Shown here: positions 1 through 36,484 of the stretch, one piece after another
How the letters are laid out: each line of letters opens with the position of its first letter
How positions within the stretch are numbered: the first letter of the stretch is position 1
Assembly (NCBI GenBank): GCA_007121535.1
Contig: SKKK01000563.1
Span: 1 to 36,484, forward strand
Reading direction: 5' to 3'
DNA from: Planctomycetaceae bacterium
Lineage (GTDB): Bacteria; Planctomycetota; Planctomycetia; Pirellulales; Pirellulaceae
DNA length: 36,484 nucleotides
Notes under the pieces: model-generated
Seen by the model: only the letters and a program-made list of their open reading frames with translations
What the model was told of the DNA's origin: nothing
The model's database searches: none
Made by a program: the position numbers and the translations under genes

Positions 1-1025
1 AGGCGAACCGTGACGCGGCCGTCGGCGTCATGAGCTGTCTCGATGCGAATGCCCAGCATCTGTTTCAACACGTCGATTTGCGTCAGCGCGTGCTGGCTGA
101 GCGGTAGCGTCCGATATTGGCTGCCACCACGCCCTTGCCAGGCGGCGATCCCCAGCGGCAGCAGCAACTGATCGGCCAGATGCTGGCCGACCGGCACGTC
201 CGACTCGATGTACTGTTTGGCTTGCTGATAAGCTTGGTCGGCGACTTGTTCCGCGGGGACGCCTTTCTGACCAAAGGCGGTGACCAGTTCAACCACGTGC
301 CGCGCGACGATTTCGATCATGACGACGTTTCCCGGGCCCGGCGAGTCGGTGGTTTGTTCGATGTGGAAGCACCCGCGATCCCAACCGCTGAGTTGCGCGA
401 TGGTGCGGCATTCTCGTTCGGCGATGTGTATCGGCAGATTGGCTACCAAGGCGAAGACGCGATGGGAGAGGATTTCGCCGCGCTGCATCCGTTCCAGACG
501 TCCCATTTCGCGGGTGGGGTGGATCGTAACCGAAAACCGGCCACCTCCGGCAGGATAAAACCCGTACCGTTCGAAACGCGGCTCGACCTTGATTCCCATG
601 TGGTTCAACAGGGGCAGGTAGACGCGAGCCAGGAAATCGTAGGACGGGGCCCAAGGATTGTGCGTGCCGCCTTCGAGGGTCACCGTCGAGACGCCATCGG
701 CCAGCATCAGGGCGGGCAAGACGGTCTGCAGCACCAGCGTGGTACTGCCTGCGGAATCGATGCGAAATTGGTAAGTGCCGCTGCGCACTTTGCCGGGACG
801 AAAAACAAGCTCCCGCGATCCGAGTTCCGCGCCGTGAAACTCGGCATCCGAGATTTCCGCAGCGGCGCGGACCGCCATCAGATGTTGGCGCATCAGCCCC
901 GGGCGCTTGCGGCCCGCGCGAATCTGAAACAACGTCACGGGTTGCTGGCTGACCAGCGAAAGCGCCAGGGACGAGCGGACGATCTGCCCGCCGCCTTCGC
1001 CTTGCGATCCGTCGATGGTAATCAT
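1..1025 (-). CDS. rtcA: RNA 3'-terminal phosphate cyclase RtcA (3' end cut by window edge)
   Basis: RtcA converts RNA 3'-phosphate ends to 2',3'-cyclic phosphates, using ATP and a covalent AMP-histidine intermediate. Reading the minus strand from ATG at 1025 gives 341 open codons with no stop before position 1. Family length is about 340 residues, so only the last few codons and the stop are missing. Visible family motifs are MITIDGSQGEGGGQ at residues 1-14, EGGTHNPWAPSYD at 118-130, PAGGGRF at about 158-164, and a histidine at about 312 (LSQHALTQ) that matches the AMP-accepting histidine of E. coli RtcA. The start lies 11 bases after the purU stop, so the two are probably co-transcribed. RtcA usually sits beside the ligase RtcB; no rtcB is visible here, though one could lie beyond the left edge. 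The identification is firm; the biological partner is not known. Confidence 0.95.
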   Translation of the reverse strand, partial: MITIDGSQGEGGGQIVRSSLALSLVSQQPVTLFQIRAGRKRPGLMRQHLMAVRAAAEISDAEFHGAELGSRELVFRPGKVRSGTYQFRIDSAGSTTLVLQTVLPALMLADGVSTVTLEGGTHNPWAPSYDFLARVYLPLLNHMGIKVEPRFERYGFYPAGGGRFSVTIHPTREMGRLERMQRGEILSHRVFALVANLPIHIAERECRTIAQLSGWDRGCFHIEQTTDSPGPGNVVMIEIVARHVVELVTAFGQKGVPAEQVADQAYQQAKQYIESDVPVGQHLADQLLLPLGIAAWQGRGGSQYRTLPLSQHALTQIDVLKQMLGIRIETAHDADGRVTVR

Positions 1026-1036
1026 GGAGGATTGGC

Positions 1037-1891
1037 TCACATTCGTTTGACCACGCGATGGAAATGCAGCCGGATTTCGCGGTTGACCACGCGACGCACG
1101 CCCTCGACCAGACAACGCGGCTCGTTATCCTCCTGGCCAATCCGAATGATCTCGTCCAATTTTGTGCCCGGGGGGACGGTGAACGTGGTCTGTTGGATGA
1201 TCTGATTGCCCGCATCCAATTCGGGAACGATGAAATGGCAGGTGCAACCGTAGGTCAGCATCCGGCCCGCATAGGCGTCGTGATAAGGCCGCAGGCCAGG
1301 GAAACTCGGCAACAAACCGTGGTGCAGGTTGATGATGCGGCCCCCGGCGAATTTCCAGCAAACCGCAGCCGGCAGCACCCGCATGTACCGTGCCAACACC
1401 ACGTAGTCGACTTGGTACTGATCGAACAACTCCACCATCTGCTCGTCGTTCGCCCGCCCCTCGCGATCGCCGATGTTGTACCAGTCCACGCCAAATTGCT
1501 CGGCGATGCCGCGACAAGCGTTGCGATTGCCGATCATGACCGCCGCCTGGGCACGGATCTGTTGGTCGCGGATCGCTCGCAATACGGCCAAAGCCGGTTC
1601 GGGACGATAGGTGACGCACAGCGCCAGACGGGGCCGCGCGGCTCGTTCCTCGGGCGACCAGACTCGGACCGACAGATTCTTCGCCCGCCCGATCTCGGTC
1701 AGCGCACTACGGAAAGCTTCCCACGGCACGTCGGGCAGTTCGATCCGACAAAGCATGGCGAACAACGCATCTTCGTCGTGATTGTACATCTGGATCTCTT
1801 CAATGTTGGCGCCTTTTCCCGTCACGTAGTGAATTATCGGGTCGGCTAGCCCAACATTGTCGGGTCCCACTGCGGTGATGATGATTTCCAT
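1037..1891 (-). CDS. purU: Formyltetrahydrofolate deformylase PurU
   Basis: PurU hydrolyses 10-formyl-tetrahydrofolate to formate and tetrahydrofolate, balancing one-carbon pools and supplying formate for purine synthesis. The 284-residue length is normal for the family (about 280). Residues 1-80 form an ACT-type regulatory domain (GPDNVGLADPIIHYVTGKGANI). Residues 86-284 form the formyltransferase-fold catalytic domain. The catalytic Asn-His-Asp set is visible as N188 and H190 in IINLHHGLLPSFPG and D226 in ELDAGNQII. The usual DEGP context of the aspartate is altered to DAGN, a mild divergence. A GGAGG sequence lies about 13 bases upstream of the ATG, a longer spacing than usual. The gene is first in a probable two-gene unit with rtcA, 11 bases downstream. 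Confidence 0.93.
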   Translation of the reverse strand: MEIIITAVGPDNVGLADPIIHYVTGKGANIEEIQMYNHDEDALFAMLCRIELPDVPWEAFRSALTEIGRAKNLSVRVWSPEERAARPRLALCVTYRPEPALAVLRAIRDQQIRAQAAVMIGNRNACRGIAEQFGVDWYNIGDREGRANDEQMVELFDQYQVDYVVLARYMRVLPAAVCWKFAGGRIINLHHGLLPSFPGLRPYHDAYAGRMLTYGCTCHFIVPELDAGNQIIQQTTFTVPPGTKLDEIIRIGQEDNEPRCLVEGVRRVVNREIRLHFHRVVKRM

Positions 1892-2130
1892 GTTCGATCG
1901 ATAACCTCCGTCCCCTGCAAATCAGCGGGAACTGTCCCATATGTTGTAGACGCATCCAGGATACATTCTTCGCATTCCCAAGGCTACTCGTCTTGCACAG
2001 GGTGTGAAAGCATGATTGCTTGTAACGACGTCTTTCGCTCAAATCGGATTCGGAATCGGAAGCGTCCGGAACCGTAGTCGTGTGACGATCCATACAGACC
2101 CGTCGACCTTTGGCATCAGGAGAGCAGGCA

Positions 2131-2943
2131 ATGAAGATCGGCATGTACAGCATCACCTATCGCGGCGTGTGGTATCGGGGGCCGGCTATCGATGTGTTCA
2201 GTTTGGTGAAATTGGCGAAGCAACAGGGTTGGGAGGGGTTGGAGTTGGACACCGAGCGGCCTCATGCGGCGCCGATGGACCTGTCGGCCGACGATGGCAA
2301 ACGGCTGCGCGATCTGGCCGAAGAATGCGGACTGCCGCTGTGTGCCGTGTCGCCCAATTGCGATCTGTCGAGTCCTGTGCCCGGCCGGCGTGAAGCGATG
2401 ATTTGCTACGTGCGGGAGTGCATCAAGCTGGCTCATGACCTTGGCGCACCACTGTGCAAGATCTTCGCGGCTTGGCGAGGCGTTACGTTGCATGACGGGC
2501 TGGCTACTTACGACCAGACGTACGGTTACGACCAATACGGGTTCTGGAAAGGCGACCGGTGGGGATTTTTGTGCGATTCCCTGCGGGAGCTGACCAAGGT
2601 GGCCGAAGATCACGCTGTCGTGCTGGCCATGCAGAACCCAGGGCCCTGACGTGGTAATCGATTATCGGGATGTTCTGCGGTTGATCGACGACGTCGGGTC
2701 GCCGGCGCTGAAGGGTTGCATCGACATCAATATCGAGCCCGATGCAGAATCGGCTGAGCATGCCGCTCGCATGGCCGCGGCGTGCGCGGGCCACGTTGTC
2801 CACTCGCACTGCAACGCTGATTCTGCCACCCGGCCATCGAGGACGGTCAGCCTGCAGGCATCGACTACGTGCATCGCCAGACGGCGTTTGCCCTGGAGTA
2901 CTTGAAGGGGCTGCGGGCCGAAGCACAAGCGAAGCTGTGGTGA
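2131..2943 (+). pseudogene. Broken sugar-phosphate isomerase/epimerase (xylose-isomerase-like TIM barrel)
   Basis: The gene starts at ATG 2131 with AGGAGA at 2119-2124 and reads MKIGMYSITYRGVWYRG as an AP-endonuclease-2/xylose-isomerase-like TIM-barrel protein, stopping at TGA 2647-2649. The same protein resumes one base out of frame (DVVIDYRDVLRLIDDVGSP from 2650), consistent with one extra T at about 2647. Just before it, the family-typical NHGP reads NPGP. The second frame runs to VHSHCN at about 2817. After that a third frame carries a typical family C-terminus (CHPAIEDGQPAGIDYVHRQT from 2824) ending at TGA 2941. The stretch normally joining the HSH motif to this C-terminal CHP motif is missing, perhaps 50-60 codons. 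One frameshift plus a probable internal deletion make a functional product unlikely. The original substrate cannot be told. Confidence 0.85.
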
Positions 2944-2967
2944 TGAACGGGTTCCAAGTTCGCGAAC

Positions 2968-3131
2968 GGTCGGGGAGCGTTTTCGGGGAACGTTGGTGTG
3001 GGTCCCGCGCGCTGAGCGGGACTTGGAAGGGACCGCCGCTCGGCGCTCGGGGGCCACAGGGGTCGGGAGTCGTTTTCGGAGAACCCGCTTTCCATGTGGT
3101 GAATCGTTGCCCGAAAACGACTCCCGACCCC
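2968..3131. repeat. Palindromic repeat: perfect 21-bp inverted repeat plus one degenerate arm
   Basis: Arms at 3059-3079 and 3111-3131 are exact reverse complements (21 of 21). They begin GGGGTCGGGAGTCGTTTT and enclose a 31-base loop. A degenerate extra copy of one arm lies at 2968-2986 (GGTCGGGGAGCGTTTTCGG). The same palindrome, less perfect, recurs at 9421-9494. The element lies between the converging broken isomerase gene and the 3187-4914 gene, so it could also stop transcription from both sides. It resembles a REP/BIME-type intergenic repeat. Confidence 0.85.
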
Positions 3132-3149
3132 GTTGCGGCCCCAATGCAA

Positions 3150-3187
3150 GGCTACCTTAACGGATAAGAAACTCCTGGCCGGGTGCT
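3150..3187. repeat. CCTGGCCGGGTGCT repeat, single arm
   Basis: These 38 bases match 24526-24563 at 32 of 38 positions, sharing the core TCCTGGCCGGGTGCT. The right end touches the TAA stop (3187-3189) of the minus-strand gene that ends here. The other arm, present at 24500-24522, is not recognisable beside this copy. Confidence 0.7.
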
Positions 3188-4914
3188 TAATTGTCGTCCA
3201 GCACCTTTTCCAGGTCTCCGATGTCCACGCCCTGCTGTTTCGCACTGCGGAACCACTCGCGAGCCTTCCGACGCTGGTCGTCGCGCAGATCATCGCGCGA
3301 TGCCAAATGAGCCGCTTTGACGACCAGCGAAACCGGGTCGGTATCAGCCAGTCGCAGATCGGCGATGGCAATCGCCAATCCCGCTGGCAACGCGTCCAGC
3401 CGGTACGTGCGATTCACTCCGGCAACACGGACGGTCACCCAGTCTCGATCCGCTTCGACCACGCCGACCACCGAGCCGTCACCGACGTTGATTTCGTCGC
3501 CTCCCTGTAATGCGGCGATGGCCCGGACCAGTTCGTCGCGAAAATTGCGAGAGTACTGTACCAGCAACTGCAAACGCTGAAATCGCTGGAAATCTTCCTC
3601 GCGCATGGGCAGGTCGTGAATTTCAGCCAAACTTTCCAACGCATCGTCATGCCGATTCGCCTCGAGCGCTCTGCGAGCCCCAGCCAGAGTATCGGACAAT
3701 TCCTGGATCTGCTGCTCGGTCGGCTGGCCGCGACCTCCCAGCGGAACAGAAGACGCGGGCGGCGAACCGATCTCGGACTCCGGCTTCTCGGATTCATCCG
3801 CAGGGCCTGTCTCCTGGTGGTCGCCCGATGGCGGACGCGGTTCGATCTCCAGTTCGCTCGCTCGATCCGGTAATGGCTGATCGCCGATCGGATCCCTGCC
3901 GAATGACGGAACCAGTTCGATGGGTTCGATCGCAACCGGCGGCCGGGACGTCGCTCCCTCTGGCTCCGCGTCGGTAGAATCCAGCTCCGATGCACCGGGT
4001 ACCGACCGATCAGGTAAAGTCGGGTCCACAGACCTGACGCGATCGTCGCCGTGCGGCCGTGTCTTGCTAGGGATGGTGGATGGGCGGGTAGGCGAATGGA
4101 TAACGGCGGGCGCTTCCGCCTCGGCCACGCCGGTCGCAGCAGAGCGTTCCGAGCTGCGCATCGTCATGGCGACGAACACAGGCAGGAAGATACCGATGAC
4201 CAGCATCAGCGTCCCCAAGCCGCATGCCAGGAGGATCATCTGGTTGCTTCTTCTCGATCGACGGGCCTTGGATACCGATCGGGTGCGCAGACGGGATGAC
4301 GGTCGGGAGCCCGCCACCGGCTGGACCGATTGAACTCCGCGAGCGGTCCCCTGCGGCTCAGGTGGCACCGGATAACCGCTGCCCGGATGATACTGACTCG
4401 TGGCGCCGGCAGACGGCGCCGGAGTCGTCTGGGGGGCTGGTCGAGACATCGGGGGAGACGCCGAGTATTGGTCGGGTCCCTTGACCGGGACACGAGGCAC
4501 GGCGTTTGCGTCCTTAGGCGACGTCCCTCCCGCACTCGACGCAGTGCCGGATGACGATCGAGCGCGGGGTGCGGGGCGGCGATACGTGCCCTTACCACTC
4601 GAAGAAACAGTGCCGCCCGCCGTGCCGCCCGCACGAGCAATCAACGCGTCCTTCGCCGATTCGATCTCCGCCAATAGACGTGACCAATCCGCAACGCGAG
4701 GTCCCGGGGAATAGGAGCGGACTCGCTGTTGCGCTCGCTCGGCGGCGCGGCGGATCTCTTCCACGTCGTTTTCGCCCGATTTCACGCCGAGCAACTGGGA
4801 CGGGTTGGGACTGCGGATGTGCGGTCCCAAACCCAGCCATTGATGGTACGGATTGAAGTGTTCAGCCACAAAGCTCCTCGATTCCTCAGGCGATCTGGGG
4901 TTGGCGCGTTCCAT
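3187..4914 (-). CDS. Proline-rich single-pass membrane protein of unknown function
   Basis: This 575-residue protein does not match a family I can name. Residues 1-95 form a compact conserved-looking N-terminal module (FNPYHQWLGLGPHIRSPNPSQLLGV, then a helical stretch rich in E, R and Q). A low-complexity Pro/Ser/Thr/Gly linker runs to about 200, then a basic patch (KARRSRRSNQ) and one hydrophobic helix at about 226-251 (start MILLACGLGTLMLVIGIF). A second disordered acidic/proline-rich linker covers about 255-405. A C-terminal domain at about 405-575 has a helical repeat-like part, a small beta-rich part (DGSVVGVVEADRDWVTVRVA) and a final helical part. The basic patch before the helix suggests the N-terminal module is cytoplasmic and the C-terminal domain outside. 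It is last in the run after ribokinase, 93 bases downstream. Confidence 0.75.
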   Translation of the reverse strand: MERANPRSPEESRSFVAEHFNPYHQWLGLGPHIRSPNPSQLLGVKSGENDVEEIRRAAERAQQRVRSYSPGPRVADWSRLLAEIESAKDALIARAGGTAGGTVSSSGKGTYRRPAPRARSSSGTASSAGGTSPKDANAVPRVPVKGPDQYSASPPMSRPAPQTTPAPSAGATSQYHPGSGYPVPPEPQGTARGVQSVQPVAGSRPSSRLRTRSVSKARRSRRSNQMILLACGLGTLMLVIGIFLPVFVAMTMRSSERSAATGVAEAEAPAVIHSPTRPSTIPSKTRPHGDDRVRSVDPTLPDRSVPGASELDSTDAEPEGATSRPPVAIEPIELVPSFGRDPIGDQPLPDRASELEIEPRPPSGDHQETGPADESEKPESEIGSPPASSVPLGGRGQPTEQQIQELSDTLAGARRALEANRHDDALESLAEIHDLPMREEDFQRFQRLQLLVQYSRNFRDELVRAIAALQGGDEINVGDGSVVGVVEADRDWVTVRVAGVNRTYRLDALPAGLAIAIADLRLADTDPVSLVVKAAHLASRDDLRDDQRRKAREWFRSAKQQGVDIGDLEKVLDDN

Positions 4915-5007
4915 ACCCCGATGGGATTGTCGTTCGGTTGGACCTGCGCCAATTATTGCATCATGTTGCGAAGAGCAAGACGCCCCGGAAGAAGAGGGGG
5001 CGCGATC

Positions 5008-5946
5008 TCAGCCGTTCCGACCGCGAAAGGCTTCGTCGATCTCATCACGACGTGGCAGCGAGGGTTGAGCACCGGGTCGAGTCACGGAGAGGGCCGCGGC
5101 GGCCCCAGCCCAGCCGACCGCCGTCATCAGATCCTTGCCTTCGGCCAGGGCCAGCGCCAAGGTTCCGTTGAACGCATCCCCTGCGGCCGTGGCATCCACC
5201 GCCTGGACCTCCAACGCGGCGACTTGCCGCACTCGATCACCGACCACCACACAGCCTCGAGCGCCCATCGTCACGATCGCGTGGCGGCATCCCCACTCGA
5301 CTAGACGCTTGCCCGCCGCGATCGCTTGGGCTGCGTCCTGGACAGGTTGTCCGGTCAGCAGAGCCGCCTCGGTCTCATTGGGGGTAATGATGTCGACGTA
5401 CTTCAACACGTCGGGGGAAGCGATCGCGGAGTCGGCGGGCGCCGGGTTCAAGATGGTGGCCCGACCCATCTGCCGACCTCGCTGCAGGCCCCGGATGACG
5501 GCTTCAACAGGGGCTTCCAAGCAGGCTAGGAGCACGGCCGATTGCTTGAATCGCCCGTCATCGATCGCGTCGATGTCCGCCGGCGTCAAGTGCAGGTTGG
5601 CGCCCGAAGCGACACTGATGCAGTTTTGGCCGGTCTGGTCGACCATGATCAGCGCGACGCCGGACGGTTCGCCTTGTACCCGCTTGACCAGATCGCAGCC
5701 GACCCCCTCCGTATGCAGGCCCGCCAACGATTCGCGGCCGAGATCATCGTCGCCCACCGCAGCGATCAAGGACACGGAAACCGCCCCGGCGCGAGCAGCG
5801 GCAACGGCCTGATTCGCCCCTTTGCCGCCTGCCGCTCGAAAGAATGTTCCACCCAAAACCGTTTCACCCGGTGCGGGCAGTCGAGTTCCCCGGACCACCA
5901 GATCCGTATTGATCGAACCGAGAACAAGGATCGCTGCTTGAGTCAT
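5008..5946 (-). CDS. rbsK: Ribokinase (PfkB family)
   Basis: Ribokinase phosphorylates D-ribose to ribose-5-phosphate in the cytoplasm. The 312-residue length is typical. Visible motifs are the N-terminal substrate motif GSINTDLVVRG, the PfkB signature AGGKGANQAVAAARAG at about residues 39-54, NPAP at 167-170, TPNETEAALLTG at 188-199, and the catalytic/anion-hole motif DATAAGDAFNG at 251-261, where D257 is the expected catalytic base. The classical DTTGAGD here reads DATAAGD, with alanine in place of the first glycine. That is tolerated in some ribokinases but worth noting. It follows the leucine-rich-repeat gene by 33 bases on the same strand. No ribose transporter or regulator is adjacent, so free ribose salvage is only inferred. 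Confidence 0.93.
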   Translation of the reverse strand: MTQAAILVLGSINTDLVVRGTRLPAPGETVLGGTFFRAAGGKGANQAVAAARAGAVSVSLIAAVGDDDLGRESLAGLHTEGVGCDLVKRVQGEPSGVALIMVDQTGQNCISVASGANLHLTPADIDAIDDGRFKQSAVLLACLEAPVEAVIRGLQRGRQMGRATILNPAPADSAIASPDVLKYVDIITPNETEAALLTGQPVQDAAQAIAAGKRLVEWGCRHAIVTMGARGCVVVGDRVRQVAALEVQAVDATAAGDAFNGTLALALAEGKDLMTAVGWAGAAAALSVTRPGAQPSLPRRDEIDEAFRGRNG

Positions 5947-5979
5947 CGTGTTTCTTTCTACGCCCTTTCTCGACAGAGC

Positions 5980-7992
5980 TTAGTCATCCAGCGACGGCAG
6001 GGCACTTCGCAACCGTTGCCAACCTTGAGCCGTCACCCGGGTGTCGCCGACATCCAACGTTTCCAGGTCTCTCAAGCTGCGGAGATGCTCCAACCCGGCA
6101 TCGCCCACCGACGTGCGAGTGAGCCACAATTCACGCAATCCTGAAAGCCCCGCCAAATGTTTCAAACCTTGATCGGTGATCGCGGTTCCCGAAAGGTCCA
6201 AGACCTGCAAACTTCGAAGGTTGCCGATCAACGGCAGCGAGGCGTCGGTGATGCGAGTCTGTTCAAGCCATAGCTCCCTCAAACGAGCCAAGCCCGTCAG
6301 ATGCTCCGCCCCCGCATCCGAAACGGGTGTCCCGGACAGATCGAGGATCTCCAGTTCACGGAACGAGCCGATCAGAGGCATCGATCGGTCAGTGATCCGA
6401 GTCTGTGCGAGCGAAAGCTGCTTCATCTTGGTCGCGCGGCTCACATGGGCCAAGCCTTTGTCCCCCGTCGCCGTGCCCGCCAGATCCAGCCAGTCCAAAT
6501 CGACGTGGCCTGCCAGATGCTCCAGGCCCGCATCCGTCACACTTGTACGCCCCAACGACAGCCGCTTTGCGGTGGGCATCGCCGCCAGGAAAGCCAGGTC
6601 TTGATCGGTCACATCCAAGAACTGCCGATAGCGATCATCCAACGCAGAAAGCGGTTCGCCCACCAACGATTCCAAACTGACCGATCGGGTGCGTCCCGCG
6701 TAAACAGCTTGCAGATACTCCAGCAGCACCGAACGATGAACACCCTGTCGATCATCCATCAACATGGCCGTCAATCCGGCCGATAGGCTGTATAAGCGTC
6801 GGATCTCGGGATGCTCCTGCAGATCCCGGCGTCCGAGCAAAATCAGTTGATCCAGCGGCACACGGAAGCGTTCTTGCAAGGCTCGGTAGCGTGCGAATTG
6901 CAACCAGTCGGCATCGATACCGCCGACCGTGCAGTAACCGTCCCATCGTTGCAACGATTCCATGTAAAGCGCGATGCCTTCGACGATCCAGTAATCGCTG
7001 TCTCGACCGATCTCCGCAGCCCCTCGCCTGGTCTCGGCAAACAACTGGTGCGTCACCTCGTGTTCGAAAACGTTCGGATTCGGCTGGTCCTCGACAAAGA
7101 AATACGCGACTCGCTGCCGCTCCTGATAGAATCCCGTCGTCATTTCGATCAAGGGCTCGGTCGGCTTCAAGGCGCCGACGTACTCTTGGCGATCGCGGAA
7201 GAGAACCACGTTGTGCCGAGTCGTTCCTCCACCGGCTGGTACGGAGGCCGATTCCAGCCGCCGTGTAAGAGCGGCGGTGTTGCTCCAAAAAGAAAAAAAC
7301 AACTGCCGCCAAACCGTATGAAGCACCTCCAGGCGTTCCGCCAATTGACGACCTGCCGTCTCGCTGTGCGTGGTTGCGATACTGAAGTGTTCCGACTCGA
7401 CCACCCGGTACGGACCACTGGTGATACCCAACGAAGGTTGAGCCCCGCGTACTTGGCGGACGCGGATGCGTTCCGATGGCCGTTGCCAACGGTCGCCAAC
7501 CTGGCGATAACCCAGCGCCCGTCGAGCCGTCGCGTGATCCGGATCTTCGTGCAATACTTCGTGCAGTAACTCGTACGCATTGGTCGAAGCGTCGCGTTGA
7601 AGCTGACGCTCGGCCAGGCGGAATAACTCTTCGGCCCGCTGTTGACGTTCTCGCGTCAATCGGGCGTACCACTGTTGGACGATCTTCGGAGCGTCCTCCG
7701 CCGGTTTCAATGGATCGACCGGCGGAGGAACAAACACGTACTGCCGTCGCGGATCGCGAATCGGAAACCAAGCGGCGGTGATTTCGGCCTGCTCCGACAG
7801 ATCCAGCTTGCGGCACAACGCGGCCAGGTCAGCCAACCGTTGGCGATAAGCTTGATCCATGGCCGCGCGTTCTGCCGCAATCTGGTCGTTGGAGTCCAGC
7901 CGCAGGCCAGCCGCGTCAAGTGGCGACAAACCAGCCAGCGGCCAACCCAGCATGGCGATCAACCAGCAGCCGGTTCCCGTCCTCCAGCTCAT
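5980..7992 (-). CDS. Secreted DUF1570-like zinc metalloprotease with C-terminal leucine-rich repeats
   Basis: The protein is about 670 residues long. A hydrophobic N-terminal segment (about 10-30, ending LDAAG) looks like a signal peptide. Residues 40-180 are helical and charged. The region about 195-450 resembles the DUF1570 family of gluzincin-like peptidases: the zinc motif HEVTH is at about 313-317 (VFEHEVTHQLFAE), and a downstream glutamate in WIVEGIALYME at about 340 is a good third ligand. From about 470 to the end there are at least seven leucine-rich repeats of the form LDLSGTxVSDAGLEHL, the type common in planctomycete secreted proteins. GTG at 7998 could start two codons earlier; ATG 7992 is preferred. 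The gene starts about 12 bases after the PQQ-protein stop, so the two are probably translated from one transcript. Substrate unknown; the LRR domain may direct binding. Confidence 0.85.
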   Translation of the reverse strand: MSWRTGTGCWLIAMLGWPLAGLSPLDAAGLRLDSNDQIAAERAAMDQAYRQRLADLAALCRKLDLSEQAEITAAWFPIRDPRRQYVFVPPPVDPLKPAEDAPKIVQQWYARLTRERQQRAEELFRLAERQLQRDASTNAYELLHEVLHEDPDHATARRALGYRQVGDRWQRPSERIRVRQVRGAQPSLGITSGPYRVVESEHFSIATTHSETAGRQLAERLEVLHTVWRQLFFSFWSNTAALTRRLESASVPAGGGTTRHNVVLFRDRQEYVGALKPTEPLIEMTTGFYQERQRVAYFFVEDQPNPNVFEHEVTHQLFAETRRGAAEIGRDSDYWIVEGIALYMESLQRWDGYCTVGGIDADWLQFARYRALQERFRVPLDQLILLGRRDLQEHPEIRRLYSLSAGLTAMLMDDRQGVHRSVLLEYLQAVYAGRTRSVSLESLVGEPLSALDDRYRQFLDVTDQDLAFLAAMPTAKRLSLGRTSVTDAGLEHLAGHVDLDWLDLAGTATGDKGLAHVSRATKMKQLSLAQTRITDRSMPLIGSFRELEILDLSGTPVSDAGAEHLTGLARLRELWLEQTRITDASLPLIGNLRSLQVLDLSGTAITDQGLKHLAGLSGLRELWLTRTSVGDAGLEHLRSLRDLETLDVGDTRVTAQGWQRLRSALPSLDD

Positions 7993-8004
7993 CGTCACGC
8001 CCTA

Positions 8005-9336
8005 TCATTCTTCCGCCAAACTGACGCAGATCAGTTCCTTGTCGTTGCGGGCGAAAACGCATCGATAGGCAAATGCCGGATGACTCCACACCAGGTTGCG
8101 GCCAAACACCTGGTTCGTCGGTTCGAGAATCCGAGCGCGATCCAGTTCCTGATAGCCTTCCGGGCTGAGCTTGGCCAGAATCAGGTCACCCTGCTCGTTG
8201 AACAGCACGAAACGGTCCTCGTGCTTGACCAAAAAGGCCGTTCCATACCGTCCCGCCCGCTGGACATCACCCAGAGTCGGTTCCCACGTTTCCCAGACTC
8301 GTTCCGCCGTCTCCATACGGACCCCCATCAGTTTCCCGGAATTCACGTCGCAGCCGTAGATCATACCGTCTTCCAGGAAGGGAGTCGAATTTGCACAGTA
8401 AACCGAGTTCCTCGGGTTGCCTCGCCAGACGATTTCCGCAGTGGGATTCCCGTTCGATTGTCCCAGACGCAGCAGGGCACTGGCTTCGTTGTAGGCGGTC
8501 ACAAACAAATAATCACCCAGCCGCCGCGGGGAACAGATGGACATCTCGAAACTCGGCCGCACCGGCACCGACCAGAATACTTCGCCCGTCGCCGGATCCA
8601 ACGAGTTGACGGACTCCGAGTGCCAGATCAACAATTGTTTTCGACCGCCATGTTCGATCATCGTGGGCGGACAATAGCCTTGAGCGGGCGCGGACAAGGC
8701 TCGCCAGATCTCTTCGCCCGAGTGCCGATCGAAAGCAACGGCAACGCTGCCGGGCCCGCCTACCAGGGCGTACAGCACGTCACCGTCGACCAGCGGATGA
8801 GCCGAGACGCCCCAGAACGGCGTCTCCGCACCGTAGTCTTCGACAAAGTCCTTGCTCCACAACACCCGACCCGTTTCGGCGTCCAGACACCACAGGTTCC
8901 CTTCGCCCCCCAAGGCGTAGACTTTGCCGCCGGCAACCGTGGGAGTGCACCGAGGACCGCCGCCATACGAGATCTGATACGGCCGCGGGTATTCATGCTT
9001 CCAAAGCAATTCTCCGGTCTTTGCATCCAGACAAAGCACTCGTTCGGTACCCTGCAACGTATCACGGGCGCCCGGGTTGTTGGTGATCCTGCCGCTTTCC
9101 AGCACGTAGTCCATCACGAAAACTCGTCCGTCGGCTACCGCCGGTCCACTGTAGCCCAACGCGACCGGCGCTCGCCACAGAACCCGGGGCCCCCCTTCGG
9201 GAAAGCGCTGCAAAATACCCGTTTCGCGCCAAACGCTGTCACGTTTTGGACCAAGCCACTGAGGCCAATCGTCCGCGAAACCGGTCGAGATTGCTGCCAT
9301 CAGAAACAACAGGATGCTAAGAAACGTCATTCGCAT
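8005..9336 (-). CDS. Secreted PQQ-like (pyrrolo-quinoline-quinone repeat) beta-propeller protein
   Basis: Eight-bladed PQQ-type propeller proteins of this kind are exported and often act as scaffolds or sugar/alcohol dehydrogenase-like proteins. Start ATG 9336 is chosen because GGAGA lies 8 bases upstream and the protein then begins with a clean signal peptide (MRMTFLSILLFLMAAISTGFA), giving 443 residues. An open frame extends 17 codons further but lacks those features. Mature sequence opens DDWPQWLGPKRDSVW, the usual start of planctomycete proteins of this family. Propeller repeats such as LCLDAKTGELLWKHEYP, LWCLDAETGRVLWSKDF and LDPATGEVFWSVPVRP recur about every 45 residues. No cytochrome or dehydrogenase active-site segment is obvious, so enzymatic activity is unproven. 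It is first in the minus-strand run that continues with the metalloprotease. Confidence 0.88.
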   Translation of the reverse strand: MRMTFLSILLFLMAAISTGFADDWPQWLGPKRDSVWRETGILQRFPEGGPRVLWRAPVALGYSGPAVADGRVFVMDYVLESGRITNNPGARDTLQGTERVLCLDAKTGELLWKHEYPRPYQISYGGGPRCTPTVAGGKVYALGGEGNLWCLDAETGRVLWSKDFVEDYGAETPFWGVSAHPLVDGDVLYALVGGPGSVAVAFDRHSGEEIWRALSAPAQGYCPPTMIEHGGRKQLLIWHSESVNSLDPATGEVFWSVPVRPSFEMSICSPRRLGDYLFVTAYNEASALLRLGQSNGNPTAEIVWRGNPRNSVYCANSTPFLEDGMIYGCDVNSGKLMGVRMETAERVWETWEPTLGDVQRAGRYGTAFLVKHEDRFVLFNEQGDLILAKLSPEGYQELDRARILEPTNQVFGRNLVWSHPAFAYRCVFARNDKELICVSLAEE

Positions 9337-9344
9337 TGCAAATA

Positions 9345-9349
9345 TCTCC
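9345..9349 (-). promoter_or_regulatory. Ribosome binding site GGAGA for the PQQ-repeat protein
   Basis: GGAGA on the minus strand lies 8 bases before ATG 9336. It places the start at 9336 rather than at the in-frame codon 51 bases upstream. Confidence 0.7.
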
Positions 9350-9383
9350 GTGCTCTTGGAATCATCGAAAACTCGTCGGATAC

Positions 9384-9409
9384 GCACCCGGCCGGGTACT
9401 TCCTGGTGG
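9384..9409. repeat. Degenerate arm of the CCGGCC repeat family
   Basis: These 26 bases (GCACCCGGCCGGGTACTTCC onward) match 24501-24526 at 20 of 26 positions. This is the third copy of the family seen at 3150-3187 and 24500-24563. It begins the gap 9337-9862, which holds no gene and consists largely of repeats. Confidence 0.55.
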
Positions 9410-9420
9410 AATCGGCGGAA

Positions 9421-9494
9421 GGGGTCGGGAGCCGTCTTCGGACAAACTTCGTTCCCCTATGGTTGCTCATCGACCGAAAACAACTCCCGACCCC
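9421..9494. repeat. Palindromic repeat, second copy of the 21-bp-arm family
   Basis: Arms at 9421-9441 and 9474-9494 are inverted copies matching at 18 of 21 positions, with the three differences all C/T. The arms are clearly the same sequence as those at 3059-3131, while the loop differs. It lies upstream of the PQQ-repeat gene and downstream of the transposase region. Confidence 0.8.
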
Positions 9495-9534
9495 GTCACG
9501 CTCCTTCGTGACGCATGCCACGCTCCTTTGTGGC
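9495..9534. repeat. Two adjacent hairpins with CTCCTT loops
   Basis: GTCACG-CTCCTT-CGTGAC (9495-9512) is followed after four bases by GCCACG-CTCCTT-TGTGGC (9517-9534). Both have 6-bp stems and the same six-base loop. On the minus strand, which is the direction of the PQQ gene starting at 9336, the loops read AAGGAG, a perfect Shine-Dalgarno sequence held in a loop. Function is unknown; they could be part of the neighbouring palindromic repeat or an RNA structure in the 5' leader. Confidence 0.6.
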
Positions 9535-9608
9535 CAACCACCAGTTCCCTTCTATGGTAAGCCCGACAGCCCCATTCGCAAACCGGCCTTCGGCGACTCA
9601 TTCATTTT

Positions 9609-9684
9609 GGTGATTTATTTTGGTGCCACCCATCTTTCAATGCAATGGTGATTTATTTTGGTGCCACCCATCTTTCAATGCAAT
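9609..9684. repeat. Perfect 38-bp tandem duplication containing the transposase-flanking motif
   Basis: The unit begins GGTGATTTATTTTGGTGCCA and ends TTTCAATGCAAT. It occurs at 9609-9646 and again at 9647-9684 without any difference. Each unit contains GGTGCCACCCAT (9622-9633 and 9660-9671), whose inverse ATGGGTGGCACC stands at 11094-11105 on the other side of the transposase gene. The two perfect copies suggest a recent duplication at the element's end. From 9685 to the transposase stop at 9863 I see nothing recognisable. Confidence 0.9.
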
Positions 9685-9862
9685 CATCTCGTCGAAGGCT
9701 GCGAAGCGGACTGTTTGCGAGATGAAGGACGTGTCAGGCCGCTTTTACCGGTCAATGAGTTGCGTCGCACCTTGATTTCGCCAATCAGAAACAGACGGGG
9801 TACGCAAGGAGAGTATCAATGTGCCAACAAGCAAAGCCATGACTCAATGTCCCGCACACCAC

Positions 9863-11035
9863 TTAACCGGCGGAGACAGAAAAGCATTCGCGGACCAAAC
9901 GTTGACCCGAACGATGACGCTTACCGCTGCGTTGCGCATCAGCGGACATCGCTTCGGGCGAACCGGCGCAGGTGCTGCGGCCAAAGTATCGCTTGTAATT
10001 CCACACCAGGTCGCGCCACATCGAGGCCTCGATGCCCAATGCCCTCAGAATGCCTCGCAGCTTCTCCGGCACCGCGGAAACCTGACCTTTCACGTCTTGC
10101 TTGGCCGTCCACCGTAACAATGTCAGATACTGATCGCAATCCAGGTTCAAGAAACCCTTGTCGCTGGCACGCACCCCGCGTCGATGAACTTCGGGATCGT
10201 CTGCCATTTTAGGCTCCGACAGCGTCACGGGCGCCAACCATGAATCTCGCAGAATCTGTTTTCCGGTGGGATTTCGACGCTTGGCCCGCCGTTCGCGTTT
10301 GCGATCGGCTACGGAAGTCTCCCGCAGATGCTCGCCAGCCTGTTCCGTCGAGACGCTCACCAAATCAAAGGCTGCCGATGGAATCTGCTGGCCCTGTTCG
10401 GCCTGGATTCGATCATATGCCGACGTGTAAACCGCCCGATCAGGCGAATCGGCCAAAGCGGCTCGTACAGGATTCAAATCCACGTACATGGCACAAGCCA
10501 AGAGCCCAGCGTCATCAACGATTCGTTGCGCCTTGAATCGACCCTCCCAGAAGCGCCCGGTGCATGCGTCTTGCTTGTTGGCCAGTCGGGCAATCGGTTC
10601 ACTCAACGCCCGCATAAACCACGAGATGTCCGACAATCGCCGTCGTAGGACAGAAATTCGCTCAACGTCCGCCGCCAACCTGTTCACATCGCTGTCGGTC
10701 GGCTCCGCCAGTTGCTCGTCCAATCGCCGCCCGGGGAACACCTTGAGCCACCGCAGCGCCACCTCTTGGTCGGACCATGCCGCCACCACATCGGGGCGAT
10801 TCCGCAGGATCACATGCAAATGATTGCTCATGATGGCATACGTCAGGACATCGATGCCGAAAACGGAGGCTAGGGCCTCCATCCGACGCCGAATCCACTC
10901 GCGGCGAAACGAGTAATCGACCCCCGTTCGATCGTCCCGTCCCGTCAAAAAAGCCTTGCGGACACAGCGTTGCACCGCATGCACAATGCAAACCTCACCC
11001 GCGTCAAACTGCTCGCTTCGAATCGCTCGTCCCAT
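9863..11035 (-). CDS. REP-associated tyrosine transposase (Y1/HUH, IS200-like fold)
   Basis: RAYT proteins are single-copy HUH nucleases linked to REP/BIME palindromes, which they nick and join through one tyrosine. Start ATG 11035 is chosen because AGGAGA lies about 6 bases upstream; an open frame runs further but lacks a ribosome site. The product is 390 residues. The HUH motif is H72-L-H74 in MSNHLHVILRNRPD. The likely catalytic tyrosine is Y184 in CAMYVDLNPVRA, preceded by the family-typical GRFWEGRFKAQ at 160-170. The C-terminal extension of about 150 residues (for example YLTLLRWTAKQDVKGQV) is found on planctomycete members and lengthens the protein well beyond the roughly 150-250 residues of short RAYTs. 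All key residues are present, so the enzyme may be active. The gene is bounded by GGTGCCACCCAT repeats in inverted orientation. Confidence 0.9.
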   Translation of the reverse strand: MGRAIRSEQFDAGEVCIVHAVQRCVRKAFLTGRDDRTGVDYSFRREWIRRRMEALASVFGIDVLTYAIMSNHLHVILRNRPDVVAAWSDQEVALRWLKVFPGRRLDEQLAEPTDSDVNRLAADVERISVLRRRLSDISWFMRALSEPIARLANKQDACTGRFWEGRFKAQRIVDDAGLLACAMYVDLNPVRAALADSPDRAVYTSAYDRIQAEQGQQIPSAAFDLVSVSTEQAGEHLRETSVADRKRERRAKRRNPTGKQILRDSWLAPVTLSEPKMADDPEVHRRGVRASDKGFLNLDCDQYLTLLRWTAKQDVKGQVSAVPEKLRGILRALGIEASMWRDLVWNYKRYFGRSTCAGSPEAMSADAQRSGKRHRSGQRLVRECFSVSAG

Positions 11036-11093
11036 AACATGTCTCCTTTCTCTTCTTAATATGGTCGCCGGAAGAATCCCGTCAAGATATATA

Positions 11094-11105
11094 TGGGTGG
11101 CACCT
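11094..11105. repeat. Right flanking copy of the transposase-associated repeat
   Basis: ATGGGTGGCACC is the exact inverse of GGTGCCACCCAT at 9622 and 9660. It lies 58 bases upstream of the transposase start. With the left copies it delimits an element of roughly 1.5 kb. Bases 11106-11188 hold nothing recognisable. Confidence 0.7.
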
Positions 11106-11188
11106 ATTGATGATCGCATCGAGCGTGTCAGGATCTGCAAGATGGAAAGCTCGACAAGCCTGCCAACCAGAAGTTGACGGCCAATCGA

Positions 11189-12418
11189 TTAAGCGAACAA
11201 ATCCAGTGTCGGAAAATGGTCGTCCAGGATTGGGGGGCTGTCAAAGCCCAGCCATCGATCCAGTACGGTCGCGTAGACTTGGCGAAAATCGGTGTGGGGT
11301 CGCGGTGAATCACCCTCCAAATCGGTCAGGTCGGGATGGGGGCCATGCAGTCCACCGTGCAATCGACCACCGGCCAAGAAGATGGGTGCGGCATTGCCGT
11401 GGTCGGTGCCTCGACGCCCGTTCTCTTGCAGCGTCCGACCGAATTCCGAAAAGGTCATCAAGGCGACGCGATCTGCCATTCCCACTTCGTTCAAATCATC
11501 GATAAACGCCGTGACCGCTTCGGATAATTGGCCTAGCAAGGCCGCGTGGTTGTCGCGCTGGTTGGCGTGATTGTCAAACCCGCCGATCCCGCCGCCACCC
11601 AATTCGGTGAAATAAATCCTTATTCCAAAATCGGCGCGAACGAGATCCGCGACGACCTTCAACTGGGTGGCCAAAGGGGAATTCGGGTACAAGCGGCGGT
11701 CGCCGGTCGAGCGCAGTGCCTGGTCGATCTGACGGCGACTCGCGTAGGCAGCAACGGCCGTTCGCCGCAGATGCTGCAGCAACGGCGATTCGTCGTTCGA
11801 GGGCGCCTCGTCGGATGCGGCGGGCAGTTCGGCTGAGGCCAAGGGCCACTGGTTCAGCGACCGGATGTGCGGAACGACCGTACGTCGGGCGGTCATCGCC
11901 AGGGGCTTGGGGATCGGCGCGACGAATACGCCGGGATTCGTCACCCGCTGCGAATCATCGACCGTGTCGATCGCGCGGCCCAGCCAGCCGGTGTCGCAGG
12001 TCGCGTCGCCGGGACGAGCCGTATACCAGTCGCGCATGGCCCCGTCATGGTCGCGGTTGTTCGCCTGGTAACCAACTCCCTGAACAACGCTCAATTGCCC
12101 TTCGTGGAACAACCTCGCCATTCCCGACAGTGCAGGATGAAAGCCCAAATCGCCGTCGATCCTGAGCACGTCCCGGGCGGTCAGTCGCAATGTACGACGG
12201 TTGCGGCCGTAGTGGTCGTCGGAAACCGGGACGACCGTGTTCAAGCCGTCGTTGCCGCCGGTCAATTGAACGACAACCAACACGGTGGAACGATCCGATG
12301 GTCGATCGACGGATGCCAACGCGGTGCGTACCAGCACCGACGGTGCGTGAGGGGCCAAGCAAAGCAGGGCGGGGCAACCTGCTGCGGCCTTCAGGAAACT
12401 GCGGCGATGGATGGTCAT
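11189..12418 (-). CDS. DUF1501 domain protein, Tat-exported
   Basis: DUF1501 proteins have an alkaline-phosphatase/sulfatase-like fold, are usually exported by Tat, and are abundant in planctomycetes; their substrate is not established. This 409-residue protein begins MTIHRRSFLKAAAGCPALL, a clear twin-arginine signal (RRSFLK at residues 5-10). The mature part carries the family's LTGGNDGLNTVVP near residue 53, HANQRDNHAALL near 277, FSEFGRTLQENGRRGTDHGN near 320-339, and the FLAGG segment that follows. AGGAG precedes the ATG. It starts 24 bases after the end of the DUF1800 gene, and the two families almost always occur as such a pair, so a joint role in a cell-surface or export process is inferred. 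Confidence 0.92.
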   Translation of the reverse strand: MTIHRRSFLKAAAGCPALLCLAPHAPSVLVRTALASVDRPSDRSTVLVVVQLTGGNDGLNTVVPVSDDHYGRNRRTLRLTARDVLRIDGDLGFHPALSGMARLFHEGQLSVVQGVGYQANNRDHDGAMRDWYTARPGDATCDTGWLGRAIDTVDDSQRVTNPGVFVAPIPKPLAMTARRTVVPHIRSLNQWPLASAELPAASDEAPSNDESPLLQHLRRTAVAAYASRRQIDQALRSTGDRRLYPNSPLATQLKVVADLVRADFGIRIYFTELGGGGIGGFDNHANQRDNHAALLGQLSEAVTAFIDDLNEVGMADRVALMTFSEFGRTLQENGRRGTDHGNAAPIFLAGGRLHGGLHGPHPDLTDLEGDSPRPHTDFRQVYATVLDRWLGFDSPPILDDHFPTLDLFA

Positions 12419-12442
12419 AATGTGCTCCTGGATCGTTGCCGA

Positions 12443-13843
12443 TCATGCAAGTTGGTACTCGGGGGTTTGAGTCAATTCGATTGCCAATTGACGAATCGAA
12501 GCTGGCGTGAAGTCATTGGAGGTCAAACGGAGCTTCCAACGCTGCCAAACGGGATCGGGAAGGTCCCCATCCAGCATCAGATCGGCCAACCATCGAACCA
12601 CGTGCTCAGGTTGATCGACTTGATACTTTTCGGCCAGCGTCGCCGGATTCAGGCGGCCATCACTCGAGCCCGATTCGGCCAGCATTTCGGCAGTCAGATC
12701 CCAGCGTCCGATCAGCGTGGCTTGGTCGATCCAGTCTGGCCCAACGGGAAAGCCTGCGGAGGTGGGCGGGCGATAAAGATCCTGGCCCAAATCAGCCAAT
12801 TGCTGTCCCAGACGCATTGTGGGAACCGATCGCTCCAGGGCGCGAGCCAACCCAACCGCCAGTTCGACGGGACTCTTGATCCGCCGCCGATACGCGGCCG
12901 AGGAAAAGAAGTGTCGAGACCGCAGGATTGCCTCGACGATCCGTTCCAGGTCATCATCTTCATGAAATCGGGCGATCAGCGGTTCCAAGAATTCCGAACT
13001 CGGACTCTGCTGGTCCGTCGCATCGACTGGGTTTGCAGGCGGATTCGTTTCGCCTTCGTGCTTTACGTCATCGGCGACCAGCCAGGCATACAGTTTGCGA
13101 ACGATGTTTTCCGCCGTCGCCGGATGTCCCGCCACGATCCGGACGGCGTCTTCCGCATTCCACTCGCCTTGCTGACCCAACAGGTTCTTCTGGCCATCGT
13201 CGAACTCGTGCGCGAAAACACGCAGCTCGTTTCGGAGTACAAAGCGGCCGGTCAAAGCACGGGCAGCAGCCTTCAGATCGCGCTGATCGTAATTCGACGG
13301 GCCGACACCGAATCGTTCCAGCAATTGCCTAGCGACGCTGGTGGCCGGTTCGGATCGGCGACTTCGATCGGCTCGCAGGCTTAGGTACAGCGCCGGATCG
13401 TCGATCACGTCGCCCAGCAACCGAGCGTAGCTTCCCAAGGCGCCGTTGCGGAGTCGATGGATCGAACGGACCATCAGCCGAGCATTGTTCACCCCATCGT
13501 TGCTGATCGCAAAGTGATGGTGCCAGAACAACGTCATCTTCTCCAGCAGCGGATGCGGCGTTTCGATCATCCTGCGCAACCACCACGCCCGAACGGATTC
13601 CGTCGAACCATCGGTGGCTGCCGCGAGGTCGTAGCCGTCGAACGACACCTCGAATTCCGATAGATCGGCCGGTGGATGCAATAATCGTTCGATCGTCTTT
13701 TCGGGTCCGTCGTCGATGGCCTGCCGAAGCGACGTCCAATCCACTGCGAACCCGGCGCGGCGCAGCAGGTGCGCCGCTTGTGGCAGACCCCAAGGTCCAT
13801 CCGTTCCCGGCTCGAACGGCGCCCATGCTGCTTGTGGTGTCAT
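12443..13843 (-). CDS. DUF1800 domain protein
   Basis: DUF1800 proteins are paired with DUF1501 proteins across planctomycetes and other bacteria; their biochemical function is unknown. At 466 residues the length is normal. Recognisable segments are AAHLLRRAGFAVDWTSLRQ near residue 22, MTLFWHHHFAIS near residue 102, GVGPSNYDQRDLKAAARALTGRF near residue 175, DLERIVEAILRSRHFFS near residue 295, and a C-terminal TPEYQLA ending. AGGAG lies 8 bases before ATG 13843. The protein has no obvious N-terminal signal peptide, unlike its Tat-exported partner. It is first of the two-gene unit with the DUF1501 gene. Confidence 0.92.
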   Translation of the reverse strand: MTPQAAWAPFEPGTDGPWGLPQAAHLLRRAGFAVDWTSLRQAIDDGPEKTIERLLHPPADLSEFEVSFDGYDLAAATDGSTESVRAWWLRRMIETPHPLLEKMTLFWHHHFAISNDGVNNARLMVRSIHRLRNGALGSYARLLGDVIDDPALYLSLRADRSRRSEPATSVARQLLERFGVGPSNYDQRDLKAAARALTGRFVLRNELRVFAHEFDDGQKNLLGQQGEWNAEDAVRIVAGHPATAENIVRKLYAWLVADDVKHEGETNPPANPVDATDQQSPSSEFLEPLIARFHEDDDLERIVEAILRSRHFFSSAAYRRRIKSPVELAVGLARALERSVPTMRLGQQLADLGQDLYRPPTSAGFPVGPDWIDQATLIGRWDLTAEMLAESGSSDGRLNPATLAEKYQVDQPEHVVRWLADLMLDGDLPDPVWQRWKLRLTSNDFTPASIRQLAIELTQTPEYQLA

Positions 13844-13921
13844 TTCGCGTGCTCCTCAGATGTCTGGCTGTTCGGAACTTGATCGACCGCCGATCACCCG
13901 GTCGATTTCCAACGCCGTGGC

Positions 13922-15682
13922 TCAGGGTTGGAGATCCAGTTCCAATTCCACGGTCAGTCGCTCGGCTTGTTCCCCGCCGGCGGTGATTTCCACACGGCCG
14001 ATACTGCCCACCACAGCGGCCAACATGCCAATCTCGGCTTCTGCCTCTTCTCGCGAATGCCCCTTTTCCACCATGTTTTGCCGGATCAGGTTTTCGCGAT
14101 TCGCTTGCACGATGGACGCCAAGCCGCTTCCATCGAGTTGGACGATCGAGTGACTTCCGGCGACCGGCGCAACCTCGGCTGTCGACTCTCGTTGTACGGC
14201 ATCGATCAGATCGCGAGCCAGCGCATCCGTCGAGCTGAGGATCAGATAGCCGTCGAGCATGGCGATGGCGGGTTGGAAGTTGAATCGCGTGTCGGCCGGC
14301 CCTCCTTCACGGTCCGCCGGAGGCAGGAAGGCAGCCATGGTGTATCTCACGCCAGCATGGGTGGGCTTATCCAAAAGTAATCCCGGTTCGGCCTGTTGGC
14401 CGCGCGTGAAGTTGATCAAGCCGAAAGCCTTTTGCCAAGCTTCTTCGGCGATCAAGGAGAAGTCGTCCGGGCGTTTCATGCGAAAAACGAGTGCGAATCC
14501 CGGCAATTGCAGTTCGGGAGTCCCAATCTCGGCGGGATACTCCTGCCCGGCGATCACCAGCCGCACCTGGGGTTCCAGCTCCGCCAACACTTCCTCGGTC
14601 AGATCACGTCCGGTGAAGAAAATGCCCATCATGTTTTCGAAGAAAATCAGCCCGGACGTGCGTTGAGGAAACAGATCATCTTTGGCTGCATAGAACCGAT
14701 GCAAGTCACGATAGAAGCTGACGGCGGCGATCTGCCGAGGTACGTTTAGATTGGGCATCGCTCCGTCCGTCGCCTGTGTCGATCTTGCAAAGCCGGTGGG
14801 CATTGTCCCGTCGTCGGCTCGACCGTCGCTGGTGACGGTCATCGTCAGCGTCAAATCTTCCAGGTCCAAGTCCAGTGCCAGCCAAGACGATTGCTTCCAG
14901 GCCTGCATCAACGGCGCCAGCAGCAGCGTCAGCAGGGGATTGTCCTGCTGGTCCAACCCAGTTGCGACGGCCGGCAATTGATTCAGCACATCCATACGGA
15001 CGAATATCGACGCGACCGACCGTTCGACGGACGCTTGCCGCGATTGCTGATAGCTGGGCAGCGTCGTGAGGTTCGGCAGATCGGCTTGGTGGATGCGATC
15101 GATGGCCGCCGTCAATGCCTGTGGCTGATTGGTCCACAGTAGCCGGTTGCCCATGATCGCATGAGCTTGGCCCGTCCCGAGGCTCCAGCCCGTCACGCCT
15201 CGATAGTCTGCGGATCGTACCGAATCCGCCTGACCCTGCTGACTGGCCTCATTTCGAGCGATCATCAAGAGAAAGTCGTGGATCTCGTGCAGGGCTTTCT
15301 CGTCTTCCGCTTCGACAATCGCCAGAACCTGCTCGCCGTGACCGATTCCCACCGTGATGCCGCCCCCCACCAGCTTCTGCAACAGACCCTGCAAATCGGT
15401 CTCGAAACGCTGCTCGAAGTACTGGACCAAATTCATGATCTGCAGGAAATCAGGCTGATTCCGCTGACGTACGAACTCGGGATGCGAAGTCACCGCATCC
15501 TTCACCTGCGGCTGGAACAACTGCTGCAGCACTCGACCAGGATCGGAAATCTCCATAGCCACATAGGCGTCCTGCGACAACGCGGTGGCACGCGACCAAG
15601 TCGGCGAATCGGTCGCGAAAACTTGGGTGGTCATCGACACGATCAAAATCAGCAACACGGCGGACCAACGAAAACGATTCAT
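13922..15682 (-). CDS. Large secreted protein of unknown family
   Basis: This 586-residue protein has a signal peptide (hydrophobic core about residues 7-20, cleavage likely near VFA-TD). The mature part reads as a mixed alpha/beta protein: an opening SQDAYVAMEISDPGRVLQQLF, a glycine-rich strand-turn GGGITVGIGHGEQVLAIVEAEDEKAL, later repeats of that theme (FALVFRMKRPDDFSLIAEEA; AMLDGYLILSSTDALARDLI), and a final helix-strand segment. The repeated strand layout resembles DUF3352-type proteins, but I cannot confirm the family. It lies 78 bases upstream of the DUF1800 gene, so co-transcription with the DUF1800/DUF1501 pair is possible. Confidence 0.75.
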   Translation of the reverse strand: MNRFRWSAVLLILIVSMTTQVFATDSPTWSRATALSQDAYVAMEISDPGRVLQQLFQPQVKDAVTSHPEFVRQRNQPDFLQIMNLVQYFEQRFETDLQGLLQKLVGGGITVGIGHGEQVLAIVEAEDEKALHEIHDFLLMIARNEASQQGQADSVRSADYRGVTGWSLGTGQAHAIMGNRLLWTNQPQALTAAIDRIHQADLPNLTTLPSYQQSRQASVERSVASIFVRMDVLNQLPAVATGLDQQDNPLLTLLLAPLMQAWKQSSWLALDLDLEDLTLTMTVTSDGRADDGTMPTGFARSTQATDGAMPNLNVPRQIAAVSFYRDLHRFYAAKDDLFPQRTSGLIFFENMMGIFFTGRDLTEEVLAELEPQVRLVIAGQEYPAEIGTPELQLPGFALVFRMKRPDDFSLIAEEAWQKAFGLINFTRGQQAEPGLLLDKPTHAGVRYTMAAFLPPADREGGPADTRFNFQPAIAMLDGYLILSSTDALARDLIDAVQRESTAEVAPVAGSHSIVQLDGSGLASIVQANRENLIRQNMVEKGHSREEAEAEIGMLAAVVGSIGRVEITAGGEQAERLTVELELDLQP

Positions 15683-15702
15683 GTTTACATTCCTTCCGGC
15701 AT

Positions 15703-15760
15703 CTTTGTAGGTTGGGACTCCGTCCCGACCGGGTCGGGTCGGAGACCCAACCTACGTCGG
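15703..15760. repeat. 58-bp palindromic element, copy 1
   Basis: The core 15707-15755 is an imperfect palindrome whose ends are GTAGGTTGGG and CCCAACCTAC. Its reverse complement matches 30201-30249 at 47 of 49 positions, and the identity extends a few bases on both sides. It lies between the ABC permease end and the secreted-protein start, both on the minus strand. The two copies, 14.5 kb apart and inverted, make this a mobile or amplified intergenic repeat. Confidence 0.9.
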
Positions 15761-15842
15761 GAAAAGGTCGAGAGTGGATCAACGGTCGTTCTTAACAAAT
15801 TCGATTTCATGGATCATCAAACGCCAAACAACGGAGGCCGAA

Positions 15843-16760
15843 TCACAAGTCGCGTCGATGGAACACGACCAACGACACGAACAACGCGGCCAGCGCCGGT
15901 AAACCGTAGCCAGCCAGAATCCGCGGGACGGATAGATGGGGAAACTCCCGGGGATCGAAAAAACTCTCCTGGCGAGCTTGGCTCACAGGCGCCGGCGACT
16001 GGCCTGTCAGCACACTTATGAACTTCGCAAGCGCTTCGGCATCGTCCATCAATTGCGCGGAAGCCTGATCTTCGTCGCTCTCCGCCGTTCTCCACGGTGT
16101 CCGTAGCAACGAGGGAACGGCCTGGTACATGGTCCATGGCGAAAACTGTGCGAGATCAAACGTGCTGAACACCCAATTCACGGGCATCCACGTGAATATC
16201 AACACCACGGCAGCCAGCAGAGGATGCCGCAACAATGTACCGACCAAGAAGCCCAACGTGACCAAGAACACCTGGATCAGCCCGACCACCGTCAGCGTCG
16301 ATAACGCGCCGTACACAGTCACCGTATCCTGAGCCACGTCGCGCTTGGCGTACATCGCCAACAGCACAACCGGGACCATCACCGACAGATAAACGCCCAA
16401 CACGATGGCCACCCGCGCCGCCCATGCCGCCAGCAAGTACTCGTAACGCGTGATCGGGCGACTCAAGATCCCGTCAGCCAGCGAATCAAGTCGCGAACCG
16501 GTCACGGGACTGATGCCCAACACCATGACGACCAGGAACCAAGGAAAGAGCAGATACGGAAACAGTAACTCCCGTAACATGAGCGTCGTTGGGGTCGAGG
16601 CCCAGTGTGCGGCCAGGATCAGCAGCGTGAGAACGACCGATGCCACGAACCAGATACGCACCAGCCAATTGGCCAGCAGGCCTCGCAGTTCATAGCTGAG
16701 GATCGCCCCCGCCGGCATCCACCACAGCCGATTTCCCAAGGTCGAATCGATTGAACCCAT
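15843..16760 (-). CDS. ABC-2-type transporter permease
   Basis: This is the membrane partner of the adjacent ATPase, likely an exporter or a gliding/secretion-related ABC-2 transporter. ATG 16760 is chosen because GAGGA lies about 8 bases upstream and the product then starts like a normal permease (MGSIDSTLGNRLWWMPAGAI, 305 residues). The longer open frame would add 60 unlikely residues. About six hydrophobic helices are visible: near residues 31-52, 64-86, 118-138, 155-190 (probably two), and a last one near 282-300. A typical ABC-2 segment GSRLDSLADGILSRPITRYEYLLA lies near 89-112. A long hydrophilic stretch before the last helix (about 215-275) probably faces outside. Its start lies inside the ATPase gene (71-base overlap), indicating translational coupling. 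Substrate unknown. Confidence 0.85.
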   Translation of the reverse strand: MGSIDSTLGNRLWWMPAGAILSYELRGLLANWLVRIWFVASVVLTLLILAAHWASTPTTLMLRELLFPYLLFPWFLVVMVLGISPVTGSRLDSLADGILSRPITRYEYLLAAWAARVAIVLGVYLSVMVPVVLLAMYAKRDVAQDTVTVYGALSTLTVVGLIQVFLVTLGFLVGTLLRHPLLAAVVLIFTWMPVNWVFSTFDLAQFSPWTMYQAVPSLLRTPWRTAESDEDQASAQLMDDAEALAKFISVLTGQSPAPVSQARQESFFDPREFPHLSVPRILAGYGLPALAALFVSLVVFHRRDL

Positions 16761-17718
16761 GAGCCTGATCCTCTTGGAGCAATTGAAGATAAGCGTTTTC
16801 CGTCTCGTTCTGACCCGATTGAATCGATTGTAATCGGCAGCCGCTACCATCGACATGCCGCAACACCTCGGCCAACGCCGTAGCTCGCCCTGTGCTGCTG
16901 GCAATGCGGAGCGCCAACGTGCGAGGAGGCCGTCGTACAACGGTCACCCCTTCGACGGCGGCGGCTCGCTGAACCAGTCCATCCATCGCTTCGCTGGAAC
17001 CATCCAATTCCAAGCAGATTTCCTCGCTGACCAATTTCTGCCGCATCTGTTGGATCGAGCCATTGAAGATCATGCGGCCTTCCAACATGACTCCCACGTG
17101 ATCGCAAATCTGGTCGATATCGCTCAGAATATGCGTCGCCACCACGACGGTTCGCGTCTGGGCCAATTGGCGGATCAGGTCCAACGTGAAACGTCGCGCT
17201 GCCGGGTCCAGCCCCGCAGTGGGCTCGTCCCAAAGAAGAAGCGGTGGGTCAGCCAGCAACGATGCAGCGATGCCCAGCCGAGTACACATCCCCGTCGAAA
17301 ACGTGCCGATCCGCTGCTCTGTCGCCCCCGTCAACCCGACGGCGCGCAACAAAGAGGTCAACCGAGGCTGACGCACCTGGCGGGGTAAGCGGCACAATTT
17401 ACCCAGTAGATCCAGGTACTCGATAGGCCGCAAGTGGGCGGGAAAGATTGGGTGGGTTGGCAGAAATCCAATCATCTTTCGTACATGGACGGCATGGACT
17501 CCCGCCGATTGGCCGAATACTTCGGCAACCCCGGCCGTGGCGCGCTGCAAGCCCAATAGCAGACGGATGGTCGTCGTTTTTCCCGCACCATTGGGACCCA
17601 GCAGTCCGTAAATCGAGCCCTCGGGAACCGTCAGGCTCAAATCGTTCACCGCAATGACTCGCCCCGAGTAGACCTTCGTCAGATGCTCTGTTCGAATTGC
17701 TAAACTCACGCGAATCAT
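16690..17718 (-). CDS. ABC transporter ATP-binding protein (ABC-2 exporter type)
   Basis: The ATPase powers the overlapping permease gene. From ATG 17718 (MIRVSLAIRTEHLTKVYSG) the product is 342 residues. Walker A is GPNGAGKTTT at about 43-52. The Q-loop region reads IGFLPTHPIFPAHLRPIEYL. The signature motif is FSTGM instead of LSGGQ, as in many ABC-2 ATPases. Walker B is LLLWDEPTAGLDP and the switch histidine is in VVATHILSDIDQICDHV. The C-terminal 100 residues form the usual extension of this group. No good ribosome site lies before 17718 (GGGA abuts the ATG); GTG 17709, nine bases on, is an alternative. An open frame continues 66 codons upstream, but without family similarity. Confidence 0.88.
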   Translation of the reverse strand: MIRVSLAIRTEHLTKVYSGRVIAVNDLSLTVPEGSIYGLLGPNGAGKTTTIRLLLGLQRATAGVAEVFGQSAGVHAVHVRKMIGFLPTHPIFPAHLRPIEYLDLLGKLCRLPRQVRQPRLTSLLRAVGLTGATEQRIGTFSTGMCTRLGIAASLLADPPLLLWDEPTAGLDPAARRFTLDLIRQLAQTRTVVVATHILSDIDQICDHVGVMLEGRMIFNGSIQQMRQKLVSEEICLELDGSSEAMDGLVQRAAAVEGVTVVRRPPRTLALRIASSTGRATALAEVLRHVDGSGCRLQSIQSGQNETENAYLQLLQEDQAHGFNRFDLGKSAVVDAGGGDPQL

Positions 17719-18002
17719 TCCCGATTCAATGGTTGTGGGTATATCGACAGGCCTGATGGACTGGCGACACCGTAGATGTTCGCTGACTTTGTGGCGATCT
17801 TGAACTTTCGAGGATGAGAATGAAAGAAAACGGTGAGGGCGACGAGGACTCGCTGACCGGTTCGATACCCGTCCGATGTTTTGGAGCAATTGAATAAGTT
17901 GATGCACGTCCGCCATCCTTCACTGAACCAGTAAATTATGGGGATACTCTCGGCCGCGACAGCCATTGGTTCGCTCGGATCTCAGTTTGCCGAGCACGGA
18001 AG

Positions 18003-18024
18003 ATCCTCAAGCCGACTTGAGGAT
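18003..18024. promoter_or_regulatory. Perfect 9-bp palindrome overlapping a promoter
   Basis: ATCCTCAAG-CCGA-CTTGAGGAT is a perfect dyad. It overlaps the -35-like TTGAGG (18017-18022), as an operator would. It could instead be a hairpin with a four-base loop ending a leftward transcript; there is no T-run on either side, which favours an operator. Confidence 0.45.
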
Positions 18025-18046
18025 ACCATGTTTTCGGTGGTACAGT
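18017..18046 (+). promoter_or_regulatory. Candidate sigma-70 promoter for the TrkA/TrkH operon
   Basis: TTGAGG (18017-18022) and TACAGT (18041-18046) are separated by 18 bases. The match is moderate. Position fits the first gene of the run, whose start codon is about 75 bases further on. Confidence 0.35.
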
Positions 18047-18122
18047 ACAGAGGACGCCGGGTCCGACCTTCGGGCCGTCCCCCCGATGCGGTCAGTGTTT
18101 TTTGTTGTTGGAGGTTCCCATT

Positions 18123-18329
18123 TTGATCCATGCAGCGTTGGTTGGCCAATCGAGTTTTCTTCTCTGGCATGCGATTCCGATCGTCATCGGGATCAGTCTG
18201 GTATACGGAGCGACGCGTCACGAGTTGATGGGTCACATCCTGTACAGCGCGTACCGCACCGCGTTATGGATCTTGGGGTTCGTGGCCGTGATCGCCGTCG
18301 TTTTGGCTGTGATTTCCTGGATGGTATGA
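18123..18329 (+). CDS. Small two-helix membrane protein, TTG start
   Basis: This is a 68-residue protein of unknown function. TTG 18123 is chosen as start because GGAGG stands at 18110-18114, 8 bases upstream. The first ATG nearby (18130) is out of frame. Two hydrophobic helices are visible, at about residues 10-30 (FLLWHAIPIVIGISLVYGA) and 47-66 (LWILGFVAVIAVVLAVISW). They are joined by a short polar turn TRHELMGHILYSAYRT that contains two histidines. The stop TGA (18327-18329) is followed after three bases by the ATG of the predicted amidase, so the two are very likely translated together. No catalytic motif is seen; a subunit or anchor role is only inference. Confidence 0.75.
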   Translation: MIHAALVGQSSFLLWHAIPIVIGISLVYGATRHELMGHILYSAYRTALWILGFVAVIAVVLAVISWMV

Positions 18330-18332
18330 CCG

Positions 18333-20312
18333 ATGCTGCGATTTCTGATGGTTGCTGGTTTGCTGAGCGTCTGGTTGCTCGGTCCTCCAACGTTCGCTGC
18401 CGAATCTCCGCTGCCAGCGCTGTTGGATTTGCTGCCGGAGCGTGTCGAGACGATTTCCGGGCGGCAGACCGAGCAATTGGAGACGCATGCCGCGCAATTG
18501 GACGAGTGGGCTTCCCTGCAATGGTGGCAGGAAGGAAAGCCAGAAACGATCGTCCAAACCATCCAATTGCTCGTCGATTTGAAGGCGAACGTCGACGCGG
18601 CGAAGGACCGCATGCTGCAGATGCGCATCGAATTGGGGCAACGTGCGTTGGAGGAATCCGATGATGCCATCGTGCGGTATTACCTCCGATCCACGACCGC
18701 GTTGATCGACCTCTCCGGACGTATTCGCGCCCGGTTGAGCGATGTGATCCGAGCGGCCGCCTTCTTTTTGGACGAGTACCCGGAGCACTACGATCAGATG
18801 CTGCAAGCGTTGATCGATCACCGAGTGGAAATCGGCGCCATCGCGATGTCGTTCATGTTGTTCGATCCGCCGCCTGACAGCGGCTATGTCGGTTTCACTG
18901 CGGCGGAAAAGTACCGGGTCCTGCAACTGATCAATCTGACCCATCAATCCGACTTGGTGCCGACGGTGGCTCAGTTTATCCGCGTCGAAGAGAATCCGGC
19001 TCTGGTGGTCATCGCGGCGGAATTGTTGCGACGTTTGGGACTGCCGCAGAAACCTCGCCCGGGGACCGACCCCAAGCTGCCCGAACCGGCCATGCTGGCG
19101 GATGAGTTGGCAGGCATCTTGAATCGGATCGAACCGCAACGATTGAGCGACGCGTTGCGTGACGTTCGCCGCGATTTGTTGACGTGGCTGGACCAGCGGC
19201 AGCGGCGAGGCGTGGTCGACGACGTTTTCCGACTGGGACGCTTGGAGTTGCGGCCGGGGGATTGGCTGCTGATGCGCAACCCGTCGCCCTACAACCGTTT
19301 TACGAATTTATCACCCGGCTTGTTTACGCACGTCGGCGTGGTGGCCGTGGAGGTTGGTTCGGACGGTATCCGCCGCTTTGTCATCGTGGATCTTCCCGAG
19401 CGGGGGGCGACGGTTCCTGCGACCACCGTGGATGTCTATCTGCAGCGAACGCTCCATTTCTTTTTCCTGCGCCACGAGGATCCGGAGGTCGGCCGGCAGA
19501 TGGGGCAAGCGGCGGCGGCCATGATCGATAACCCGGCGCAATTCGACTTGACCTTTCAAACGCATCGCGTCCACCAACTGCGGGATCAGCCGCTGGAAGA
19601 TCGCTTGATCCACACGTACTGTGCCGGGTTCTTGTTGATCTGCGCTCAACATGCCTCACGACCGCGCGACGAGTTCTTTCCCTTGGTCGAATCGGCTGCG
19701 GGAGGCTATACGGCGGCGAATCTCGAAACCATGGGTCTGTCCATCGGCGAAGATTTCATCTCGCCGACCGGAGCGATCTTTTCGCCCCGGATGCGGATCG
19801 TGGGACGTCGGGAGCCGATGTACGATCCGGCTCGGGAAGTTCAGGAAGCGATCTATGACGCTTTCGCCGATCGAATGATCAGCCACCCGTTGAATCCCTC
19901 GCCCGATCTGCGACAGGCTTTGCGGCAGCAGTTGGCCGCCGTGGCGAAAGACAAGCCCTGGTTGGCTCGAGCCTTGGCACGCGTGAATCAGGTGAGCGAG
20001 CGGATGGACTTAGAGGCGGCTGCCAAAGCGGCGACCGTAATCGAAATCCTGGACCAGATCGTACAGCGCAGCCTCCGCGAGTTCACCGCAGCGCACGGCG
20101 CGATCATGGCGGAACCGTTGGACGATGATGCGCGAGCCCGGATGGATGCCGAGCAAGTCGCCCTGATCAAAGCCTATCACGCTCGCCATCCCGAGCTGTT
20201 GAGGCAGTGGACCGCAAGAACCATTTCGGCCCGCGATCTGCGGATTCAACTGGTAAACCATTACGTCCAGCTTGGCCGACAGCAACTGGACGCTAGATTC
20301 TTCGCCGATTGA
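18333..20312 (+). CDS. Predicted secreted cysteine amidase/peptidase (permuted NlpC/P60, YiiX-like)
   Basis: This 659-residue protein has an N-terminal signal peptide (MLRFLMVAGLLSVWLLGPPTFAA). Residues 30-300 are long helices with no recognised domain. Residues about 305-470 fit the circularly permuted NlpC/P60 (YiiX/YebB-like) fold: RPGDWLLMRNPSP at 307-319, the conserved histidine H333 in LFTHVGVVAVEV, and the likely nucleophile C430 in TYCAGFLLICAQ. In this permuted family the histidine precedes the cysteine, as seen here. The C-terminal 190 residues are helical. The protein is probably exported and could cleave amide or ester bonds in lipids or cell-wall material; the substrate is unknown. 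It lies between the small membrane protein (3 bases) and trkA (22 bases). Confidence 0.72.
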   Translation: MLRFLMVAGLLSVWLLGPPTFAAESPLPALLDLLPERVETISGRQTEQLETHAAQLDEWASLQWWQEGKPETIVQTIQLLVDLKANVDAAKDRMLQMRIELGQRALEESDDAIVRYYLRSTTALIDLSGRIRARLSDVIRAAAFFLDEYPEHYDQMLQALIDHRVEIGAIAMSFMLFDPPPDSGYVGFTAAEKYRVLQLINLTHQSDLVPTVAQFIRVEENPALVVIAAELLRRLGLPQKPRPGTDPKLPEPAMLADELAGILNRIEPQRLSDALRDVRRDLLTWLDQRQRRGVVDDVFRLGRLELRPGDWLLMRNPSPYNRFTNLSPGLFTHVGVVAVEVGSDGIRRFVIVDLPERGATVPATTVDVYLQRTLHFFFLRHEDPEVGRQMGQAAAAMIDNPAQFDLTFQTHRVHQLRDQPLEDRLIHTYCAGFLLICAQHASRPRDEFFPLVESAAGGYTAANLETMGLSIGEDFISPTGAIFSPRMRIVGRREPMYDPAREVQEAIYDAFADRMISHPLNPSPDLRQALRQQLAAVAKDKPWLARALARVNQVSERMDLEAAAKAATVIEILDQIVQRSLREFTAAHGAIMAEPLDDDARARMDAEQVALIKAYHARHPELLRQWTARTISARDLRIQLVNHYVQLGRQQLDARFFAD

Positions 20313-20334
20313 AACCAGGTAGTCGGAGTCATGC

Positions 20335-21693
20335 ATGAAGATCGTGATCTTGGGCGCGGGAACGGTGGGCAGTTGGATCGCCGACCTGTTGTGCCAAAAG
20401 CGACACAGCGTCACCGTCGTCGATGCTGATCCCGCCCATATTAAACGGATCAATGAAGAGTTGGACGTCCGCGCTTTGACCGGCCAGGCAGGACATGCCA
20501 GCGTGCTGTTCCAGGCGGATGTCTTGACCGCCGACCTGTGCCTGGCCGTCACGGGAGACGACGAGGTCAATTTGGTCGCCGCCAGCATGGCCAAGGGCAT
20601 GGGCGCGCGGCGCAGCATTGCCCGAGTGTTCGCGCCCGTGTTTCGCGACCTCAGCACGTTCGACTACCAACGGTACTTTCATATCGACCGGATCTTGAGT
20701 CTGGAACACTTGTCGGCGCTGGAATTGGCTCGCAACATCCGGCGCGCCGAAGCGATCACCATGGAAGGCTTGGCTCGGGGCGTGATCGAAGTCCAGGAGA
20801 TGGTTGTCTCCGACGCGACTCGAAGTGTGTCGCGATCGTTGAAAGATTTGCGGTTGCCTCGCGGAGTGCGGATCGCCTCGATCTGCCGAAAGGATCGGCT
20901 CTGGATTGCCGGCGCCGACGATCAGGTGTTGTTGAACGACCGGATTACGATCGTAGGCAGTCGCGAGCACGTCGACGAGGTGCGAGACATGTTTCGATCG
21001 TCTCCCGAGCCTCGGAAGCGGGTGGTGATCGCCGGGGGGGGCGAGACGGGCCATCATTTGGCCCGCATGTTGCGCAACGAGCGGTTCTCGGTCAAGCTGA
21101 TGGAGATCTCGCGGCAACGTTGTGAGGTGTTGGCCAACAATCTGCCTCACGTGACGGTCGTCCAGGCCGATGCAACTCGGCGCGCCGTCTTGGAAGAAGA
21201 GCGGGTGGGCAGTGCGGATGTGTTTGTCGCTTGTGCGGGTGACGACGAGGACAACATCATGGCTGGGGTCGAAGCCAGTGAGATCGGAGCAGCCAAGATC
21301 ATGGCGATCGTCGGCCGGCCCGACTATGCCGACATCGTCGGGCGGCTGGGAATTCACGTGGCCGTCAGTCCTCGTGATGTCATGGCCAAACAGATTTTCA
21401 GTTTTCTGCAATCCGGCCCCGTGGTCGCCCGAATGCCGCTTCCGGGCGGCACGATCAGCGTTTACGAGATCGAAGTCGCCGCGAATTCGCCGGCGATGAA
21501 ACATCGGCTGGCTGAATTGCCTTTGCCCGATCAATGCCTGATCGTAGCGGTCATGCGAGCCGAATTCGCCATGGTCCCCGGCGCCGATGATCGTCTGCAG
21601 GCCGAGGATACCATCATCGCGCTGATCGACGATCGGCAACTGCCGGAGGTGCTTTCGTCGTTCACGGTCAACAACGGGAATGCATCGTCATGA
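20335..21693 (+). CDS. trkA: Trk potassium uptake NAD-binding protein TrkA
   Basis: TrkA is the cytoplasmic nucleotide-binding regulator of the Trk K+ channel. At 452 residues it has the full duplicated layout: TrkA_N 1 (MKIVILGAGTVGSWIADLL, GxGxxG at 7-12), TrkA_C 1 (about 145-225), TrkA_N 2 (VVIAGGGETGHHLARML at about 231-247), and TrkA_C 2 (about 365-450). The acidic residue ending the second strand of the first Rossmann fold is present (VVDADPAH), which suggests NAD(H) binding. GGAG at 20325 lies 6 bases before the ATG. The stop codon overlaps the trkH start in ATGA, so the two are translationally coupled. Confidence 0.95.
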   Translation: MKIVILGAGTVGSWIADLLCQKRHSVTVVDADPAHIKRINEELDVRALTGQAGHASVLFQADVLTADLCLAVTGDDEVNLVAASMAKGMGARRSIARVFAPVFRDLSTFDYQRYFHIDRILSLEHLSALELARNIRRAEAITMEGLARGVIEVQEMVVSDATRSVSRSLKDLRLPRGVRIASICRKDRLWIAGADDQVLLNDRITIVGSREHVDEVRDMFRSSPEPRKRVVIAGGGETGHHLARMLRNERFSVKLMEISRQRCEVLANNLPHVTVVQADATRRAVLEEERVGSADVFVACAGDDEDNIMAGVEASEIGAAKIMAIVGRPDYADIVGRLGIHVAVSPRDVMAKQIFSFLQSGPVVARMPLPGGTISVYEIEVAANSPAMKHRLAELPLPDQCLIVAVMRAEFAMVPGADDRLQAEDTIIALIDDRQLPEVLSSFTVNNGNASS

Positions 21694-23261
21694 ATCTGCG
21701 CTTGGTCGCCCGGTTGTTGAGCAACGTTAGCCTGTTGATCGGCGGCGCCATGATCTTCAGCCTGCCCTGGGCATGGCCCGTGCTTGGAGCCCGAAAGAAC
21801 ATGGCGACGGAATCGATCGGTACGTTCGAAACCCGCGGATTCGTGGCGTTGCTGATCAGTATTCTGGTTTGTTTGCTGGTCGGCGGGTTGCTGCGTTATT
21901 GGGGGCGGGTGGCATCGGGCAGACTGTATCGCAAAGAGGCCATGGCCGTGGTGGGGCTCAGTTGGGTGCTGGCCAGCGTCCTGGGCGCCCTGCCCTTTCT
22001 GCTGAGCGGCACCTGTCGCGGTCGCGATCCGATGACCCAAGAGCCGATCAAGATGAGTTGGATCGACTGTTGGTTCGAATCCCAGTCGGGATTCAGCACC
22101 ACCGGGGCCACGGTGATCTCGGATCTGGAGTCGGCCGATCTGGTTCCCCACTGCATCTTGTTTTGGCGCAGTACCACGCATTTTCTGGGGGGACTGGGAA
22201 TCCTCGTGCTGTTCGTCGTCATCCTGGGACACGGTTCGGCGGGAAAAGCGTTGATGCGAGTGGAAATGCCGGGTCCAACCAAGGAAGGCGTGACGCCGAG
22301 GATGCAAGACACCGCCTGGCTGTTTACGTTGACCTACCTGGGCCTGAATGTGGTGCTGGCCGTCATCCTGTGGCTGATGGGGCTGTCGTTGTTCGACGCT
22401 CTCTGTCACGCCTTTGGTACGATGGCCACGGGCGGGTTCAGCACCTACAACGCCAGCGTGGGACATTTCCAGAGTACGGCGATCGAATCGGTGATCCTGT
22501 TATTCATGTTCTTGGCGGGTACCAGCTTCATCTTGTTGTTCTACCTGCTGAGTTGCCGTCCGCAGCGTCTGCTGGCGGACATCGAGTGGCGGACGTATCT
22601 GGCGATCCTGATCGTCGCGTCGCTGCTGGTGATGCTGATCGGCACGTGGCACGGCGACTTCGACCGGCCGCTCGAAGCTCTGCGATACAGCCTGTTTCAA
22701 GTGGTGTCGATCATGACCACCACCGGTTACGTCACCGCCGATTTCGATCGGTGGAATCATTTCGCTCGAGGGCTGCTGCTGACCCTGATGTTCGTCGGCG
22801 GTTGTGCGGGCAGCACGGGCGGTGGTTTGAAAGTCATCCGGCATATCCTGCTGGCCAAAATCCTGCGCTTGGAGATCGAACAGGCGTATCATCCGACGGT
22901 CGTCCGGCCGGTGCGATTGGGAGGCAACGCGGTGGAAGAGGGCGAATTGCGGAAGAACATCCTGGTCTATTTTGCGCTGATCGCAGTGATCTTTGTCAAT
23001 AGCTGGGTGCTGGTCGTCGCGTTCGAACCTGACGTGACGTGGGGCGATGGAGCGGAACACAAGCTGATGGACAGCGCCAGCGTGATCGCCGCGACGTTGA
23101 ACAACATCGGCCCCGGCCTGGGCACGGTCGGCGCCACACAGAATTACGGACATTTTAGTGGGTGGAGCAAGATCCTGTTCATCTGGCTGATGATGTTGGG
23201 CCGCCTGGAGATCTTTTCGATCCTGGTCTTGTTCTTGCCCGATTTCTGGCGAAGTCGCTGA
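21690..23261 (+). CDS. trkH: Trk potassium uptake membrane protein TrkH
   Basis: TrkH forms the K+-translocating channel. At 523 residues it has the expected length, with about ten membrane helices plus four half-helix pore loops. Filter-type segments are visible: [10 protein letters not shown] near residue 135, [13 protein letters not shown] near 244, [12 protein letters not shown] near 342, and [13 protein letters not shown] near 471. A glycine stands at each expected filter position. The ATG overlaps the trkA stop by four bases. Together with TrkA it should supply K+ uptake. There is no trkE-like gene nearby; TrkAH systems often work without it. Confidence 0.95.
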
Positions 23262-23299
23262 CACGAAGCGTTTACCTAAACTGGAGAAAGAACGCCATC

Positions 23300-24301
23300 A
23301 TGACAACCGTCGCTGTTTACGATACCAAGAGCTACGATCGAGCGGCGCTAGCAGCCGCTGCGGGCGCCGACGCGATCGACTGGCGATTCTTCGATTTTCG
23401 TATGGGTCCGGATTCCGTCCATGCGGCTGCGGACGCTCAAGCGGTGTGCATCTTTGTCAACGACTGTGCCGATCGCACGGTCCTGGAGAAACTGGCGGAA
23501 ATGGACATCTCGTTGTTGGCGCTTCGTTGCACGGGCTTCAACAACGTCGATTTGGAAGCGGCCAAAGAACTCGGGATCGCGGTCACACGCGTTCCCGTCT
23601 ACTCGCCGTATGCCGTGGCCGAGCACGTGGTGGCGTTGCTGTTGGCGTTGAACCGGAAGATCTACCGCGCTTACAACCGGGTTCGCGAGTTGAATTTTTC
23701 GCTGAACGGTCTGGTGGGATTCGATCTGTACGGCAAGACGGCGGGGATCATCGGCACGGGAAACATCGGAAGAATCACCGCCCAGATCCTCCGTGGTTTC
23801 GGCATGCAGGTGCTGGCCTTCGATCCGTTTCCCCAACCGCAATGGGCTTCGGATTTCGGCGTCCGGTACGTTGACTCGGAGACCTTGTTCGCCCAAAGCG
23901 ACGTTGTCTCGCTGCACGTTCCGTTGACTCCCGAAACTCAATACCTGATCCGCCGCGAAACGTTGGCGTCGATGAAGCAAGGTGCGATCATCATCAATGT
24001 CAGCCGGGGCGCTTTGATCGATACGACCGCTTTGATCGAAGCCTTGAAGTCCGGTCAGGTAGGCGGCGTCGGTTTGGACGTGTACGAGGAAGAAGAGGGC
24101 GTGTTCTTCGAAGATCTGTCCGGCCAGGTCTTGCAGGACGACGAATTAGCTCGTTTGCTGACCTTCCCCAACGTGTTGATCACCGCCCATCAAGCCTTCC
24201 TGACCGAAGAGGCTCTGTCCGACATCGCACGCACCACGGTCACCAATCTATTGGCCTTTGCCAGAGGTGGGCCATTCGTGGAAGGTTCGTTGCTGGTCTG
24301 A
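23300..24301 (+). CDS. ldhA: D-lactate dehydrogenase (2-hydroxyacid dehydrogenase family)
   Basis: The enzyme reduces pyruvate to D-lactate with NADH. ATG 23300 is chosen as start (GGAGA upstream at 23283, spacing 12) and gives 333 residues, the family length. Visible features: RCTGFNNVDL near residue 75; the NAD-binding GIIGTGNIGRI near 147-157; catalytic arginine in NVSRGALID near 235; glutamate in GLDVYEEEEG near 261; histidine in ITAHQAFLTEEAL near 296. The FFEDLSGQVLQDDELARLL segment matches the fermentative LdhA type of E. coli rather than phosphoglycerate or glyoxylate enzymes. It lies 38 bases after trkH on the same strand and may be the last gene of that run. Using the symbol ldhA rests on this similarity only. 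Confidence 0.88.
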   Translation: MTTVAVYDTKSYDRAALAAAAGADAIDWRFFDFRMGPDSVHAAADAQAVCIFVNDCADRTVLEKLAEMDISLLALRCTGFNNVDLEAAKELGIAVTRVPVYSPYAVAEHVVALLLALNRKIYRAYNRVRELNFSLNGLVGFDLYGKTAGIIGTGNIGRITAQILRGFGMQVLAFDPFPQPQWASDFGVRYVDSETLFAQSDVVSLHVPLTPETQYLIRRETLASMKQGAIIINVSRGALIDTTALIEALKSGQVGGVGLDVYEEEEGVFFEDLSGQVLQDDELARLLTFPNVLITAHQAFLTEEALSDIARTTVTNLLAFARGGPFVEGSLLV

Positions 24302-24303
24302 TT

Positions 24304-24347
24304 GGATCCCCCTTGGTGGTTGTTTATGACCGCGAAACCACCGATCC
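24304..24347 (+). terminator. Hairpin after the D-lactate dehydrogenase gene
   Basis: GGTGGTT (24315-24321) pairs with AACCACC (24336-24342) around a 14-base loop. Outside it GGATC pairs with GATCC, with a bulge on the left. It starts two bases after the stop codon. There is no T-run, so termination strength is doubtful. Confidence 0.4.
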
Positions 24348-24499
24348 TCGCTGTGAAGCACTCGGCGAGCGTCTGCAACCGGTCTTCGATATACGGCTCG
24401 CAGTGTTGAAAACCCTCGCAGCGCCGACACATCCGCAGCGGTAAATGCTTTGGTAGTAACGAGTTGCGTTTACGGCTAGGGGTTGGCTACAAGCTGCGA

Positions 24500-24563
24500 A
24501 GCGCCCGGCCAGAGATTTCTTGGTGGGCTACCTCAATTGACAAGAAGATCCTGGCCGGGTGCT
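24500..24563. repeat. Imperfect inverted repeat, fullest copy of the CCGGCC family
   Basis: Arms of 23 bases at 24500-24522 (core GCGCCCGGCCAGAGATTTCT) and 24541-24563 (core CCTGGCCGGGTGCT) match at 18 of 23 positions when one is reversed, with an 18-base loop. Single arms of the same family occur at 3150-3187 and 9384-9409. Confidence 0.75.
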
Positions 24564-24628
24564 CAGATCAGCGAAGGCGCCTTGTCATCAATCGCTTCCC
24601 GTGAAAAGATAACGGCCTCACCACAATG

Positions 24629-24635
24629 AAAGGAG
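24629..24635 (+). promoter_or_regulatory. Ribosome binding site AAAGGAG deciding the kinase start
   Basis: AAAGGAG lies 8 bases before ATG 24644. An in-frame ATG at 24626 stands just upstream of this site and would make the site part of the coding sequence, so 24644 is the more likely start. Confidence 0.75.
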
Positions 24636-24643
24636 ATGAAGTC

Positions 24644-25732
24644 ATGTTTTTGGGGTTCGGAGAGATTATGGCCCGATTTGCCACCCAAGGCTTCCGCCGC
24701 TGGCGCCAGACGGTGCCGGGGACCGTCGAAGTCAGTTGGGGGGGCGGCGAGGCGAATGTGTGCGCTTCACTGGCCATGTTCGGCCAGCCGGTGCGCTATC
24801 TGACCGCGCTGCCCAAACACCCGATTTCCGAGAGCCTGGTGGCGACGCTGCGGGGATTGGGGATCGATACCGAATCCATCCTGTGGCGCAAGTCCGGACG
24901 GCTGGGGCTGTATTTTGTCGAATCCGGAGCGAATCAACGAGGTTCGACCGTCGTCTACGATCGCGGCGATTCGGCCATCAGTCTGGCCGAACCGGCCGAG
25001 TACGACTGGGATCGAGCGTTGCAGGATGTCCATTGGGTACACGTGACCGGCATCACGCCCTCGATCAGCCAACAGGCATGCCAGGCCAATCTGGAACTGG
25101 TCCGCCGAGCCAAACAGGCCGGCGCTGCGGTCTCGTGCGACTTGAACTTTCGCAAGAAGCTGTGGAACTGGCGGCCCGGAACGGATAAACGCGAACTGGC
25201 TCGGGAATGCATGTCGCAAGTCCTGCAATACGTGGATCTGGTGATCGGCAACGAGGAAGACGCGGCCGACGTACTGGGCATCCACGCATCCGGGACGGAT
25301 GTTGAAAAAGGCCGCATCAATGCGGCGGCTTACGAACAAGTGGCCCGCGAAATCATCACGCGGTTTCCTCACGTTTCCCGCGTCGCGATCACCTTGCGAG
25401 AAAGCATCTCGGCCAACCACAACAATTGGGGCGCCATGCTGTTCGACGCCGCCCAAGATCGATCGTTCTTCGCTCCCCTGGACGAAAACGGCGACTACCG
25501 GCCGTACCAGATCCGCCATATCGTCGATCGCGTCGGCGCCGGCGATTCGTTTGGCGCGGGACTGCTCTATGCCCTGAACTCGGAAGATTGGCAGCCACCG
25601 GACCAAGCGATCAAGTTCGCTGTGGCGGCAAGCTGCCTGAAGCATTCCATCTACGGAGATTTCAACTATACCACGGTCCAGGAGGCCGCCGCGCTGGCCG
25701 GTGGTAACGCCACCGGTCGAGTCCAGCGGTAA
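24644..25732 (+). CDS. kdgK: PfkB-family sugar kinase, 2-keto-3-deoxygluconate kinase-like
   Basis: KdgK phosphorylates 2-keto-3-deoxygluconate in the Entner-Doudoroff/uronate pathways. From ATG 24644 the product is 362 residues, slightly longer than the usual 310-340. The start MFLGFGEIMARF, substrate segment WGGGEANVCASLAMFG at about 32-47, SCDLNFRKKLWN at about 164-175, NEEDAADVLG at 203-212, and the catalytic motif VDRVGAGDSFGAGL at about 294-307 (D301 as base) are typical of the KDG/fructo-kinase branch. The exact substrate cannot be told from sequence alone. It precedes purB by 33 bases on the same strand. No aldolase or uronate gene is adjacent, so the pathway assignment is inference. 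Confidence 0.75.
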   Translation: MFLGFGEIMARFATQGFRRWRQTVPGTVEVSWGGGEANVCASLAMFGQPVRYLTALPKHPISESLVATLRGLGIDTESILWRKSGRLGLYFVESGANQRGSTVVYDRGDSAISLAEPAEYDWDRALQDVHWVHVTGITPSISQQACQANLELVRRAKQAGAAVSCDLNFRKKLWNWRPGTDKRELARECMSQVLQYVDLVIGNEEDAADVLGIHASGTDVEKGRINAAAYEQVAREIITRFPHVSRVAITLRESISANHNNWGAMLFDAAQDRSFFAPLDENGDYRPYQIRHIVDRVGAGDSFGAGLLYALNSEDWQPPDQAIKFAVAASCLKHSIYGDFNYTTVQEAAALAGGNATGRVQR

Positions 25733-25765
25733 CGCCTCTTTCAAGCCCAGCAAGACGCGAGAACC

Positions 25766-27193
25766 ATGCCCTCGGACCACTACGAAAACCCGCTGATCGC
25801 TCGCTACGCATCGAAGCAGATGAGTCAGCTTTGGAGCGATCGGAAGAAGTTCACGACCTGGCGACGGCTGTGGGTCGCGCTGGCCGAAGCGGAACAGGAA
25901 TTGGGATTGCCCATCTCCGACGACCAGATCGCGGAACTCAAAGCCCACGTCGACGACATTGATATGGAAACGGCCAACCGCTACGAACGCCAGTTCCGCC
26001 ACGATGTCATGGCGCACGTGCATACCTACGGGGATGCGTGCCCCCTGGCCGCGCCGATCATCCATCTGGGCGCGACCAGTTGCTTTGTGACCGACAACAC
26101 CGACTTGATCCTGCTCCGCCAGTCGCTCCAGTTGATCGCTCATCGCCTGGCCGCCGTGATCGATCGGCTCGCTCGCTTTGCCCAACAACATCGGGACTTG
26201 GCTTGTCTGGGATTTACCCATCTGCAGCCCGCTCAACCGACAACGATCGGCAAACGCGCCTGTTTGTGGGCCTACGACCTGGCGATGGATCTGGTCGAAG
26301 TCGAATACCGGATCGAACAGGTCAAAGCCCGCAGCATCAAGGGCACCACGGGCACGCAGGCCAGCTTTCTGGAACTGCTGGGCGGCGATCACGATAAGGT
26401 GAAACGACTGGAGCGCCGAGTTGCCGAAAAGATCGGTTTTCAAGCCACTTACGCAGTCACCGGGCAGACCTACTCGCGAAAGGTAGACTCCCAGATCGTC
26501 GACGTATTGTCCGGCGTCGCCCAATCGGCTCATAAGTTGGCGACCGACCTGCGGATTCTGGCCAGTCGCAAGGAGGTGGAAGAGCCGTTTGAGACATCGC
26601 AGATCGGATCGTCCGCCATGGCCTACAAGCGAAACCCGATGCGCAGCGAGCGGATCTGCTCGCTGGCTCGATTTGCGATCAGCCTGCAATCCAGCGCGGC
26701 CAATACTCTGGCGACTCAGTGGATGGAGCGGACACTGGACGACAGCGCCAATCGCCGCTTGGTCCTGCCCCAGGCGTTTCTGGCCGTCGATGCCGTCCTG
26801 GTGCTCTGCCAGAACATCGCTTCCGGCTTGGTCGTCTACCCGAACGTCATCGCCAGGCATTTGAACGAGGAATTGCCGTTCATGGCCAGCGAGAACCTGT
26901 TGATGGCCGCCGTGACCGCCGGAGGCGACCGTCAGGAACTGCACGAACGGATTCGGCAGCACAGCCAAGCCGCCGCCGCCGTCGTCAAAAATGAAGGTCG
27001 CCCCAACGATCTGGTCCAACGCCTGCAAGCGGACCCCGCCTTTACCCACCTGGATTTTTCTGCCACCATGGACCCGTCGCGATTTGTTGGTCGAGCGCCC
27101 CAGCAAGTCGATGAATTCATCGCAGAGATCGTTCGCCCCATTCGCCTACGCTACCCCGAGGCCGGTACCATCCAAGCGGAAGTGAATGTCTGA
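25766..27193 (+). CDS. purB: Adenylosuccinate lyase, eukaryote-like form
   Basis: PurB cleaves SAICAR and adenylosuccinate to release fumarate, acting twice in purine synthesis. The 475-residue length is near the animal enzyme (about 480) and longer than the roughly 430 of many bacterial forms. The fumarase-superfamily signature [20 protein letters not shown] lies at 281-300, with S282/S283 on the catalytic loop. H152 in [11 protein letters not shown] is the expected general acid. From memory, the stretch after the signature ([40 protein letters not shown]) is unusually close to vertebrate ADSL. One difference is MAYKRNP where most have MPYKRNP. It follows the sugar kinase by 33 bases. Confidence 0.93.
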
Positions 27194-27239
27194 GCGAAAT
27201 TGGGCACCCCATCCCTCGACATCGATAAGGAACCCAGCC

Positions 27240-28544
27240 ATGCCCCGAACAAACATCTTTTCCTCGTTGGTCGCGTTGTGCTTATCAGGATTCTGCATCG
27301 CAGCCGAAGACCCGGCGAATACTTCCCCCGTGGATGCGTGTACCGCTGACGCAGCATTTGCGGAAGAGGAACTTCCGGCATCGATCGACGCAAGCGTCGA
27401 CGGACTGCAGATGGCGCAGCGCGAGGTGCTGGGCGATGGTTTGTACGGTCGAGTCCACGTCTACCGCGATACCCAGTATTTCTTTTCCGTCGAGAACATG
27501 CGGCACGGTGCGGGGCAGGGCGAGAACTTCACGCTGTGGGAACGGAGTTCGGGCGAGACTCCATGGAAGAAACGGGCGTTGTTCCGCGAGCATCACCCGG
27601 GAATGGTCTCGATGCTGCCGCTGGGCGATGGAGAATTGGTATTCCTGTACGTGGATCGAAAAGACGAGCGGAACCGCGCGGTACATCTCGTTCGCGTAGC
27701 TGATCAGGTAACGCCCTTGTGGACTTTTCAAGACAACCAAGGCGTGCTGAACCCGGTGATGGATGCCTTGTCCGATGGAACATTGCACATCCTGATTCCG
27801 GATCGCACCGGACGCCTCGTCCGCCGCTTCCTCGTCGATCCTGCGACCGGCGATCAACGTCGATTGCCCGACATCGAAACGCCTCGATCGGGCGCTCGAA
27901 TCTACGACCGTCTGATCGAAAGCGACCGCCTGCTTGTACCGCTGGCCGTGGTCCACGAACTGCTGTTGATGGTCATCGACTTGAACGATCACGGCGTCAC
28001 GATGCACAGCCTCGATCGGTTCACCTCCAACAGCGGTGAACCACCGCGAAACATGTCGTTCGCTCGGATGGACGATCCGGATCTGTATTCGATGGTCTAT
28101 CTGCGGCCCGCCGAGTTTTCCGACCGCGCCGGACGGCAGGGACCACGGACGGGATTGGTCGGCGAAGTAGTGCTGAGCACCCTGGATCCCGATTCTCTCG
28201 AAACCGTGGGCAGTACCGTGATCGCCGGTTTCAGTCCCCAGCAGGCCTCGACGCACAACTTCGCAACCGCTCGGGCCGGCGCTGGAGACATCCTGCTGGC
28301 TTTCACCACCGTCGACCGCATCCACGTGCGTCATCTGACCGCCCGTTACGAAAACTATACGGGCGCCGCGCTGACCCGCTGGCGAGTCCAAGCGGACGGA
28401 ACGGCAACCCGCGTGGCCGAGTTGGAAATGAAGCCGTTCTATTCGGCCAACATGGCTCCCCTGGATACGCGAGAGGTCTTGTTTAGCTACAATGAAGCGC
28501 GTCCGGGTGCGCCCCGCGTGATCAGCCGCGTGATCGCCAAGTGA
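27240..28544 (+). CDS. Secreted protein of unknown family
   Basis: ATG 27240 is chosen as start: AAGGA lies 8 bases upstream and the protein begins with a signal peptide (MPRTNIFSSLVALCLSGFCIAA). A longer open frame starts within the end of purB without such features. The 434-residue product is mostly beta-strand, with repeating patterns such as GELVFLYVDRKDERNRAVHL, GTLHILIPDRTGRLVRRFLV and DILLAFTTVDRIHVRHLTARY. This suggests a beta-propeller (sialidase- or BNR-like), but no Asp-box is clear. It lies 148 bases before the sulfatase and could share its transcript; a role in handling sulfated polysaccharide is speculation. Confidence 0.7.
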   Translation: MPRTNIFSSLVALCLSGFCIAAEDPANTSPVDACTADAAFAEEELPASIDASVDGLQMAQREVLGDGLYGRVHVYRDTQYFFSVENMRHGAGQGENFTLWERSSGETPWKKRALFREHHPGMVSMLPLGDGELVFLYVDRKDERNRAVHLVRVADQVTPLWTFQDNQGVLNPVMDALSDGTLHILIPDRTGRLVRRFLVDPATGDQRRLPDIETPRSGARIYDRLIESDRLLVPLAVVHELLLMVIDLNDHGVTMHSLDRFTSNSGEPPRNMSFARMDDPDLYSMVYLRPAEFSDRAGRQGPRTGLVGEVVLSTLDPDSLETVGSTVIAGFSPQQASTHNFATARAGAGDILLAFTTVDRIHVRHLTARYENYTGAALTRWRVQADGTATRVAELEMKPFYSANMAPLDTREVLFSYNEARPGAPRVISRVIAK

Positions 28545-28692
28545 CCTTTCGTTGGGAATCGGCCGGAAGGGAGCCGTCATCTGCTTCGGGCATTCGCCAG
28601 CTTCTCTCACGATCCGGGCCGTGCGACAATAATCTCGTGTTGTGACATGGCCGACGGGTCGAGATTCGGTTTCAGGCAAGGAGTGATTCGAC

Positions 28693-30159
28693 ATGAAACG
28701 TACGTTTTCTCTTTTGATGTGGATCAGCAGTTTCGTATGGGTGGCGGCCGTGGGAGCTGCCGAGCGACCGAATGTTTTGTTCATCCCTGTGGATGATCTG
28801 CGAATCGAATTGGGATGCTATGGGGCGGAGCACATCCACAGTCCCCATATCGATCGATTGGCTCAAACGGGTACGGTCTTTCTGCGAGCCTACTGCCAGC
28901 AGGCCGTTTGTTCGCCGTCCCGCACCAGTCTGATGACGGGCTTGCGGCCGGATTCCACGCAGGTCTACGACTTGCAGACCCATTTCCGCACGCACGTACC
29001 CGACGTGGTGACTCTGGGCCAACACTTCCAAAAGTACGGCTATTACTGCGTCAGCATGGGCAAGGTGTATCACGGCGGCTACGACGATCCGCCGACCTGG
29101 AGCGAGCCCGCGCGTCGGCCCGAGGGCGGAGCGGGGTACGTAAGGGAGGAGAACCGGCAGATCATGGTCCAGCGGAGGGCCGAGGCCAAGCAGCGGGGGT
29201 TGACGGGGATCGCTTTGAGCCGCGCGGCCCGTGGGAACGCTACCGAGATGGCGGACGTGCCCGACAACGCGTATACCGATGGGGCGATTGCAGAGCTTGG
29301 CGTCGAAGCGCTGCGCGAATTGAAGCAACGGGATGAGCCGTTCTTCCTGGCCGTCGGTTTTTTGAAGCCGCATCTACCGTTCAACGCGCCTCGACGTTAT
29401 TGGGACCTGTACGATCCGGAGAAGATCGAACTGGCCGCCAATCCCTTTCCGCCAAAGAACGTGACTCGGTTTTCATTGACCAACTGGGGCGAGTTGCGTA
29501 ATTACGCCGACATGCCCGCCAAGGGCGACTTGACGGAAGAACAGGCTCGGCACCTGAGGCACGGGTATTATGCGTGCGTCAGCTTCCTGGATGCCAACGT
29601 GGGGAAATTGCTGGACGAATTGGATCGATTGGACTTGACCGACAATACCATCGTCGTGCTCTGGGGCGATCATGGTTGGAAATTGGGGGAACACAATTCC
29701 TGGTGCAAGCACACGAACTTCGAGAACGACACGCAGGCTCCCTTGATCATCCGCGCACCCGGTCAAAAGGCGCCGGGAAGCAAGACGCGGGCGCTGGTCG
29801 AGTTCGTCGATATCTACCCGACGCTGTGCGAACTGGCCGGACTGGATCTGCCGGACCATCTGGAGGGAACCAGCGCCGCACCGTTGTTGGACGATCCGGA
29901 CCAACCCTGGAAAGCCGTGGCGCTGAGCCAGTATCCTCGCGGTTCGGTAATGGGGTACTCGATGCGCACCGACCGATATCGTTTTACCGCATGGAAGCAT
30001 CGAAAGACGCAGCAGGTCGAGGCCCTGGAGTTGTACGATCACGACGTGGACCCGGCCGAGACGCATAATGTCGCGGGCGATGACGACAAGGCCGAGTTGG
30101 TGGAAAGTCTGCTGCAGAAGTTGGACGAAAGCTGGCAGGCGGCACATCGGAGCCGTTGA
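28693..30159 (+). CDS. Secreted S1 sulfatase, iduronate-2-sulfatase-like
   Basis: S1 sulfatases use a formylglycine to hydrolyse sulfate esters. AAGGAG lies 9 bases before ATG 28693. The signal peptide ends near AVGAA (about 20-23). The metal-binding aspartates D34-D35 stand in FIPVDDLR, and the formylglycine site is C73 in VCSPSRTSLMTG, followed by R77 (CxPSR). Later motifs are SMGKVYHGG near residue 119, FLKPHLPF near residue 223 and VLWGDHGWKLGEHNSW near residue 323, which holds further metal ligands. The length, 488 residues, is usual for iduronate-2-sulfatase-like members of planctomycetes, which degrade sulfated polysaccharides. Conversion of C73 requires a formylglycine-generating or anaerobic maturase, which is not in the window. 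Confidence 0.93.
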   Translation: MKRTFSLLMWISSFVWVAAVGAAERPNVLFIPVDDLRIELGCYGAEHIHSPHIDRLAQTGTVFLRAYCQQAVCSPSRTSLMTGLRPDSTQVYDLQTHFRTHVPDVVTLGQHFQKYGYYCVSMGKVYHGGYDDPPTWSEPARRPEGGAGYVREENRQIMVQRRAEAKQRGLTGIALSRAARGNATEMADVPDNAYTDGAIAELGVEALRELKQRDEPFFLAVGFLKPHLPFNAPRRYWDLYDPEKIELAANPFPPKNVTRFSLTNWGELRNYADMPAKGDLTEEQARHLRHGYYACVSFLDANVGKLLDELDRLDLTDNTIVVLWGDHGWKLGEHNSWCKHTNFENDTQAPLIIRAPGQKAPGSKTRALVEFVDIYPTLCELAGLDLPDHLEGTSAAPLLDDPDQPWKAVALSQYPRGSVMGYSMRTDRYRFTAWKHRKTQQVEALELYDHDVDPAETHNVAGDDDKAELVESLLQKLDESWQAAHRSR

Positions 30160-30195
30160 TGTGACTGCGGGGCTGACGCGGGTTGACGCCCGCAA

Positions 30196-30253
30196 CCGAC
30201 GTAGGTTGGGTCTCCGACCCGACCCGGTCGGAACAGAGTCCCAACCTACAAAG
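30196..30253. repeat. 58-bp palindromic element, copy 2
   Basis: The core 30201-30249 matches the inverse of 15707-15755 at 47 of 49 positions. It lies between the converging sulfatase and pyruvate carboxylase genes. Ends are GTAGGTTGGG and CCCAACCTAC. Confidence 0.9.
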
Positions 30254-30254
30254 T

Positions 30255-30273
30255 TGCGCGCACCGTGTGCGCA
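30255..30273 (-). terminator. Candidate terminator of pyruvate carboxylase
   Basis: TGCGCGCA-CCG-TGTGCGCA is an 8-bp stem with one G-T pair and a three-base loop, 17 bases past the carboxylase stop. On the minus strand it is followed by ACTTTG, a weak T-run. Confidence 0.4.
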
Positions 30274-30290
30274 TCTTCCATCCGAAGACT

Positions 30291-33200
30291 CTACGCGAAC
30301 CGCACCAGCAGGTCGCCGGTTTCGACCTGGCTGCCCGGTTTGACCAGGACCTCCTGGACCTTGCCATCGCGAGGGGCGATGATCGTGGTTTGCATTTTCA
30401 TGGCTTCCAGCATCAACAGCTTCTGTCCTTTCGCCACCTGATCGTCCGCTTGGACGTTCACCTTGACCACCATGCCAGGCATACTGGCGCCGATCTGGCG
30501 ATTGTCCTTGGGATCGGCCTTTTTCGCGCGAGCGGTGCGGCCGACCAGCGATTGATCGATGACCGTGACGTGCCGAGGTTGACCGTTCAGTTCGAAGAAG
30601 ACGGTGCGGGTACCATCGTCGTGCGGGTCGCTGGTGGTCAGGTACTTGACGATCAGCGTCTTGCCCATCTCCAGCTCGAACGCGATTTCCTCATTGGGCT
30701 CCATCCCGAAAAAGTAGACCGGCGTCGGCAGATTGCTTGTATCGGCGTACGCCTGTTGATGGCCGACGAACCCTTCGAACACGGCGGGGTACAGCAGGTG
30801 CGACAGGACTTCTCGGTGTTCCGGTTCACGTCCCAGCAGGGGTTCCAGGTTGGCTGCGGCATGCTCGAAATCAGCGGGTGGCAACTGGCTGCCCGCACGG
30901 CCGCGCAACGGCTTTTCGCCTCGCAAAATCCGATCGCGGACGCGGCGCGGGAACCCGCCCGGCGTCTGGCCCATCCGGCCGCTCAACAGATCGACAACCG
31001 ATTCCGGAAAAGCGATCTCGCGTGAGCTGTCCAGGACATCGGCGCACGTCAATTCTTTGGTGATCAGAAACAGGGCCAAATCGCCGACGGCTTTCGACGT
31101 CGGGGTGACCTTGACAATATCGCCCAGCATTTTATTCACTTCGGCGTACGTCTGGCAGACCTCTTCCCAACGATCCGCCAGGCCCAAGGCCCGCGATTGC
31201 TCGTACAGATTCGTGTACTGGCCGCCGGGCATCTCGTGGCGGTACAGATCCGAACCCGCCGCCAACGCGGGGCTTTCGAACGGCTCGTAGAATTCGCGGA
31301 CCGCCCGCCAATAGGTCGCCATCGCGTCCAACGCCGCGGCCTGCAAGCCCGGATCGCGGTCAGTAAATCGCAACGCTTCGACCAGCGTATTGAGATTCGG
31401 TTGGGATGTACCGCCCGACAGCGGAGCCATCGCAGCGTCCGCGATATCCACTCCCGCCTCGGCGGCCATCAGGATCGCGCCCGCTTGAACGCCCGCCGTG
31501 TCGTGTGTATGGAAATGGATCGGGATGCCGATCTCTTGTTTCAACGTCTTGACCAGCAATTCGGCCGCATAGGGTTTGCACAGACCGGCCATATCCTTGA
31601 TGGCCAGGATATGGGCGCCCATCTGCTCCAACTGCTTGGCCAGTTCCACGTAGTATTTCAGGTTGTACTTGGGCCGAGCCGGATCGAGGATATCGCCCGT
31701 ATAGCAGATGGCTGCTTCACAGATCGCGCCGCTCTCGATCACCTCTTCCATGGCCACCCGCATGTTGGGCATCCAATTCAGCGCGTCGAAGATCCTGAAA
31801 ACGTCGATTCCCGCCGACGCCGCTTCTCGGACAAAGGCCTTGACGATGTTGTCCGGATAGTTGGTGTAACCCACCGCGTTGGACGATCGCAGCAGCATCT
31901 GGAACAGCGTATGCGGCATGCGTTGGCGCATTTCGGTCAGCCGTTGCCAAGGACATTCGTTCAAAAACCGCATCGACGTGTCGAACGTGGCGCCGCCCCA
32001 CATCTCGATCGAAAACAATTCGGGCAACAGCCGCGAGTACGCATCGGCCACGTTCACCAGATCGAGCGTTCGCAGGCGCGTCGCCAGCAGCGACTGATGG
32101 GCGTCGCGGAACGTGGTGTCCGTCAGCAGTAGCGGCTTGTGTTGCAGGATCCACTGGCTGAACCCCTCGGCGCCCAACTCCTTCAGCTTCGTACGCATTC
32201 CCTCGGGGACGGGGACCTTGGCATCGACCTGCGGCACTGGAGCCGGGATGCGCCGCTTGCTGACCGGACGGCCCTTGACGTGAGGGTTCCCGTTGACGAT
32301 CGTCTCGGCCACGTAGGCCAGCACCTTGGTGGCGCGGTCCAATTGTTCCGGAAACGTGAACAACTCGGGCGTTTCGTCGATGAATCGCGTCGTGCACTGG
32401 CCCGCTTGGAATTGCGGGTGCATGGTCAATTTCATCAGAAACGGCAGGTTGGTTTTGACTCCCCGGACTCGGAACTCGTGCAAGCAGCGTTGCATCCGCA
32501 TGGTGGCGTCTTTGAAGCGTCGAGCCCAGGCGGTGACCTTGACCAGCAGCGAATCGTAGTAGGGAAAAACGACGGCGCCGGTGAACGCGGTGCCGGCATC
32601 CAACCGGATCCCCATCCCTGATGCGGATCGATAACTGGTGATCCGTCCGTAATCGGGACGGAATCCGTTGGCCGCGTCCTCGGTCGTGACGCGGCACTGC
32701 ACGGCATAACCGTGCGTGTAGACTTGCGACTGCGGCGGCAGATTGATCTCGGGACCGTTCAAACGGGCACCCTGAGCGATCAGGATCTGCGTCTTGACGA
32801 TATCGATCCCCGTCACCTGTTCGGTCACCGTATGCTCGACCTGGATTCTGGGATTCACCTCGATGAAATAGAACTCGTCCGTATCGGCATCCACCAGAAA
32901 CTCGACGGTCCCGATATTCTCGTAGTTGACCGTGCGACCGATCGCCAAGGCCGCTTCGCACAACGCTTCCCGCACGCGCGGATTCAGATTCGGCGCCGGT
33001 GCGATCTCGACCACCTTCTGATGCCGCCGCTGGACCGAACAATCGCGCTCGTAAAGATGCATCAGGTTCCCGTGCCGATCACCCAGCAGTTGCACCTCGA
33101 TGTGTCGAGCCCGGTTGACCAGTTTCTCGATGAATACGTCGGCACTACCAAAAGCCGTGCGTGATTCTCGCTGAGCCAGGTCGAACGCGTCGGCGAAATC

Positions 33201-33746
33201 CTCTTGGCGATTCACGGCCCGCATCCCTCGACCGCCGCCGCCATGAGCCGCCTTGATCATCACCGGGAAGCCCAACTCCGTGGCCGTTCGAATGCCGTCC
33301 TCGAGGTTCTTGATCGGCCTATTACTTCCCCCCAAGACGGGTACGCCCGCCTTGGCGGCGATTTTTCGAGCGCTGATTTTGTCTCCCAGTTGCTTGAGCG
33401 TGTCGATTCGAGGCCCCACGAAGGTGATCTCAGCATCGTGGCAAGCTTGGGCAAGTGGGGCACTCTCGGACAAGAACCCGTAGCCGGGATGAATCGCGTC
33501 GATCTGATGCTGCTTGGCCAACGCGATAATCGCTTCGATGTCCAGATACGATCGAATCGGCTCGCCCGGCTGCCCAATTTGGTAAGACTCGTCAGCTTTC
33601 ACTCGATGAAGTGCGTATCGATCCTCGTACGCATACATGGCGGCCGTCTGAATCCCTAATTCGTGGGCAGTGCGAAACACACGAATAGCAATTTCACCGC
33701 GATTTGCGACCAGTAGACGTTGAATGGGCGAGTCTAATTCGTTCAT
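30291..33746 (-). CDS. pyc: Pyruvate carboxylase, single-chain form
   Basis: The biotin enzyme carboxylates pyruvate to oxaloacetate, filling the TCA cycle. At 1151 residues from ATG 33746 it is full length. Domains in order: biotin carboxylase (LLVANRGEIAIRVFR at 11-25; ATP-grasp loop HGGGGRGMRAV; ERDCSVQRRHQKVVE), carboxyltransferase from about 540 (LTDTTFRDAHQSLLATR, catalytic metal site), the PYC/OADA-type helical domain at about 830-1000, and biotinyl domain with the biotin lysine K1117 in EAMKM. Ribosome site before 33746 is weak; ATG 33788 (MSGHPKYPPQ) is an alternative that adds 14 residues. An eight-base G run lies upstream of the start. No other biotin subunit is needed. Confidence 0.96.
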   Translation of the reverse strand: MNELDSPIQRLLVANRGEIAIRVFRTAHELGIQTAAMYAYEDRYALHRVKADESYQIGQPGEPIRSYLDIEAIIALAKQHQIDAIHPGYGFLSESAPLAQACHDAEITFVGPRIDTLKQLGDKISARKIAAKAGVPVLGGSNRPIKNLEDGIRTATELGFPVMIKAAHGGGGRGMRAVNRQEDFADAFDLAQRESRTAFGSADVFIEKLVNRARHIEVQLLGDRHGNLMHLYERDCSVQRRHQKVVEIAPAPNLNPRVREALCEAALAIGRTVNYENIGTVEFLVDADTDEFYFIEVNPRIQVEHTVTEQVTGIDIVKTQILIAQGARLNGPEINLPPQSQVYTHGYAVQCRVTTEDAANGFRPDYGRITSYRSASGMGIRLDAGTAFTGAVVFPYYDSLLVKVTAWARRFKDATMRMQRCLHEFRVRGVKTNLPFLMKLTMHPQFQAGQCTTRFIDETPELFTFPEQLDRATKVLAYVAETIVNGNPHVKGRPVSKRRIPAPVPQVDAKVPVPEGMRTKLKELGAEGFSQWILQHKPLLLTDTTFRDAHQSLLATRLRTLDLVNVADAYSRLLPELFSIEMWGGATFDTSMRFLNECPWQRLTEMRQRMPHTLFQMLLRSSNAVGYTNYPDNIVKAFVREAASAGIDVFRIFDALNWMPNMRVAMEEVIESGAICEAAICYTGDILDPARPKYNLKYYVELAKQLEQMGAHILAIKDMAGLCKPYAAELLVKTLKQEIGIPIHFHTHDTAGVQAGAILMAAEAGVDIADAAMAPLSGGTSQPNLNTLVEALRFTDRDPGLQAAALDAMATYWRAVREFYEPFESPALAAGSDLYRHEMPGGQYTNLYEQSRALGLADRWEEVCQTYAEVNKMLGDIVKVTPTSKAVGDLALFLITKELTCADVLDSSREIAFPESVVDLLSGRMGQTPGGFPRRVRDRILRGEKPLRGRAGSQLPPADFEHAAANLEPLLGREPEHREVLSHLLYPAVFEGFVGHQQAYADTSNLPTPVYFFGMEPNEEIAFELEMGKTLIVKYLTTSDPHDDGTRTVFFELNGQPRHVTVIDQSLVGRTARAKKADPKDNRQIGASMPGMVVKVNVQADDQVAKGQKLLMLEAMKMQTTIIAPRDGKVQEVLVKPGSQVETGDLLVRFA

Positions 33747-33863
33747 GCGTGGCAACTCTTGGGGGGGGTATTTGGGATGGCCAGACATCTGCGCCGATCT
33801 CTTCACGTCTGGAAAGCGTAGTGATCTGATCCCGAATAGGCAACTACCGATTGCGCGGAATCA

Positions 33864-35777
33864 TTAGCCGCCCAATTCAGCGGCTTCTTCCCAATGCTCG
33901 TACAGCCCGGCCAATTCCAGCTTGGTTTGCTCCAATTCGGCGGTGGTCTGCTTGACTCGGGCGCCATCACGCAAGATCTCGGGGTCCGTCAGCGCCGCGT
34001 GAAGCGTTTCGATGCGATCCTCTCGGTGATGGATATCGGCCTCGATATCAGCCAATTTTCGATAAGGGAAGCGGCGTTTCTTTCGCGAAGCTCTGCTGGC
34101 CTTCGATCCGGCTTCGCCATTTTGCGACGCCGAAACGGAACGGTCTGCCTGATTCGCCTCGTCTTCCGCTACGGCCTTTGCTTGGCGTACCAGATTCAGG
34201 TAGGTGTCGTAATTTCCATCGATCACGCGGAATCGGCCGGGTTCCACGACCAGCAGATGATCGGCGACCTTGTTCAAGAAGTACCGGTCGTGGCTGACGA
34301 ACATCACAGTGCCCTCGAAATCACGGAGTGCCCGTTCCAGCGCATCGCGTGCCCAAAGATCCAAGTGATTCGTCGGCTCGTCCAAGATCAGCACGTTTGC
34401 GTCCGCCGCGGCCAACATGGCCAACGCCGTTCGGTTCCGCTCACCACCACTCAATTGGTCCACTCGCTGGAACGCCATGTCGCCCGTGATGCCGAACCGA
34501 GCCAGCAGATCGCGTCGCTGCTGTTCGACGAATTCCTTGTGCTGGGGGCGGATGGCGTCGACGACCTGCGAGTCTTCGTCCAAACATCGCAATTGCTGAT
34601 CGAAGTAGCCGATTCGCACACCGGTGCCGTGGACAACTCTTCCCGAATCCACGGGGCACTCGCCCATAAGACAGCGCAGCAGGGTAGTTTTGCCGGAACC
34701 GTTGGGTCCCAAGATCCCCCACTTTTCGCCTCGGAGGACATCGAACGTCAGGTTTTCGAACAAAGGCTGCTGAAAGGCCTTCGATAATCGTTCGACGCGA
34801 ATGACGATATCGCCGGTCCGGCTGGGCGGAGCGAAACGCATCGGAGGCGGAGCGATTTCACGAGGTGCTTCGACGGGCTCGATCCGCTGGAGCTTCTTTC
34901 GGCGATCTTCCGCCTGAGCGTGCTTTTGTCCGTACTGGTTTCGCCGGATGAAATCCTCCATTTTGGCAATTTCCGTCTGCTGACGCTCGAACGTCCGCCG
35001 CTGTACCTCAAGCCGTTCGGCCTTCTGTCGTTGGTACGCCGAATAATTCCCCGGATAGCAGTCCACCGTACCGCAGAACAGTTCCAGCGTCCGCGTCGCC
35101 ACTCGATCCAAAAAGTAACGGTCGTGGCTGACCAGAATCAGCGCCTGTTGCGAGGTCACCAAGTAGTCCTCCAACCACTGAGTCGCTTCCAGGTCCAAGT
35201 GGTTGGACGGTTCGTCCAGCAGCAAAACGTCCGGTTCTTCCAACAGCAGCTTGGCCAGCAACAGCCGGTTCTGTTGACCGCCGCTCAACTGTGACACTCG
35301 CTGTTGGAACGAAGCCGGTTCGAAGCCCAGCCCGATCAAAACCCGCTCGATCTTATGATCCACGTGGTAACCATCACGGCGATGCAGTTCCTGTTGCAGA
35401 TGATCGAACCGCTGACCCAATCGCCGATGCTCGGCCGGATCGTCCGTCTGGCTCAATCGGTCAGCGATCGCTTCGGCCTGTTCGTTCATGTCCAGCAATT
35501 CCCGCAGCGCCTCGCGAGCTTCGTCCCAAAGCGTTCGATCTTGAGCGAACTCCGGGTGCTGTTCCAAGAATCCCACGCTGGTGCCAGCGACCCAATCCAC
35601 CGTCCCGGCATCCGCTTCCTCGCGATCGGCCAGGATTTTCAACAGGGTTGTCTTGCCGGTTCCATTGGGTCCGACTAGCGCCGCCCGCTGTCCGGCGCGC
35701 AAATCGAAACTGACGCCGTCCAGAACCGGATCGGGCCCATAGTGTTTTCGGACTTCTTGAACGGTCAAACGCATCAT
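33864..35777 (-). CDS. ABC-F family ATPase (Uup-like)
   Basis: ABC-F proteins are soluble, have no membrane partner, and act on the ribosome or in DNA-related roles. The 637-residue protein has two ATPase halves. Walker A motifs are GPNGTGKTT (about 36-44) and GPNGSGKTT (about 356-364). Signatures are QLSGGQQNRL and QLSGGERNRT; Walker B motifs are LLLDEPSNHLDL and LILDEPTNHLDL. An arm and a linker rich in R, Q and E (about 240-310) joins the halves, and a coiled-coil-like C-terminal region (about 575-637, LADIEADIHHREDRIETLHA) matches the Uup type. No membrane helices are seen. Precise ABC-F subgroup, and therefore role, is not certain. It lies 54 bases after mnmA, upstream of pyc. Confidence 0.9.
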   Translation of the reverse strand: MMRLTVQEVRKHYGPDPVLDGVSFDLRAGQRAALVGPNGTGKTTLLKILADREEADAGTVDWVAGTSVGFLEQHPEFAQDRTLWDEAREALRELLDMNEQAEAIADRLSQTDDPAEHRRLGQRFDHLQQELHRRDGYHVDHKIERVLIGLGFEPASFQQRVSQLSGGQQNRLLLAKLLLEEPDVLLLDEPSNHLDLEATQWLEDYLVTSQQALILVSHDRYFLDRVATRTLELFCGTVDCYPGNYSAYQRQKAERLEVQRRTFERQQTEIAKMEDFIRRNQYGQKHAQAEDRRKKLQRIEPVEAPREIAPPPMRFAPPSRTGDIVIRVERLSKAFQQPLFENLTFDVLRGEKWGILGPNGSGKTTLLRCLMGECPVDSGRVVHGTGVRIGYFDQQLRCLDEDSQVVDAIRPQHKEFVEQQRRDLLARFGITGDMAFQRVDQLSGGERNRTALAMLAAADANVLILDEPTNHLDLWARDALERALRDFEGTVMFVSHDRYFLNKVADHLLVVEPGRFRVIDGNYDTYLNLVRQAKAVAEDEANQADRSVSASQNGEAGSKASRASRKKRRFPYRKLADIEADIHHREDRIETLHAALTDPEILRDGARVKQTTAELEQTKLELAGLYEHWEEAAELGG

Positions 35778-35831
35778 GGCTAGCGCAGCGTAATATAGGC
35801 AGATGCGTTCTTCATCGCAAGAACCGGGCGC

Positions 35832-36484
35832 CTATTCGATCCAACCGCCGCCCAGGACTTGATCGTCCTGATAACAGACCACGGCTTGGCCAGGGGCGAT
35901 GCCGAAACACGGCTGATCGAACTTGATTCGCAATCGGCCATCACTTTCGATTCGAGCCGTCGCAGCTTGCGCGCGATGCTGGTAGCGGATCTGAGCCAAG
36001 CAGCGGAAGCGGTCGGCGGGTGGCGACACCAGCCAGTTGGTGTCTGTGGCGGTCAGCTCCGTACGATCCAACTCGCCGCGCCGTCCGATGACCACTCGAC
36101 GGCTGTCCGGTTCGATGCGCACGACAAAATAAGGCTCGCCTAAAGCGACACCCAGACCTTTTCGCTGGCCGATCGTAAAAGCCTCGATACCCTGATGTTG
36201 CCCGACAACCCGTCCATCGGTGGTGACGATCGTTCCCGATCGGTCGCCATTGGATGCTCGACGTTGGCGAATGAAATCGGCATGATCGCCGGAAGTGACG
36301 AAGCAAATCTCCTGACTGTCGCGCTTGTCTGCCACCCGCAAACCGAGTTCGGTTGCGACCTGCCGGATTCGTGGTTTATCAAAGCCACCGACTGGTAACA
36401 ACATCTGGTGAAAACGATCACGACGAATCCCGAACAAAACGTAGGATTGATCTTTACCCGCGTCCACGCCACGATGGAGATGCA
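35832..36484 (-). CDS. mnmA: tRNA-specific 2-thiouridylase MnmA (5' part beyond window)
   Basis: MnmA adds sulfur to U34 of tRNA-Glu, -Gln and -Lys, using ATP and sulfur from a relay. The frame is open to the right window edge and reads LHRGVDAGKDQSYVLFGI, the strongly conserved KDQSY region. GTG 36467 inside this motif is therefore not the start. The second catalytic cysteine is in RDSQEICFVTSG. The C-terminal part has the expected beta-barrel segments: FTIGQRKGLGVALGEPYFV and a final GQAVVCYQDDQVLGGGWIE, typical of the family's end. About 217 residues are present of about 360, so the PP-loop and first cysteine lie outside. It is upstream of the ABC-F gene on the same strand. Confidence 0.95.
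   Translation of the reverse strand, partial: HLHRGVDAGKDQSYVLFGIRRDRFHQMLLPVGGFDKPRIRQVATELGLRVADKRDSQEICFVTSGDHADFIRQRRASNGDRSGTIVTTDGRVVGQHQGIEAFTIGQRKGLGVALGEPYFVVRIEPDSRRVVIGRRGELDRTELTATDTNWLVSPPADRFRCLAQIRYQHRAQAATARIESDGRLRIKFDQPCFGIAPGQAVVCYQDDQVLGGGWIE

Follow-up and report, generated by a model that had tools for sequence, protein, structure and literature searches.

Introduction

Why should the genes of a potassium uptake system lie directly behind those for a small membrane protein and a predicted secreted cysteine enzyme? This arrangement is found in the window analysed here, a stretch of 36,484 nucleotides from a Planctomycetaceae bacterium of the order Pirellulales. The trkA and trkH genes match their known families, and it is their placement behind the other two genes (and, in relatives, behind a DUF6677 gene as well) that differs from familiar TrkAH systems. 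Searches of the open-licence literature turned up no description of such a placement, in agreement with the initial annotation, which knew of no link between YiiX-like amidases and Trk.

Results

Organization of the locus

All four genes are on the plus strand between positions 18,123 and 23,261, with gaps of 3, 22 and −4 bases; the open reading frames and the sequence bear out both the layout and the spacings initially annotated. The features are as follows.

18,123–18,329, + strand: small two-helix membrane protein, 68 aa, TTG start (open reading frame list and sequence)
18,333–20,312, + strand: predicted secreted cysteine enzyme, 659 aa (open reading frame list, sequence and homologue comparison)
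18,333–18,401, + strand: predicted Sec signal peptide of the enzyme, approximately residues 1–23, read from the sequence by eye
19,257–19,262, + strand: Gly309-Asp310, the GD motif of the NlpC/P60 cluster, in 58 of 58 sequences
19,329–19,331, + strand: His333, predicted catalytic base, in 57 of 58; aligns with the C92 histidine
19,389–19,391, + strand: Asp353, candidate third (acidic) catalytic residue; Asp in 52 and Glu in 6 of 58
19,542–19,544, + strand: Phe404, at the expected position of the NlpC/P60 signature Tyr; Phe in 57 of 58, aligned with the Tyr of C92 YDF
19,620–19,622, + strand: Cys430, predicted nucleophile, in 57 of 58; Ser in one relative (L116)
20,335–21,693, + strand: trkA, K+ uptake regulator with two RCK domains, 452 aa (NF007039, PF02254, PF02080)
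21,690–23,261, + strand: trkH, K+ translocating subunit, 523 aa (PF02386)

The sequence GGAGG lies eight bases 5′ of the TTG start of the small gene. TrkA scores 456 bits against the NCBIfam equivalog NF007039 (cut-off 293) and has two stretches matching each of PF02254 and PF02080 in Pfam. TrkH scores 192 bits against PF02386, well above the cut-off of 27, and falls under the narrower NCBIfam TrkH cut-offs (268.5 of 331 bits for TIGR00933, 308 of 866 for NF008020). No consensus promoter above chance was seen at the locus, and PADLOC matched no defence system.

Recurrence of the gene order

The gene order is not confined to this genome; had it been, the initial annotation would have taken its proposal as refuted. 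The enzyme is found in 51 of 396 Pirellulales genomes, and at 20 of its 61 loci there trkA lies no more than 645 bp 3′ of it, on the same strand. Fifteen of these 20 have trkH following trkA, two further loci have trkH alone behind the enzyme, and the trk-linked order spans 12 genera and four families. Upstream, the small gene is found within 330 bp of the enzyme in 26 of the 61 loci. Eight loci contain all five genes in the order DUF6677-small-enzyme-trkA-trkH, 13 have DUF6677, the small gene and the enzyme without trk, and 39 have no trk gene beside the enzyme, a few of them owing to the end of a contig. Fragments and loci at contig ends are part of the 61-locus counts (L029 has 186 bases downstream, for instance, and L030 has 113 upstream); the second fragment in genome G104 (L022, L046) is not counted separately, and for G078 (L037), whose enzyme gene has an in-frame TAA, the longer piece was used.

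With overlapping shadow ORFs disregarded as images of coding frames, the genes recurring near the enzyme are the small gene (29 loci), DUF6677 (24), trkA (20) and trkH (17), and any other neighbour recurs in eight loci at most. Enzyme identity to the window protein is only 33–58% in other genera of its own family. Because several genera and families share the order and no other neighbour exceeds eight of the 61 loci, it reflects more than chance.

Tight spacing is also seen elsewhere, with a gap of −4 bases in L032 and a one-base overlap of the small gene and trkA in L200 and L209. Co-transcription is not obvious everywhere, because enzyme-trkA gaps in other genomes reach 645 bp and the larger ones might hold another small gene; every ORF was taken to begin at its earliest possible start codon, and the gaps are approximate. 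When 392 genomes of the phylum, an unstated share of them from other orders, were searched with a profile, three enzyme matches came up, all of them within the window's order.

DUF6677 and the small protein

The small protein has no Pfam family over its cut-off, and its two helices were judged by eye from hydrophobicity. Its family is nonetheless near-universal in the Pirellulales (143 of 146 genomes), with S25, V27, E34 and I39 invariant among 23 aligned sequences. Its usual neighbour is the gene for a DUF6677 (PF20382) membrane protein, which adjoins it in 96 of the 99 genomes that are among the matches listed in both the DUF6677 and the small-protein searches. The window's genome is one of the three exceptions, with its DUF6677 gene on another contig (C385). 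The pair is present in almost every genome of the order, whether or not Trk is there as well, and we found no paper on DUF6677 in the open-licence literature. In a family from another order of the same class (f4), the small gene stands beside DUF6677 in all three loci read, and neither gene is found within 1.5 kb of trkA in any of eight loci, one of them cut by a contig end. The unit initially annotated in the window thus consists of four real genes, but it is wider in relatives, and the usual partner of the small protein, DUF6677, was overlooked. As part of the best explanation given below, in which as a whole we have moderate confidence, DUF6677 and the small protein form the oldest and most constant unit of the cluster.

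A divergent permuted NlpC/P60-like enzyme

The N-terminal hydrophobic stretch of the enzyme ends in TFAAE, and relatives have similar N termini. The predicted signal peptide is followed by a helical, HEAT-like N-terminal part, a permuted NlpC/P60-like domain (approximately residues 300–500) and a helical C-terminal part, the helical ends resting on a low-confidence model only. AlphaFold models, from four sequences each, have pLDDT values of 50.5 (full-length) and 36.1 (catalytic domain), too low to judge the fold by. Conservation was counted in 58 sequences, after three short fragments (L115, L045 and L117) were dropped from 61. The initial annotation had singled out His333 and Cys430, and both are indeed conserved in homologues (57 of 58 each), as are an acidic residue at position 353 (58 of 58) and Glu356 (57 of 58).

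The assignment to the permuted NlpC/P60 group fares less simply. The window protein itself has no NlpC/P60 match in Pfam or NCBIfam (none to PF05708 at E 1 or 10), and a PDB sequence search with the protein and a 17-row profile gave no papain-like match. In its favour, three of 17 relatives match C92 weakly (best E 0.015), and L114 scores 16.0 bits against PF05708 (E 0.013; gathering cut-off 27); the other strongest Pfam matches among the 17 are HEAT_2 (two members, best E 1.6e-4) and DUF3631 (three members, best E 0.001). Profile comparison by hhalign of the catalytic part with Pirellulaceae C92 proteins gives E 3.5e-6, a probability of 88% and a score of 44.2; the best of 20 column shuffles scores 26.2 and the reversed control 18.1. 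Full-length alignments reach a probability of only 33% (E 4.6e-4). Of the 12 C92 loci, nine went into the alignment; in L122, L126 and L127 another frame had been picked, and these three were left out. These C92 proteins in turn match YiiX (2if6) at E 9.4e-5. An alignment with the YiiX family had been proposed as a check on both residues: hhalign sets His333 on the C92 histidine, but puts Cys430 on the C92 cysteine in neither local nor global mode, and that residue was matched by motif. These sequence comparisons suggest a permuted NlpC/P60 protein of the YiiX/LRAT-like kind that has diverged so far as to score under the Pfam threshold.

Comparison with characterised relatives

The enzyme shares with YaeF/YiiX proteins (PF05708, Peptidase_C92) the His-before-Cys order, the GD motif, an acidic residue after the His and profile similarity. 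It differs in scoring below the Pfam cut-off, in having approximately 300 additional N-terminal and 150 C-terminal residues and an insert between the FDLTF motif and the Cys, and in having Phe for the signature Tyr. A role of this Tyr in NlpC/P60 proteins is described in the available part of PMC3142127; with Phe in its place the chemistry may therefore differ. For the third acidic residue of C92 (Glu64 of BcPPNE) the candidate counterpart is Asp or Glu at 353, with Asp353 set one column off the C92 Glu by hhalign.

The available parts of three papers indicate that the permuted relatives so far characterised have acyl or lipid groups as their substrates or ligands: YiiX holds a fatty acid in its pocket (PMC3142127), LnsA of the S. 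aureus LnsAB system, which works with a second protein, is needed for lipoprotein N-acylation (PMC7387801), and Tox-Act1 is a lipid-directed phospholipase (PMC12994826). The likeness to LnsA, a YiiX-like permuted papain-like protein, is by description only, as is the shared catalytic order with the Tox-Act1/TseH/DUF4105 group. As far as the excerpt of PMC12994826 goes, that group is set in conflict systems or Bacteroides lipid contexts, unlike the present locus, which is inherited along families of the order and has no PADLOC match. By analogy with these relatives, the enzyme is more likely to have acyl or lipid substrates than to be an amidase of the wall, and the amidase label it was first given becomes the less likely activity.

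Independence of the enzyme and Trk

Either of the two, enzyme or potassium pump, can occur where the other is missing. Among 23 TrkA-bearing genomes without the enzyme (no match in either enzyme search), 13 have the order DUF6677-small-trkA; in ten of these 13 no trkH follows trkA. The enzyme is therefore an optional insert between the small gene and trkA. The genomes for the TrkH, Lnt and TrkA counts were hand-picked, with the enzyme-bearing ones weighted to loci lacking an adjacent trk. In this sample TrkH is missing from 17 of 32 enzyme-bearing genomes and is present in 15 of 32 with the enzyme against 28 of 48 without it (Fisher p 0.36), and a TrkA of the family seen here is missing at E 1e-60 from nine of 14 enzyme-bearing genomes. 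A role for the enzyme in a K+ or osmotic response, initially suggested, thus finds no support in co-occurrence.

One family (f102) contains both complementary patterns. Genome G641 has the trk part without the enzyme, and its TrkA is nested among enzyme-linked TrkAs (SH-aLRT 99 and 91), whereas G623 has the enzyme with no trk beside it; both are as piecemeal loss predicts. Deep forks are weakly supported in the TrkA and the enzyme trees alike, which leaves room for the linkage having been gained repeatedly instead of inherited and then lost.

Discussion

The genes, their recurrent order, the conserved His and Cys, and the occurrence of each part without the others are observed. What the linkage means can be read in several ways. 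We favour, with moderate confidence, the view that a cluster of the ancestral Pirellulales has undergone piecemeal loss and that the four genes are its remnant in this genus; it would have run DUF6677 – small two-TM protein – secreted permuted NlpC/P60-like enzyme – trkA – trkH. The enzyme would be exported and act at the cell envelope, where Cys430 would work through a thioester, assisted by His333 and either Asp353 or Glu356 as the acidic residue. Its substrate would be acyl or lipid-linked, and it would perhaps be a phospholipid or lipoprotein acyl hydrolase or transferase. TrkA and TrkH would import K+ as elsewhere. Most likely the genes are kept together by joint expression as envelope or turgor housekeeping functions, the enzyme being no obligate part of K+ uptake. 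Of the initial reading, then, the conserved linkage and the conserved His333 and Cys430 stand; the K+ role lacks support from co-occurrence, and the amidase label names the less likely activity.

A closer union is conceivable, with enzyme, small protein, DUF6677 and Trk forming one K+ or turgor module in which turgor is signalled by TrkA, or by K+ flux through TrkH, and the exported enzyme responds by remodelling the envelope. The spread of the trk-linked order over 12 genera and four families, the tight or overlapping spacing in the window, L032, L200 and L209, and the retention of trkA beside the small gene with no trkH following (10 of 13) speak for it, but many enzyme-bearing genomes lack TrkH or this TrkA, TrkH is not found more often in genomes that have the enzyme, and DUF6677 and the small gene are near-universal regardless of Trk; we consider it unlikely. 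Slightly less probable again is a peptidoglycan amidase or endopeptidase with a fortuitous linkage. Predicted export, the Cys/His pair and the GD motif would suit such an enzyme, and the portion available of PMC10318531 describes that motif for the NlpC/P60 cluster and wall hydrolysis for canonical members; yet the His precedes the Cys, the permuted order whose characterised members are tied to lipids or acyl groups, and a fortuitous linkage would hardly recur in four families when other neighbours do not.

That the order means nothing for function, being only left-over synteny or the product of repeated chance insertion, accords with members that come and go independently and with the missing co-occurrence signal, but at the enzyme identities involved other neighbours recur in eight loci at most, well behind the four recurring genes, and we regard this as highly improbable. 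Least credible of all is that the enzyme stands in for apolipoprotein N-acyltransferase in the manner of LnsA or Lnb. The role of LnsA invites the idea, but Lnt (TIGR00546) is matched in all 80 genomes searched (79 over the cut-off), with and without the enzyme and including 32 that bear it, and we rejected it.

A bolder version is that DUF6677, the small protein, an exported acyl enzyme and TrkA(H) are united, physically or through regulation, in a single envelope module peculiar to the Pirellulales, in which TrkA couples turgor or K+ state to membrane-lipid or lipoprotein remodelling, with DUF6677-small-TrkA as the core and the enzyme and TrkH as exchangeable outputs. We hold this to be rather doubtful, a shade below the wall amidase; if true, it would tie K+ homeostasis directly to the chemistry of envelope lipids or lipoproteins. 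If false, the locus is still a clear case of a cluster dismantled piecewise, with genomes naturally lacking the enzyme, TrkA or TrkH. The locus also offers a starting point for a family of predicted secreted cysteine enzymes unrecognised by Pfam and NCBIfam, and for two families without an assigned function, DUF6677 and the small protein, present in nearly every genome of the order.

Four genes on one strand, spaced by 3, 22 and -4 bases, form the unit described in the initial annotation, and their open reading frames and coordinates agree with that description:

18123-18329, + strand, small two-helix membrane protein, 68 residues (TTG start, with GGAGG eight bases before it)
18333-20312, + strand, predicted cysteine enzyme, 659 residues with a signal peptide
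20335-21693, + strand, trkA (above the NCBIfam equivalog cut-off)
21690-23261, + strand, trkH (above the Pfam cut-off)

The enzyme has no Pfam or NCBIfam match, the small protein has none above cut-off (its relatives give only weak and scattered Pfam matches), and PADLOC matches neither. A D-2-hydroxyacid dehydrogenase gene (23300-24301, + strand) begins 38 bases past trkH, and because such a gene also follows trkH in a relative in the same genus (G104, L027), the transcript may extend further. Directly upstream of the unit is a nine-pair stem followed by a T-rich stretch (18003-18024, + strand); terminator-like sites around the unit are not above shuffled expectation (5 versus 5.9).

Gene order around the enzyme

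The surroundings of 61 relatives of the enzyme, one per genome, were read and the counts repeated. In 20 of the 61 loci trkA is found downstream at a distance of up to 645 bp and in the same orientation as the enzyme; trkH comes next in 15 of these, and two others reach a contig edge. Two more loci have trkH without trkA. The trk-linked loci span 12 genera in four families (f1, f102, f105 and f109), and the gene order thus extends well beyond one genome. The small gene is no more than 330 bp upstream of the enzyme in 26 loci. Clustering of all open reading frames around the enzyme, with no genes chosen beforehand, revealed one further recurrent neighbor: upstream of the small gene, 24 loci encode a roughly 200-residue membrane protein, identified as DUF6677 (PF20382; E values from 1.6e-31 to 9.4e-40 for the three members scanned); shadow frames aside, no other neighbor recurs in more than eight loci. 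The order DUF6677-small-enzyme-trkA-trkH is complete in eight of the 61 loci, and 13 have DUF6677, the small gene and the enzyme without trk. Two loci of genus g353 (L103 in G617 and L117 in G635) are rearranged, with enzyme-trkA followed about 3 kb downstream by DUF6677-small; in G617 trkH is elsewhere. What we take to be an RsmE-like methyltransferase gene lies near DUF6677-small in eight loci (L032, L036, L095, L100, L102, L104, L105 and L110), and presumably an ExeA-like AAA ATPase gene in L095, L100, L102, L104 and L110.

Both DUF6677 and the small protein belong to the order's core gene set: DUF6677 occurs in 234 of 246 genomes (184 of the 184 good genomes) and the small protein in 143 of 146 (127 of the 128 good genomes). 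Of the 99 genomes listed for both, 96 (89/92 plus 7/7) have the two genes no more than 2 kb apart. The three exceptions include the genome of the window itself, where DUF6677 is on another contig (G000:C385:21479-21916, L165). In a relative from its genus (G073, L028), too, no DUF6677 was found within 7.7 kb of the small gene. In another order of the class the two occur together in all three loci read, and neither was found beside trkA in eight of eight loci.

The enzyme is an optional part of this cluster. Among genomes of the order that lack it and carry a TrkA of this family, trkA lies behind DUF6677-small in 10 of 16, or 13 of 23 with a second genome set added, at gaps of up to about 580 bp; only three of the 13 showed trkH adjoining trkA. 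In the TrkA tree, enzyme-less G641 of family f102 has a TrkA nested among those of enzyme-linked loci, and G623, of the same family, has DUF6677-small-enzyme without trk. An ancestral five-gene cluster followed by piecemeal loss would be the simplest account. The deep forks of both trees have weak support, and the linkage may instead have been gained repeatedly.

A predicted enzyme family

A search with the protein found relatives of the enzyme in 21 genomes out of 199 from the window's family. A 17-row profile found them in 51 out of 396 across the order, which we take to be Pirellulales, and in three of 392 genomes in a phylum sample, all three within the order. In 58 aligned relatives (three of the 61 were left out as fragments) Gly309-Asp310 and Arg380 are invariant, position 353 is always Asp or Glu, and His333 and Cys430, the proposed catalytic pair, are kept in 57. 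The sole exception, L116 (G634, family f107), has Arg and Ser instead, is highly divergent on a very long branch of the enzyme tree, and is possibly a dead enzyme. A Pfam scan of 17 relatives gave HEAT_2 in two and, weakly, Peptidase_C92 and DUF3631 in three each.

Peptidase_C92 (PF05708), the YaeF/YiiX family, occurs at 12 loci in 10 of 25 related genomes, the enzyme not being among them. Nine of these loci were aligned and set against the enzyme family; the same set matches the YiiX structure 2if6 at E 9.4e-5. Full-length profiles gave an hhalign probability of 33% (E 4.6e-4), and the catalytic parts of the 58 relatives 88% (E 3.5e-6), with a score of 44.2 versus 26.2 for the best of 20 column shuffles, 18.1 for the reversed profile, and 16 or less for DUF6677, small protein and TrkA controls. 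His333 aligns with the histidine of C92, and FDLTF with YDFDFDF, which carries the signature tyrosine; the cysteines are unpaired, the local alignment ending short of them and the global one keeping them apart. The C92 active site, according to Xu et al. 2011 (PMC3142127), comprises Cys, His and Glu with the signature Tyr. We regard the enzyme as probably acting in the manner of permuted NlpC/P60 proteins. Because it has Phe in place of the signature Tyr and fails to reach the PF05708 cut-off, we do not assign it to C92. A second Pirellulaceae family (L118-L121, L123 and L125) has a clear C92 domain and a conserved helical N-terminal part (RGYFTPSEDE-like).

The initial annotation named the protein a predicted cysteine amidase; the amidase activity is the less favored reading. 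Published accounts link permuted relatives with acyl or lipid moieties: the YiiX pocket holds a fatty acid (PMC3142127), LnsA acts in lipoprotein N-acylation (PMC7387801), and Tox-Act1 is a phospholipase (PMC12994826). By analogy, chemistry on acyl or lipid groups is therefore the better guess than a wall amidase. That the enzyme stands in for apolipoprotein N-acyltransferase (Lnt) is unlikely, since Lnt matches were found in all 80 genomes searched.

Relationship to potassium uptake

TrkH is absent from 17 of the 32 enzyme-bearing genomes searched, and its presence in 15 of 32 with the enzyme versus 28 of 48 without (Fisher p 0.36) is a rough guide only, these genomes being hand-picked. At E 1e-60, a TrkA of this family is missing from nine of 14 enzyme-bearing genomes. 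The enzyme can therefore do without Trk. The recurrence of the gene order demonstrates shared ancestry and perhaps joint expression, but not participation in one pathway. The K+ or osmotic role initially suggested for the enzyme remains an interpretation with evidence on both sides.

In the open-licence PMC literature we found no description of the DUF6677/small/enzyme/Trk cluster, no paper on DUF6677, and nothing on TrkA in an operon with an NlpC/papain protein or on a small membrane protein with the potassium transporter TrkH; planctomycete TrkA/TrkH reports, judged by title and abstract, deal with acid, salt or soil rather than with this gene cluster. The initial observation is confirmed and is stronger than could be told from the sequence alone, and its interpretation is partly supported. 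The cluster is real and recurs within one order, is undescribed in the literature searched, and includes an unnamed family of secreted, predicted enzymes.
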